Of a DNA stretch of 50,922 nucleotides, positions 1 through 50,922 are shown piece after piece. This stretch comes from a bacterium (GTDB lineage Bacteria; Latescibacterota; Latescibacteria; Latescibacterales; Latescibacteraceae). The notes under the pieces were generated by a model. That model saw nothing but the letters and a program-made list of their open reading frames with translations, did not search any database and was not told the DNA's origin. Made by a program: the position numbers and the translations under genes. The stretch spans positions 1-50,922 of the forward strand of contig JAJFUH010000057.1 of assembly GCA_021372535.1 (NCBI GenBank). The letters run 5' to 3'. Each line of letters begins with the position of its first letter. The first letter of the stretch is position 1.

Positions 1-1119
1 CATGCGGTTATTGGCGTTATCGACATATTTCGTCATAAACCGATGCTTCTCTGGGGTCTTACCGGGTGGACTGAAGAGGGGCGATTTATTACGACTGCCG
101 ATCAGGCCGGGACAACGGCATTGAGAAAGCCCATGGAAGACCTCGGATACACATTCAAATATATCGTAAATCTCTACGGCGGTCCCCCGCCCATGGAAGA
201 GATAGTGAGTTATGCAAAGGCAGCCCGCGCAGTATCGTTGCTCAGACATGCCCGCATCGGCATGATGGGGTATCGGGACATGAAACTTTACGGGACGTTA
301 TATGACGGTATATCATTACGTTCCGTTATCGGTCCTGAAGTCGAGTTTTTTGAAATGCTCGAAATGCAGCAAATCATGGATACGCTCACCGAAAAAAGAG
401 TCGAGCAATTGAAGGAGAAAGTACTCGAAAGGTGGGACTTTGTAAAAAAACCGGCAAAAGGTACTGTCGAAAATGCAGTCAGGCTCTATCTCGCTATCAG
501 CGAAAAAGTGAAAAAGCGCGGGTATGAAGCGGTTTCCCTGATTGATGTCGACGGGGTAAAAAAATTGATGAAATTCGCCCCCGCGGGAGTTTTCATGCTT
601 CTTCATGATGAAGAGGATATCTGTACAATCCCTGAAAACGATACACTGGGTTCTGTCACACAGCTTATGACGAGATATCTGACCGGACAGGTCGGCGCGT
701 ATCTTGAATTCTATGAATTCATGAAGAACGGCATGCTGATGGGTGTTCCCGACTATGTTCCTTCCGAAATTGTCGATGGCAGGGTGTCAGTCATGCCCAC
801 ATCGTTTGGCGAGTTCGGTGAAGGGATCTTGAATGTATCGAAAATCAAGACAGGTGAAGTCACATTGGCGCGCTTATCTTATACCGGGAATAAATACTGC
901 ATGCACGTTGTGACGGGTGAGGGTATTTCACCGAAGAAATGGGAAGAGGCTGGCTGGCAGCCCCCGGCGCCCCGATTGCCGAGTCTTGAGATAGTCCTGA
1001 ACACACCGGTTGAAGATTTTATACATAAAGTTCTCAGCCAGCATTATATCATTTCCTATGGGAACAATACCCGGTTATTCAGGGACTTATGCGGCATTCT
1101 GGGTATTGAAATGATGTGA
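1..1119 (+). CDS. L-fucose/L-arabinose isomerase family protein, 3' part (5' end outside window)
   Basis: The reading frame is open from base 1 and ends with TGA at 1119, so the gene is truncated by the window edge; the first internal Met is at 43. The visible ~370 residues resemble the C-terminal two thirds of FucI/AraA-fold ketol isomerases: a Rossmann-like section with a GLTGW segment, a long helical linker, then the beta-barrel C-terminal domain with a VxPTSFGEFGEG segment and a terminal HYIISYGNN motif typical of 'L-fucose isomerase-like' proteins. These enzymes interconvert an aldose and a ketose in the cytoplasm with a divalent metal. The next gene, a PfkB sugar kinase, starts 13 bp downstream, which fits an isomerase-kinase pair in sugar catabolism. 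The exact sugar cannot be told. Family confident, substrate unknown. Confidence 0.8.
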   Translation, partial: HAVIGVIDIFRHKPMLLWGLTGWTEEGRFITTADQAGTTALRKPMEDLGYTFKYIVNLYGGPPPMEEIVSYAKAARAVSLLRHARIGMMGYRDMKLYGTLYDGISLRSVIGPEVEFFEMLEMQQIMDTLTEKRVEQLKEKVLERWDFVKKPAKGTVENAVRLYLAISEKVKKRGYEAVSLIDVDGVKKLMKFAPAGVFMLLHDEEDICTIPENDTLGSVTQLMTRYLTGQVGAYLEFYEFMKNGMLMGVPDYVPSEIVDGRVSVMPTSFGEFGEGILNVSKIKTGEVTLARLSYTGNKYCMHVVTGEGISPKKWEEAGWQPPAPRLPSLEIVLNTPVEDFIHKVLSQHYIISYGNNTRLFRDLCGILGIEMM

Positions 1120-1132
1120 CGTACCTTGATGA

Positions 1133-2266
1133 TTGGATAAAAACTTGACAGAAGAAAAAAAATACGATGTCGTTGTCAGCGGTTATCTTTGCGTTGATCT
1201 GGCGCCCGAGTTCTTTAAAACGAGCGGCGAGTCAAACAGAGCCGATATTTTTATACCCGGATCGTTAACCGAGGTGAATGGTTTAACAATTTCCCTCGGG
1301 GGTGTTGTGGCGAACACGGGATCGGCACTGAAAATGTTTAACCAGCGGGTCCTGCTCATGGGGCTTATCGGAAAGGACTTGCTTGGAGAAATTGCCCTGA
1401 AAATCCTCAGAGAAAATGGATTATCAGAAGGAATAGTGACAACCGATAAATCCGGAACTGCTTACGGAATCGTTCTGTCACCGCCGGGAATGGACCGTGT
1501 TTTTTTTGAATCACCCGGCTGCAGCAAACATTTTACATCGTCTGATATAAATTATAAAGCAATCGCGGAAAGCCGCATTTTCCATTTTGGTTATCCTCCT
1601 CTCATGAAGGAATTTTACATTAATAATGGCGAAGAGTTGATGAAAATGTTTTCCATCGTAAAAACTCTCGATGCCATAACATCACTCGATATGACTTTAC
1701 CCGATCCAGACAGTGAGTCAGGAAAAGTCGATTGGAAATGTATTCTGACGCGTGTGCTTCCCTATGTGGATATTTTCGCACCGAGCGTAGAAGAAATTGT
1801 GTTTATGATGAAACCGGAGTTCTATTCACAGATCACGACAAATTTCACCGATGGAGACATCATTGAATCGATTCCGGAAGAGATGGTCATTGATATCGGC
1901 AGAGAAATGATCGATCTCGGTGTTCGTGTAGTATTGATCAAGTCAGGAAAGCTTGGCGCATACCTCTTCACCGGTGATATCAGCCCGCTCAATGATGTTC
2001 CGGGTATGACATTATCTGAAAATTGCTGGAATCACCGTGAAATCAGGTCGCCGGCTTTTCGGATCGATGCATACCGAGTGATAAATGCATCGGGAGCCGG
2101 AGATGCAGCGGTTGCGGGATTTCTCACAGCCATGCTGAAGGGTGAAAATCCTGAAATTGCCGTAAAATATGCAATGTGTGCAGGAAGAAACAACCTCTAT
2201 GGTGTGAATGCCACCGATGGTCTGACCGACTGGGATACTATGACAAAAGAACTTAATACCGAATAG
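1133..2266 (+). CDS. PfkB/ribokinase-family carbohydrate kinase
   Basis: A 377-aa protein of usual ribokinase-family length. It has an N-terminal VVVSGYLCVDL segment, the glycine-rich SLGGVVANTG substrate-side motif (about residues 54-63) and the C-terminal anion-hole/catalytic motif NASGAGDA (319-325) with the presumed catalytic base D324. It would phosphorylate a sugar or sugar-like substrate using ATP in the cytoplasm. The start is a non-ATG codon: TTG at 1133 is the first possible in-frame start after a stop at 1130, and a second TTG lies at 1145; neither has a clear Shine-Dalgarno. The 13-bp gap to the isomerase-like gene upstream implies co-transcription, so the kinase may act on the ketose made by it. 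Substrate is inference. Confidence 0.85.
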   Translation: MDKNLTEEKKYDVVVSGYLCVDLAPEFFKTSGESNRADIFIPGSLTEVNGLTISLGGVVANTGSALKMFNQRVLLMGLIGKDLLGEIALKILRENGLSEGIVTTDKSGTAYGIVLSPPGMDRVFFESPGCSKHFTSSDINYKAIAESRIFHFGYPPLMKEFYINNGEELMKMFSIVKTLDAITSLDMTLPDPDSESGKVDWKCILTRVLPYVDIFAPSVEEIVFMMKPEFYSQITTNFTDGDIIESIPEEMVIDIGREMIDLGVRVVLIKSGKLGAYLFTGDISPLNDVPGMTLSENCWNHREIRSPAFRIDAYRVINASGAGDAAVAGFLTAMLKGENPEIAVKYAMCAGRNNLYGVNATDGLTDWDTMTKELNTE

Positions 2267-2284
2267 TCTTTGAAAGTCCTCGAC

Positions 2285-2537
2285 TGACCTGCCCCCCGAA
2301 AATCGTACAAATAAAAATGAGAGTATTTGCTTGACGAGCGCATTTCCTGAAACCATTTTCTGCGATAACCGCCCTGAGTTTGTCTCGAAGAGTCTGGCTA
2401 AACGGATTTATAAATGCATGATATTTCATGCTGGTGGACATCGGTTCTCTCGTTGCCAAATGGTTTGTATAAAAAAATTTCTATGCGATATTCATTTCTT
2501 CTTTCCTCAGTATGTGTCGAATATAAGGGAAATCTGA
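2285..2537 (+). mobile_element. Decayed IS3-type insertion sequence remnant
   Basis: The 504-bp gene-free interval 2267-2770 contains a frame (from 2331) reading PETIFCDNRPEFVSKSLAKR. This matches the second-Asp region of IS3-family DDE integrases, usually written as DNGPEFxSKxL, here with Gly changed to Arg. The similarity fades after about 15 more residues and the frame ends at 2537. Just upstream, 2285-2310 begins TGACCTGCCCCC, which resembles the terminal bases of many IS3-family elements; in an intact element these two parts would be several hundred bases apart, so the copy is internally deleted. No other gene is supported in the interval. Basis: motif reading only. Confidence 0.42.
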
Positions 2538-2770
2538 TAATAGAAAAAAGTACTTTTCTAATAACTCCGAATAAATTATATTGTTATGGGATTGTTTCAT
2601 TGAGTTGATGGTATACATGAGCAGAGGACAACTGCGATGATTGCTGAAATATGAGGGCCGATGCCGTCTGGTTTTTATGCATGCGCAAGTTATTCTGACA
2701 AGTGCCTTTCTGTAACCTCATTGTGACCGATTCGAGATAATCCCGTCCACATTTCAAGCGAGGTTGTTTT

Positions 2771-5656
2771 ATGCAGAAGATAAAAATGTTTTTTGGGAAG
2801 CGAGTCGCCTTTCTATCGACAGTTCTTATGTTTACGCTGGGTATGGCCGCGGCTCAGAGCCCTGTCGTAAATATCACCAGCGGTATATCATACGGGACGC
2901 TTTCAGATGCTATAAATGCACTTAATGATGGCGAAACCCTCGAAATACGGTCGTCGGGAACATACCCCTGTCCGGGGCTCACCATTAAAAAGAATAATGT
3001 TACACTACGCGGTGCGAATGGAGTAACCGCCATTCTCAACGGTGATTTCAATTGGAACGGATGTTGCCTTAAAATCGAAGGCAACGGAGTAAACCTCAGT
3101 AATCTTGATATCATCAGGGCTCTCGATATTGTAAAAGCGGCCGGGGTAAACAATCTTGTTCTGAACAATCTGCGTATTAACAACGCCAATGGCAATGGAG
3201 TGCTTCTTGACGGGATTACCGGCATATCCATTTCCACTCTTGCGTTTTATCAGGTGAACGGTTCGGCTGTCAACATAAAGAATTCCGATTCGGTATCCAT
3301 CAGCGATGTCACTGCCGCGAATTATGGCACGATCAACAAATGCATTGAGATTACCGGAACCACTGATATAACCATCAACCGGGCATTTCTGGGAAGTTGG
3401 AACAGGAATATGGTTCTCAGCCAGTGCACCGGAGTGACGATAACCGGCCTCGATATGGTATACGGTAATTACGGATTGAGTCTCGATTCCTGTCCCGGAA
3501 CGGTAATGGACAGTATTGACAGCGAGAACATAATCTATACGAATATAGCCATCAACACCTCAAACAACTGCGTAATACGGAACGGTACGCTTCAGCCGCA
3601 AAGCAGAGAGGCTATAGCACTCAGCAATGCATCAGGAACGAATATTCTGGACATGCGGATGCTGTGCAGAGGAGGTGCAACCAGCGGCGTCACTGTAACC
3701 AATTCTCCCAGTACGGTTATCCGGAGATGCGAGATTAAAAACGGCGGGTATGACGGCGTCACCGTGACGGCTTCTGCAGGATGCACGATAGAAAATACCC
3801 TTCTCTGCTCTAATCGCAAGGGTATTCTGCTTACAAGCTCGAGCAACTCCACCCTTATAAAGAACAATACGGTCATCAACAACCTGGATTCCGGAATCAG
3901 TCTTGGTTCGGTCAACGGTGTAAACATTCGTAACAATATTGTCGTAAATAACGGGAAAACGTACTGGACGTGGGGCATCCGGTGTGAGTGGGGAACCGTC
4001 CAGAATCTCTCGCTTACTTACAACGATATCTGGAATAACCGCGAAAATTATTCGAACTGCATACCCGGTACCGGTTCTCTCTCGGTTGATCCCCTCCTTG
4101 TGGATGGGTGCGCCGATGCACATCTGCGATCCGGTTCCCCCTGTATCGATACCGGTGATCCCGACGACCCCGTAGGCGATGAACCATCTCCAAACGGCGG
4201 AAGGATCAATATCGGTGTATATGGAGGGACTGTGGATGCGACAACGACGGCGCAGGTTGAAGTCACCATCGCTGAAGCCGCCGCACGGGGCTGGGTGAAC
4301 CTGTATTGCTATCCCTGGCAGGATATCCAATATGTTCAAATCAGCGGCCTTCCCGGTGCAGCGAACACCATTCTGCCGCCATGGTGCGGTTTCTGGGTGA
4401 TTGTGAATCAGGATGTCGATATCGTGTTTCCCCACAATCCAACCGCGCAGATTCCCTCTCCGGGCAACGTCATGTCCAAAGAGCTGCTTAACAGTTGGTA
4501 TTATCTGATTTCCGTTCCGCTCAATCCGGTTAACAAAGATGTAAACGCGGTTTTCGGCGACGATCTCGGTGATGGACTTTATGACGGCTCCACCGGTCAG
4601 AAATGGCGCGTCTCGAAATGGAATGTGGACAGTGGAGATTATACCCGGTATACCGGCACCGGCAGTTTCCCCGAGCTCATTCCGGGGCGTGGCGTCTGGA
4701 TCCGTCAGATTTATGACGAAACCAGGACGATCACGGTTTCCGGCAATCCTGTTTCCAATACCAGTGATTACTCACTCAAATTGAAAAGCACCGGCGGGGA
4801 AACCTATCATATGATCGGCAACCCGTATCCGTACAACATCGACTGGCGTTCTGTAAAAGTACGCGTTCCTATGACAGACGCTCTTCAGGCGGGAAAGATT
4901 GCCGCTCCGGTTGATTTCAATGATATCCGGACATGGGATGTCGAATTGAAGCTCTCCACTACCAACGGCATTTTCGTAGATGCCAATAATAAGGCTGGCG
5001 TGATTCTTTCTGAGGATGATTACAGCTATATGCTGAATGCAGTGGACATGGAGCCGTTTGCGGATGATTATATTCGATTGTATCTGCTCGATCCGGATGA
5101 CCAGGACAGAAACAAGCGTTCTTACGACTACCGCGGCCCGTTTGAAAATTCCTGCGTTTGGAATGTCGTACTCTCGACTTCGATGGACGAGGCACAGGCC
5201 ATACTCGATCTCGGCAACCTGAGTTCCATTCCCGATTTGTACACGGCGACGCTGACAGCTCCTGACCTGACTGTGACGGCTTTGACCGGAGATGTCCATA
5301 TTCCTGTTACGCTGTCAAGTAATGCGGATGTCGTATACCGGCTCACCCTTACACGTGCCGAACCGCTGGCCGTTGAGGAGGAGAGTATTCCACGGGCATT
5401 CGGAATAGTCGGGGCAAGTCCGAATCCGTTCAATCCCGCCACGACTATCGAATATATCACCGATCATCCCGGTAATGTACAGCTTTCCGTCTATAATATT
5501 GCAGGACAGAAAATTGCTGTATTGGCTGAGGGAATCATGAATGCCGGGAAACACTCCGTAACATGGTATGCCGCAGGCCAGGGCTCCGGAGTCTATTTTG
5601 TGATTCTTGAGACATCGGAAAAGCGGGATGTCCGGAAAGTAATGCTGATGCGATAG
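2771..5656 (+). CDS. Secreted right-handed beta-helix protein with T9SS/FlgD-like C-terminal sorting domain
   Basis: A 961-aa exported protein. Residues 1-29 form a signal peptide (basic start, hydrophobic core, AAA-Q cut). Residues ~30-450 are a parallel beta-helix of the pectate-lyase/NosD type: many ~22-residue turns rich in Asn with alternating V/I, such as GVNNLVLNNLRINNANGNG and NSTLIKNNTVINN. A 'SVDPLLVDG...SPCIDTGDP' block closes the helix, as in DUF1565/choice-of-anchor proteins. Residues ~490-860 are a beta-rich region of unknown type. Residues 883-961 carry the SPNPFNPATTIEY motif, VYNIAGQ and GVYFVILE of Por-secretion (FlgD-Ig-like) sorting domains, so it probably reaches the cell surface. 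No catalytic residues can be named; polysaccharide binding or lysis is possible. A GAGG sequence lies ~7 bases before the ATG. Confidence 0.85.
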   Translation: MQKIKMFFGKRVAFLSTVLMFTLGMAAAQSPVVNITSGISYGTLSDAINALNDGETLEIRSSGTYPCPGLTIKKNNVTLRGANGVTAILNGDFNWNGCCLKIEGNGVNLSNLDIIRALDIVKAAGVNNLVLNNLRINNANGNGVLLDGITGISISTLAFYQVNGSAVNIKNSDSVSISDVTAANYGTINKCIEITGTTDITINRAFLGSWNRNMVLSQCTGVTITGLDMVYGNYGLSLDSCPGTVMDSIDSENIIYTNIAINTSNNCVIRNGTLQPQSREAIALSNASGTNILDMRMLCRGGATSGVTVTNSPSTVIRRCEIKNGGYDGVTVTASAGCTIENTLLCSNRKGILLTSSSNSTLIKNNTVINNLDSGISLGSVNGVNIRNNIVVNNGKTYWTWGIRCEWGTVQNLSLTYNDIWNNRENYSNCIPGTGSLSVDPLLVDGCADAHLRSGSPCIDTGDPDDPVGDEPSPNGGRINIGVYGGTVDATTTAQVEVTIAEAAARGWVNLYCYPWQDIQYVQISGLPGAANTILPPWCGFWVIVNQDVDIVFPHNPTAQIPSPGNVMSKELLNSWYYLISVPLNPVNKDVNAVFGDDLGDGLYDGSTGQKWRVSKWNVDSGDYTRYTGTGSFPELIPGRGVWIRQIYDETRTITVSGNPVSNTSDYSLKLKSTGGETYHMIGNPYPYNIDWRSVKVRVPMTDALQAGKIAAPVDFNDIRTWDVELKLSTTNGIFVDANNKAGVILSEDDYSYMLNAVDMEPFADDYIRLYLLDPDDQDRNKRSYDYRGPFENSCVWNVVLSTSMDEAQAILDLGNLSSIPDLYTATLTAPDLTVTALTGDVHIPVTLSSNADVVYRLTLTRAEPLAVEEESIPRAFGIVGASPNPFNPATTIEYITDHPGNVQLSVYNIAGQKIAVLAEGIMNAGKHSVTWYAAGQGSGVYFVILETSEKRDVRKVMLMR

Positions 5657-5737
5657 GAACCGGACTCCTGTGACGATTGAAACATAGAACCATGGACAGT
5701 AAACAATCAGGAAAATGAACCAGTATAAGGAGAAAAT

Positions 5738-5914
5738 ATGGAATCAGGGAATCGGAAAACAGTCAACCGCAGGGAAATCATAAAAAAGGCGACGAAAACC
5801 GGAGTTTTCATTATCCCGACCATGATGACATTCGATGTACAGGATCTCCATGCAAAGGCTTCCGGTGAAAACAGTTTCCCAACTGAACCGCAGAAACCTG
5901 CAGCAAGCAAGTAA
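5738..5914 (+). CDS. 58-aa peptide, candidate precursor of the PqqD/HprK-like/NTP_transf_5 cassette
   Basis: A short open frame with a strong ribosome-binding site (AAGGAGA at 5727-5733, four bases before the ATG). The peptide is basic at the N-terminus with RREIIKKA (residues 11-18), has a hydrophobic centre with FIIPTMMTF (24-32), then DVQDLHAKASG and a Pro/Glu/Lys-rich tail. Small proteins with an RRxxLKKA...P-[VIT]-[IM]-[LM]-T pattern are, from general knowledge, often found next to PqqD-like and HPr-kinase-like genes, which is the arrangement here (PqqD gene begins ~220 bases downstream). I infer that it is the substrate peptide of the cassette. The RR and the A-x-A-like HAKA could also suggest a Tat-type leader, but the hydrophobic stretch is short and broken by proline. 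No Cys, so no lanthionine or sactipeptide chemistry. Confidence 0.65.
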   Translation: MESGNRKTVNRREIIKKATKTGVFIIPTMMTFDVQDLHAKASGENSFPTEPQKPAASK

Positions 5915-6130
5915 TTACGCCATTTTTGGCGGAGATTCGTTCGCTGCCTCTCCCTTCAACGGGAAATCAGATTTTTAAATCGATTTCCCGTTCATCGCCT
6001 CTAGCTCATTTATGCAGGGAAGCAGGTTTTCGTAGGATTTTCAGGTGCGGACCTTCTTTAAAACACAAGGAGACCCGATTCTGCATCCCCGGATTTATCT
6101 GGAATATCTTAAGTGGAGAAACTCACTGTC

Positions 6131-6385
6131 ATGCACACGATGACGCTTCATAAATCCGATGGAATCGAACGCATAGAGGTGGACGACGGCGTTGTTCTCA
6201 AGCATGAGGGACATATCCATGTTCTCAACCAGACCGCCGTACGGATTTTTGATCTGGTCGATGGTTCGCGGATGCATGAAACAATCGTCAGCATAATGAT
6301 CGAAGAGAACAACGGGACTGATGTTAGAGGGTACGTTATGGACTTCATTCAGGCTCTTATGAAGGCGAATCTCATCCACGAGTAG
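6131..6385 (+). CDS. PqqD-like peptide-binding protein (RiPP recognition element)
   Basis: An 84-aa protein with the PqqD-family pattern: a short beta-hairpin part (IERIEVDDGVVLKHEG), the conserved HVLNQTAVRIFDLVDGS segment (Asn-[QE]-T/A-A...hhph-h-D/E-G), then two helices. PqqD-like domains hold the leader of a ribosomally made peptide and present it to modifying enzymes. ATG at 6131 is chosen; a GTG at 6113 would add six residues, but the GGAG at 6115-6118 sits at a usable distance only for the ATG. It is followed by the HPr-kinase-like gene after 8 bp. The 198 bases between the peptide gene and this gene contain another AAGGAG (6067-6072) without a good start codon after it. Family confident; partner peptide inferred. 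Confidence 0.85.
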   Translation: MHTMTLHKSDGIERIEVDDGVVLKHEGHIHVLNQTAVRIFDLVDGSRMHETIVSIMIEENNGTDVRGYVMDFIQALMKANLIHE

Positions 6386-6393
6386 AAATCGTA

Positions 6394-7221
6394 ATGCGCA
6401 TATCACTCGCAATCGGCGATAAATCGTTGCTCTTAACGGGCAATGCCGACGATTATTTCGATACGCTCTCCAATTTATTTGCTGCCTGGCGTCAGGAACG
6501 GGACGAGAGGGACCGGAGCGACGCATATCATTTGACTATCACGAAAAAGGGCAATACCTATCAGATAGCCGTGCCCGACTCCAACCTCATCGAGGCGGAA
6601 GCCGGCTCACTGGTAAGCGTTATCGAGCAGATCATTACGTGTGCCGCGCGTGAAAGCATGCAGGACTACCTGCAGCTGCATGCAGCGACTCTTGACTCGA
6701 AAGGCGACGGCTTCACCATTGCCGGACCGCACGGTGCGGGGAAAACGACGCTTGCTTTGACAGCACTCTCATGCGGATGTACCGCTCTCAGCGATGAAAT
6801 AACCGTGATACGGAAGGCAAATCTCGCGCTGGGTTTTCCCCGGCCTTTTCGTGTACGGCCCGGTATACTGGAGTTGCATCCATCTGTTATCCCATCCTGC
6901 ATACCGTCCCTGCTGTCGACCGATAATATCACACACCTTCTCTTTTCGATTCCATCTTTGGGGTTCTACAGGCCCGAAACCCGCATTCGTCATATCTTTT
7001 TTCCGGTGAGAAGGTCCGGCGGTACCGAAGTGCAGCCTCTGACACAGCGTGAAACACTCGAACGACTTCTTCCGCAGGGTTTTAACATATATCAGCGGCC
7101 TGACGAGTTCATGCATGTTCTTATCGAACTCGTTCGTATGACCGAATCGCATGAAATCCGTTATCATGACCACTGGCATGCGATACAAACCATTCAGCAG
7201 ATGATTCACGGTTCGTCATGA
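6394..7221 (+). CDS. HPr-kinase-like P-loop protein of a peptide-modification cassette
   Basis: A 275-aa protein with the core of HPr kinase/phosphorylase relatives: LQLHAATL (93-100), a Walker A GPHGAGKTT (111-119), then ALSDE (131-135) as the second metal/nucleotide motif. It lacks the N-terminal domain of true HprK and no PTS genes are near, so it is not a carbon-catabolite HprK. Relatives of this class ('HprK-related kinase') occur in lasso-peptide and other PqqD-containing clusters, where some phosphorylate the precursor peptide. It starts 8 bp after the PqqD-like gene, and its stop overlaps the next start by 4 bp, so the three are translationally coupled. Role as peptide kinase is inference. 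Confidence 0.8.
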   Translation: MRISLAIGDKSLLLTGNADDYFDTLSNLFAAWRQERDERDRSDAYHLTITKKGNTYQIAVPDSNLIEAEAGSLVSVIEQIITCAARESMQDYLQLHAATLDSKGDGFTIAGPHGAGKTTLALTALSCGCTALSDEITVIRKANLALGFPRPFRVRPGILELHPSVIPSCIPSLLSTDNITHLLFSIPSLGFYRPETRIRHIFFPVRRSGGTEVQPLTQRETLERLLPQGFNIYQRPDEFMHVLIELVRMTESHEIRYHDHWHAIQTIQQMIHGSS

Positions 7222-8372
7222 TATCGTATGAATCGATTCTCGGTTATCTCCTTTCGGTAACGGGCGTACCGGGGAGCCTCCCGCCATCACGCGTATGGGA
7301 CACGATACCCGTTCTTGCTGAACGGCTGCGGATATCGTTCTTTCTTGCCGGACTGATTGGCGAATGCCCACATCCGGATATACCCGAAAAGGTAGTGAAA
7401 AAGTATCGGTGTGACCTGTCTGCCAACATCGCCCGAAACGCCGTGCTGTCCCTCCAGATCCGTTCGATCGCGCAACTTTTCAGTACGGCAGGCATTCCCT
7501 GCATGTTTTTCAAAGGAGGGGCCTGCCTGGTTCGCGGTCTTTACCCGAGCGGCTGGCGGTTCATGACGGATATTGATATCCTCGTGCATCGGAAAGACCG
7601 TGATCGATCGCTGCACCTGCTCGAAACGGCCGGATATTGTGAAAAATCCGATGGAGTCGAACAGGTACACCACCTGCCACCGCTTTCTCATCCCATTCAC
7701 CCCGGTGAAGTTGAATTGCACACTACCCCGTACCCTCTGGGAGAGGCAGACGAACGGTCCCTGAATGAACTCTGGTCTCATGCGGAGATCGTTCTTTTCA
7801 TGGAAACGCCGATTCTCGTACCCGGTCCGACCGATCATGTCTGGATCATGGTGCGCACCGATACCATCGAACGGGTCACCATTCCCCGGTTACCGGATAT
7901 CATCGAGTATTCGCTGATTCGCGATTGTAAACTCACCATCGATCATGACGTCCTCGTTCAAAGGGCCGAACATGACCGGATGCCCAATCTCATCAGAGCG
8001 TTCTTCTATGGAGTGGAATCGTTTGCAGATGGGAATGATACTCGCAGTCAACATGATTCCGAGCTGCTCCGTTGGGAGGAATCGAGCAGGATCATTCTTC
8101 GCAAAGAGCTGCGGTGCGATTGCTGGCATTCCTCACGACGGCGCTGGCTTGCAGTACGGTTTCTTCCGCCGGGAGGATTGAAATCAAGAACTGTGTTCGG
8201 TATCTGGCTTGCGAAGGAAATCGTTTCAACCGACCGATTTCGTCCCGGCACCTTTCGCGAGAAGCCGCTTTTTCTGAAAGCATTGATTTATATGAAGCTC
8301 GGGATTCTGTTTGTCGTTTCCGGGTTCGAATATCTTGTTTTTTATCGTATGACACACAAAAAACACGACTGA
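7218..8372 (+). CDS. NTP_transf_5-type nucleotidyltransferase family protein
   Basis: A 384-aa protein whose ATG overlaps the kinase stop (ATGA at 7218). The middle has the signature of uncharacterised nucleotidyltransferases (Pfam NTP_transf_5): GIPCMFFKGGACL then RFMTDIDILV, where the two Asp of DxD are the expected metal ligands of the polymerase-beta fold. It is preceded by a helical region and followed by a ~200-residue helical region, usual for the family. In lasso-peptide clusters such proteins sit next to HprK-like kinases; the biochemical role is unsettled, with nucleotidyl transfer to peptide or small molecule as an option. It is the last gene of the cassette. From 8373 to 8640 I see no supported gene. 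Confidence 0.75.
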   Translation: MISYESILGYLLSVTGVPGSLPPSRVWDTIPVLAERLRISFFLAGLIGECPHPDIPEKVVKKYRCDLSANIARNAVLSLQIRSIAQLFSTAGIPCMFFKGGACLVRGLYPSGWRFMTDIDILVHRKDRDRSLHLLETAGYCEKSDGVEQVHHLPPLSHPIHPGEVELHTTPYPLGEADERSLNELWSHAEIVLFMETPILVPGPTDHVWIMVRTDTIERVTIPRLPDIIEYSLIRDCKLTIDHDVLVQRAEHDRMPNLIRAFFYGVESFADGNDTRSQHDSELLRWEESSRIILRKELRCDCWHSSRRRWLAVRFLPPGGLKSRTVFGIWLAKEIVSTDRFRPGTFREKPLFLKALIYMKLGILFVVSGFEYLVFYRMTHKKHD

Positions 8373-8640
8373 ATGAAACTGCTTTGAGAATGAATTTCCT
8401 CATGATCGACACAAAGCTCTCCTGTTTCGTACCGCAGAACCGAAATCCCGCGGGCTGAACGGTCATGAGAAATTGTTTCCCTTTTCGGCGCCATATGTAA
8501 GAATTCCGGCATGCGTCTTTGCGAAAAAACTTCGATATGTCCATAAGAACAGTGGGGTATTCTGGATATTCGGAAGATCGGGAAGCGGTTTGAGCTGCAT
8601 TCTCGATTAGCCCGGAAACTGCCCGGGTATCGCGATGGAT

Positions 8641-9051
8641 TCAGGCTTCATTTGTTGGTATAAGAACGCAATAGTCCACCTGTTTGATGATCATTCCCCC
8701 GGCAAATGTAAGAAATGAAGCCACTCTGAACCGAATCGGCATACCGGCCCTTATGTTACCGACTGACGCTGCGGCGGTTCCGCGCCAATCCAGTTCAAGC
8801 ACAACCCGGTCGCTCTGGGCTACAAGATTCCGTATCTCCATATGACGGTCGGGAAAGAGAGAAAGTATTCGCCGGGCAACCTGGCCGAAAAATGCCCGGT
8901 TGCCATGTTGACCGCCCGGTGTGGCCGGAAGCGGTAATTCTATCCACTCAACGTCAGGCGCGTAACATGTCTCAACCCATTCCAGTGTCCGCTTGTTGAA
9001 CAGGTCGATGCACCGTCGAGCAGCCGCCTCGTTTTGCTCGATTATCGTCAT
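8641..9051 (-). CDS. SnoaL-like / nuclear transport factor 2-like protein
   Basis: A 136-aa protein starting at the ATG at 9051, preceded on the minus strand by GGGGAGGAACACAC, a good ribosome-binding site; the open frame continues upstream but that part has no family features. The pattern is that of the SnoaL/ketosteroid-isomerase-like fold: an N-terminal helix (EAAARRCIDLFNKRTLEWV), YAPDVEWIELP, the FFGQVARRILSLFPDRHMEI helix-strand, and a terminal GGMIIKQVDYCV strand. Such proteins act as small cyclases, isomerases or hydrolases, or bind small molecules, in the cytoplasm. The true reaction cannot be told. It stands alone between convergent and divergent neighbours. The 209 bases upstream (9052-9260) hold nothing I can support. 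Confidence 0.75.
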   Translation of the reverse strand: MTIIEQNEAAARRCIDLFNKRTLEWVETCYAPDVEWIELPLPATPGGQHGNRAFFGQVARRILSLFPDRHMEIRNLVAQSDRVVLELDWRGTAAASVGNIRAGMPIRFRVASFLTFAGGMIIKQVDYCVLIPTNEA

Positions 9052-9260
9052 GTGTGTTCCTCCCCGAAAAACAGCCCGGTTATTGTTATGTGGTTCCGTA
9101 ATGCTCTCTCTTTTACCCTTCAGACGACACAAATCACAGCATGGAAACTGAAGTACAAGGACATCAAGTAATGAGAGGTTGCCGTGCGAAAATCAGCTCC
9201 CGAAAACGGACTTTTTCACATGGTTGGTATGACTCGGAATACGCGTTGTTCCTGCTCTGA

Positions 9261-10046
9261 TTACATCCCGAAAGTCACCATGTTCCGTATGACAAAACCG
9301 TTTCCCTGTTTGAAGGGAATATCACGGTAAGCCTGGCTTGTACGGCTGCTCTTGCTAGCCCGGAAAATCGGACCGCCCCCAATGGTGAAAGTACAGGGAA
9401 TCCACGGAAGAGTAATGCCCACGGTAGGTCCGGCAAAAAGTACCGCACCGCCTTCGGCCTCGTTTTCTTCCCAGAAACCCTCTATGTCCTGCCCGACCAT
9501 CTCGATTCCGAGCCGTAACGCGCCGGAAATGTTATATGACACTCCCACCGTTGTCATGAGATCGATGTTGTCGCGATCGGAAGACAGAGGTTTTTCCAGG
9601 AGAAGATTACTGTATGACTGCCATGAGGTGAACCGGCGGCCCAGCATGAACCGGCTGAGGAGAACGTCGGTGTCGCTGTATTCGTGACGTACTCCCGCGC
9701 CCGCGGAAAAGTCGATGATATGGTCTTCGGCTTTCATCAGATGGGCGAGCAGCTCTACATGCTGTGATGTGCTGGTCGTTCTGTTGTCCATGGCCAGTCC
9801 GAAATGAGCGATGAGTGAAAGGGACTTTCCGAAATTCGCCTGCAGCCCGAGATTCTGTTCGAGATCGTCTCCGCCGAATGGCTCGAATGTTTTATGACCA
9901 TAAGCCGTGTCGTAGTGAACGAGCATCGGCTGCTCCCTGCATTCGGGGGTAGTCAGGGTAAACAGGAATGCGCGGTCCTGAGCCTGTGCGACCGTCGAAA
10001 TCAGTATCAGTGTCAGAAGTATCGATAACATGGTGATAGGACGCAT
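9261..10046 (-). CDS. Putative outer-membrane beta-barrel protein
   Basis: A 261-aa protein with a clear signal peptide (MRPITMLSILLTLILISTVAQA-Q), preceded by AAAGGAGAGC directly before the ATG. The mature part alternates hydrophobic and polar residues in ~10-residue strands (for example SLSLIAHFGLAMD, IDFSAGAGVRHEY, GPTVGITLP, CTFTIGGGPIF), as in small outer-membrane barrels. It ends in a short aromatic-containing strand (NMVTFGM). No enzymatic motif is seen. Function could be pore, structural or assay-invisible; it has no operon partner, since the upstream gene runs in the other direction. Confidence 0.65.
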   Translation of the reverse strand: MRPITMLSILLTLILISTVAQAQDRAFLFTLTTPECREQPMLVHYDTAYGHKTFEPFGGDDLEQNLGLQANFGKSLSLIAHFGLAMDNRTTSTSQHVELLAHLMKAEDHIIDFSAGAGVRHEYSDTDVLLSRFMLGRRFTSWQSYSNLLLEKPLSSDRDNIDLMTTVGVSYNISGALRLGIEMVGQDIEGFWEENEAEGGAVLFAGPTVGITLPWIPCTFTIGGGPIFRASKSSRTSQAYRDIPFKQGNGFVIRNMVTFGM

Positions 10047-10430
10047 ATGCTCTCCTTTGGGGGGGGTGACGGTATGGTTAGTGCTCAGGTGATTAAACGT
10101 ATCTTATCATGAAATAAGTTTACTGAAAAAAATGCAGAGATGCAAGAATGAAAGACAACATCTTTCAGTCACTGCTTTTAAAATACATTTTCATAAAAGA
10201 TGAGTAAAATCTTCAGCCGCTCATTTTATTTAGGTAACCAGCATAGTGTATTCGGTTTCTTTTATTTCTTTAACTCTTTGAAATACCCCTGTAACCAATT
10301 ATATTTTTTCAGTAATCGTTTTTTCCATGAATCGATCGGTGTAGGTAATGATATTTTTTTCACTTCTATACGGCAGAAATCGGAATAATTCAACAATAAA
10401 AAATACGGTATTTACACCTGCGGAGGCTTT
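10047..10430. other. Gene-free divergent intergenic region
   Basis: This 384-bp AT-rich stretch separates two divergent genes (beta-barrel protein leftward, LamG protein rightward) and must hold both promoters. A 62-codon frame at 10200-10388 is Phe-rich without a ribosome-binding site or family likeness, so I do not call it. A GGAGG at 10421-10425 serves the LamG gene. No repeat of the families seen elsewhere is present. Confidence 0.5.
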
Positions 10431-13400
10431 ATGAAATCCCATCATGCACTAGGTTTTTTCGCCTGCTTTTTGCTGCTTTTTGCACTTCCGGCCTTCGGCG
10501 CTGCGGAGTCATCGGACAGCGGACTTCTCTTCTACCTGTCGGGGGACGGCGGCGGTGATGGGTTCACCGCGGACTATGCGCATGGCGACCCTGAACCGGC
10601 GTATCTCAACGAATACGTGCTCATTCCGGACGGCGCTAGGGGGAAAGCCTTTCGCGCGCCCCATTCCGAGGAGAAGCTCATGGCGTATCTCGCGCCCGGC
10701 AACATTTACGCCGAGCGGGGAACGATTTCGTTTTACTGGCGCCCGCGCGACCCGGTGGGGAAAATGCCGTTCAAGATTTTTTATGTGTCGTACTGCGACC
10801 AGTCGAGCCTCGACATGACCTGGCTCCGGATTGACTATAACGGGAGCGGTTATGATGCCTTTGTCACCGATGCCAACATGGCCCGCATACGGGTATCGTA
10901 CAAGCCATCCAGTCTACCGCCGCCGGAAAAGTGGACTCATTTCGCTCTGACCTGGGATGAAACGCAGGGGGTACGGCTTTATGTCGATGGCGCGCTTGCG
11001 GCGAAAAAAGACACGACCGTGGTTTTCTATGCCGGGCTCGGGTTGTTCACCCCCCATGGGCGGTTCTCCACTCCCGGCACCGTGACATCGAACTGCGGCC
11101 ATCTCCGTGGCGGAGATATCGATGAAATCTCGATTTATGACCGTATGCTCAGCGAAGATCAGGTCAAGAATCTTGCACAGGGGCAATCCCCCGGAATTAC
11201 GGGGCAATTGAAACGCACGCTGACCGATCCCCGGTACCGTGACGAGTGGTGGTACCGGTATGGCTGGAACAGGCCGGGAGACACCCCGCCTTACTTGTCG
11301 GATCGGAACTTTGCAGTGCGCGCCGTTGAAATCCATGATGCGTATGACCAGAAAAAATGGGCGTGGCGGAGCAATGACGGCATCCGTGAAACCACCTGGC
11401 CCGATGTCTACAACCGGTCGAGCCTGCCCGGAAGGAGCGATTACTTCATCGAGCCCGACTGGTACTGTTATTCGACTTCAGGTAAATCGATAACATATAC
11501 ACTGCCGGAGGAGCCGTGGAACTACTGCGAAATCACCGGCGCCGCGTATGGGAACGCCTCAGGGGTGTTTCTGGATAAAGAAAGTCAGAAGTATCGCGAA
11601 GAGAAGCTGTTGAGCCGCCCGAAAGGTCAGGAGCGGACATTCCACCTGCTCGGTAAATCGTATTACGGGGGGAAAATCCGCTATGAAAACGATGTGCGGG
11701 AAACGCCGCTCGCCGAATTTCAGGTGTATAATGTCACTCCCGGTTCAGAGCCGGTGGGCGTTCACAAAATGACCTATTTACTGACCGGACAGGCCGATCC
11801 GGACAATCCGAGCCTCGGGGAACTGCTCACCTATATCGAGAAACGTTTTCTGCCGGACGAACGTCAGATCATGCTCGCTCTTCCGGGCGGCGCTCCGCGG
11901 AATCCGAAAAAAGCCGGTGTCGAAAATCCGCTTCCCCTCGTTCATATTCTTGTACCGGGTCAATTCAGAAACGAGGGCCCGCGAACAAACAGCGGCGCCT
12001 ATGCGGGATTCCATTACGAGCTCGTGAACCTCCAATGGGGTCTCGATGGCATCGCCGTGGACATTCCAGGATTGCAGGTTAAACCCACCCACGGCGAGTA
12101 CTTCCTGCTCAACATTCAGGTCAAGGACCCCCTGTGGCCGAACAGAAACATGATAGACTTTTCATTCTCCGTGAAACCCGGAGAACCCCGCACGCTCTGG
12201 CTCGATACCCGTGACCGGATACTCCCGGACGGCTGTAGTCTGTACATCACCATCGCCGGATCGGGAGCCGATTTCGGCCCGTCGTCGCTCGATGGCGGTC
12301 AGATCAGGCTCGTATTCAAAGAGCGGGAGCAAGCGATTCCCGAACACGAAAAAGACCGGTTCACCCAGGTGCGTGATAATTTTGCTGCAAACTTGAGTGA
12401 AACCTTCCCCCAGAGATTGAAACTCGAATACCTGGCACGGTTTTACCGTGATATAACCGATCTCTTCCGTGTCAACCCGGATCATATTCCCGGACGGTAC
12501 TACTGGAGCACGTTTACTCCCGAGCAGGGCTGGCCCTTATTCGAACAACCGGAAGCGCCGTCCGGAGTTCCGCTCTGGGCTTTCCGCCAGACCGAGATTG
12601 TCAGACAGTGGCGATATTTCCTCAACTGGTGGATCGACAACCGTCAGATTGAGAACGGTGAACTGGGAGGAGGGCTTTCCGATGACGGTGATTTCGCGAA
12701 CTGCATGCCCGGGCTTGCCCTTTCCGGCGTGGACACCGAAAAGATCACCGATTCCCTGCACCGTCTCATGGAAGCTTATTACGCCAACGGGATGTTTACC
12801 AACGGTCTCAACACCATCGTGACCGACGCCCTCCATGTCTCCGAAGAAGGGACGAATGTTCAGACGGAGCTGATGCTCCTCGAGTACGGCAACCCGAAAC
12901 TGATCGAGCGCATCATGGAAACCTCGACCAGATATCCAGACATCACTGCAATCAACAAAGCCGGGCACCGTCATTTCCCCTCGCGGTTCTACTCCTCCAC
13001 GTTTATGGCAACCGAGAATCCCTGGTGCTGGTCCTCGCCCTATTCGATAACTGTTCTACATCCCGGAATGGTGCTCGTCGAATTCAACGGGTATCCTGCT
13101 ACCATGCAGCTCATCCGTGAGGTCGGCGATGGGTATCTCGCCCATGCGGTCAAGGATGCAAGAGGAACGGTCACCATTCCCCGCGAGATAAATTTCATCA
13201 CCGATGAGGGGCGTGATTATTCACCCGGTACGGTTTCGGAGATATTCGAGGTGCTCTACCGGTGGACCGGGGAGGGAAAATATCTCCTGCGGCTTGGTAG
13301 TGCCGCCACTTCCGGCGCACGGGTCACCACCGATAAAAAACGTTTCGAGGATGCCTATGCCCGGACCATTCAGTACAACGCCCAGCGGATGTACATGGGT

Positions 13401-14153
13401 ACCGAGGGATTCCCCTGGGATGACGGCCCGTACATAACCTATGGCTCGATTCTTGATGACCGTCTCGGCGGGGCGCCCATCTACCGAGGTAATCAGTTTC
13501 CCCGCCATGCAGTGAGCTGGAAATTCGCGCGACCGGACGATGCAATGAACTTGGGTATTCTTGTCCCGTCGCCAACGCCCTCGTCACTCAAAATAATCGC
13601 CTTCAATCTCTCGAACGAACCGATCAACGCATCGCTCGTCGGCTGGAACGTCGAGCCGGGTACCTGGGAGATGACCTGCGGTACGGACGATAACGGCGAC
13701 GACATGCCCGATACCATGACCGATAACCGCACCGTAATGTTCGAGCGGACTGGCGAGGTCACAATCACGTTTCCGCCGTGTAAGACGCTCATCGTTCAAA
13801 TGGAGCTCAAACAGAAGGGGATCCCCTACTGGTCACGTCCCGATCTTGGCATCGGAAACGATGATGTACGGATAAAGGGCGGCAAGATAAGTGTGACCGT
13901 TCACAGCCTCGGTTCGGTCGATGCGCCGTCCGCCGCCATAGCGCTGGTTGACGGATCGGGCAAGATGCTGTCGAAAGCTCAGGTTGCTGCATTGAAGGCG
14001 CCGCTCGATTTCAAGCCGAAAACGGCTGGTGTTGTCCTCGCTGTTCCCAAGGGAATATCCATGAACGGCTGCCGTGTGGTGATCGACCCTGACAGAGAAT
14101 TGACCGAAATTACCCGGTATAATAACACGGTGGATTTGGAGGGTATAAAATAG
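10431..14153 (+). CDS. Very large secreted protein with N-terminal LamG/concanavalin-like domain, middle region unrecognised
   Basis: A 1240-aa exported protein; residues 1-24 are a signal peptide (AFGA-AES). Residues ~30-255 are a LamG/jelly-roll lectin-like domain (GTISFYWRPRD, WTHFALTWDETQGVRLYVDG, GGDIDEISIYDRMLS). Residues ~255-660 are beta-rich. Residues ~700-1060 are rich in Trp, helices and conserved-looking polar pairs (WWIDNRQIENGELGGGLSDDGD, WCWSSPYSI) and resemble the helical-barrel part of some glycosidases, but I cannot assign a family or catalytic residues. Residues ~1125-1240 look like a CARDB-type Ig fold (PDLGIGNDDVRI... ending EITRYNNTVDL). A GGAGG lies five bases before the ATG. 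A role in complex carbohydrate breakdown is inference from the LamG domain and the neighbouring GH genes. Confidence 0.75.
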   Translation: MKSHHALGFFACFLLLFALPAFGAAESSDSGLLFYLSGDGGGDGFTADYAHGDPEPAYLNEYVLIPDGARGKAFRAPHSEEKLMAYLAPGNIYAERGTISFYWRPRDPVGKMPFKIFYVSYCDQSSLDMTWLRIDYNGSGYDAFVTDANMARIRVSYKPSSLPPPEKWTHFALTWDETQGVRLYVDGALAAKKDTTVVFYAGLGLFTPHGRFSTPGTVTSNCGHLRGGDIDEISIYDRMLSEDQVKNLAQGQSPGITGQLKRTLTDPRYRDEWWYRYGWNRPGDTPPYLSDRNFAVRAVEIHDAYDQKKWAWRSNDGIRETTWPDVYNRSSLPGRSDYFIEPDWYCYSTSGKSITYTLPEEPWNYCEITGAAYGNASGVFLDKESQKYREEKLLSRPKGQERTFHLLGKSYYGGKIRYENDVRETPLAEFQVYNVTPGSEPVGVHKMTYLLTGQADPDNPSLGELLTYIEKRFLPDERQIMLALPGGAPRNPKKAGVENPLPLVHILVPGQFRNEGPRTNSGAYAGFHYELVNLQWGLDGIAVDIPGLQVKPTHGEYFLLNIQVKDPLWPNRNMIDFSFSVKPGEPRTLWLDTRDRILPDGCSLYITIAGSGADFGPSSLDGGQIRLVFKEREQAIPEHEKDRFTQVRDNFAANLSETFPQRLKLEYLARFYRDITDLFRVNPDHIPGRYYWSTFTPEQGWPLFEQPEAPSGVPLWAFRQTEIVRQWRYFLNWWIDNRQIENGELGGGLSDDGDFANCMPGLALSGVDTEKITDSLHRLMEAYYANGMFTNGLNTIVTDALHVSEEGTNVQTELMLLEYGNPKLIERIMETSTRYPDITAINKAGHRHFPSRFYSSTFMATENPWCWSSPYSITVLHPGMVLVEFNGYPATMQLIREVGDGYLAHAVKDARGTVTIPREINFITDEGRDYSPGTVSEIFEVLYRWTGEGKYLLRLGSAATSGARVTTDKKRFEDAYARTIQYNAQRMYMGTEGFPWDDGPYITYGSILDDRLGGAPIYRGNQFPRHAVSWKFARPDDAMNLGILVPSPTPSSLKIIAFNLSNEPINASLVGWNVEPGTWEMTCGTDDNGDDMPDTMTDNRTVMFERTGEVTITFPPCKTLIVQMELKQKGIPYWSRPDLGIGNDDVRIKGGKISVTVHSLGSVDAPSAAIALVDGSGKMLSKAQVAALKAPLDFKPKTAGVVLAVPKGISMNGCRVVIDPDRELTEITRYNNTVDLEGIK

Positions 14154-14205
14154 AACGCGGATATATTAAAAAGTCGATTCGCCCTGGTCTGTTATCAATT
14201 ACATT

Positions 14206-14247
14206 GAACGCGGATTTTCGCGGATCAGGCGGATTTTCGCGGATTTT
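14206..14247 (+). repeat. 42-bp dispersed repeat, left arm flanking the DUF2283 module
   Basis: The segment starts GAACGCGGATTTTCGCGGAT and is built of GCGGATTTt units. Its reverse complement occurs at 14774-14815 with 40 of 42 bases equal, the two differences being T versus A at matching places of both units. Shorter or more diverged members occur at 18742, 32225 and 45508, always between genes and always with the GAACGCGG end kept. Confidence 0.85.
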
Positions 14248-14313
14248 ATATATTGATTTTAATGTATATGATTGAAATCAGCGGCACGGGGATAGTATCC
14301 GTGTATCGTATTG

Positions 14314-14541
14314 TCAAGCCGTTACGGATTTTATCAAATCTTTTTCAAATTCGAGCGAGTAATGAAGTATTGTTTTCAAATCTATCTTTTTTGAGACGTT
14401 CAGAATTTCTATACCCACTATCTTGTCGTCTGAAGTAGTATCGATATTGACTCCTTCGGATATTTCTATAACCCCTTCAGGGATTTCATCTCCCAAATGC
14501 AAATACAAAGCATCGACTTCATCATCGTAGTATACTTTCAT
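14314..14541 (-). CDS. DUF2283 family small protein
   Basis: A 75-aa protein with the DUF2283 pattern: MKVYYDDEVDALYLHL at the N-terminus, then EGVIEISEGVNIDTTSDDKIVGIEILNVSK, a compact alpha/beta fold. The family often sits directly after a DUF4258 gene, and such pairs are suspected toxin-antitoxin-like modules; the evidence for that is only contextual. Here the DUF4258 position is occupied by a decayed frame that overlaps this start. The gene lies between the two inverted 42-bp repeats (14206 and 14774), and its AT-rich surroundings differ from the GC-richer neighbours, which suggests later arrival. Confidence 0.8.
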   Translation of the reverse strand: MKVYYDDEVDALYLHLGDEIPEGVIEISEGVNIDTTSDDKIVGIEILNVSKKIDLKTILHYSLEFEKDLIKSVTA

Positions 14542-14656
14542 CTTTCACGGTAACCACTATCTTAACTGGATACCTGTATCCTTCTATATTTTCTATAATC
14601 ATTAACCTGTTTGCACCTAACCACTGTTTATTACTTATCCGACAATAAGTAACATG
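14522..14656 (-). pseudogene. Possible remnant of a DUF4258-like partner gene
   Basis: A 44-codon frame without an ATG at its head reads on the minus strand through ...WLGANRLMIIENIEG then YPVKIVVTVKDES and stops at 14522, overlapping the DUF2283 start. The closing pattern of a beta-hairpin followed by a hydrophobic strand resembles the end of DUF4258-type proteins, the usual partner of DUF2283. The N-terminal half is absent and a stop precedes the frame, so I read it as a truncated partner. It may also be chance; no decisive motif is present. Confidence 0.3.
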
Positions 14657-14773
14657 CTACGTAATGAAAGCTGTTAATTATTTTATCTGTTAACAATATT
14701 CTTATATATAGTAAAAGTCAAGAATGATTTTTCTATATATTTCAATACCGGGCATATTCACCCCTTTAAAACA

Positions 14774-14815
14774 AAAATCCGCGTAAATCCGCCTGATCCG
14801 CGTAAATCCGCGTTC
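14774..14815 (-). repeat. 42-bp dispersed repeat, right arm (inverted) flanking the DUF2283 module
   Basis: Reverse complement of the repeat at 14206-14247 with two mismatches. Both arms have their GAACGCGG end facing outward, so together they delimit a 610-bp unit containing only the DUF2283 gene and its decayed partner. The 118 bases between the pseudogene frame and this arm are AT-rich and contain a TTGACT that could be a -35 box for the minus-strand genes. Confidence 0.85.
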
Positions 14816-14855
14816 CATTCTTCTGAAAATATCGGATTATTCCTTAGAATCTCCA

Positions 14856-15887
14856 TCATCCCAATGTGCTTGTTCTCGGGATAAGCGTCGGGTCGAGGTA
14901 GATGTGATGAGGGGTAGAGTGATGCTTTTTTTTCAGGATGTCGTCGAGGATATGAACCGCCCGGATGCCGATTTCATCGACCGGCTGGTCGATGGTTGTC
15001 AGCGAGGGAATCGAATACTTTGCCAGTGGCTGGTTGTCGAAGCCGATAACAGCGATATCGCCGGGGATACTGATATTCCGCTCGGTAAGCGCCTTGATTG
15101 CCCCCATCGCAACCATATCGTCGTAAGCGATGATGGCGTCGATGTTTCCGTGCTTTTCGAGGAGGAGCTGCGTCGACAGGTAGCCGCGCTGCCAGTACTG
15201 GTTTTCGCTACTGATGTCGATGATTATGGTCGGATGATATTTTTTGATTATATCGACGTATGCGGTCTGACGTTCCACTGCATCGTTATGAAGATTAGGG
15301 CCGGTAATGAACGCGATACGTTTCCTGCCAAGCCCGATGAGGTGATTCACCGAGAGTTCGATTCCCATCCGGTTGTTGATCCGTACGCCCGGGAGTTCCG
15401 GTAAATCTGTGGGGAACCGTGATATATTTCCCGCAGTCACACAGGGTATGGTGTGTTTATGCAGTTCGACGCAGAGTCCGGGATATACTTTATCCGGAGG
15501 GCCGCACAGTATGAGACCCTCGATCCTGTTCCTGAGCCATATATCACGGCATTCCCTGATATCCGTTTCCTCGACTGTCAGGATGGGGGAGAATCCCCTT
15601 TTCGGCAGTTCCATGAGAATGGCGGTTAAAATTCCGGCGCAGATGGGATCGGTCGCATACGAGAGATAAATCCCGGCCAGCCCCGATCGCTTCGACCGTA
15701 ATTTCCGCGCCATGAGATTCGGGACATATCCAAGCCGCTGGGCGGCGCTCATGATTTTCGATGTCGTTTCCGGCGATATCCGTGTCTCTTCGGCGGAACC
15801 GGAAAGCACTTTCGCCACAGTGCTGAGAGAGTAGTGCGTCTCACGGGCGATGTCTTTAAGGCGGATTTTTTCGGCTTTCTGTTTCAT
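14856..15887 (-). CDS. LacI-family transcriptional regulator, probable regulator of the divergent GH3 operon
   Basis: A 343-aa protein of usual LacI length, read from the ATG at 15887; the longer open frame upstream lacks family features. The N-terminal helix-turn-helix is IRLKDIARETHYSLSTVAKV (residues 8-27), followed by a hinge NLMARKLRSKRSG and a periplasmic-binding-protein-like effector domain with IAYDDMVAMGAIKAL and GDIAVIGFDNQPL near the C-terminus. It would bind a palindromic operator as dimer and release it when a sugar binds. It is divergent from the GH3 gene at 16360, and a LacI-type operator lies at that promoter (16286-16305). The effector is presumably a product of the GH3 enzymes; that is inference. 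No good ribosome-binding site precedes the start. Confidence 0.88.
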   Translation of the reverse strand: MKQKAEKIRLKDIARETHYSLSTVAKVLSGSAEETRISPETTSKIMSAAQRLGYVPNLMARKLRSKRSGLAGIYLSYATDPICAGILTAILMELPKRGFSPILTVEETDIRECRDIWLRNRIEGLILCGPPDKVYPGLCVELHKHTIPCVTAGNISRFPTDLPELPGVRINNRMGIELSVNHLIGLGRKRIAFITGPNLHNDAVERQTAYVDIIKKYHPTIIIDISSENQYWQRGYLSTQLLLEKHGNIDAIIAYDDMVAMGAIKALTERNISIPGDIAVIGFDNQPLAKYSIPSLTTIDQPVDEIGIRAVHILDDILKKKHHSTPHHIYLDPTLIPRTSTLG

Positions 15888-16180
15888 ATGTGTTTTATTT
15901 ACTGAAATCAAGGAGATGTGTATAACTGTTTTTTCTGAATATGATTCGTAACAATGGTACAGGCCGTCATGACGAACCATCGGTTTAACATTAAAAATGA
16001 AGGTGACCGGACGAAATTGCAAGGAAAAACGAAGATAGCCATTTAATCCGGATTCGTATTGATTGTAAATGAAATATAGTTCATAATACCCCGGGATTTT
16101 ATAAACCCGCGAGTTCACACATTCCCGGAAAACGGGTAGCAAGTGAGGAAAAAAGCTTTTCACGGGCGTTTTTTCCTTTG

Positions 16181-16213
16181 GATACTTTTCTTTGGGCGGG
16201 CAAAAAAAGTATC
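16181..16213. repeat. Hairpin in the lacI/GH3 divergent region
   Basis: GATACTTTT at 16181-16189 is the exact reverse complement of AAAAGTATC at 16205-16213, around a G-rich loop. The sequence with its GGGCGGGC loop resembles hairpins dispersed in many bacterial genomes. It lies 37 bases before the GH3 promoter, so it may insulate the promoter from upstream transcription. Function unknown. Confidence 0.4.
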
Positions 16214-16249
16214 ATATCAAAAAAACAGGGAATCTTTTTAAAAAATCTC

Positions 16250-16278
16250 TTTACAATTTCTTATAATTCGTATATAAT
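16250..16278 (+). promoter_or_regulatory. Sigma-70-type promoter of the GH3 operon
   Basis: A -35 box TTTACA (16250-16255) is followed after exactly 17 bases by a perfect -10 box TATAAT (16273-16278). Transcription would begin near 16285, immediately at the operator. The GH3 start codon is 75 bases downstream of the expected start, with AAAGGAAG (16347-16354) as ribosome-binding site. Confidence 0.7.
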
Positions 16279-16285
16279 CATTCCC

Positions 16286-16305
16286 ATGCTATAACGTTGT
16301 AGCAT
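16286..16305. promoter_or_regulatory. LacI-type operator overlapping the GH3 transcription start
   Basis: The 20-base sequence ATGCTATAACGTTGTAGCAT is a near-perfect palindrome (one mismatched pair, 18 of 20 bases equal to its reverse complement) centred on a CG step inside AACGTT. LacI-family operators typically have this length and a central CG into which the hinge-helix leucines insert; the regulator at 14856 has such a hinge (ARKL). The location at +1 to +20 of the promoter suits repression by blocking polymerase. Confidence 0.7.
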
Positions 16306-16359
16306 ACGATTATTCCTGTATTGAGCGTTTCAGGCACCCATACCCAAAAGGAAGTGGCT

Positions 16360-18714
16360 ATGTCCGCGAAAAACTGCTTTCTCGTCCTCTGCGTCTCGGC
16401 ATGTCTTGTTGCATTGAGTCCTTTCAGCGCTTGTGCGCAAACGGCCGGTGAAAAACCGCTTTACCTCGATGCCGCCAGATCGATCGATGAACGGGTCGAA
16501 GACCTGCTGTCACGGATGACTCTCGAAGAAAAAATCGGGCAGATGAACATGCCCTGCGTCTATGTCGATGAACTCGGCAAGGATATCAATGGCAAGATGG
16601 AGGGTTGTAAAAAATTTGCCGAAGGGACATACATTGATGGCATCGGGCCCGGCGGCGGTTTTTTTACGCTTCCCAATACCATGCTGCACGAAGGCTCCCG
16701 TCAGCAGGCTGAGTTCATCAACGAGCTTCAAAAAATCGCCACGGAGAAAACCCGTCTCAGGATACCGCTCCTGATGACCGAGGAGGGTACGCACGGCCTC
16801 ATGTGCTCCGGCGGTACGATTTTCCCTGAGGGGCTTGCTCTTGGAAGCACGTGGAATACGGAGTTGCTCGAAGAGATTTATTCCGTTGTGGCCCGGGAAG
16901 GAAGCGCCATAGGCATTCACCAGGTATTCACCCTCGTGGTTGAGCCCAACAGGGATCCGCGGCTTGGCAGGAACCAGGAAGGTTTCGGTGAGGACCCCTA
17001 TCTGTGCTCGCGCGTCGCCGAGTCGATTGTCAGGGGCGTCCAGGGTAATGATGTTTCGGCGAAAGACAAGATAGTTGCGGGACTCTGCCACTACCCGGGT
17101 CAGAGCCAGCCTGTCAGCGGTCTCGAACGGGGGGCTATCGAATTCACGGAGAAGGTATTCAGGGATAATTTTCTGCCGCCCTGGGTGGCGGGCATAAAAA
17201 AGTGCGGCGCACTCGGTGTCATGGCGACATATCCCGAGATTGACGGCCTTCCCGTACATGCCTCTGAGAAGATTCTCACAAAAATACTCCGTGAGGAGCT
17301 GGATTTTCAGGGGCTTGTCCTGAGCGAGGGGGGCGGTATTTCGACCCTCATATACGAGGGTCTGGCGTCATCCCAGAAAGAAGCCGGAGAGCTGGCGATA
17401 AAGGCCGGCGTCGATGTAGGGATTTCCTACGAGGACGCTTATATGCTCCCCATGATCGAGAATGTCAAAGAGGGCAAAGTCTCCATGGAGTTGATCGACC
17501 GCGCTGTCCGGCGAATCCTCAGGCAGAAATTCCGCTCGGGCCTTTTTGAAAATCCCTTTGTGAGCCCCGATGACGCTGTCCGGGTTGTTCATGCAAAGGA
17601 ACATCAGGACATGGCCCTTCAGGCATCCCGCGAGGGGATTGTGCTCCTGAAAAACGACAACAACCTCCTGCCTCTGAAAAAGAATATGAAATCGATCGCG
17701 GTAATCGGGCCGAATGCGGATCATGTGAAAAATCAGCTCGGCGACTATGTCGCATGGACAGTGCTCCAGGATGTTGTCACTGTTCTGGAGGGTATCAAGA
17801 GCAAGGTTTCGCCGCAGACCAGAGTTGTGTATGTCAAGGGATGCGATGTTGTCGGCACGGATACTGATGAACTGTCGAAAGCCCGTAAAGCCGCCCGCGA
17901 TGCCGAGGTGGCGATTGTCGTGCTCGGCGAGAACGAATGGCTTACCGAGAAAGGCAGAGGCACCGATGGCGAAGGTCGTGATGTGGCCAGCCTCGATCTC
18001 ACCGGCCGTCAGGAGGAACTGGTCAAAGCCGTTTATGAAACCGGGACTCCCACCGTTGTCGTGCTTGTCAACGGGAGACCGTTGTCGATACGGTGGATTG
18101 CCGAGAATGTCCCTGCCATTCTGGAGCCATGGATGTGCGGCGAGCAGGGCGGAAATGCCGTCGCAGATGTCCTTTTCGGCGACTGCAATCCGAGCGGGCG
18201 CTTGCCGATCACCGTTCCCCGCCATGTCGGGCAGCTTCCGGCGTACTATAACTACAAGAAGTCGAAGGATTACTGGATTCATCATGGCTGGAGTAAGCCT
18301 TATGCTGATATGAGCGCCGAGCCGTTGTTTTATTTCGGGCATGGTCTAAGCTATACGACATTCGAATACAGCAACCTCCGGATTACCCCTAAAGAAACAG
18401 GCCCCGCTGGTGAAGTTAAAATAAGCGTGGATGTGAAAAACACCGGAGCCCGTGAGGGTAAAGAGGTTGTCCAGCTCTACATAAACGATGTTATTGCCAC
18501 TGTTTCGACTCCGGTCATCGAGCTCAAGGGTTTCGAAAAGATTGCTCTCAAACCCGGAGAGACAAAAAAGGTGGACTTCGTCCTCGGTCCGGAACATCTC
18601 TCGCTCATCAACCGTCACATGGAGCGTGTTGTCGAGCCCGGAACGTTCGAGGTCATGGTCGGCCATTCCTCCAAGGATATACGGCTCAAGGGAACAATTG
18701 AAATAAAGGATTGA
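16360..18714 (+). CDS. Glycoside hydrolase family 3 protein (first of tandem pair), secreted
   Basis: A 784-aa protein; ATG at 16360 is preferred because AAAGGAAG precedes it and a signal peptide follows (ALSPFSACA-Q, ~27 residues). Domain order is the classic three-domain GH3: N-terminal barrel with RVEDLLSRMTLEEKIGQM and NRDPRLGRNQEGFGEDP, the alpha/beta sandwich (SIAVIGPNAD, WMCGEQGG, NPSGRLPITVP), and a fibronectin-III-like end (DVKNTGAREGKEVVQLYIND). GH3 enzymes remove terminal beta-glucosyl or similar residues. Odd points: the nucleophile motif, usually SD, reads LSEGGG with E323, and the KH motif reads CH (C243-H244); both also occur in the neighbour paralogue. Probably controlled by the LacI regulator. 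Substrate unknown. Confidence 0.88.
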   Translation: MSAKNCFLVLCVSACLVALSPFSACAQTAGEKPLYLDAARSIDERVEDLLSRMTLEEKIGQMNMPCVYVDELGKDINGKMEGCKKFAEGTYIDGIGPGGGFFTLPNTMLHEGSRQQAEFINELQKIATEKTRLRIPLLMTEEGTHGLMCSGGTIFPEGLALGSTWNTELLEEIYSVVAREGSAIGIHQVFTLVVEPNRDPRLGRNQEGFGEDPYLCSRVAESIVRGVQGNDVSAKDKIVAGLCHYPGQSQPVSGLERGAIEFTEKVFRDNFLPPWVAGIKKCGALGVMATYPEIDGLPVHASEKILTKILREELDFQGLVLSEGGGISTLIYEGLASSQKEAGELAIKAGVDVGISYEDAYMLPMIENVKEGKVSMELIDRAVRRILRQKFRSGLFENPFVSPDDAVRVVHAKEHQDMALQASREGIVLLKNDNNLLPLKKNMKSIAVIGPNADHVKNQLGDYVAWTVLQDVVTVLEGIKSKVSPQTRVVYVKGCDVVGTDTDELSKARKAARDAEVAIVVLGENEWLTEKGRGTDGEGRDVASLDLTGRQEELVKAVYETGTPTVVVLVNGRPLSIRWIAENVPAILEPWMCGEQGGNAVADVLFGDCNPSGRLPITVPRHVGQLPAYYNYKKSKDYWIHHGWSKPYADMSAEPLFYFGHGLSYTTFEYSNLRITPKETGPAGEVKISVDVKNTGAREGKEVVQLYINDVIATVSTPVIELKGFEKIALKPGETKKVDFVLGPEHLSLINRHMERVVEPGTFEVMVGHSSKDIRLKGTIEIKD

Positions 18715-18741
18715 GCCCCGGTCTTTTTACAAGATTCGATA

Positions 18742-18983
18742 GAACGCGGATTGGACGGATTTACGCGGATTTGTTTTATTATCTTTTTAGACGTGAACGA
18801 TTAATTACTGTTAAAGATATTGCTTCGGCGATTAAACAGTGATATCGGATGACGTCATGCCGAACTTGTTTCGGCATCTATTCCTGCTATTGGTATCATT
18901 ATTTATCCGCCGGAGCAATAATATAAATAATCAATTATTTTTATTAGTGTCTTAGTGTCTTAGTGTCTTTGTGGTGAATTTTT
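18742..18983. repeat. Composite non-coding repeat unit between the GH3 paralogues
   Basis: The 381-bp gap 18715-19095 has no gene. It holds a GAACGCGG-family repeat (18742-18773), an internal hairpin in which ATGCCGAA (18857-18864) pairs with TTCGGCAT (18870-18877) just after the palindrome ATGACGTCAT (18849-18858), and a triple GTGTCTTA array ending in GTGGTGAATT (18945-18980), the reverse of an ACCACAAAGACAC repeat. The same two end types in the same relative orientation occur at 32042-32262 and 45399-45547, so this is a recurring composite unit. Confidence 0.7.
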
Positions 18984-19095
18984 TTAAATAATCAAAAGAA
19001 CGTGTATGTGCTGACGCTCGTATTTCCGGTAGTTTACAGAGTGAAAAACCACAAAACACATTCATAACGAAAACAGTGAATTTGGGGAAAAACAC

Positions 19096-21459
19096 ATGAA
19101 ACACACAAAATCCGTGATTGGTGTTTCCATTATGGCAGCCGTAATACTCGCAGCAACTGTCTGCGCTCAGCAGGGCGGAGATAAACCTGCATATCTCGAC
19201 ACGCGTAAACCGATAGCAGTTCGGGTCGAGGACCTGCTGTCGAGGATGACTCTCGAAGAAAAAGTGGGACAGATGAACATCCCCTGTACCTACAAACAGC
19301 GATTCAGCGGCGGTCTTCATTCGGAAGACACATCTATCCACAGGATAATGACACCGGAAGAGCGCACCGGACAGATGGACGGCTGCAGAAGATTTGCCGA
19401 AGGCACCTGGGCGGAAGAAATCGGCCCCGGCGGGGGCTTTTTTACCCTTTCCGACAGGCTGATCTATGAGGGAACCCTGAAACAGGCGGAATTTCTCAAC
19501 GAGCTCCAGAAAATCGCGACCGAAAAAACCCGTCTGAAAATCCCCGTTCTTCAGATCGAAGAGGGAACGCACGGATTGATGTGTTCGGGCGCGACTATTT
19601 TTCCCGAAGGATTGGCCATTGGGAGTACATGGAACATGGACCTCGTCCGCGATGTGTATGCCACAGAAGCACGTGAAGGCCGGGCTATCGGGGTTCATAT
19701 GCTCTGTACGCTCGTCATCGAGCCCAACAGGGACCCGCGGATGGGAAGGAATGAGGAGGGGTACAGCGAATGCCCGTTTCTCTGCTCATGTATCGCCGAA
19801 TCGATAGTCAGGGGGGCGCAGGGTGATGACGTATCCGCCGGAGACAAGCTCGCTGCGGCGCTGTGTCATTATCCCGGACAGAGCCAGCCGGTCAGCGGCC
19901 TCGAACGGGGGGCAATGCATATTTCCGACAGGATGCTGAAAGAGGTTTTCCTGCCGCCGTGGGCAGAAGGGATCACACGATGCAGCGCTCTTGGTGTCAT
20001 GGCGACCTATCCTGCCATAGACGGCGTTCCTGTCCACAGTTCCGAAAAGATACTCACTAAGATTCTGAGAGGGGAGCTCGGATTTGATGGTGTCGTGCTC
20101 AGCGAGGGACGAGGTATAAGCACCATTATCGACGAACATGTTGCCGCAACACAGAAGGAGGCCGGTCAGATAGCGGTCAATTCCGGTGTGGATGTTGGAA
20201 TTTCACTCGAGGATGCGTATCTCGCGGAACTCGTCGAAAGCGTTCGCGAGGGATCGGTTTCGATGGCTGTCATCGACCGCGCCGTCCGAAGGATTCTGAC
20301 ACTGAAATTCCGGCTCGGCCTCTTTGAAAATCCATACGTGGATACTGCCCGCGCGGGGAAAATCGTTCATTCCGCGGAACACCGGAATCTTGCTCTTCAG
20401 GTTGCCCGTGAGGGGATCGTTCTCCTCAAAAACGACCATAATCTCCTTCCACTGAAGAAAACCATAAAGTCAATTGCGATTATAGGACCGGATGCCGATG
20501 CACCCATCGATCAGCTCGGCGATTACAGTCCGTACAATGTCATCACCGATATCGTGACCGTTCTCGAAGGAATTAAAGATAAAGTTTCCCCCGGTACGAC
20601 GGTTGAATATATAAAGGGGTGCGACATCATCGGAACCGGCACAAACGAGATAGCGAAAGCCCGGAAAATTGCCCGCAAGGCTGATGTGGCGATCGTTGTT
20701 CTCGGTGAAGGCAAGGATACCGATGGCGAGAACAGGGATGCCGGAGACCTCGATCTGACCGGTCTCCAGGAAGAGCTCGTCGAGGCGGTTTGCGGGACGG
20801 GGACACCGACAGTCGTGGTGCTCATAAACGGCCGTCCCCTGTCCGTTCGCTGGGTAGCGGAGCATGCCCCTGCTGTCGTGGAGGCATGGATGTGCGGAGA
20901 GCAGGGAGGAGCGGCGGTCGCCGATGTCCTGTTCGGCGATTACAATCCGAGCGGACGGCTTCCGATTACAATTCCGTGGCATGTGGGTCAACTGCCGGTA
21001 TATTATAATTACTCACATACGAAAGCGGCGCGTCTCAAAGACGGTTATGTCAATATGCGTGTCGAACCACTTTATGAGTTCGGTTACGGGCTGAGCTACA
21101 CGGAGTTTAAGTACGGTAATCTCAGGATCATGCCGGAGAAAATCGGCGTCGGCGGCGAGGTTAAGGTCAGCCTTGATGTAACGAATACCGGCAGCCGTGA
21201 GGGACACGAGGTCGTCCAGCTTTATCTGCGCGATGTCATCAGCAGCGTATCGTCGCCGGTCAAAGAACTGAGGGGATTCGAAAAAATTCCGCTCGAACCC
21301 GGCGAGACGAAGACGGTCACGTTTACCCTCAAACCGGAACACTTTTCGCTCCTCGACCGTAATCTCAACCGTGTGGTCGAGCCCGGCGAGTTCGAGGTTC
21401 TCATCGGTCATTCGTCAAAGGATATTCGCCTTTCTGGAAGTTTTCACGTTCATAACTGA
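19096..21459 (+). CDS. Glycoside hydrolase family 3 protein (second of tandem pair), secreted
   Basis: A 787-aa paralogue of the preceding gene, with a signal peptide (ILAATVCA-Q) and the same three domains: RVEDLLSRMTLEEKVGQM, NRDPRMGRNEEGYSE, the WMCGEQGG and NPSGRLPITIP segments, and a fibronectin-III-like C-terminus. Compared with its neighbour it has a ~17-residue insertion after GQMNIPC. The nucleophile position is again Glu (LSEGRG, E337) and the KH motif is CH (C257-H258), so the change is shared by descent. It is followed after 13 bp by the ceramidase-like gene. GGGGA lies shortly before the ATG. Two diverged copies suggest related but different substrates. Confidence 0.88.
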   Translation: MKHTKSVIGVSIMAAVILAATVCAQQGGDKPAYLDTRKPIAVRVEDLLSRMTLEEKVGQMNIPCTYKQRFSGGLHSEDTSIHRIMTPEERTGQMDGCRRFAEGTWAEEIGPGGGFFTLSDRLIYEGTLKQAEFLNELQKIATEKTRLKIPVLQIEEGTHGLMCSGATIFPEGLAIGSTWNMDLVRDVYATEAREGRAIGVHMLCTLVIEPNRDPRMGRNEEGYSECPFLCSCIAESIVRGAQGDDVSAGDKLAAALCHYPGQSQPVSGLERGAMHISDRMLKEVFLPPWAEGITRCSALGVMATYPAIDGVPVHSSEKILTKILRGELGFDGVVLSEGRGISTIIDEHVAATQKEAGQIAVNSGVDVGISLEDAYLAELVESVREGSVSMAVIDRAVRRILTLKFRLGLFENPYVDTARAGKIVHSAEHRNLALQVAREGIVLLKNDHNLLPLKKTIKSIAIIGPDADAPIDQLGDYSPYNVITDIVTVLEGIKDKVSPGTTVEYIKGCDIIGTGTNEIAKARKIARKADVAIVVLGEGKDTDGENRDAGDLDLTGLQEELVEAVCGTGTPTVVVLINGRPLSVRWVAEHAPAVVEAWMCGEQGGAAVADVLFGDYNPSGRLPITIPWHVGQLPVYYNYSHTKAARLKDGYVNMRVEPLYEFGYGLSYTEFKYGNLRIMPEKIGVGGEVKVSLDVTNTGSREGHEVVQLYLRDVISSVSSPVKELRGFEKIPLEPGETKTVTFTLKPEHFSLLDRNLNRVVEPGEFEVLIGHSSKDIRLSGSFHVHN

Positions 21460-21472
21460 CAGGTGGTGTGTC

Positions 21473-22774
21473 ATGCTGAAAAAGAGTGGGACGTTATGGT
21501 GTTTCTTTGCGCTGTTCCTGGGGATATTTCTTTTATGCTCACGGTTTGTACCTGAAGTGTATGGAGCCCCGAAAAATGTACTTTCTGCCGGTTGCGCGAA
21601 AGTGAATATCACTCCCCGGACTCCGATACCGATGAGCGGTTACGCGAGCAGAAAAGACCCGTTCAAGGGTGTCCACGACGAACTCTTTGCCCGTGCGGTA
21701 GTGTTCGGCGACGGCGAACATAAGGCTGCGATTATAACGGCGGATATTATCGGACTTTCCCACGATTTCTGGAAAAAAACAACGGAGCGCATCGAGCGCG
21801 AAACGGGTATCCGGCAGGAATATATCATGCTGTGTGCCGTCCACAATCATGGCGGCCCTGACACCGCCGTATACACCAGGAATCCTGCTCCGGGGGTGAT
21901 CGAGTATGTCCGGGCGCTCGAGGATTCTCTTGTCAGTGCCGTAAAACAGGCATCCGCAAGTCTGAAACCGGTGTCTGTCGGGGTAGGTAAAGGAGAGTGC
22001 CTCATGAATATCAACCGCCGGGCACGTCACCCGGACGGGAGTATCGCTCTGGGCAGGAATCCCTATGGTCCGTGCGATCACGAGGTCGGCGTCGTACGTA
22101 TCGACGACAGCCGCGGGAATCCAGTATCGATTCTGTTCAACTGGCCCTGCCACGGCACCGTTCTGGGGCCCGAAAATTACCTGATTACCGGTGACTGGCC
22201 GGGTTCGGCGGAGCGGTTCGTCGAAACCAAAATGGGTGGTAACTGTGTCGCCCCGGTCACCATCGGAGCTTCGGGCGATATCAATCCGATTTACGGGCCG
22301 CACATAGACTTCGAGGTTGTAAAGTGGTATTCGTACGGTGTCGATTCGATCGGTATGATTTTAGGCGAGGAGGCCATGAGGGTCGCCCGTGAAACCACAC
22401 CACGGCCCGGTGGTTCGATCAGCGCATCGCAGCGTGTCGTTTCCCTGCCGAGGAAAACCGACGATTCGAAACTGCAGCAGCCCGATGTCGGAGCCAGTGA
22501 TGACCTCAACGTCCGTCTCACGGTGCTGAAGGTTGGCGATATCGTATTTGCCGGGGTTTCGGGCGAATTGTTCAACGAAATCGGTACAGCGTTGAAAAAG
22601 CAGTCCCCTTATGCCTTTACGTTCGTGGTTACTCACTGCAACGGAAGCAGCGGTTATCTCATAACGGACAAGGCATATGAGGAAGGAGGTTATGAAGCGA
22701 AATCCACACGTGTGAAGGCAGGCGCTGAAAAAGTGTTGCGAGAAAATCTGCTTGAAATGATACACGAGCTATAA
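21473..22774 (+). CDS. Neutral/alkaline non-lysosomal ceramidase-like secreted protein
   Basis: A 434-aa protein from the ATG at 21473, with AGGTGG before it and a hydrophobic signal sequence (FFALFLGIFLLCSRFVPEVYGA). It matches the N-terminal metal-binding domain of the neutral ceramidase family: AGCAKVNITPRTPIPMSGY, AVHNHGGPD (123-130), NWPCHGTVLG and a metal-site pattern. True ceramidases have a GDVSPN box with the catalytic Ser; here it reads GDINP (268-272) with Asn, and the separate C-terminal domain is absent. Such relatives are common beside glycan-degradation genes and probably hydrolyse other amides or esters, or are unknown hydrolases. It is the last gene of the GH3 operon (13-bp gap). 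Confidence 0.8.
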   Translation: MLKKSGTLWCFFALFLGIFLLCSRFVPEVYGAPKNVLSAGCAKVNITPRTPIPMSGYASRKDPFKGVHDELFARAVVFGDGEHKAAIITADIIGLSHDFWKKTTERIERETGIRQEYIMLCAVHNHGGPDTAVYTRNPAPGVIEYVRALEDSLVSAVKQASASLKPVSVGVGKGECLMNINRRARHPDGSIALGRNPYGPCDHEVGVVRIDDSRGNPVSILFNWPCHGTVLGPENYLITGDWPGSAERFVETKMGGNCVAPVTIGASGDINPIYGPHIDFEVVKWYSYGVDSIGMILGEEAMRVARETTPRPGGSISASQRVVSLPRKTDDSKLQQPDVGASDDLNVRLTVLKVGDIVFAGVSGELFNEIGTALKKQSPYAFTFVVTHCNGSSGYLITDKAYEEGGYEAKSTRVKAGAEKVLRENLLEMIHEL

Positions 22775-22777
22775 AAG

Positions 22778-22808
22778 TATACTCTATAATATTCCTATTT
22801 AGAGTATA
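22778..22808. terminator. AT-rich hairpin after the GH3 operon, possible terminator
   Basis: TATACTCTA (22778-22786) pairs fully with TAGAGTATA (22800-22808) around a 13-base loop, starting 4 bases after the ceramidase-like stop. No T-run follows and the stem is weak, so termination is only a suggestion. Confidence 0.3.
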
Positions 22809-22869
22809 ATATGACGACTCGATGGATGATTATGTATAAACCAATGATTTTTTTGAAAGGAAACTGACA

Positions 22870-24057
22870 ATGGCAGGACCCGGATCATACTGGATTGGCG
22901 AGGAAGAGAAGAAAGAGGTACTTGAAGTGCTTGAATCGAGGCATCTCTTCCGTTACGGCAACATGGCGGATAAAAATTTCAAGCACAAGGTTTATACGCT
23001 CGAAGAGGAATTCGCCCGGTACTGCGGAGTAAAGTATGCGCTGGCAACGAGTTCCGGAACGAGCGCCATATTGATATCCCTCCTGGCTATGGGAATAAAA
23101 CCCGGCGACGAAATCATCGTTCCCGCATACACGTTCGTGGCAACATACAGTGCGGTGATATTCGCCGGAGCGGTTCCCGTTCTGGCCGAGATTGACGAGA
23201 GCCTCAGCCTCGATCCGGGAGACATCGAAGCCCGTATAACGCCTAAAACACGGGCGATCATGCCGGTTCATATGCTCGGTAACCCGTGCAACATGGATGC
23301 GATCAGGGCAATCGCCAAAAAGCACGGGCTCATGGTGATGGAGGATGCCTGCCAGGCCGGCGGCGCTTCGTACGGGGGACGGAAACTCGGTTCGATCGGA
23401 CGGATGGGGGCGTTTTCGCTCAATATCTTCAAAACGATCACCGCTGGCGATGGCGGTATCATCACAACCGACGATGATGAGCTGTACGGGCGGGCATTTG
23501 CCATACATGATCAGGGCCATTCTCCCAACAGGGCGGGAGTTGAAGTGGGCAGCCGTTATATCCTGGGGCTCAATTTCAGGGTGAACGAGCTCCTCGGTGC
23601 AGTGGCTCTTGCCCAGCTCCGCAAAATCGACAGGATCATCGCAACACTCAGAGAAAAGAAAGCAAAATTCAAGAAGCAGATAGCGGATTGTAAGGGATTC
23701 AGGTTCCGCGTCCTGAACGATCCCGAAGGCGAGTGCGGCACCCTGTGCACGGTCATCTTCGACAGCGCCGAAAAGGCAGCCCGGATCAGCACGGCGCTCG
23801 GAACCACTACGGTAGATCACAGCGGCTGGCACGTGTATGCAAACATGGAGCATATCAACCACTACCTGAAAGATGTCGGTCAACCCTTCGGCAAAGGCGC
23901 GTACCCGCGGACGGACGATATATTGAGCAGGGCGGTCAATATCAGTGTCGGTGTTGTGGATGCCGGACTGGGTTCCGCGTTCGGTATCGCCATCGACTCC
24001 ACCGATGAGGAAATCGATGCCGCCGCTGAAAAATTCCGCAGGGTATGCGGCTCCTGA
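22870..24057 (+). CDS. DegT/DnrJ/EryC1/StrS-family PLP-dependent aminotransferase
   Basis: A 395-aa protein with AAAGGAAA before the ATG. It shows the fold-type I pattern: ATSSGTSAILISLLAMGIKPGDEIIVPAYTF (here read at residues 59-89), the PLP-ring Asp in VMEDACQAGG, and the Schiff-base Lys in FSLNIFKTITAGDGG (K188). Members transfer an amino group to keto-sugars of lipopolysaccharide, surface glycans or antibiotics, or act as dehydratases. The next operon starts ~230 bases later, so co-transcription with the ligase cluster is uncertain. No sugar-nucleotide genes are adjacent to define the substrate. From 24058 to 24287 no gene is seen. Confidence 0.85.
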   Translation: MAGPGSYWIGEEEKKEVLEVLESRHLFRYGNMADKNFKHKVYTLEEEFARYCGVKYALATSSGTSAILISLLAMGIKPGDEIIVPAYTFVATYSAVIFAGAVPVLAEIDESLSLDPGDIEARITPKTRAIMPVHMLGNPCNMDAIRAIAKKHGLMVMEDACQAGGASYGGRKLGSIGRMGAFSLNIFKTITAGDGGIITTDDDELYGRAFAIHDQGHSPNRAGVEVGSRYILGLNFRVNELLGAVALAQLRKIDRIIATLREKKAKFKKQIADCKGFRFRVLNDPEGECGTLCTVIFDSAEKAARISTALGTTTVDHSGWHVYANMEHINHYLKDVGQPFGKGAYPRTDDILSRAVNISVGVVDAGLGSAFGIAIDSTDEEIDAAAEKFRRVCGS

Positions 24058-24287
24058 TTTCGTGGCGGGTTCAAACGGAAGATAGGGAAATACAGAGGAA
24101 TATATCTTTAGAGGAAAAATCACGGAACGGTTTGGCAGAAGGTTTGTTTAAAGAATACTTCTCCACAATGCTTTTAATTATTATGGTTAATCGTAACAAT
24201 ATGGATTATATTATTACGCTTGGGAAACTGTGAGGAGTGCATTACAAATATATCCGATCAGTATTGTGTTCTGTAATAAAGGTCCAT

Positions 24288-25052
24288 ATGAAAATAGATA
24301 TCAGACTCTATTTTGAGATTCTTAGGCAGCCTGATGATATAACCTGCGGTCCGACCTGTCTTCATGCGGTTTACCGGTATTTTGGCTATGATATTCCTCT
24401 CGAGCAGGTTATCTCGGAAGTGAAGTATCTTGAAGAGGGTGGAACGCTCGCTGTTTACTTAGGACTTCATGCGCTCGAGCATGGCTTTCGGGCAACGCTC
24501 TATACCTATAATCTTCAGGTTTTTGACCCGACATGGTTTTTGACCCGTAATATCGATTTGCGGGAGAAGCTGGCTGAACAGATACACCATAAAAAAGGCG
24601 TCAAATTTCAGCAGGCATCACGGGCATATCTTGATTTTCTCAAACATGGAGGAAAGATACGTTTCGAGGATCTGACTGCGCGCCTGCTGAGAAAACACCT
24701 GAAGAAAGAAAAACCGGTTCTGACAGGCCTGAGCGCTACCTATTTATACAACTGTTCCAGAGAACGATCCCTGAAAAAAAACCGTATCGTGTATGATGAT
24801 ATTCGCGGTGAACCGATGGGTCATTTTGTCGTATTGACCGGTTATGAACAGGAAGCCCGGAGCGTCTGGATCGCAGACCCTCAGAAGCCCAATCCCTTAT
24901 CGGATTCGGCGGAATATTCCATACAGGTCAACCGGCTGATCTGCGCCATCATGCTCGGAATCCTCACCTATGATGCAAACCTTTTAATCATTGAACCCGA
25001 TCACACTGTAAAGGGAAATGCCAAACTTAGTCGTCGTATTCAACCCCAATAA
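24288..25052 (+). CDS. C39-like cysteine peptidase-fold protein, first gene of amidoligase cluster
   Basis: A 254-aa protein; ATG at 24288 is chosen because AAAGG precedes it (a GTG at 24237 would add 17 residues without likeness). It has QPDDITCGPTCLHAVYRYFG with the presumed catalytic C20, MGHFVVLTGYE with H179 and WIADPQ with D197, the arrangement of peptidase C39/papain-like domains. There is no signal peptide, membrane segment or ABC domain, so it is a soluble cytoplasmic enzyme and not a bacteriocin exporter. It overlaps the ATP-grasp gene by 35 bp. It may cleave or trans-acylate the product of the ligases; that is inference. Confidence 0.75.
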   Translation: MKIDIRLYFEILRQPDDITCGPTCLHAVYRYFGYDIPLEQVISEVKYLEEGGTLAVYLGLHALEHGFRATLYTYNLQVFDPTWFLTRNIDLREKLAEQIHHKKGVKFQQASRAYLDFLKHGGKIRFEDLTARLLRKHLKKEKPVLTGLSATYLYNCSRERSLKKNRIVYDDIRGEPMGHFVVLTGYEQEARSVWIADPQKPNPLSDSAEYSIQVNRLICAIMLGILTYDANLLIIEPDHTVKGNAKLSRRIQPQ

Positions 25053-26487
25053 CTGGCCGCTCACCATTCCGAATGCGGAAGTGATTTCCTCGAAGGCCTA
25101 CCTGACGGATCCGCTGTACAGCCAGCTCAAAGGGGTAAAAGTCTTCAATCTCAGCAGGTCATACCGGTATCAGAGTCTCGGATATTACGTGTCACTGCTC
25201 GCTGCCGCCCGTGGTCACCACCCCGTTCCCAATGTTGTGACGATTCAGGATATGAAATCGCAGTCAATTATCCGTTTTGTCTCCGATGAACTGGATGAGC
25301 TGATTCAGAAAAGTCTGAAAGGGATTTTGAGTGAAAAATTCACCCTGAGTATCTATTTCGGACATAACATTGCGAAAAAATACGACCGTCTGAGCTATCA
25401 TCTCTACAATCTGTTCCCGTCCCCGCTGCTCAGGGCATTTTTTGTGCATAACCATAAGTGGCAGCTTCAGAACATTGTTCCCATTCCCGCCAGCGAAATT
25501 CCCGGAGAACACATGGAGTTTGTCCATGCAATGGCGATCGAGTATTTCTCGGGCAAAAAGATCAGTGTTCCCAGGAAGGTACAGACACGGTATGACCTGG
25601 CGATTCTCCATGACCCTGAGGAAAAAGAACCTCCCTCCGATGCGCGGGCTCTCCAGAAATTTATCAGGGCGGCTGAAAACCTCGGCATCGATGCGGAATT
25701 GATCACTCCCGAGGATGCGGGACGTCTCCTCGAGTATGACGCCATGTTCATCAGGGAAACGACGAATGTCAACCATCATACGTACCGGCTTTCACGTAAG
25801 GCTGAAGCCGAAGGACTGGTGGTTATCGACGATCCGCTCTCCATCCTCCGCTGTACCAACAAGGTCTTTCTTGCCGAGCGTCTCCAGCGCCAGAAAATCC
25901 CGATACCAAGGACACTGTTTATCCATAAGGACAACAAGGATACGGTCTGTGACGACATGGGGCTGCCCTGTATTCTCAAACAGCCGGACAGCGCGTTTTC
26001 ACAGGGTGTCATGAAGATCGAAAGCCGTGAGGAGTTCCGCATTCAGGTGGAGAAGCTCCTGGACAAGTCGGACCTTGTCATTGCACAGGAATATATTCCC
26101 ACATCTTTTGACTGGCGTGTCGGCATCCTCGACCGTCAGCCGCTCTATGTCTGTAAATACTATATGGCCAGGAAACACTGGCAGATAATACGGCGTGACG
26201 GCGAGGGAAAGATATTCGAGGGCAGGGCAGAGACATTTGCAGTCGAGGATGCGCCCGAGCGCGTCGTTCAGACGGCTTTGAAGGCTGCGAATCTTATCGG
26301 GGACGGCCTCTATGGCGTCGATGCGAAAGAAATCAACGGAATACCGTATATCATCGAGATCAACGACAACCCGAATATCGACAGCGGTATCGAGGATGCC
26401 GTTTTGAAGGATGTACTGTATACACGGGTCATGGAATCGTTCCTGCGGAGAATCGAAAAGTCCAAGGGAAGGACGGATTCCACGTGA
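25018..26487 (+). CDS. RLAN-domain plus RimK-like ATP-grasp ligase
   Basis: A 489-aa protein. Residues ~1-190 match the RimK-like ATP-grasp N-terminal (RLAN) domain (NRSYRYQSLGYYVSLLAAARGHHPVP-like pattern, here SRSYRYQSLGYYVSLLA). Residues ~200-480 are an ATP-grasp domain: TNKVFLAERLQRQKIPIPRT, the nucleotide-binding LPCILKQPDSAFSQGV, AQEYIPTSFDWRVGILD, and the metal-binding IIEINDNPN. Such enzymes join a carboxylate to an amine through an acyl-phosphate, often adding amino acids to a peptide or small molecule. AAGGGAA precedes the ATG. It is overlapped by the C39-like gene before and by the GCS2 gene after (4 bp), so the genes are tightly coupled. Substrates unknown. Confidence 0.85.
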   Translation: MPNLVVVFNPNNWPLTIPNAEVISSKAYLTDPLYSQLKGVKVFNLSRSYRYQSLGYYVSLLAAARGHHPVPNVVTIQDMKSQSIIRFVSDELDELIQKSLKGILSEKFTLSIYFGHNIAKKYDRLSYHLYNLFPSPLLRAFFVHNHKWQLQNIVPIPASEIPGEHMEFVHAMAIEYFSGKKISVPRKVQTRYDLAILHDPEEKEPPSDARALQKFIRAAENLGIDAELITPEDAGRLLEYDAMFIRETTNVNHHTYRLSRKAEAEGLVVIDDPLSILRCTNKVFLAERLQRQKIPIPRTLFIHKDNKDTVCDDMGLPCILKQPDSAFSQGVMKIESREEFRIQVEKLLDKSDLVIAQEYIPTSFDWRVGILDRQPLYVCKYYMARKHWQIIRRDGEGKIFEGRAETFAVEDAPERVVQTALKAANLIGDGLYGVDAKEINGIPYIIEINDNPNIDSGIEDAVLKDVLYTRVMESFLRRIEKSKGRTDST

Positions 26488-27722
26488 AAGTGCGCGCCCT
26501 GCACCTGTTTGAAGGTTATGGCATCGAGCTTGAGTATATGATCGTAGACCGCGATACGCTCGATGTACTCCCCGTCACCGACAGGGTGATTCACGCCGTC
26601 TCGGGAACCTATGATTCGGAAATTGACATGGGCCCGCTCAATTGGTCAAACGAGCTCGTTCTCCATGTCATCGAATTGAAAACAAACGGCCCCGCATCGT
26701 CGCTCGAAACGCTTCCCGGTATTTTTCAATCCCACATTAAGAAAATTAACGGAATCCTCGATCCATTCGGCGGGCGGCTCATGCCGACCGGAATGCACCC
26801 CTGGATGAACCCGTCCGCTGAAACACGGTTGTGGCCCCATGATTACAACCCCGTTTATGAAGCATACAACCGTATCTTTGGCTGTCAGGGGCATGGCTGG
26901 TCCAATCTCCAGAGCCTTCATATCAACCTTCCCTTTGCCGGCGACGCTGAATTCGGCAGGCTGCATGCCGCCATACGGCTGGTTCTGCCCATTCTGCCTG
27001 CCCTGGCAGCAAGCTCGCCCATCGTTGGAGGGGTATTAACCGGTATTCCGGACTCACGGCTCGAGTATTACCGTAACAACCAGAACAGGATTCCATCGAT
27101 TGTCGGCCGGGTCGTTCCGGAGCCTGTCTATACGAAGCGGGATTACCGGGAGCGGTTGTTGAAAAACCTGTACCGTGACATCGAGCCCTGTGATCCGGAT
27201 GGGATTCTCCGTCATGAATGGCTGAATTCACGGGGTGCGATCGCCCGCTTTGAACGTAACGCCATAGAAATCCGTGTGCTCGATATCCAGGAGTGTCCTC
27301 TGGCCGATCTCGCCATAACTGCGGCGGCGGGTGCGCTCATTAAAGCCCTCGTCGACGAACGGTGGACAGATATCCGTACCCAGCAGGATTTCCCTACGGA
27401 ATACCTTGCCGATTTGTTCGTACGGGTCATAAAGGATGCGGAAGGAACGCTGATTTCCGACTCGGACTATTTACGGATGTTCGGATTGGATTCCCTTCCG
27501 GAATGCACTGTCGGGGAACTATGGCGGTATCTGTATGAGTCAGTTTTACAGCGTGACCTCAACGGTGTCTGGCATCATCCTTTCGAAACACTGCTCGATC
27601 ACGGGCCGCTGTCGAGGCGTATCATCGGAGCGCTATGTGGTGATTTTTCCCGCGAAAATCTGGCATTGTGCTACCGGAAGCTTATGAACTGTCTGGAGGA
27701 GGGCGCCCTGTTCCTTGGGTAA
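26484..27722 (+). CDS. GCS2-type carboxylate-amine ligase (glutamate-cysteine ligase-like)
   Basis: A 412-aa protein with a GTG start inside the preceding stop region (4-bp overlap). The N-terminal FEGYGIELEYMIVD, the ELVLHVIELKTNGP segment, and MHPWMNPSAETRLWPHD are the acidic metal/ATP positions of GCS2 relatives with the glutamine-synthetase-like fold; further NLQSLHINLPF and AIEIRVLDIQECPLADL follow. It would form a gamma- or alpha-amide bond between an amino acid and a second amine. It is unlikely to serve glutathione synthesis, as the partners are a RLAN ATP-grasp, a C39-like peptidase and a formylglutamate-amidohydrolase-like enzyme. Confidence 0.8.
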   Translation: MKVRALHLFEGYGIELEYMIVDRDTLDVLPVTDRVIHAVSGTYDSEIDMGPLNWSNELVLHVIELKTNGPASSLETLPGIFQSHIKKINGILDPFGGRLMPTGMHPWMNPSAETRLWPHDYNPVYEAYNRIFGCQGHGWSNLQSLHINLPFAGDAEFGRLHAAIRLVLPILPALAASSPIVGGVLTGIPDSRLEYYRNNQNRIPSIVGRVVPEPVYTKRDYRERLLKNLYRDIEPCDPDGILRHEWLNSRGAIARFERNAIEIRVLDIQECPLADLAITAAAGALIKALVDERWTDIRTQQDFPTEYLADLFVRVIKDAEGTLISDSDYLRMFGLDSLPECTVGELWRYLYESVLQRDLNGVWHHPFETLLDHGPLSRRIIGALCGDFSRENLALCYRKLMNCLEEGALFLG

Positions 27723-28425
27723 ACCGAGCCTGATAATCACCTGTGAGCACGGGGGAAACGAGATTCCCCCGGAGTACCATGGGCTGTTCGGTGAGTACGG
27801 GAATCTCATCGAAAGTCATCGTGGATTTGACGCAGGCGCCCTGGAGCTTGCCCGCGAGTTTTCAGATAAATTCCATGTCCCCCTTTTTGCCGCAACGGTG
27901 AGCAGACTCCTGGTTGATCTCAACCGGTCTCTTCATCATCGGGCGCTTTTTTCACCCGCCACACGAGGCCTTACATCATCAGAGAAAATGACGCTTATCG
28001 AACGGTATTATCATCCATACCGGGATAAAGTCCAGTCATGGATCGGTGAGCGGATCGAGGCGGGAGACCCTGTGTTGCACCTTTCCATACATACCTTTAC
28101 CCCTGTTCTCGATGGGATTGTCCGTCATGGCGATATCGGGCTGCTTTATGATCCCTCACGGGTGCTCGAAAAAGAGTTGTGTCTTCGATGGCAGGCGCGG
28201 TTGAAACAGAGCCTGCCGGGATTCCGGATACGCCGGAATTACCCATATCGCGGACGGTCGGACGGTTTCGTGTCGTTTTTACGGGCGCGGTACGGCGAGG
28301 ATTCTTACCGGGGGCTGGAACTTGAAATCAATCAGGAATATATAACCGGAGCTCCTGAAAAATGGGGTCTTGTCAAGAAAGCGCTCATCGAAAGCTTCCG
28401 GTGCGCCGCCGGTCTCTCGGATTGA
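27715..28425 (+). CDS. N-formylglutamate amidohydrolase-like protein
   Basis: A 236-aa protein with a TTG start at 27715, GGAGGAGGG about 10 bases before it and an 8-bp overlap with the GCS2 gene. The family pattern is visible: LIITCEHGGNEIPPEY, SHRGFDAGALELAREFS, VSRLLVDLNRS, LHLSIHTFTP and GLELEINQEY, which in the zinc-dependent family provide His and Glu metal ligands. No histidine-utilisation genes are near, so histidine catabolism is unlikely. Within this cluster it may remove an amide-linked group from the ligase product. Last gene of the coupled set; the next gene starts 227 bases later. Confidence 0.82.
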   Translation: MGKPSLIITCEHGGNEIPPEYHGLFGEYGNLIESHRGFDAGALELAREFSDKFHVPLFAATVSRLLVDLNRSLHHRALFSPATRGLTSSEKMTLIERYYHPYRDKVQSWIGERIEAGDPVLHLSIHTFTPVLDGIVRHGDIGLLYDPSRVLEKELCLRWQARLKQSLPGFRIRRNYPYRGRSDGFVSFLRARYGEDSYRGLELEINQEYITGAPEKWGLVKKALIESFRCAAGLSD

Positions 28426-28651
28426 GCGGGCAATGAAACACTCCGTACCGGAGCTGTAAAGTATAGTTTTTTTATTGATTTACTCCCCAATCACCTCTCA
28501 TGAAAAAGGGGAAGTTCCCCTCCGAGTCAGTTTAGTCATTGCTATTCAATCAAATATCGATCATACTATAAAAACATAGAGTGAAATATTCCTTTATTTG
28601 TATTGCTTTCATCCAATCAAGAAAATGTAATTCTGCATACAGGAGGAATGA

Positions 28652-31600
28652 ATGACACGAGTATTCTTCGTTGCAGTCCTCATTCTTTTTATCTGCGGAG
28701 TTTCCCACGCGATACCTCCTCCCCGTGACGGACACTTCCCCCGTGGATTCTGGGAGATTATCGATCGTGAACCCTCCCTGAATCAGGATGGTGATCCGGG
28801 GTGGGTAAAGAAAATGAATGCCCGCAAACAAGCTGTGCAAGACAGAGCTCTCGATAAAATCTCCCTGTATCAACCGCTGCCGGTTGAAAACATGATTGTT
28901 CCCGTGCTGATGGGTAAATTTTCGGATAATTCGACTGTTTTTAACGCTGACGATATCGATGCCGTTCTCTGGGGATCGAATCCAACCGGCAGTTTGACGG
29001 ATTATTTTAAAGAAGTATCGTATAATCAGTTCGTCATTTCCGGTGATGTTCACGGATGGTATAGTCTCGATTATTCACAGTCGTATTATGTCGGTGAAAA
29101 TTACGGTCTCAGTTCTAATTTTCCGAACAACAGCGCCGGATTTGTATATGACCTTGCGGCGAAGGCTGATCCTTCGGTCGATTTCAGCCAGTATGACAAC
29201 GATGGTCCCGATGGTATTCCCAATTCGGGTGATGACGACGGTTATGTCGATGCTGTCACCGCGGTGCATTCGGGAAAAGGCTCCGAATGTTACGAAGAGA
29301 ATAACAATTTGTGGTCGTGCAAGGGGTCATTGGGTTCGCACGCGTATATAACGAACGACTCTTCAGCAAACGGGGGAAAAATCAAGATCAATACCTATGT
29401 CGTATGTCCCGAGCTCAACTGCAATGAAGAGATAGTCAGGATCGGGGTATTTGCCCACGAATTCGGGCATGTTCTCGGGCTTCCGGACCTCTATGACCGT
29501 ACGGATAAAACTGAACCGCCCGATTATGAAGATTCGGAAGGTATCGGTAATTGGTGCCTCATGGCGGGTGGGTGCTATGGGGGGGATGGAAGCCACTCCG
29601 AAAGGCCCGCGCACATTTCCGCATGGTGCAAACTCCGTCTGGGCTGGGTTACTCCGACTATCATCAAACAGAACGTAAACAATCTCTCGATACGCCAGAT
29701 AGAAACGTACCCCGAGGTATGTATGCTCTGGGAAGACGGCTATGAGTCCAGCAGATACTTCCTGCTTGAAAACCGCCAGAAAATGGGATTCGATATATAC
29801 CTGAGCACTTCCGGGCTGCTTGTCTATCATGTTGATGAACAGAGATTTTTCGGCCCCAAATCATGGAGCACAGGAGCGAATAACGATGATGAGCACCATA
29901 AACTGGTCGATATAGAAGAGGCTGACGGCAATGCGGATATGGATGCGAAGACAAACCGGGGTGACGCGGGAGATCCTTTTCCCGGAACGAGTAATAACCG
30001 CCTGTTCAATGCCTCGACAAATCCGAACAGCAACGATTACGCTGATGTGCAGACCGGAATCGAGATACGAAACATCAGCAATCCCGGAACTGTCATGACC
30101 GCCGATGTCATGGTCAGGTCTACTCTGGGATATACAATCGAGTATGACGAATATGGCCTTTCCGGCAGACGGGGATGGTCGGATTCGCGGGATACCTGGT
30201 CGGGAATGCTCTTTTCACCCTCCGAAACGGGGATATTGAAAGCTGTCGATCTCGGATTTTATCTGAGTGATTACACGTATGAACTGGCTGTATATGATTC
30301 GTTCGTAAATTCTAAACCGGGGAATTTGCTTGCATCTGTCCGGGGAGTTTCCTCCGCAGCCGGATGGTTTACCGTCGAACTGCCGTCTCCGCCGATCATA
30401 ATCAAACCGGACAAAGATTTTTTTGTCAGCGTCAAGGTTGAAAATGTCCCATGGGCTATTTCCTATGATGTTTATGGGGAAGATTCAAACCGCTCGTATT
30501 ACTCGACCGATGGTATTAATTTCTACCATCTCAACGAGGACGTATGTATCAGAGCCCGTATCGATACATCGAATCTGGGTATCCTGGCCGGGCTGGTTAC
30601 GGATGTCTCCACTGAAAAAGGTCTGGAGAATGCAGCGGTCTCCGTGAGTCCCGGCGATTACAGCGCTGTGACCGACGGTTCCGGGAGTTATCGGATTTCC
30701 GGTATTCCCGCGGGAAACAGTTACACGGTTACAGCCGCAAGAGACGACTATATATCTTCTTCCGTGGACAACGTGGTTATCGATGCCAATTCGACAACGA
30801 CCGTGAATATCGCACTGCGCCATGTAAATCGGGCGCCGGTCATATCGGCGATTCCGGACACTTCTATATATGAACTTGAGTCGTTTGTCTTCCATGTCGA
30901 GGCTGAAGACCCGGACGGTGATTCACTGACCTGTTCTTTAACCGAATTTCCTGAGGGAATGGTCATATCACCCTCGGGTGTAATTTCCTGGACACCTGAC
31001 TATACCCGTGCAGGGAAATATTCCGTTACGGTGAAAGTCGAAGACAGCAATACATTATCAGCATCCGTAACCTTTATCCTTACCGTGCTCGATGTCGACA
31101 GGGCACCGGTAATCGTTAATGTTCAACTGGCGGATGCCACGCAGGATATGGCATATGCCGATACCGTGCGCGTCGAAGACCCTGATGAAGGGGACGTTTT
31201 TACGTATACGATGCTTCTGGGGCCTCAATGGTTGATGCTTGGTTCCGAAACAGGTGTTTTCTTGGGTGTCCCTTCCAACGATGATGTCGGCAGCGATATA
31301 CTCCTGATGGTAGAGGTCACGGATTCCGGGGGATTGGCGGATACACTCGCGACCGCTATCGATGTTTTGAATGTTCTCGATCCCCCGTTGAATGTGGCGG
31401 TGAATGAATTGCCTTCGAATCAGGGTCACAGGATACATCTCACATGGGATGTATCGCCGGATGACGGGAAAGGGTATGTATCGTACTACAGGATTTATCG
31501 CTCGCGATCGAAGGAGTTTACCGAACCGGTTCCGCTCACCGAATTCACGTCAATCGATTCCCTTGTGACTGCCGATGAATATTATCCTATTCTCATTGAT

Positions 31601-32011
31601 TCCGTGGCAGTGGGAATACGGGAATATACCGATGAGAATGTACCATTGAACGGAGTGCCGTATTATTACTGGCTTCAGGCTGTCGGAGCGGATAATGCGA
31701 GCAAAAAAGTCACATCGGATCTTGTCACGCTCGTGGAGAGTGTCCCCGGAGAATTCCGCATGGAGTCTCCGTTTCCCAATCCATGCAATCTGTCAACGAC
31801 CATCGCGTACAGTTTACCATGCAATTCCCACGTGACCCTGCAGATATACAATGTTTCGGGCCAGGTCGTGTGCGTACTTCGCAAAGGGTACCTCGACAGA
31901 GGGAACTATACGGTGTTATGGAACGCTTCGGGAATGCCAAGCGGTATATACTTCTGTACCTTGCGGGCGGATCAATACCTGAAAACCGAAAAGATCCTGC
32001 TCCTGAAATAA
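28652..32011 (+). CDS. Secreted M6-family metalloprotease with Ig-like modules and T9SS-type sorting domain
   Basis: A 1119-aa exported protein with CAGGAGG before the ATG and a signal peptide (ICGVSHA-IPP). Residues ~80-480 are the M6 (immune inhibitor A-like) peptidase with the zinc motif HEFGHVLGLPD (H269, E270, H273, D279) and a Met-turn-like CLMAGG, followed by FLLENRQKMGFD. Then ~490-640 a beta domain, ~645-725 a carboxypeptidase-regulatory-like module (AGLVTDVSTEKGLENAAVSV), ~727-915 two cadherin/He_PIG-like repeats (APVISAIPDTSIYELE; APVIVNVQLADATQ), a fibronectin-like module, and ~1040-1119 a FlgD-like sorting domain (PFPNPCNLSTTIAY, GIYFCTL). It probably degrades proteins at the cell surface or outside. 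Precursor processing sites are not defined. Confidence 0.9.
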   Translation: MTRVFFVAVLILFICGVSHAIPPPRDGHFPRGFWEIIDREPSLNQDGDPGWVKKMNARKQAVQDRALDKISLYQPLPVENMIVPVLMGKFSDNSTVFNADDIDAVLWGSNPTGSLTDYFKEVSYNQFVISGDVHGWYSLDYSQSYYVGENYGLSSNFPNNSAGFVYDLAAKADPSVDFSQYDNDGPDGIPNSGDDDGYVDAVTAVHSGKGSECYEENNNLWSCKGSLGSHAYITNDSSANGGKIKINTYVVCPELNCNEEIVRIGVFAHEFGHVLGLPDLYDRTDKTEPPDYEDSEGIGNWCLMAGGCYGGDGSHSERPAHISAWCKLRLGWVTPTIIKQNVNNLSIRQIETYPEVCMLWEDGYESSRYFLLENRQKMGFDIYLSTSGLLVYHVDEQRFFGPKSWSTGANNDDEHHKLVDIEEADGNADMDAKTNRGDAGDPFPGTSNNRLFNASTNPNSNDYADVQTGIEIRNISNPGTVMTADVMVRSTLGYTIEYDEYGLSGRRGWSDSRDTWSGMLFSPSETGILKAVDLGFYLSDYTYELAVYDSFVNSKPGNLLASVRGVSSAAGWFTVELPSPPIIIKPDKDFFVSVKVENVPWAISYDVYGEDSNRSYYSTDGINFYHLNEDVCIRARIDTSNLGILAGLVTDVSTEKGLENAAVSVSPGDYSAVTDGSGSYRISGIPAGNSYTVTAARDDYISSSVDNVVIDANSTTTVNIALRHVNRAPVISAIPDTSIYELESFVFHVEAEDPDGDSLTCSLTEFPEGMVISPSGVISWTPDYTRAGKYSVTVKVEDSNTLSASVTFILTVLDVDRAPVIVNVQLADATQDMAYADTVRVEDPDEGDVFTYTMLLGPQWLMLGSETGVFLGVPSNDDVGSDILLMVEVTDSGGLADTLATAIDVLNVLDPPLNVAVNELPSNQGHRIHLTWDVSPDDGKGYVSYYRIYRSRSKEFTEPVPLTEFTSIDSLVTADEYYPILIDSVAVGIREYTDENVPLNGVPYYYWLQAVGADNASKKVTSDLVTLVESVPGEFRMESPFPNPCNLSTTIAYSLPCNSHVTLQIYNVSGQVVCVLRKGYLDRGNYTVLWNASGMPSGIYFCTLRADQYLKTEKILLLK

Positions 32012-32041
32012 AAAACCCCTGGCCGGATAACAAAATGAATT

Positions 32042-32452
32042 AAACCACGGAGACACGGAGACACGGAGACACGGTGATAAAATTGAGAGAGAAATAATCC
32101 TGATTATTCTTTTTAAATATCTCGCAGTCATAATGCTACTGAAATACTGAGAATTACATCAAAATTACGTGTACTGTTATAAGTAATTATCAATAGTCAT
32201 GAGAAAGATATATTGACAATAAATTCGCGTAAATCCATCCGATCCGCATAAATCCGCGTTCTAAGAAATCTATAAATTATCCGTAATAACCGGGGATTTA
32301 TAGGAAACATAATCAGGTCATCGCAGGTATGCTCCTGAAATTCAACGAAACAGTCCTTGCAAAATGACCCGTACAATTAGTATTATGAGCTTCCAGTTAA
32401 AATATAAAATTACTTGAAAAAAACTCCGTGTTCTCAGTGTCTCCGTGGTTAA
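32042..32452. repeat. Intergenic repeat region: inverted CCACGGAGACAC arms around a GAACGCGG-type repeat
   Basis: The gap 32012-32490 has no gene. It begins with ACCACGGAGACACGGAGACA and a further unit (32044-32074), has a GAACGCGG-family repeat in minus orientation at 32225-32261, and ends with CTCCGTGTTCTCAGTGTCTC and CGTGGTTAA (32424-32452), the inverted counterpart of the left arm. The arms face each other over ~350 bases. The left arm plus middle repeat form the same composite seen at 18742 (reversed) and 45399. Confidence 0.75.
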
Positions 32453-32490
32453 TTTTTTAACGGCTCTTATATCCATATGAAAGGGATGCA

Positions 32491-33933
32491 ATGCCTGAAA
32501 ACAACGGGAGCGGTTCGGAAATACTCCGTGGACTGCCCATGTTCAAGGCCTCGGACCCCGAGGTCATAGCCCGTGAAAAAGCCGAGCTGGCCGAGCTGGA
32601 AGGAAAAAGCCCCGGAAAGCGATGGCGCGGTTACTTTTCAAAAACGGGCCCCGGCTGGCTCCAGAGCGCAATCACGCTTGGCGGGGGAACAGCCATCTCG
32701 TCGCTCTATCTGGGCGCTCATTTTCAGTACAGGCTTCTGTGGGTTCAGCCGCTGGCCATGCTTGTCGGCATTATCATGTTCATGGCCGCCTCGTACCAGA
32801 CCCTCTCCACGTCGATACGGCCGTTCGATGCCATGCGACGGTTTGTGCACCCCTCTGTGGCATGGGCGTGGGCGATTGCCACGCTCGTTGCGTCGTTTGC
32901 TTTTCAGCTTCCACAGTATGCTCTCTCTGCCGGTGTCACGGAGGACATGATAAACGTGGTTACTCACTGGAAAGCTACCGGAGCCGGACGAAACGGTCTA
33001 TTGCTTTTAATCGGTTTTGTCTATATGGCTATCTCGACTGCGATTACCTGGAATTACGGAAGCGGGCTGCGCGGTGTCAGGCTGTATGAACGCATCCTGA
33101 AATTCTTTGTCGGCATGATTATTCTTGCATTCCTTGTTGTGGTGATACGCAGTTCCCTCGCGGGTAAAATAGCCTGGGGGAGGTTGTTCCGGGGATTTCT
33201 GCCCCTCTATGTTCCCACCGATCCGATTGGAGTTACAAAGATCATGGCGGCGTTCGGAGCTGCGGTGGGAATCAACCAGACATTCCTGTTCGGGTATTCT
33301 CAGCTTGCCCGCGGCTGGGGAAAGGAGCACCGTGGGCTGGCACGGTTCGATCTAGTTACCGGTCTTTTGATTCCCTTCGTTATCGGTACATCGCTCATCG
33401 TCATTGCCGCCGGATGCACCATATACGGGACGAGTTTCGAGGCAGAGGACATAAATCCCGTCAACGCCGGTGTGCTGATCGGCGCTACCGGTATCGGGCC
33501 GATTGTCGGCCGGTTTGTATTCGGACTCGGCCTGGTCGGCATGACGCTGAGCACGGTTACCATCCAGATGCTTGTTTCGGGGTTCGCCGCATGTGAAATG
33601 CTCGGAATAGAACCCAGCGGATGGCGCTACCGCCTGGCATGCATGATTCCGGCGCCGTCGTTTCTGGGGGTTATCCTGTGGAAATCGATGGGAACCTGGA
33701 TTGCCCTTCCGGCTTTTGTTTTCGGGCTCCTCATGCTTCCCATCGCGTATGTGGGATGGTTCATACTCCATAACAGCTCCCGGTACCTGCAGAGTGAGAA
33801 ACCGGTCGGGAAAAAGGCTCTTTACTGGAATTGTGCAATGATTTTTTCGCTTGCGGTTACTTTTGCAAGTGTCGGGTATACCCTCTATAAAACCGCAGGA
33901 CCGCTTCTCAATCTGGTCGAAAGGCTCTTCTGA
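32491..33933 (+). CDS. Nramp-like transporter lacking the canonical DPGN and MPH metal-binding motifs
   Basis: A 480-aa polytopic protein with about 11 hydrophobic helices, a soluble ~48-residue N-terminus and the Nramp opening GPGW (53-56). Aligning to the family pattern GPGxLxxxxxxDPGNxxT, the TM1 metal motif DPGN is replaced by GGGT (64-67), and TM6, normally containing MPH, reads AAVGINQTFLFGYS. These residues bind manganese or iron in classical Nramp proteins, so this member probably carries another cation or solute. It lies in the inner membrane. No Fur- or MntR-like site was recognised upstream; the repeat region lies just before. Followed by a GNAT gene after ~60 bases. Confidence 0.8.
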   Translation: MPENNGSGSEILRGLPMFKASDPEVIAREKAELAELEGKSPGKRWRGYFSKTGPGWLQSAITLGGGTAISSLYLGAHFQYRLLWVQPLAMLVGIIMFMAASYQTLSTSIRPFDAMRRFVHPSVAWAWAIATLVASFAFQLPQYALSAGVTEDMINVVTHWKATGAGRNGLLLLIGFVYMAISTAITWNYGSGLRGVRLYERILKFFVGMIILAFLVVVIRSSLAGKIAWGRLFRGFLPLYVPTDPIGVTKIMAAFGAAVGINQTFLFGYSQLARGWGKEHRGLARFDLVTGLLIPFVIGTSLIVIAAGCTIYGTSFEAEDINPVNAGVLIGATGIGPIVGRFVFGLGLVGMTLSTVTIQMLVSGFAACEMLGIEPSGWRYRLACMIPAPSFLGVILWKSMGTWIALPAFVFGLLMLPIAYVGWFILHNSSRYLQSEKPVGKKALYWNCAMIFSLAVTFASVGYTLYKTAGPLLNLVERLF

Positions 33934-33991
33934 TGCATCGGGCGCATGACAGGCAGCAAGAGACAGCACAAAGGCGCTTTCATTGACCGGA

Positions 33992-34867
33992 ATGAACCGC
34001 ATGGTTGCCATGAATACTGATTTGCTCAATATTCGACCGATGAAAACGGATGACATCCCCGAAGGGATGCGTTTGAAAACAGCGGCAGGCTGGAACCAGA
34101 CAGTCTCGGATTGGAAACTGTACCTTGATCTCAGCCCCGGGGGATGTTTTGTCGCCGAGATGAACGGCAGGATTGTCGGGACAATAACGGCGATCAACTA
34201 CCATGACAGCATCTCGTGGATCGGTATGATGCTTGTTGATCCCGGATACCGCAGAACGGGAATCGCGTCACGGCTCATGAGACATGCGCTTGAATACCTT
34301 GGCTCATGCGGCACGATCAAACTGGACGCAACGCCTCTCGGGAAAATGGTGTACGACAGGCTCGGATTCAGGGATGAATACAGGCTGTTGCGTCTGATTG
34401 CCCGTTCCCCACAGGTCGATAAACCATCGGACACCCGTATATCTCCTCTCGTTGACAGTGACTGGACGGTGCTGGCAGTCATGGATCATGCTGTTTTCGG
34501 AGCGGACAGGATTGCAGTACTCCGGTCGTTTGCACGACACAATCCTGAAACGGCTTTGAAGATTGTTCGTGATGGTGTACTCCGCGGATACTGTATGGGA
34601 AGACCCGGAACAGGATTCTATCAGATCGGCCCTGTTGTGGCACAGACTGCGGATGATGCTTTCGGGCTGGTTAATGAAGCGACAGGCGCCCTGGCCGGGC
34701 TTCCGGTGGTTATCGATATACCGGATAATCAGCATATGTTTATCGGGCTGCTCGGTGAAATGGGTTTTTCTGAAGAACGGTCCTTCGGGCGGATGTATTA
34801 TAACGTCAATAACAATCCCGGTCAGCCGGAGTATATGTTCGGAATCAGCGGTCCCGAGCTCGGGTAA
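33992..34867 (+). CDS. GNAT-family N-acetyltransferase with C-terminal second GNAT-like domain
   Basis: About 290 aa. The start is uncertain: TTG 33983 and ATGs at 33992, 34001 and 34010 are all in frame, none with a strong ribosome-binding site. Residues ~10-135 form the acetyl-CoA domain: LNIRPMKTDDIPEGM, GGCFVAEMNGRIVGTITAI, and IGMMLVDPGYRRTGIASRLM, whose YRRTGIA is the Q/RxxGxG/A pyrophosphate loop. The remaining ~150 residues (LRGYCMGRPGTGFYQIGPVVA...) match the second domain of GNAT proteins of the Acetyltransf_18 type. Substrate unknown; possibly an amine or amino acid. It may be co-transcribed with the Nramp-like transporter. Confidence 0.8.
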   Translation: MNRMVAMNTDLLNIRPMKTDDIPEGMRLKTAAGWNQTVSDWKLYLDLSPGGCFVAEMNGRIVGTITAINYHDSISWIGMMLVDPGYRRTGIASRLMRHALEYLGSCGTIKLDATPLGKMVYDRLGFRDEYRLLRLIARSPQVDKPSDTRISPLVDSDWTVLAVMDHAVFGADRIAVLRSFARHNPETALKIVRDGVLRGYCMGRPGTGFYQIGPVVAQTADDAFGLVNEATGALAGLPVVIDIPDNQHMFIGLLGEMGFSEERSFGRMYYNVNNNPGQPEYMFGISGPELG

Positions 34868-35406
34868 CGGGGAATATGGAAGAAAAATAGAGCCGGTTGG
34901 AATAATGGATTGAATAATATTTTAACAATTTTTTAACAAAAAAAATATTTTTGTGCTCTCCAACACATTTATTTCCAGAAACGATAATTATTATTATCTT
35001 TCATGTTGTTATCTTTCTTGAGCAGGTATTATCTTCTTGACCGATATCCTTACAATACGATTCGAAAAAGGAGTTATAAAAAAACCATTATAATATTCTC
35101 AGACTATATAAATAAATGCAATATCCTTCCTGTGGAGCTCATTTCACAGTTATATTTTTGCTTCGATATTACTATCGCAAGAGTATAATATACTAGGAGC
35201 TGCTTTAATGTGGCAAGGTCATATAGTGTATGGAATCGTAATGATAATGGTTTTAAATACTCCATTGATTATTCGATGATTTTGGGCGGTTTCATGCCGG
35301 ATATGTTTAGGTATATAGTCTAAATCTTGGATTTAATTATGTATTAGCCGGAGTGGTGCTGAGGATTTCCGATGTTATAGAATATTCCTTGAGAAGGGGA
35401 TTGTAC
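34868..35406. other. AT-rich gene-free region before the hybrid histidine kinase
   Basis: No gene is supported in these 539 bases. A 61-codon frame at 35003-35188 has no ribosome-binding site or family likeness. The region is much more AT-rich than the coding parts, with runs of A and T near 34920-34960, and must carry the promoter of the kinase gene. None of the dispersed repeats is present. Confidence 0.5.
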
Positions 35407-38400
35407 GTGAACCGTAATGATACAGAGAAACAACAGCTTATCAACGAAGTGAATGAATTGCGGAAACGTATATCCGAACTGGAAAAGTATGAAAAAGAAC
35501 ATATCCGCATTGAGCATTCATTACATATAGAAGAAGAGTGCAGTCGCGGGCTTATCGATCATTCTCACGATTTATTTTTCTGTGTGGACAAATCCGGCAT
35601 TATCAGAAAGGCCGGAGGCAGAAATCTTCCGGAATTACAAATCACTCCCCATGAAATCATCGGACAATCGGTATATGAGCTTTTTCCTCCGGAGATGGCT
35701 GATACTATCCGCAGGCATCAGTCAGGCGTTTTTGAGACCGGTCAGAATTTAACCTGTGAGCATTCGTTGGATTCAGCCGGTTTGAAGAAACATGGCCTGT
35801 TCACATTCTACCCGATAAAGAGTCCGGAAGACGAAGTTGAATTGGTTGGAATTATCTGCCGGAGCTTCACATACCAGAAACAGATTGAGCATGAGCTGAC
35901 TCAGGAAAAAAATATTTTCACTACGCTTATCGATCAGAGTCCCTTCTGCATTGCCATATATGATGCCGACGGGCATTTTATCAGGGGGAATCGGGCTTTT
36001 CACGACCTCATCAAATTCTATCCTCCTCCTGATTACTCTCTTTTTGAAGATAAAATATTTCTACGGCAACCGTATTTTCGTGAATTAATGAAGAAACTCA
36101 AAAAAGGTGAAATCATTAAAATTCCTGGAATTGAATATAATATTCATGAACTGTTTCCCGAATTTCCTGATATACCCATGTTTTTCTCCGGAATTGCTGT
36201 CCCGATCAGTAATAAAGAAAAGAAGATGGAATTCCTTGCGGTGATGTTTGAGAATGTTACCCGGCAAGTTAAAACCGAACAGGCATTACAAGAGAGTGAA
36301 AGAAGTTTTCGGAGCATTACCGAAAACATACAGGATATTGTTTTCAATCTTCAGGCTGAACCTCTGAAAATAAATCATATAAGTTCCTTGACCACTGCGA
36401 TAACAGGTTATACGCCGGAAGAATTTTATAATAATCCGCGACTCATTTTCGAGATAGTTCATCCCGATGACAGAAAAAAATTCGAATCAATTTTTAAATT
36501 ATCTGATTCTGTTCATAAACAGATAGAAATTCGATTGAATCACAAGAATGGAACTGTAGTCTGGATCGAGCTTCGATATATACCGGTCATCGATGACGGA
36601 GGGAATTTAATTGGATTGGAAGGTGTTGCCAGAGACATTTCACAGAGAAAACTGACCGAGAAAATTCTTCGGGAAAATGAAAAAAAGCTGCTGGAAATCA
36701 TCGACGGGATTTCAATTTCGTTAATTATCATTGGTAAAAATCATAAAATCACCCACTGGAACAAGGCGTGTGAAAAAATGACCGGAATTGCGGCCCGTGA
36801 CGTGATCGGCACGAATAAACAGTGGAAAGCGTTTTATGCTGACGAAAGACCGATTATGGCCGACCTCATTGTTGACGGGGGCCAGCCTGATGGTTTCTCA
36901 AAATATTACAGCGGTAAATTCAATAAATCCTCTTTTATTGAAGAAGCATATGAAGCCGACGATTTTTTCCCGGATCTGGGTAAAAACGGGAAATGGCTTT
37001 TCTTCACTGCTGCCCCGCTGAAAGATGCTGAAGGAAATATAACAGGCGCCGTGGAAACACTCCAGGACATTACCGAACGTAAACTTGCAGAGATTGCGCT
37101 CAAGGAACAGCTGATTTTTCTGCAAACACTCATGGATACCATACCCAATCCGATTTTTTATAAGAGTGTCAACGGTTTGTACATGGGATGCAACAAAGCT
37201 TTCAAAGAGTTTATGGGTTTTGATGGGGATATTTTGGGGAAAACGGTTTTTGATATTGCTCCAAGAGACTTAGCCTTAATATATAATAAAATGGATGTTC
37301 AATTGTTTAATAATCCTGGGATTCAGACCTATGAAGGAGACGTAATCCATGCCGATGGCACCAAACGTAATGCTGTCTTTTACAAGGCAACGTTCGGTAA
37401 ATCGGATGGAACCGTTATGGGGCTGGTCGGGGTGATAGTCGATATTACCGATTCAAAAAGGCTGGAAACTCAGCTGCGCCAGGCCCAGAAAATGGAGTCG
37501 ATAGGAACTCTGGCTTCCGGAATTGCGCATGATTTTAACAACATTCTCGCAGCAATACTCGGAAACACCGAACTTGCTTTGTTGAGTCTCCCCGACGAAT
37601 CTCCGGTCCATGAAGAACTCGAGCAGGTAATCAAATCTACCGGCAGAGCTAAAGACCTCGTTACCCAGATTCTGACTTTCAGCCGTCAGACCAATCTGGA
37701 AAAGCAGCCAATTCCGATAGCCAATACCATAAAAGAAGCGCTCAGAATGCTCCGTTCGATGGTACCCACTTCGATTGAGATTGTTCAAAACATATTGTCT
37801 ATCGAAGGATATGTTTTTTGTGATCCGGTACAGATACACCAAATATTGATGAATCTGTGTAATAACGCCGCTTATGCAATGAAAAACAAGCCGGGGATAA
37901 TGAAGATTTCCCTCGAAGATCTTGATATTGATGAAAAAAATTCGTTGGTGTTTAACCATCTGCCTCATGGCCGATACCTGAAACTCTCGGTGAGTGATAC
38001 GGGAACAGGTATTGATGTCTCGATACAGGAAAAATTATTCGATCCGTTTTTCACAACCAAAGCTCCAGGCGAAGGATCGGGTCTCGGGCTCTCGGTAGTG
38101 CATGGAATTGTGAAAGATCTCAACGGCGCCATCACGTATGAGAGCAAACCGGGAGAGGGAAGTAATTTTCATGTGATTTTGCCTCGTATCGAGCATGTTA
38201 TGTCCGAAAACCACGGTCCTGTGGAAAATATACGCGGCGGCAATGAACGGATTCTTATTGTTGATGATGAACGGGAAGTTGTGGTAATTCTTGAAAAAAT
38301 ATTAAAAGAACTGGGATATATGGTCACGCTTGCCACGAGTTCTGTGGAAGCCCTGGATATTTTCAGTCAGCAGCCGGACAACTTCGATGTTATCATAAGC

Positions 38401-38604
38401 GACATAACGATGCCCAAGATGACCGGAATCGAATTGGCTGGAAAAATCATCGAGATACGTCCCGATATCCCGATAATTCTCTGTACCGGTTATAATGAAT
38501 ATCTCTCGGAGCACGAGAAAATCCGTTTCGATGCAATTCTTAAGAAACCTTTCCGGAGAAGTGATATCGCACAGTCTCTCCGTAATATTTTTGAAAAAAA
38601 GTAA
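35407..38604 (+). CDS. Hybrid sensor histidine kinase with several PAS domains and receiver
   Basis: About 1065 aa from GTG 35407, preferred over GTG 35353 because GAAGGGGA lies six bases before it. A short coiled coil (EKQQLINEVNELRKRISELEK) is followed by about five PAS-type domains (for example DLFFCVDKSGII, FCIAIYDADGHF, ISLIIIGKNHKITHWNKACEKMTGI, PIFYKSVNGLYMGCNKAFKEFMG). Then HisKA with IAHDFNNIL (H708 phosphorylated), HATPase (LMNLCNNAAYAM; DTGTGID; GEGSGLGLSVVHG), and a receiver with DVIISDITMPKMTG (D999). No membrane segment, so it is cytoplasmic and senses an internal or redox/small-ligand signal. The NtrC-type regulator follows after 19 bp, so they very likely form a pair via phosphorelay. 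Confidence 0.92.
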   Translation: MNRNDTEKQQLINEVNELRKRISELEKYEKEHIRIEHSLHIEEECSRGLIDHSHDLFFCVDKSGIIRKAGGRNLPELQITPHEIIGQSVYELFPPEMADTIRRHQSGVFETGQNLTCEHSLDSAGLKKHGLFTFYPIKSPEDEVELVGIICRSFTYQKQIEHELTQEKNIFTTLIDQSPFCIAIYDADGHFIRGNRAFHDLIKFYPPPDYSLFEDKIFLRQPYFRELMKKLKKGEIIKIPGIEYNIHELFPEFPDIPMFFSGIAVPISNKEKKMEFLAVMFENVTRQVKTEQALQESERSFRSITENIQDIVFNLQAEPLKINHISSLTTAITGYTPEEFYNNPRLIFEIVHPDDRKKFESIFKLSDSVHKQIEIRLNHKNGTVVWIELRYIPVIDDGGNLIGLEGVARDISQRKLTEKILRENEKKLLEIIDGISISLIIIGKNHKITHWNKACEKMTGIAARDVIGTNKQWKAFYADERPIMADLIVDGGQPDGFSKYYSGKFNKSSFIEEAYEADDFFPDLGKNGKWLFFTAAPLKDAEGNITGAVETLQDITERKLAEIALKEQLIFLQTLMDTIPNPIFYKSVNGLYMGCNKAFKEFMGFDGDILGKTVFDIAPRDLALIYNKMDVQLFNNPGIQTYEGDVIHADGTKRNAVFYKATFGKSDGTVMGLVGVIVDITDSKRLETQLRQAQKMESIGTLASGIAHDFNNILAAILGNTELALLSLPDESPVHEELEQVIKSTGRAKDLVTQILTFSRQTNLEKQPIPIANTIKEALRMLRSMVPTSIEIVQNILSIEGYVFCDPVQIHQILMNLCNNAAYAMKNKPGIMKISLEDLDIDEKNSLVFNHLPHGRYLKLSVSDTGTGIDVSIQEKLFDPFFTTKAPGEGSGLGLSVVHGIVKDLNGAITYESKPGEGSNFHVILPRIEHVMSENHGPVENIRGGNERILIVDDEREVVVILEKILKELGYMVTLATSSVEALDIFSQQPDNFDVIISDITMPKMTGIELAGKIIEIRPDIPIILCTGYNEYLSEHEKIRFDAILKKPFRRSDIAQSLRNIFEKK

Positions 38605-38623
38605 AACAGGATATTTGATACCA

Positions 38624-40018
38624 ATGGCAGAAATACTGATCATTGATGATGACAAAGATTTTAACCAGATTCTCAGGAAGATAAATATCCAGCTGGGGCA
38701 TTCTGTAACATGTGTATTTTCTCTTACCCAGGGAATGGAAAAAGTACTCTCCGGCAGTTATGATGTGGTCTTCCTCGATGTGCGACTACCCGACGGGAGC
38801 GGGCTGGATGCAATCGCTGATATTCATGCCTCTGCTTCCCAGCCCGAAGTGATAATTCTTACTGCTTTCGGCGACCGTGACGGTGCTGAAATAGCGATAA
38901 AAAACGGCGCATGGAATTACCTTCAGAAACCATCGTTTATCAGTGATATCAAGCTTTCATTGATCCGCGCCCTCCAGTTCCGTGAACAGAAAACCCAAAA
39001 AAGCTTATTCTCGCTTAAGAGAGACGAAATAATCGGAAACAGCCCCAAGATGCAGGAAATCCTTGATTTGATAGCCCGGGCAGCATCGAGTGACGCGAAC
39101 GTTCTCGTTACCGGCGAAACCGGCACAGGAAAGGAGCTTTTTGCCGAGACGATACACAAAAACAGTTCCCGCGCACAAAAAAATTTCGTGGTGGTCGATT
39201 GCGCTTCGCTCCCTGATACCCTCATCGAAAGTATTCTGTTCGGATATGAGAAGGGCGCTTTTACCGGAGCTGAACGCGCGACCGAGGGTTTTATTGAACA
39301 GGCTGAAGGAGGCACGTTATTTCTCGATGAGGTAGGTGAGCTTTCACCAGTATCTCAAAAGACGTTTCTCCGTGTTCTTCAGGAGCGTCAGTTTTTCCCC
39401 GTCGGTTCAAAAAAGGAAAAACGAATCAATTTCCGGCTCATTGCCGCAACCAACCGTAATATTGAGCAGATGGTAGAAACCGGCGAATTTCGAAAGGATT
39501 TCTTTTTCCGTATCAATTCCTTTACCCTTGAGCTCCCCCCCCTGCGGGAACGGAAAGAGGATATAAAGGAACTAATAATTCATTATGTGAAGAAATTCTG
39601 CGAAATGTACGGCATGGAAATAAAAGGAATATCACCGGATTTTTTTGAAGCGATGATGCTCTATGACTGGCCCGGGAATGTCCGTGAGTTCGTCAATACC
39701 ATGGAACGTGTTATAACTATTGCCCGGCATGAATCCATCCTTTTCCCCTACCATCTCCCCTCATTTTTCCGGATAAAGATAGCACAGTCTTCTTTTTCCG
39801 AAACAAAACCTTCCCAATCCAGCTTAAGACCGGAAGACCATATCGAAAGTGTCGAGCTCGAGAGTTTCCCGACATTCGAGAAATTCTCCGAATCATGCAG
39901 TCAGAAGTATTTCCGGAGACTCATGACAATGGTTGATGGTCAAAGAAACGAGGCATACCGTATCGCCGGTTTATCACGATCAAAACTCTACAGGATTTTG
40001 AAGGATTATAACCTGTAA
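38624..40018 (+). CDS. NtrC-family sigma-54-dependent response regulator
   Basis: A 464-aa protein from ATG 38624. The receiver has ILIIDDDKDF and the phospho-acceptor D52 in FLDVRLPDGSG. The AAA+ domain has Walker A GETGTGK (164-170), GAFTGA (211-216), which contacts sigma-54, GGTLFLDEVGEL (Walker B) and the arginine-finger region FRKDFFFRINSF. The C-terminal segment ends in a Fis-like helix-turn-helix, EAYRIAGLSRSKLYRILKDY. It activates transcription from -24/-12 promoters when phosphorylated, most likely by the hybrid kinase upstream. A near-consensus -24/-12 promoter lies 178 bases after its stop, before the chemoreceptor gene. Confidence 0.93.
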   Translation: MAEILIIDDDKDFNQILRKINIQLGHSVTCVFSLTQGMEKVLSGSYDVVFLDVRLPDGSGLDAIADIHASASQPEVIILTAFGDRDGAEIAIKNGAWNYLQKPSFISDIKLSLIRALQFREQKTQKSLFSLKRDEIIGNSPKMQEILDLIARAASSDANVLVTGETGTGKELFAETIHKNSSRAQKNFVVVDCASLPDTLIESILFGYEKGAFTGAERATEGFIEQAEGGTLFLDEVGELSPVSQKTFLRVLQERQFFPVGSKKEKRINFRLIAATNRNIEQMVETGEFRKDFFFRINSFTLELPPLRERKEDIKELIIHYVKKFCEMYGMEIKGISPDFFEAMMLYDWPGNVREFVNTMERVITIARHESILFPYHLPSFFRIKIAQSSFSETKPSQSSLRPEDHIESVELESFPTFEKFSESCSQKYFRRLMTMVDGQRNEAYRIAGLSRSKLYRILKDYNL

Positions 40019-40195
40019 TTTCTGACTACCGTATCCGTATCCTGCCTTTCTGTAATAATTTCAATTCATGGATTCGATGTTTCACATCTGACACATTACC
40101 CCCTTTCAAGTATCTCCGATCTCACGCATGCTTCGAGATGATATATTCATATAACATATTGAATAATAATTAATTAATGTTATGTCATTATAGTT

Positions 40196-40211
40196 TGGCA
40201 TGGTTTATGCT
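40196..40211 (+). promoter_or_regulatory. Sigma-54 (-24/-12) promoter before the chemoreceptor gene
   Basis: TTGGCATGGTTTATGCT contains the invariant GG (40197-40198) and GC (40209-40210) separated by exactly 10 bases, close to the consensus TGGCAC-N5-TTGC. It lies in the 367-bp gap between the NtrC-type gene and the methyl-accepting protein, 175 bases before the latter's ATG. No other gene is supported in the gap. An enhancer for the regulator is expected upstream but I could not define one. Confidence 0.6.
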
Positions 40212-40385
40212 CTTAAGTGGGACAGAAATAAAAATGACCGTTAACAATTTTACTATTTAATCCATGGAATTGCCATGAAGAAAGGAGTATCGGTTAAGTT
40301 GTACCACACATTCAGTTTTTCAGCGAGAAAAAGTATCGTTACACTGTTCAGAATCGATTTATCACTCACTTGAAAGGGTAAAGAA

Positions 40386-42335
40386 ATGAAAAAGCGGACA
40401 CTCGGATTTAAACTGATTGCCGGCGGCATTGCGGTAGTTTTGATTCCTCTGGTTGTTGTCGGATTTTTTTCCATCACAAAGGCAACGACTTCTCTTGAAA
40501 CGGTATCAAAAGAACAGACTGTAAATATTGCGAAAAACCTTGCAAACATGACTCAGATAGTACTGATGGAAGAAATGAAGTTTGTAAAAGAGCTGTCAGT
40601 TCTCGATACGGTTGTAGAGGTTACAGGGAAGGTAAGCGAAGTCGGGCCTGAAAATAAAGATGCTATAGCAGCGAGCGATTTTCTTACTCAACAGCTCGAT
40701 CAGATCATGAAACAGGTTGGTAATGACTATGAGTCGATACTTGTCACCGATGTGAATGGAACCGTTTTCGCCGATGGCAGCGAGGGTAAATATAAAGGGA
40801 CTTCACTGGCTGACCGTGAATATTTCAGTATCGCAAAAAGCGGCAGGGTTAATATCAGCGAAGCGATCAAATCAAAACTGAGCGGATCTCCCATTATTCC
40901 TTTCTGCGCACCGATTTTTTCCGAATCAGGCCGTTTTACCGGGACAGTTACCGCAATTCTCAAGATTGATTTTCTCTCGGAAAAATTCACCGAGGTGAAG
41001 GTCGGAAAAACAGGGTATTCTTTTATGGTGGATAAGACCGGCCTGGTCGTAGTTCACCCCAATAAAGATCACATTCTCCAGACGAACCTTGCCAAACTGA
41101 ATGGCATGGAAGTCATTATGGGCAATATGCTGGCCCACCAGGTCGGCGTCGAATCATATGTATTTGAAGGAGTATCCAAAATTGCCGGATATGCCCCGGT
41201 TGAACTGACCGGCTGGAGCATCGGTGTTACCCAGCCTTCTTCGGAATTCCTTGCGGCTCCCACCGCCATAAGAAACATGATTCTTATTGTCGGATTAATT
41301 TTTCTGGCTGTAACCATCGTAACGCTCGTTTTCTTCACACGGAGTATTACAAAACCCATCACCCGTGTCATCGATGTGCTCACGGAAGGCTCAAACCAGG
41401 TCTCCGCGGCATCGAGTCAGGTCTCGTCGAGCAGCCAGCAGCTGGCTGAAGGTTCGAGTGAACTGGCGGCAAGCCTCGAAGAAACCTCATCGTCCATGGA
41501 AGAAATTGCCTCGATGTCTCGTCAGAACGCAGAGAATTCAAACCAGGCAAAGCAGATGATGTTTGAAGCCAATAAAATCGTCGAAAAAGTCAACAAGCAG
41601 ATGGGTGACCTGGTCGAAGCAACCCAGGTGATTACACGGTCGAGCGAAGAAACGGGTAAAATCATCAAGACTATCGATGAGATCGCTTTCCAGACCAATC
41701 TGCTGGCTCTGAACGCGGCTGTGGAAGCTGCACGAGCCGGTGAGGCAGGCGCGGGATTTGCCGTTGTCGCCGACGAAGTGAGAAATCTTGCCATGCGGTC
41801 GGCCGATGCAGCGAAAAATACGGCCGAGTTGATCCAGAACACCATCAATGCAGTCAAGAAGGGTACCGAATTAACCAACGCCGCTCAGGAAGGATTTAAC
41901 GAGAATGCGGCAATTTCTGTCAAGATTGCCGGACTGGTTGATGAGATAGCCGCCGCATCCAATGAGCAGTCACAGGGGCTCCAGCAGGTCAATACCGCTG
42001 TCTCCCAGATGGATCAGGTTACCCAGTCGACCGCTGCAAATGCCGAAGAATCGGCATCGGCAAGTGAGGAGCTTACTTCTCAGGCCGCAGAGCTTAACAC
42101 CATGGTTTCAACCCTGATTTCCATTATCGGCGGATCAAACGGTAATGGTAATAACGGGCAGGGCTACGCTGACAGATCGTATTCACGCGCTTCATTACCT
42201 TCCCCCAGGAAAGGATCGAATCTCCATAAAAAAACAACCGCCATACCGAAGAAAATTTCGGGAAAGACTGCAACATCCGTCATGAAACCGAATGATGTTA
42301 TTCCCCTTGATACCGAAGAATTCGAGGAATTCTAA
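40386..42335 (+). CDS. Methyl-accepting chemotaxis protein with periplasmic dCache-type sensor
   Basis: A 649-aa protein with AAAGGG before the ATG. TM1 is at ~9-31, a periplasmic double-Cache-type domain at ~35-290 ([36 protein letters not shown]), TM2 at ~297-320 and a short linker rather than a full HAMP. The cytoplasmic coiled coil follows with the conserved tip [20 protein letters not shown] and [20 protein letters not shown] that contacts CheA/CheW. The end is [11 protein letters not shown], resembling acidic aromatic tails of other bacterial receptors that could tether CheR-type enzymes. It senses a small ligand, possibly an amino or organic acid, outside the inner membrane. Expression is likely sigma-54-dependent given the promoter. 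Confidence 0.92.
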
Positions 42336-42352
42336 GCGCTGATCCCACGAGA

Positions 42353-42386
42353 GGCTCCCGGTGGAATTGTCTTACCGGGAGCCTTT
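42353..42386 (+). terminator. Rho-independent-type terminator after the chemoreceptor gene
   Basis: GGCTCCCGGT (42353-42362) and ACCGGGAGCC (42374-42383) form a perfect 10-bp stem with an 11-base loop, followed by a short TTT. It begins 18 bases after the stop, so it separates the chemoreceptor transcript from the porin gene. Confidence 0.75.
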
Positions 42387-42560
42387 CCACATTGAACGAC
42401 AAACTATCCTCACTCTTCAAATATCTCCTGACAATGACGTATCGATAATGAAATACTCTGTTTAAAACATGTTTCAAAACGTATGAAAAGATTATTCGCC
42501 GTTCAATAAAAATAAGGACAATGTAATACAACAATATGTCTTGGATTCCGGAGGTCTGCA

Positions 42561-44087
42561 ATGAAAAAAGTGTTCATGTTATTGTTAATAGCGCTCCTGA
42601 CTGCGATGGGTAACTCTCCCGGATATGCCCAGGGATACAAAAATATCCTGGACAGATTGAAAACTATCGAAGACAACCTCGATCGTCTTGGAACAAAACA
42701 GGACAAGGACACCCAGGTATTTCAGCAACAGCTTGCCGAAATGAAATCGGTTCAGAACCCCTCCGGTCAGGATGCATCGAACGGGATTCTTCAGTCGGAA
42801 GTTCGAAACATGAAAACGGACATGGAGAGGATTTCATCGGAAGTGGCCAGAATTGCCCGCGATATCGATCAGGTCAAGAAGAACGATGATCCTCAGATAT
42901 CGCAGGATGTCATCCGGGAGCTCGATACGGTGATCGCCCGGCTTCAGGAAAAGATTGAAGCCACGCCTGCGCCGCAGTCGAATAAATCCGGGGCTCGAAC
43001 CGCCGAACCTGAAAAAACGGATGAAACCCCGAAGCTCGCTTTTGAACCCTATGGCTATTTCATGTTCGATATGTCATATGACCAGGCGCGGGCCGAATCG
43101 GGTAACTATGTATTCTGGGTAAACGACACTCCCCCGCCTAAAAAGAAAGATAACGAATTGAACATGACAGCCCGTCAGAGCCGTATCGGGTGGAATGTAA
43201 GCTATAAAGGTCTCAAGGAACATCCCGTTACCGCCCGTTTTGAATTCGATTTTTACGGCGGCGGTGCTGAAAACAAGAATATCCCGCTCATACGTCATGG
43301 TTATCTCAAGGCGGATTTCGGCAGCTATTATGTGCTTGCCGGTCAGACTTCGGATGTTATTTCTCCGCTTGTGCCCACGACAGTAAACTATACCGTTCTA
43401 TGGAACTGCGGAAACATCGGGTATCGGCATCCGCAGATTCAGATAGGCTCAACGTTCAAAAACGGCATCGAAGTAGTCGGCGCCTTGTCGAGGAATATTG
43501 CTGGCGATGTGGATAATGACGGAAAAGATGATGGCGAAGACAGTGTTATTCCGACAGTCCAGGCCCGGTTTTCGTATATCACGCCAACCATCAATACTGG
43601 TGTTTCGGGGCATTACGGGGTCATGGATTATACCAATCAGCAGGGTAAGGACAAGCAGTATACGTCGTATTCGGTGAATTTTCATGCAAGCTATGCGATC
43701 AACAAATCCCTGCTGATAAAAGGAGAGGCATTTACCGGTAAAACGCTCAGCCAGTATCTGGCCGGTATCGGTCAGGGATTCGATTATAAGCTCGACCGTG
43801 AAGTCGAGAGCACGGGCGGGTGGTTCAGCGCAACGTTAAAAACAGGCGCAAACACCCGTTTTAACGCCGGCATGGGTATCGATCAGCCGAAAAAAGATGA
43901 AAACCTGGCATTTCCGGCCAGAAACTCCAACCGGTGTGTCTTTGGAAACGTCTATACGCCGATTGCCTATAAGACATCTCTGGCATTCGAGGTCTCCCAC
44001 TGGACAACCGGTTATTATCGCGGAGCAAACCAGACAAAGGATATTTCAAGCGTACGATTCCAGACCGCGCTTATTTTTACTTTCTGA
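42561..44087 (+). CDS. Outer-membrane porin with N-terminal coiled coil (DcaP-like)
   Basis: A 508-aa protein with CCGGAGG before the ATG and a signal peptide (NSPGYA-QGY). Residues ~25-135 are a coiled coil (YKNILDRLKTIEDNLDRLG, EVARIARDIDQVKK), then a short Pro/Ala linker and a beta-barrel of ~350 residues with repeating amphipathic strands (YGYFMFDMSYDQA, ARQSRIGWNVSY, SVNFHASYAINKSLLIKGEAF), ending with Phe (TALIFTF) as is typical for BAM-inserted barrels. The combination matches DcaP-like trimeric porins whose coiled coil reaches into the periplasm. It probably lets small solutes, perhaps carboxylates, into the cell. It may be connected with the adjacent signalling genes. Confidence 0.8.
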   Translation: MKKVFMLLLIALLTAMGNSPGYAQGYKNILDRLKTIEDNLDRLGTKQDKDTQVFQQQLAEMKSVQNPSGQDASNGILQSEVRNMKTDMERISSEVARIARDIDQVKKNDDPQISQDVIRELDTVIARLQEKIEATPAPQSNKSGARTAEPEKTDETPKLAFEPYGYFMFDMSYDQARAESGNYVFWVNDTPPPKKKDNELNMTARQSRIGWNVSYKGLKEHPVTARFEFDFYGGGAENKNIPLIRHGYLKADFGSYYVLAGQTSDVISPLVPTTVNYTVLWNCGNIGYRHPQIQIGSTFKNGIEVVGALSRNIAGDVDNDGKDDGEDSVIPTVQARFSYITPTINTGVSGHYGVMDYTNQQGKDKQYTSYSVNFHASYAINKSLLIKGEAFTGKTLSQYLAGIGQGFDYKLDREVESTGGWFSATLKTGANTRFNAGMGIDQPKKDENLAFPARNSNRCVFGNVYTPIAYKTSLAFEVSHWTTGYYRGANQTKDISSVRFQTALIFTF

Positions 44088-44109
44088 ACGGCACCTGATA
44101 CTACTATTC

Positions 44110-44140
44110 TGACCCCCTGTCCATACCTTACAGGGGGTCA
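44110..44140. terminator. Bidirectional hairpin between convergent genes
   Basis: TGACCCCCTGT (44110-44120) and ACAGGGGGTCA (44130-44140) form a perfect 11-bp stem with a 9-base loop between the porin stop (44087) and the stop of the minus-strand hydrolase (44162). There is no T-run on either strand, so its efficiency is unknown, but the position fits a shared terminator. Confidence 0.7.
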
Positions 44141-44161
44141 GGATACCTCATTCGGCCTCAT

Positions 44162-45349
44162 TTATTTCTCAAACAGCTTATCCGGCAGCGCTCCGGATAT
44201 TTTTTTATCCGCTGCGGTTTCGAACAGTACCTTTCCGTTCCTTACGATGGTGAGTTTCAGCGGTGCATCGGTGGTGACCTCGAACCGTGAAACCCTGACA
44301 AGCTTCGAGACGGAGTCGAGATCGATGCTCACCTGGCTGATGTTCTCGACGTTGACGGAAAGGACATCGTCTTTGAGAGACGCGTGAATCCGTGCGAATG
44401 AGTTTTCTTGGGCCGGAGTGATATCGAGCCAGAAGAAGCGTTTTGCCTCGTCGGTCACCAGTGTCAGCTCCGGGAAGAAACGCGTGGGCGTTTCAAAACC
44501 CGATTCGCACTTGTTTTCGTAGTATGTGAGACGGTCGCAGACCCATGATGCGGTAAAATTCGTCGGGCAGTGCGCTGCACCATGGAGCCAGAAAACATCG
44601 GGTTGAAAGCGGTAAAACCGGCGTATGGTCTCGGTGAGATGTTCCGATTGTTCTGGCGGTACCCATGTATCGTTGGTGCCATGCCACATCATGAGGGGTA
44701 CGTATTGGAAATTCGGTGCATATGAAACAGCCGACCGCCGCTCGTAATCGAATCGCGTTGCTTCGGAATACGGGCCGCATTCGCGCTCCACGCTCCCTAT
44801 CAGAGAGGGAATCGTTGTCTCGGTAAACAATTTGAGGTCCATGACTCCCTGACCGGCCACAGCGGCAGCAAACAGGTCGGGATATTTCGCCGCCATGACC
44901 GCGGCGAGCATGCCGCCCATCGACCGGCCGACGATGTATACTTTCGAGGAATCGACGCTGTAGTTCTGTTTCATGTAGGTTATCGCATCGATGATATCAT
45001 GCTGGGCTTCAAGCGCGGCGCAGGAAGTCTCGCCGCTGGTCCGCTTCCCGTGGAGCTCGGGGCATACGAGAAGGTAACCTCGGGCATCGCATTCGGGATA
45101 ATACCCCGTCCGGGCTCCGGTAAAACGGTTCCCGCCCATGTAGTGGGCAACCACGAGGAGCGGACTGGTAGTGCGGGTCCGGCAGACATTGGGGATGTAT
45201 GCGACTGCTTTCTGCTCTGTCTGGTCGAATGAACTGCGAAAAGTGAATTCAATCTCTTCTCCCGTGCACCATGAGGCAGAAAGTAAAAGCACAAGGAATA
45301 GTACGGCAGATAATAATCGTGTGCTGAATAGAGATAATTTTTTCCGCAT
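44162..45349 (-). CDS. Secreted alpha/beta hydrolase (prolyl-oligopeptidase-like esterase/peptidase)
   Basis: A 395-aa protein with GGGAGGAATTC before the ATG and a signal peptide (LLLSASWCTG-E). It has HYMGGN, an oxyanion-like segment, the nucleophile elbow GRSMGG (S143), MWHGTNDTWVPP with D227 and LHGAAHC with H260, a complete Ser-Asp-His triad in the order of the S9/dienelactone-hydrolase fold. A C-terminal beta-rich part (~290-395) may bind substrate. It would hydrolyse an ester or peptide in the periplasm or outside, for example acetyl or feruloyl groups on polysaccharide, in keeping with the neighbouring glycan genes; the substrate is not known. Confidence 0.82.
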   Translation of the reverse strand: MRKKLSLFSTRLLSAVLFLVLLLSASWCTGEEIEFTFRSSFDQTEQKAVAYIPNVCRTRTTSPLLVVAHYMGGNRFTGARTGYYPECDARGYLLVCPELHGKRTSGETSCAALEAQHDIIDAITYMKQNYSVDSSKVYIVGRSMGGMLAAVMAAKYPDLFAAAVAGQGVMDLKLFTETTIPSLIGSVERECGPYSEATRFDYERRSAVSYAPNFQYVPLMMWHGTNDTWVPPEQSEHLTETIRRFYRFQPDVFWLHGAAHCPTNFTASWVCDRLTYYENKCESGFETPTRFFPELTLVTDEAKRFFWLDITPAQENSFARIHASLKDDVLSVNVENISQVSIDLDSVSKLVRVSRFEVTTDAPLKLTIVRNGKVLFETAADKKISGALPDKLFEK

Positions 45350-45398
45350 AATGAATTCCTCCCTTTGTCAATTCCGGATTATTAATAAAAAATATTCA

Positions 45399-45547
45399 AC
45401 CACAAAGACACAAAGGCACAAAAGATATAATGGATTATTTATATTTGGTTTTTTATAAAAGCATCTACAATATTCATGGTTAACATTTATTAAGATATAT
45501 AAAATACAAATCCTTGTAAACCTGCTTAATCCGTGTAAATCCGCGTT
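45399..45547. repeat. Composite non-coding repeat unit (CCACAAAGACAC arm plus GAACGCGG arm)
   Basis: The 284-bp gap 45350-45633 has no gene. AACCACAAAGACACAAAGGC begins at 45399, and a diverged GAACGCGG-family repeat in minus orientation ends at 45547. The two arms have the same order and orientation as at 32042-32261, and as the reversed unit at 18742-18983, with a different length of inner sequence. Confidence 0.7.
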
Positions 45548-45573
45548 CTATTCATCCTTGAATATTCGATTTT

Positions 45574-45609
45574 AAAAAAGCCACTTCCATGGACATGAAA
45601 GTGGCTTTT
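45574..45609 (-). terminator. Rho-independent terminator of the minus-strand TIM-barrel/Gfo-Idh genes
   Basis: Read on the minus strand, AAAAGCCACTT (45609-45599) pairs with AAGTGGCTTTT (45586-45576) around a 12-base loop, followed by a T-run extending to 45574. It lies 24 bases after the stop codon of the TIM-barrel gene, a textbook position. Confidence 0.85.
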
Positions 45610-45633
45610 CAGATAGTATCGTTTAACCGGCTT

Positions 45634-46530
45634 TCAGGCCATATCCCACTGTTCTCTGAGCAGCTTGGCCGCTGCCGGAATGGTCTTAGATACATCCCCG
45701 ACAGAACCGCATTCGAGGCTGACATAGTCCTGGTAGCCGATGAGCTTCAGTCCCCTGAAACCGTCCACATAGTTGTCGCCCTCGTCCTCGCCGGGCATCT
45801 TACGGTTTTTTCTGCTCGCCATGTGGACATGGTGGAGGTACTGGCCTCCGGACAGAAAAGCGCCCATATCGCTCGTTTCCTCCCATGTCATGTGCCAGAA
45901 GTCGCCCATGCAGCAGATACCGGGGCTGTTCACATCCCTGCAGATCGACGCGGCATCGGCAACGAGACGGAGGAAAAAGGCTTCCTTGCGGTTGAGAGGT
46001 TCGAGGAGAATCCGCGATTTCACCGTGACGGCATGCTCGCCGAGCTCGCCAAGCAGGTCGACGAGCAGGTCGCGGGATTCCTTGTGGCCGAGTGTGGTCT
46101 GACCGTTGAATGCCGGGACAATGATGAGCCCGGTCGAGCCGAGTTCACCCGCCGCGGTCAGGATTTCCTTCATGGAATCCATCGCTTCCTTGCGTACCTC
46201 CGGTTTTTCGGAGATGATGACCCCGCTGAATCCGGCGCATATCGCGCTGATTTTGATTTTCCGGCCATTGAGGGCTTTCTTGAACTCGACGACACGGCTG
46301 CGGAGGTTTTTACCGGATGGCTCGAACCCCGTGAATCCATTCGCTTCGAGAAAATCGAGCTTTTCGTCGAGTGTTTTTCCCGGAGGCTGTCCCTCCTGGG
46401 ATGAGAGCCTGAGCTGCGCTTTCCGGGGAGGGTCGGGCAGGGTGAATGCGTCCGATTTACCCGGAAGCAGGCTCACAGCTCCGGCGGTTGCCGCTGAGGT
46501 AGCCATGAATGTTCGACGTCCCATATTCAT
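45634..46530 (-). CDS. Tat-exported sugar phosphate isomerase/epimerase-like TIM barrel
   Basis: A 298-aa protein; ATG 46530 follows GAAGGAG on the minus strand. The N-terminus is a Tat signal (GRRTFMATSAATAGAVSLLPG). The rest is an AP-endonuclease-2-type TIM barrel with the metal positions ILLEPLNR (Glu), CCMGDFWHM (Asp and His), LHHVHMA (His) and YVSLECG (Glu). Cytoplasmic relatives isomerise or epimerise sugars such as hydroxypyruvate, inosose or tagatose; Tat-carrying members are common in heterotrophs that modify sugars in the periplasm. The Gfo/Idh oxidoreductase gene lies 111 bases upstream in the same direction. Exact sugar unknown. Confidence 0.85.
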   Translation of the reverse strand: MNMGRRTFMATSAATAGAVSLLPGKSDAFTLPDPPRKAQLRLSSQEGQPPGKTLDEKLDFLEANGFTGFEPSGKNLRSRVVEFKKALNGRKIKISAICAGFSGVIISEKPEVRKEAMDSMKEILTAAGELGSTGLIIVPAFNGQTTLGHKESRDLLVDLLGELGEHAVTVKSRILLEPLNRKEAFFLRLVADAASICRDVNSPGICCMGDFWHMTWEETSDMGAFLSGGQYLHHVHMASRKNRKMPGEDEGDNYVDGFRGLKLIGYQDYVSLECGSVGDVSKTIPAAAKLLREQWDMA

Positions 46531-46641
46531 CAATTAATCTCCTTCTTCGTATTTTTCGGCATATACTGAACAGGAAAAGGGATGATCTGTCCTTGCTCTC
46601 ATAAGCCGATCATCAGTACCGGTCATTTAACCTGCGGGTAT

Positions 46642-48021
46642 TTATTTGGCTTTCCCTTCACCCGGCACGGGGACGGGGAATTCCATTTTGACAGGTCCCA
46701 ATGCATACTCTGCAGGCCCGAGTTTCAGGGTCGAGTCCATCATCTCCTGCCATGTTATCTCCTTGCCGGTATAAGCGGATACACGCCCCATGATGCCAAG
46801 GAGGGTGGATTCCGCGGTGAGGGCGGCTTCGTTGATCGGTGTACCCGTGCGGATGGAAGTGATTAAATCGACGTGTTCCTGGTCGTACGGTCCCCGCGGG
46901 TCTTCGAGCCACGTCACATCATACGGTCTGGGGTCCTTTGGATCGCCCTTTTTAATGGTTTCCGCCTTCCATTTGATGCTCCCATCGGGATTCCAGATTG
47001 TATCGGCGCAGTTTGTCGATCCTTTTGTTCCGACGATGAACTCCGAGACATTGTTAACACAGCCGTCTATCTGGCGGCACATGCTTTCGAGGTGCATGCC
47101 GTTCTCGTATTCGAAGTCGACGCAGAAAAAGTCGTACTGGTCGCCGGTCACCCTGCGTTGACGGGCTCCGAAACCGACTGCCTTGACCGGATGCATCCCA
47201 GTGAACCAGCTGATGACATCGATGTTGTGGACATGCTGTTCCACGATGTGGTCGCCGGAAAGCCATGCCCAGTTGACCCAGTCGCGGATCATCCATTCCA
47301 TGTCCGACCAGCCTTTCTGGCGGTCACGGTACCATAACTGGCTCTGATTCCAGTAGCACCGCGCGGCTACGATGTCACCGATTGCGCCGTCAGCGATGCG
47401 TTTGAGAGTTTCGACATAGTTTTTCTGGTGGTGACGCTGCGTTCCGGTTACCACGCTCAGATTTTTCGTTTTCGCCTGTCCGGCCGTTTCCATGACTAAC
47501 CGGGCACCGACCGGATCGACCGCCACGGGTTTTTCCATAAAGACATGCTTTCCGGCGTTTACGGCGGCGGCAAAATGTTCGGGGCGGAAATGGGGTGGTG
47601 TGGCAAGTAATACGATATCGACGCCGGAATCGATAAGTTTCTTATAGGCATCGAAACCGACGAAAATGTTTTCGGGCGGAGTCTGCTGTGTCGTTTTTTC
47701 CTTTATCTGTTTGAGCGCGCCGTCAATACGATCCTGAAACACATCGGCGAGGGCGGTTATCCTGAGATTCGGCCCGGCGCCGAGAAAATTGATCGCCGCG
47801 CCCGAGCCTCTTCCTCCGCACCCGACAAGCCCGGCTTTAAGCACGGGGCCGTCCGGCGCTGTATCGGTCAGTGTGGTAATGGTAACATTCGGTCTCGATA
47901 CCGGTTTCGTGGTCGAAGTCGGCGGCGGTGTTGCTTTACCGCAGCTCGTTGCCAGCGCTCCCGCGGCAGCGACAGTGCCGAAAAATTTCCGGCGTGAAAG
48001 CTCAAATCCGTTCGTGCTCAT
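46642..48021 (-). CDS. Tat-exported Gfo/Idh/MocA-family oxidoreductase, possibly a lipoprotein
   Basis: A 459-aa protein. The N-terminus has a Tat motif SRRKFFGTVAAAGALATSCG; the terminal ATSCG also fits a lipobox, which would anchor it to a membrane. A Pro/Thr-rich linker follows, then a Rossmann NAD(P) fold with GLVGCGGRGSGAA, the VFMEKPV motif with the conserved Lys near the active site, and the C-terminal alpha/beta substrate domain with HNIDVISWFTG. Such enzymes oxidise or reduce a sugar ring; exported members act with tightly bound cofactor. It precedes the TIM-barrel gene and may act on the same sugar. The 144-bp region before it to the GH20 gene holds no gene. Confidence 0.88.
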   Translation of the reverse strand: MSTNGFELSRRKFFGTVAAAGALATSCGKATPPPTSTTKPVSRPNVTITTLTDTAPDGPVLKAGLVGCGGRGSGAAINFLGAGPNLRITALADVFQDRIDGALKQIKEKTTQQTPPENIFVGFDAYKKLIDSGVDIVLLATPPHFRPEHFAAAVNAGKHVFMEKPVAVDPVGARLVMETAGQAKTKNLSVVTGTQRHHQKNYVETLKRIADGAIGDIVAARCYWNQSQLWYRDRQKGWSDMEWMIRDWVNWAWLSGDHIVEQHVHNIDVISWFTGMHPVKAVGFGARQRRVTGDQYDFFCVDFEYENGMHLESMCRQIDGCVNNVSEFIVGTKGSTNCADTIWNPDGSIKWKAETIKKGDPKDPRPYDVTWLEDPRGPYDQEHVDLITSIRTGTPINEAALTAESTLLGIMGRVSAYTGKEITWQEMMDSTLKLGPAEYALGPVKMEFPVPVPGEGKAK

Positions 48022-48165
48022 GATGGTCTCCTCGTGTGGTTACATTTCTGTATCGTTGTACAATGATCGATAATCTGATGTAAGACGAGTTCATCTGTCT
48101 GTTTATATCTGGTTATCTTATGAGAATATAAATAGAAATATAATGTAAATTATATTTCATATAAC

Positions 48166-50118
48166 TTATTTTTGTTTTTGTGCCACACTCGAATGAAAAT
48201 AATTAAGCCAGATCGACCCCGTCGTGTCTGTGCCGTTTCTTCCGCTCATATGAACCCGCAGGGTATAAACGTCGTTATCACGGTGATTGTCAACGGTAAA
48301 GCGGTAGGTCTGATACAGGTTCTTGTCGCTGCTCTGAAACGGATGCGGGTCCCGTGAAATCTCGCCGCCGTTACGGAGCAGGGCCGCCCATTCGACAGAA
48401 ATCCCGCCATCGCCTTTTTCATGGTCGAACGTCACCCGGTAATGACCGTTACCCTTCATATACTTCGTGATGTCCCATTCTACATCTTTTAGAGTGGGTG
48501 AAATCCTGTCCGACGTCCATCCGCCGACACGGACATCCTCTTTGTAGTAATCGACACCGAGCGCATCCAGACGGCGGTAGTGTGTTTCCATGCGCCCGGA
48601 GAAATCGTTCCAGTCACGCTGTTCCTTTGGCGTCCAGAGCACCTCGCACAGCGCACAGAGCCGGGGGAATACCTGCTGGTCGATTTCGGGCTGGGGCGCG
48701 TATTCCGCCCACATGCAGCACTCGCCTCCCATGATGAGCGCGGCCTGTTCCTTCGTGAAATTATCGGGCGCCGGCTGAAACGAATAGGTTTTCTCCGGTG
48801 GTGTGATACCCATCCACCATGCTTTCGAGCGGAGGGAATACAACGGGTAATCGAAGTATGTGTAATCGTGGGGCGAGGATATCACCCGATGGCCTTTCCG
48901 GGTGCCCTCCTCGGCGCCTTTCATGCCCCGCCACGACTGTACGACCGCACCGGGCGATATGCCGCCCTCGAGAATCTCGTCCCAGCCGATGATCGTGCGT
49001 CCTTTCGACTGCATGAACGCATCGATGCGCTTCGTGAAATACCCCTGAAGCTCGCGCTCGTCCTTGAGACCCTCGTCTTTGATCCGTTTCTGGCAGAGAG
49101 GGCACTTCTCCCACTGGTCTTTCTTCGCTTCGTCGCCGCCGATGTGTATGTACGGTGATGGGAATATCTCGCAGATTTCGTTGAGTACGTTTTCCAGAAA
49201 TACAAACGTCTCGTCCTTTCCGGCGCAGAACAGATTCGTGAACACTCCCCAGCCGGTCTCGACGTTCACCGGTTTCCCGCTGCATGACAGCGGGGGGTAT
49301 GCTGCGACGGCTGCTGTTGCATGTCCCGGCATTTCGATTTCCGGTACAACGGTGATATAACGGCTTTTCGCATAGGCCACGATATCTTTCGCTTCTTCCT
49401 GCGTGTAGAATCCGCCATAGCGCTCGCCGTATTCCTCGCGCCAAGCGCCGATTCCGGTGAGGCGCGGGTAGCGCTTGATCTCGATACGCCAGCCCTGATC
49501 GTCGGTCAGGTGCCAGTGGAACACGTTCATTTTGTGGTATGCCAGAAGATCGATGTACCGCTTGATGAAATCGATGGTCATGAAATGACGGGCGCAGTCG
49601 AGGCTCATTCCCCGCCATGAGTACACCGGTCTATCCTCGATCTCAGCGCACGGGAGGGCAGGAGTCGTTCCTTTGCGGCTGTCGAGAAGCTGGCGCAGTG
49701 TCTGAATACCGTAAAAGAGGCCCGCCGGTTTTGGTGCGGTCAGTTTGACTGAGACCGGCGCGATAATGAGGGAATAGCCTTCATCGCCCAGGGTGGAGGA
49801 GAGCGATTCGTCCAGGGAAAGCCTGATCGATCCGTCGGGCACCTTTCCACCGGACACTATCGTGACAGCCGGTGTGAATCCCGATGCTGCGACGATTTGA
49901 CCCGCAAGATAATGTCCGAGTTCAGGCGGGACCTGCCCGGATTGTGAGATGACAAGCCCCTTTTTCAGGGTGAACGAGCCTTCCTGGGGCAGCACCTTGA
50001 CCGGCTTTGGAATGATTGCGAGTGCGCCGTTTTCCGCTGCTTGAACAGTATTTTCCCCATTGATGATCAGAAGACTCACGAGAATCAGACCCGCTGCTTT
50101 GATACTTTTTTTCAGCAT
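48166..50118 (-). CDS. Secreted GH20 beta-N-acetylhexosaminidase
   Basis: A 650-aa protein with a signal peptide (LILVSLLIINGENTVQA-A). Residues ~33-155 are the GH20b domain (AIIPKPVKVLPQEGSF, GYSLIIAPVSVKL, GLFYGIQTLRQLL). The (beta/alpha)8 domain runs ~165-510 with YSWRGMSLDCARHFM, FHWHLTDDQGWRIEI, EIEMPGHATA, and the catalytic pair in HIGGDEAKK (D329 stabilises the oxazoline, E330 is the acid). A CxxC-like ECCMWAE and a C-terminal beta-domain (~540-650) follow. It removes terminal GlcNAc or GalNAc from glycans such as chitin fragments or sulfated host glycans. It is 40 bases after the SUMF1-type gene. Confidence 0.93.
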   Translation of the reverse strand: MLKKSIKAAGLILVSLLIINGENTVQAAENGALAIIPKPVKVLPQEGSFTLKKGLVISQSGQVPPELGHYLAGQIVAASGFTPAVTIVSGGKVPDGSIRLSLDESLSSTLGDEGYSLIIAPVSVKLTAPKPAGLFYGIQTLRQLLDSRKGTTPALPCAEIEDRPVYSWRGMSLDCARHFMTIDFIKRYIDLLAYHKMNVFHWHLTDDQGWRIEIKRYPRLTGIGAWREEYGERYGGFYTQEEAKDIVAYAKSRYITVVPEIEMPGHATAAVAAYPPLSCSGKPVNVETGWGVFTNLFCAGKDETFVFLENVLNEICEIFPSPYIHIGGDEAKKDQWEKCPLCQKRIKDEGLKDERELQGYFTKRIDAFMQSKGRTIIGWDEILEGGISPGAVVQSWRGMKGAEEGTRKGHRVISSPHDYTYFDYPLYSLRSKAWWMGITPPEKTYSFQPAPDNFTKEQAALIMGGECCMWAEYAPQPEIDQQVFPRLCALCEVLWTPKEQRDWNDFSGRMETHYRRLDALGVDYYKEDVRVGGWTSDRISPTLKDVEWDITKYMKGNGHYRVTFDHEKGDGGISVEWAALLRNGGEISRDPHPFQSSDKNLYQTYRFTVDNHRDNDVYTLRVHMSGRNGTDTTGSIWLNYFHSSVAQKQK

Positions 50119-50164
50119 GGCTGCCGACCTCCGTATAGATTGTATGCTTCATCATTTAAGGGAA

Positions 50165-50922
<758 letters not shown>

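Follow-up and report, generated by a model that had tools for sequence, protein, structure and literature searches.

A candidate Tat-like, RRE-guided precursor peptide in a PqqD/HprK-like/NTP_transf_5 cassette of Latescibacterota

The stretch of DNA considered here (the window; 50,922 nucleotides) is contig C57 of a 5.35-Mb source genome (G000) held in 236 contigs. Recomputation of its open reading frames (ORFs) bore out the arrangement described in the initial annotation, in which four plus-strand genes at 5738-8372 encode, in order, a short peptide, a PqqD-fold protein, an HprK-related kinase and a nucleotidyltransferase of the NTP_transf_5 family (NTP5), with a gap of 8 bp between the PqqD and HprK genes and an overlap of 4 bp between the HprK and NTP5 genes (Table 1). 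The peptide gene is uncoupled from this series, being separated from the PqqD gene by 198 bp, part of which is occupied by a strong hairpin; this is compatible with precursor and enzyme levels that could differ. The hairpin has no U-tract behind it and is not scored as an intrinsic terminator; moreover, promoter and terminator scans gave scores no better than those of shuffled sequence, and Rfam returned no match. The GTG start assigned to the PqqD gene at 6113 is uncertain, with an in-frame ATG at 6131. Elsewhere in the window, a tightly packed set of plus-strand genes at 24237-28425, encoding a C39-like peptidase, an RLAN/RimK ATP-grasp protein, a GCS2 ligase and an N-formylglutamate amidohydrolase, forms a separate amidoligase cassette.

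Table 1. Positions of the cassette genes, the features of the candidate precursor and the upstream secreted protein gene in the window
Feature	Position	Strand	Evidence and remarks
Secreted beta-helix protein with Por_Secre_tail/FlgD-like C-terminus	2771-5656	+	PF13229, E=6e-20; TIGR04183, E=1.2e-8
58-aa precursor peptide ORF (candidate)	5738-5914	+	ATG with AAGGAG ahead, a good Shine-Dalgarno sequence; Tat-like n-region, embedded putative RRE-binding motif, AxA, short Pro-rich tail
Twin-arginine-like motif RREIIKK, residues 11-17	5768-5788	+	RR/KR kept in 5/5 peptides
Candidate RRE-binding motif FIIPTM, residues 24-29	5807-5824	+	Fits [Y/W/F]xxPx[hydrophobic]; equivalent in 5/5 peptides
Candidate signal-peptidase site AKA, then Ser42 as candidate phospho-acceptor	5852-5863	+	AxA in 5/5 peptides
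mRNA hairpin between precursor and enzyme genes	5958-5992	+	z = -3.55
PqqD-fold RRE, 90 aa	6113-6385	+	PF05402, E=3.8e-7, above cut-off
HprK-related kinase, 275 aa	6394-7221	+	TIGR04352 HprK_rel_A, E=8e-15; P-loop GPHGAGKTT, conserved acidic SDE
NTP_transf_5 nucleotidyltransferase, 384 aa	7218-8372	+	PF14907, E=5.6e-28; KG...RFMTDIDILV, both acidic residues intact

Residues G111, G116, K117, T118 and D134 of the kinase are invariant, and its family profile has HPr kinases (3tqf and 1ko7) among the nearest PDB entries; likewise, K99, G100, D118 and D120 of NTP5 are invariant, with KG and DxD retained. AlphaFold models of the two enzymes were of low confidence (HprK from a single sequence, pLDDT 37.5; NTP5 from two sequences, pLDDT 40.7). 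The HPr-rel-A system, which is composed of a TIGR04352 kinase and a TIGR04353 PqqD protein, shares the same broad kinase family and a PqqD partner with the cassette; however, the window kinase reaches 54.6 bits against TIGR04352, far under the equivalog cut-off of 200, and the window PqqD has no match to TIGR04353, for which two related PqqD proteins discussed below (C47 and G029) score 26.6 and 34.7 against a cut-off of 35. This assignment was downgraded because the curated cut-offs were missed.

The 58-aa peptide has no family match in Pfam or NCBIfam, and its relatives were sought by genome searches covering 64 Latescibacterota genomes, among them a genus-mate of the source (G001), a member of another genus in the same family (G003) and a member of another family (G029). 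The peptide, PqqD, HprK and NTP5 recur jointly in G003 (in the order secreted protein, 53-aa peptide, NTP5, PqqD, HprK), in a second cassette of the source genome on contig C47 (PqqD, HprK, peptide, glycosyltransferase, NTP5) and in G029 (peptide-PqqD-HprK, with NTP5 further along), so that the initial annotation's proposal to look for peptide homologues beside other such cassettes returned them at all three loci. Because the window and G003 peptides are 51% identical across genera while the adjoining proteins are less alike (HprK 33%, NTP5 30%, PqqD 35%), the cassette is more than a chance assembly. A chance ORF, or an ordinary Tat-secreted micro-protein in a coincidental neighbourhood, would likewise be short, family-less and set apart from the PqqD gene, but this explanation is scarcely credible, as it is largely refuted by the syntenic G003 homologue and is further opposed by the homologues in two more cassettes and by the good Shine-Dalgarno sequence. 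Judged from these comparisons, the 58-aa peptide is a genuine, cassette-linked gene.

When the 3,937 ORFs of the cassette loci are ranked by a profile built from the window and G003 peptides, the C47 peptide (6e-4) and then the G029 peptide (0.93) come directly after those two; over whole genomes, the C47 peptide appears at E=0.044 and the G029 peptide is not listed, and the homology of these two thus rests on similarity plus position. A four-peptide profile recovers its own four builders at E of 2e-21 or better, which is circular, and adds a lone fifth candidate in genome G028 (E = 0.001). The latter (L093:1468-1779, plus strand) is a Tat-like peptide, SRRDFLRK...YVAPVIQTI...AHA, and no HprK or NTP_transf_5 relative was found in that genome. 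The cassette peptides number four in total, all within one phylum, and of the five cassettes whose HprK is of this type, four have one; a PqqD-HprK-NTP5 cassette in G047 (L074:3-6329) has a ~500-aa membrane-like protein and no recognisable precursor peptide, and many PqqD-NTP5 loci of the phylum are without such a peptide. In the NTP5 tree, the window, C47, G003 and G001 copies form one clade (support 100/100). The window HprK used directly to scan the genome collection gave no match, the NTP5 alignment scan of the collection matched only a G001 contig, and neither NTP5 nor the G003 peptide had a tblastn match among plasmids. A third NTP_transf_5 locus of the source genome, on contig C179 (L045:10234-14815), encodes an HD-domain protein, PqqD, a radical SAM protein, an HprK-like protein and NTP5, and relatives of it in G011 and G008 hold PqqD, radical SAM, HprK-like and NTP5 genes in another order; no Tat-like peptide was seen there.

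All five peptides carry [RK]R followed, after a gap of 11 or 14, by [FY]xxPx[MIV]x[ST] (shuffle p 0.0025-0.018 each), and the combined motif occurs in none of nine ordinary Tat-like proteins of the fetched loci, a small control. The second element corresponds to the motif bound by the RREs of lasso peptides and of Linear Polyphosphorylated Peptides (LPPs), [Y/W]xxPx[L/V/I/F/A] (PMC13381572), and the peptide accordingly reads as a Tat-like signal that appears to overlap a lasso/LPP-type RRE-binding motif. The AxA site, which lies behind this motif in all five, is a softer feature, being expected by chance at 19-48% in three of the five peptides. Ser42 of the window peptide aligns with the sole Ser after the RR motif in the G003 peptide, and its distance from Phe24 equals that from Tyr-16 to Ser3 in the LPP precursor LppA, in which Ser3 sits 18 residues past the motif Tyr (PMC13381572). 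An LPP-spaced Ser is found in only two of the five peptides, and the LppA-like spacing was therefore dropped as a defining feature; because the C47, G029 and G028 peptides lose the exact distance, Ser42 is a lead only as a phosphorylation site. At offset +8 of the [FY]xxP motif, an invariant Ser/Thr (T, T, S, S, T) is present in all five peptides, corresponding to Thr31 in the window (5828-5830); this residue could be a recognition or a modification site.

The PqqD protein points in the same direction, since the profile of its family finds as its nearest PDB entries TbiB1 (1.5e-12), TfuB1 (3.4e-11), LppB (9x8z; 7e-9) and PbaB1 (9x90; 4e-8), and the solved lasso RREs, LppB and PbaB1 all outrank PqqD itself. 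In LppB, Asn33 locks the kink formed at the proline of the motif and Asp70 bonds the Tyr hydroxyl (PMC13381572). The equivalent of Asn33 is invariant in seven of seven aligned Latescibacterota proteins; by comparison, among the four peptide-bearing cassettes the Asp70 position holds Asp only in G029, whose peptide is the sole one with Tyr, and is Tyr in the window, Val in G003 and a gap in C47, whose peptides have Phe. The same position is Gln in PbaB1, whose leader carries Trp. The F/Y residue of the peptide would thus seem to track the Asp70 equivalent of the RRE, a covariation that is suggestive only, as the sample comprises four pairs and two of these are close relatives. Kinase clusters of this kind go unmentioned in the main text of RRE-Finder and of a later RRE survey based on structures.

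A cyclase-free combination of an RRE, an HprK-like kinase and an NTP transferase has been described for the LPPs of Bacillota (Popov et al. 2026; PMC13381572). The cassette shares with them a discrete RRE of the lasso/LPP-type fold, both enzymes, the lack of a macrolactam cyclase and a short precursor with [aromatic]xxPx[hydrophobic] in a conserved N-terminus and a variable C-terminus, together with a candidate Ser at equal spacing in two peptides. On the other hand, LPP clusters include an SpI-like leader peptidase, which the window cassette lacks, and an MsbA-like exporter, which is not found among the neighbouring window ORFs; of the LPP leader consensus YxxPxVLxHQxIxFETxxS, the window peptide shares only the aromatic-xxP-x-hydrophobic element and the Ser spacing, and it has Phe for Tyr, a Tat-like RR motif and an AxA site, in Latescibacterota as opposed to Bacillota. 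With three defining features present and three absent (peptidase, exporter and leader consensus), the locus is best regarded as working like an LPP without being one. The initial annotation had suggested a peptide modified by phosphorylation or nucleotidylation only; this survives in so far as peptide homologues were found and lasso genes at the locus were not, and phosphorylation alone is plausible because the enzyme set matches that of LPPs, but the same precedent means that the arrangement is not unprecedented.

If the window enzymes behave like their known counterparts, they would first phosphorylate the peptide and afterwards add a group to the phosphate. The LPP kinase LppK places up to four phosphates on one Ser, acting only on Ser3 of LppA and not on Thr, and LppN shows no detectable activity in a heterologous host (PMC13381572); the nucleotidyltransferase of pseudomycoidin, a lasso peptide, puts one or two hexoses onto the phosphate (review PMC8498205). 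The chemistry of the window NTP5 is accordingly a guess.

HprK, NTP_transf_5 and an RRE are also the tailoring genes of paeninodin-like clusters (PMC8498205), which raises the alternative that the product is a phosphorylated lasso peptide, with the genes for its cyclase and B2 protease lying at other places in the genome; three full-length Asn_synthase matches, on contigs C38, C219 and C43, could be taken in its favour, and a fragment lies on C36. Paeninodin and pseudomycoidin have in common with the cassette an HprK-like kinase, a nucleotidyltransferase and a PqqD-like B1, but their clusters have a B2 protease, a C cyclase and an ABC transporter, none of which is present here, and the paeninodin kinase phosphorylates a C-terminal Ser, whereas the C-terminal residue here is Lys or Trp. 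A genome-wide search for the B2 protease (PF13471, Transglut_core3) gave nothing above cut-off, the best score being 22.8 against 26 bits for a 545-aa open frame, in a genome of which ~4% may be missing; no Asn_synthase lies near the cassette, and the contigs bearing it differ from those of all three NTP5 loci. For these reasons the lasso assignment was downgraded and is very improbable, and the absence of a lasso protease and cyclase here, first noted in the initial annotation, holds.

No exporter or protease gene lies near the cassette, and Peptidase_S26 has no match within the window. The initial annotation had read this as an absence of export neighbours, an idea that is probably wrong because the peptide resembles a Tat-type signal bearing AxA, and because the source genome has TatC (C37 has a further, partial match) and signal peptidases (three Peptidase_S26 matches, with copies on C197 and C175). 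The Tat call is motif-based, drawing on the twin-arginine-like motif, a moderate hydrophobic core and AxA; against TIGR01409, the G003 peptide scores 12.9 bits with a cut-off of 16.7, and the window peptide matched nothing. Alternatively, the peptide could be a small membrane-anchored or periplasmic regulator or adaptor with an uncleaved Tat-like anchor, for which phosphorylation by HprK would be a switch that NTP5 resets or transfers. The very short mature tail and the missing dedicated exporter and protease would suit such a role, as would the resemblance of the G003 peptide to TIGR02811, 'formate dehydrogenase region TAT target' (E=7.6e-4, under cut-off); however, an RRE-type PqqD partner with a YxxP-like motif follows RiPP logic, and a conserved leader with a variable tail is the RiPP pattern, which leaves the regulator unlikely.

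The beta-helix gene upstream of the peptide may widen the unit. The C-terminal 435 aa of its product are 37% identical to the gene product upstream of the G003 peptide (E=5e-76), and region 538-870 has strong matches only at these two loci in the source genome and G003, with none in G001 and G002, two genomes in which the peptide profile gives nothing convincing and the HprK profile has no match. Judging from this synteny, the secreted protein gene probably belongs to the cassette unit, and a role for its product as a partner or carrier of the peptide is plausible. The same synteny, together with the glycosyltransferase of C47, could instead mean that the enzymes modify a polysaccharide or surface protein, the substrate being the beta-helix protein or a glycan and the peptide a docking factor or unrelated. 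Family f8, in which PqqD-NTP5 pairs without a peptide adjoin polysaccharide-export genes, lends this some weight, but the peptide is more conserved than the enzymes and recurs with this HprK type, and PqqD is a peptide-binding fold; a glycan or surface-protein substrate is therefore rather improbable. The f8 loci themselves (L072:7290-10823 and equivalents) comprise a ~180-aa ORF followed by PqqD, NTP_transf_5, an SLBB polysaccharide-export protein and a PALP enzyme, and their HprK-like genes sit elsewhere, between ~1190-aa and ~590-aa ORFs; upstream of these EPS-type PqqD genes no peptide was found, and most have the conserved ~180-aa ORF.

Taken together, the cassette is somewhat better than evenly likely to make an LPP-like linear phospho-RiPP whose export would use Tat (or Sec) and whose cleavage would fall to a housekeeping signal peptidase. 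From what is known of the two families, the PqqD-fold RRE would bind the precursor via FIIPTM, and the HprK-like kinase would phosphorylate a serine just behind the leader. The remaining steps are more conjectural: Ser42 would be the most likely acceptor, NTP_transf_5 might attach a nucleotide- or sugar-linked group to the phosphate, and the leader may double as a Tat-like signal whose hydrophobic core is covered by the bound RRE until modification is complete. Export by Tat (or Sec) would then be followed by a signal peptidase cut after AKA that releases a tail of ~17 aa, for which the upstream secreted protein would probably be the extracellular partner. The locus would need no peptidase or pump gene of its own because general export and signal peptidase would serve.

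A stricter version, which is possible but doubtful, holds that the leader is a Tat signal whose hydrophobic core hides the RRE-binding motif and that PqqD serves as an enzyme adaptor and, at the same time, as a chaperone for Tat proofreading, such that only the phosphorylated precursor would be exported, with signal peptidase replacing the dedicated protease and pump. A Tat-like leader held by PqqD would parallel the redox-enzyme maturation proteins, which bind the hydrophobic core of the Tat signal during cofactor insertion (PMC3316669, PMC3712460). In both cases a small protein would sit on that core during cargo maturation; the maturation proteins differ in fold and cargo, and their likeness to PqqD is an analogy only. 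In the literature searched, mostly without subscription papers, no account of RRE-guided peptides whose leaders are Tat-like turned up.

If the proposed pathway is correct, phosphate-only linear RiPPs would reach from Bacillota into an uncultured Gram-negative phylum, in a minimal version without a protease or pump of its own that couples RRE recognition to export through Tat and signal peptidase. A directly testable specificity pair would be provided by the peptide's F/Y residue and the Asp70 equivalent of the RRE, and the peptide supplies a candidate precursor for HprK/PqqD/NTP_transf_5 cassettes of unknown substrate.

Follow-up and report, generated by a model that had tools for sequence, protein, structure and literature searches.

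Does the 58-residue open reading frame (ORF) directly ahead of a PqqD gene in this bacterial DNA encode a real peptide, and if so, what would the neighboring enzymes do with it? The window (the whole stretch of DNA analyzed, 50,922 nucleotides) had been given a sequence-only reading, which proposed that the ORF encodes a leader-containing precursor for the PqqD, kinase, and nucleotidyltransferase (NTase) genes that follow. We find that it is probably the precursor gene of an RRE/kinase/nucleotidyltransferase pathway, one that would work most like the pathway of the linear polyphosphorylated peptides (LPPs).

The open reading frame and its start signals

5738..5914, + strand: gene for the 58-aa precursor peptide (homologs, purifying selection)
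5727..5733, + strand: Shine-Dalgarno sequence AAGGAGA (sequence, frequency)
5958..5992, + strand: hairpin with an 11 + 4 bp stem in the interval between the precursor and PqqD genes (z -3.15 for 5915-6064)

The ORF starts with ATG, separated from AAGGAGA by a spacer of 4 bases. This signal had been rated as stronger than that of most large genes. AAGGAG is rare in the upstream Shine-Dalgarno range: of the 1989 ATGs that the two strands contain, only 6 have it there. The precursor ORF accounts for one of these six, and long ORFs of 256, 261, and 298 aa account for three more. RREIIKKA, FIIPTMMTF, and HAKASG all occur in the peptide as first described, Cys is absent, and the next gene is that for PqqD (6113-6385). 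The description of one Ser/Thr-rich segment was off, as Ser and Thr are scattered along the peptide and form no clear segment of this kind. No family in Pfam or NCBIfam matched the peptide. The strong hairpin that follows has no T-run, and no terminator pattern was matched after the precursor gene; it is possibly an attenuator or an RNA stabilizer.

Homologs, selection, and gene company

Among 60 relatives, the sole confident match to the window peptide (E 7.5e-10, 51% identity) was in genome G003, which belongs to a different genus of the same family. Apart from the window's own genome, G003 alone in this family has a close kinase relative. The G003 homolog reads MENKNQEVKNTSRRKLLKKAGKAAVFVVPAILTFKVTDLHATASGAPAAPQRW, and the gene order is peptide, NTP_transf_5, PqqD, kinase. 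A profile of these two sequences weakly matched an ORF on a contig of the window's own genome (C47), beside the second kinase of that genome. It reads MSDDSLKKIDAGKRAFLKKVAAATVFTVPVVQSFSMKGLSTPDAEAASDKKVAAPPVSPI, a diverged relative of the window peptide, in the order PqqD, kinase, peptide, glycosyltransferase/TPR, NTP_transf_5. A longer and more distant relative in genome G029 (SSRRSFIKQGLKGAALLPYVIPAVESVF, then a D/S/N-rich tail) lies directly before PqqD and kinase genes, with the NTase further along. Four sets, all from one phylum, pair such a peptide with PqqD, a kinase, and NTP_transf_5.

That 5738-5914 is a chance ORF or a remnant, as its short length and lack of a family match would allow, is refuted by these homologs; given their conservation in the same gene company, the third-position bias described below, and the strong Shine-Dalgarno sequence, we consider this explanation extremely improbable. 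The ORF is confirmed as a genuine gene. Loss of the ORF, or of selection on it, in relatives keeping the PqqD and kinase genes had been named as grounds for abandoning the proposal; in both G003 and C47 the peptide is present beside these genes. Conservation had been anticipated for RRxxxKKA and for particular tail residues. The former is borne out (RRKLLKKA in G003, KRAFLKKV in C47), but the tail residues are not conserved.

Between the window and G003, the three codon positions differ at 17, 14, and 34 sites over 51 codons, and at 13, 6, and 25 sites over the 35 codons of the leader. The excess of third-position differences (binomial P about 0.001) shows that purifying selection acts on the leader; the tail varies in length and sequence.

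A search of 64 genomes with a leader profile built from the four sequences turned up no additional set. The peptide was not found in the same-genus genome G001, and none was recognized in G047, which keeps PqqD, kinase, and NTase. Because profile scans of genome contigs with the NTase and kinase alignments returned no relatives, and a tblastn search of plasmids with the G003 peptide found none, the family is not traced beyond the phylum, and it is known from only four peptides.

2771..5656, + strand: secreted beta-helix protein of 961 aa, ending in a T9SS sorting tail (Pfam/NCBIfam; similarity to the G003 neighbor)

In the window and G003 alike, the gene upstream of the peptide encodes a large secreted protein with a T9SS tail (37% identity over 435 aa), and it is specifically a C-terminal region of about 340 aa that is conserved beside the G003 peptide. 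The window's genome has about 118 T9SS tails, yet the only one that the G003 protein matches well is that of 2771-5656 (E 1.7e-47; next 8e-4); among 64 genomes, only G003 has a full-length homolog of the region. The T9SS-tailed protein could belong to the unit as its fifth member, and its conservation hints at a role at the cell surface.

Leader, RRE, and candidate modification site

5765..5788, + strand: NRREIIKK in the leader (residues 10-17), a Tat-like twin-arginine motif (all four peptides have RR or KR)
5807..5824, + strand: leader F24xxP27xM29, RRE-binding motif of the YxxPxL kind (alignment; definition PMC13381572)
5852..5863, + strand: AKAS, residues 39-42, putative leader/core border with an AxA signal-peptidase-like site (ATAS in G003; PMC13381572 register)
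5864..5911, + strand: variable C-terminal tail, residues 43-58 (unlike G003 or C47)
6113..6385, + strand: PqqD-family discrete RRE (PF05402, 30.8 bits; AF2 pLDDT 89.8)

As in RRE-dependent RiPP precursors, a conserved N-terminal leader is joined to a variable C-terminus (SGENSFPTEPQKPAASK in the window vs SGAPAAPQRW in G003), and an RRE protein is encoded alongside (PF05402; fold match to TbiB1 with its leader). Together with the homologs and their shared gene company, this upholds the proposal of a leader-containing precursor, and the 58-residue product very probably serves as the starting material for a small modified peptide.

The motif recognized by discrete RREs is [Y/W]xxPx[hydrophobic] (PMC13381572). 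All four leaders contain [F/Y]xxPx[hydrophobic], with F in the first position in the window, G003, and C47 and Y in G029; Y also occupies it in the peptides of genomes G011 and G008 described below. In an AlphaFold2 prediction built on 12 natural sequences, the nearest folds to the window PqqD were TbiB1 with leader (5v1v, 5v1u), PqqD (5sxy), and TfuB1 with leader (6jx3); LppB (9x8z) and PbaB1 (9x90) are further matches of the PqqD profile. The window PqqD is thereby predicted to fold like the lasso and LPP RREs.

LppB holds its leader through D70, which forms a hydrogen bond to the Tyr, and N33, which fixes the Pro in place (PMC13381572). The equivalent of N33 is retained (N39 in the window, invariant across the PqqD alignment). 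The D70 column holds Y74 in the window, V in G003, and, by ungapped counting where the aligner places a gap, M in C47; these are the three FxxP sets. It is D (one E) in 16 other PqqD domains, including TbiB1 and those beside YxxP peptides, so the Asp is lost in 3 of 3 Phe-leader sets vs 0 of 16 others. This would show the leader residue and the RRE pocket changing together, as expected of a cognate pair. Because the sets are so few (four peptides, one phylum), the co-change could also reflect shared ancestry of the three FxxP sets.

LppA is cleaved after T-1, with its Pro at position -13 and its phosphorylated Ser at +3 (PMC13381572). Ser42 of the window peptide lies at Pro+15, with the same spacing in G003, in the same register as the phosphorylated Ser3 of LppA. 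By this analogy, Ser42 at the leader/core border is our best guess for the modification site, and it stays a guess rather than a fact because C47 (Ser at Pro+19) and G029 do not keep the Pro+15 spacing. Phosphorylation of a C-terminal Ser, as in paeninodin, was ruled out, as that Ser is not conserved. The sequence-only reading had placed a Ser/Thr/Lys/Asp-directed modification in the tail; this is not supported, as the tail is not conserved between the window and G003.

Kinase, nucleotidyltransferase, and proposed pathway

6394..7221, + strand: HprK-like kinase, Walker A GPHGAGKT, H96/K117/D134 invariant (TIGR04352, 54.6 bits; alignment)
7218..8372, + strand: nucleotidyltransferase, D118xD120 invariant (PF14907, 98.6 bits; alignment)

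The kinase and NTase genes overlap by 4 bp. Published lasso kinases require a His-Lys-Asp-Asp motif (PMC9266682). In the window kinase Walker A is intact, and H96, K117, and D134 are invariant in eight relatives; its score with TIGR04352 (HprK_rel_A) is 54.6 bits vs the curated cut-off of 200, which the kinase scores do not reach. Kinase relatives in family f8 have no adjoining PqqD and were set aside. A sequence search for solved structures of kinase or NTase relatives found none.

We take as established the conserved gene and its linkage, the predicted RRE fold, the intact kinase and NTase motifs, and the leader motif with its matching RRE changes. The chemistry and export that follow are what we infer from them. 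Quite probably, the ORF product is a precursor that is matured into a linear phosphorylated RiPP in the manner of the LPPs. The PqqD-like RRE would take up the leader segment VFIIPTM as an added beta-strand, its two pockets receiving F24 and M29 and its N39 (LppB N33) holding P27. It would then offer the border between leader and core to the HprK-like kinase for phosphorylation of Ser42, once or several times. The PF14907 enzyme would attach a nucleotide or sugar-phosphate onto the phosphate. Finally, the leader would be cut off after A39 or A41, and a linear peptide of 17-19 residues exported, possibly via Tat. Neither a leader peptidase nor an exporter gene was recognized beside the window set, and no transporter was recognized among the flanking genes scanned there.

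A true lasso peptide precursor, with its cyclase and leader peptidase encoded elsewhere in the genome, is a very unlikely alternative. Paeninodin and pseudomycoidin clusters do contain a YxxP-like leader, a discrete RRE, an HprK-like kinase, and an NTase (PMC9266682), but no asparagine-synthetase-like cyclase or B2 was recognized among the ORFs of the four loci, the annotated genes on either side include neither a macrolactam synthetase nor a B2 peptidase, and the tail SGAPAAPQRW of G003 offers no acidic residue for ring closure.

A Tat-like start to the leader

Could the peptide instead be mainly a small Tat-exported protein, with the enzymes acting elsewhere or linked only incidentally? RRxxLKK would then be the signal, VFIIPTMMTF the hydrophobic core, and AKA|S the signal-peptidase site. 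The likeness of RRxxxKKA plus AxA to a Tat signal is a point absent from the sequence-only reading. RR (KR in C47) and AxA recur in all four peptides, and positions 1-14 of the leader profile hit the N-termini of large Tat-like proteins from the phylum, e.g., MNRREFIKQTAVATVAMPSLLRAQA. The G003 peptide scores 12.9 bits with TIGR01409, comparable to the 12.2 and 15.4 bits of two Tat-like DUF362 proteins from the genome, and 19.8 bits with TIGR02811, a model of small Tat targets; the genomes also encode TatC. However, no score attains the curated cut-off (16.7 for TIGR01409), and the window peptide has no match among the NCBIfam Tat models. The hydrophobic stretch is only 11-12 residues, preceded by Lys and followed by Asp/Lys. 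Tat export alone also leaves unexplained the conserved FxxP, the linkage to RRE, kinase, and NTase in four arrangements, and the RRE co-change. We therefore regard this explanation as unlikely.

The Tat and RRE readings could coexist. A tentative and rather doubtful extension is that the leader is a RiPP leader and a Tat signal at once, with the RRE doubling as a Tat proofreading chaperone, and that FxxP with D70-less RREs is a third leader code beside YxxP and WxxP. The RRE, bound to FxxP in the hydrophobic core, would hold the precursor in the cytoplasm until the kinase and nucleotidyltransferase finish, and would then release it for Tat export and AxA cleavage. A literature search of a limited collection gave no clear precedent for a RiPP precursor with a Tat leader. 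The Tat-like leader offers a testable answer to how such peptides exit the cell, and the changed leader residue with its changed RRE pocket is a natural test of how RREs choose their precursors.

Other PqqD loci in related genomes

The third PqqD locus of the window's own genome (L102, G000:C179, 2234-5474) combines radical SAM, HprK-like, and NTP_transf_5 genes, with WecA-like and AAA genes close by. Same-genus genome G001 (L094, G001:C135, 4853-7559) has an archaeal-type signal peptidase (TIGR02228, 3.5e-10) with HprK-like, PqqD, radical SAM, and ABC transporter genes, a set resembling an LPP/radical-SAM hybrid. No precursor was recognized at either locus. Cys-Pro-rich repeat peptides with the leader YVKPVVETL (L043:2607-2840 in G011; L054:1322-1642 in G008) adjoin a radical SAM-PqqD fusion, an HprK-like kinase, and, in G011 only, an NTase; they look like another RiPP precursor family. 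Radical SAM, PqqD, and kinase sets were considered as members of the same family as the window set and rejected, as the peptide there is this different, Cys-Pro-rich one.

Comparison with known systems

Pairs of HprK_rel_A (TIGR04352) and NTP_transf_5, e.g., on proteobacterial plasmids, share the kinase and NTase families of the window set. They differ in that no [YFW]xxP peptide resembling those of the window, G003, C47, and G029 was recognized beside the plasmid pairs, and in that the window kinase is far below the HprK_rel_A cut-off. Small Tat targets (TIGR02811, TIGR01409) share the twin-arginine start and AxA, but our peptides score below the cut-offs, embed an RRE motif, and keep other gene company.

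The phosphorylated lasso peptides paeninodin, pseudomycoidin, and BsfA are alike in the RRE-assisted, HprK-like phosphorylation of a precursor Ser, which is the C-terminal Ser or Ser3, and the NTase of pseudomycoidin is PsmN (PMC9266682, PMC10368454). Unlike them, the window set has no recognized cyclase or B2 and no conserved C-terminal Ser.

The closest likeness is to the LPPs, described in 2026 from the Paenibacillus alginolyticus lpp cluster and reported as restricted to Bacillota (PMC13381572). The window set shares with them a discrete RRE, an HprK-like kinase, and an NTP transferase with no cyclase, as well as a conserved leader, a variable tail, and the [aromatic]xxPx[hydrophobic] motif. 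LPP clusters sit in capsule loci, which the G029 set (L052) recalls: its peptide has a D/S/N/G-rich tail, and it lies near polysaccharide export genes (Wza/Wzc-like). Against the LPP motif YxxPxVLxHQxIxFETxxS, the window sequence FIIPTMMTFDVQDLHAKAS matches the P and S register but not the Y or the HQ/FET, so that HQxIxFET is absent, FxxP replaces YxxP, and the RRE lacks the D70 equivalent. LPP clusters also have an SpI (SipW-like) leader peptidase and an MsbA-like exporter, and neither was recognized beside the window set; the TIGR02228 peptidase is absent from the window's own genome and G003. In G001, an archaeal-type signal peptidase adjoins the kinase, PqqD, and radical SAM genes, as SpI does in LPP clusters. 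Because the window set departs from the LPPs in these two defining features, the motif and the SpI peptidase, we class it as an LPP variant and not as a member. Its own additions are a Tat-like RRxxLKK that precedes the motif, an AxA at the putative leader/core border, and the upstream T9SS protein. An LPP-like pathway outside Bacillota is the best reading of the window set, which extends cyclase-less kinase/nucleotidyltransferase RiPPs to an unrelated phylum in a small four-gene example. What is novel relative to the known LPPs is its different recognition code, its export-signal-like start, and its occurrence outside Bacillota.
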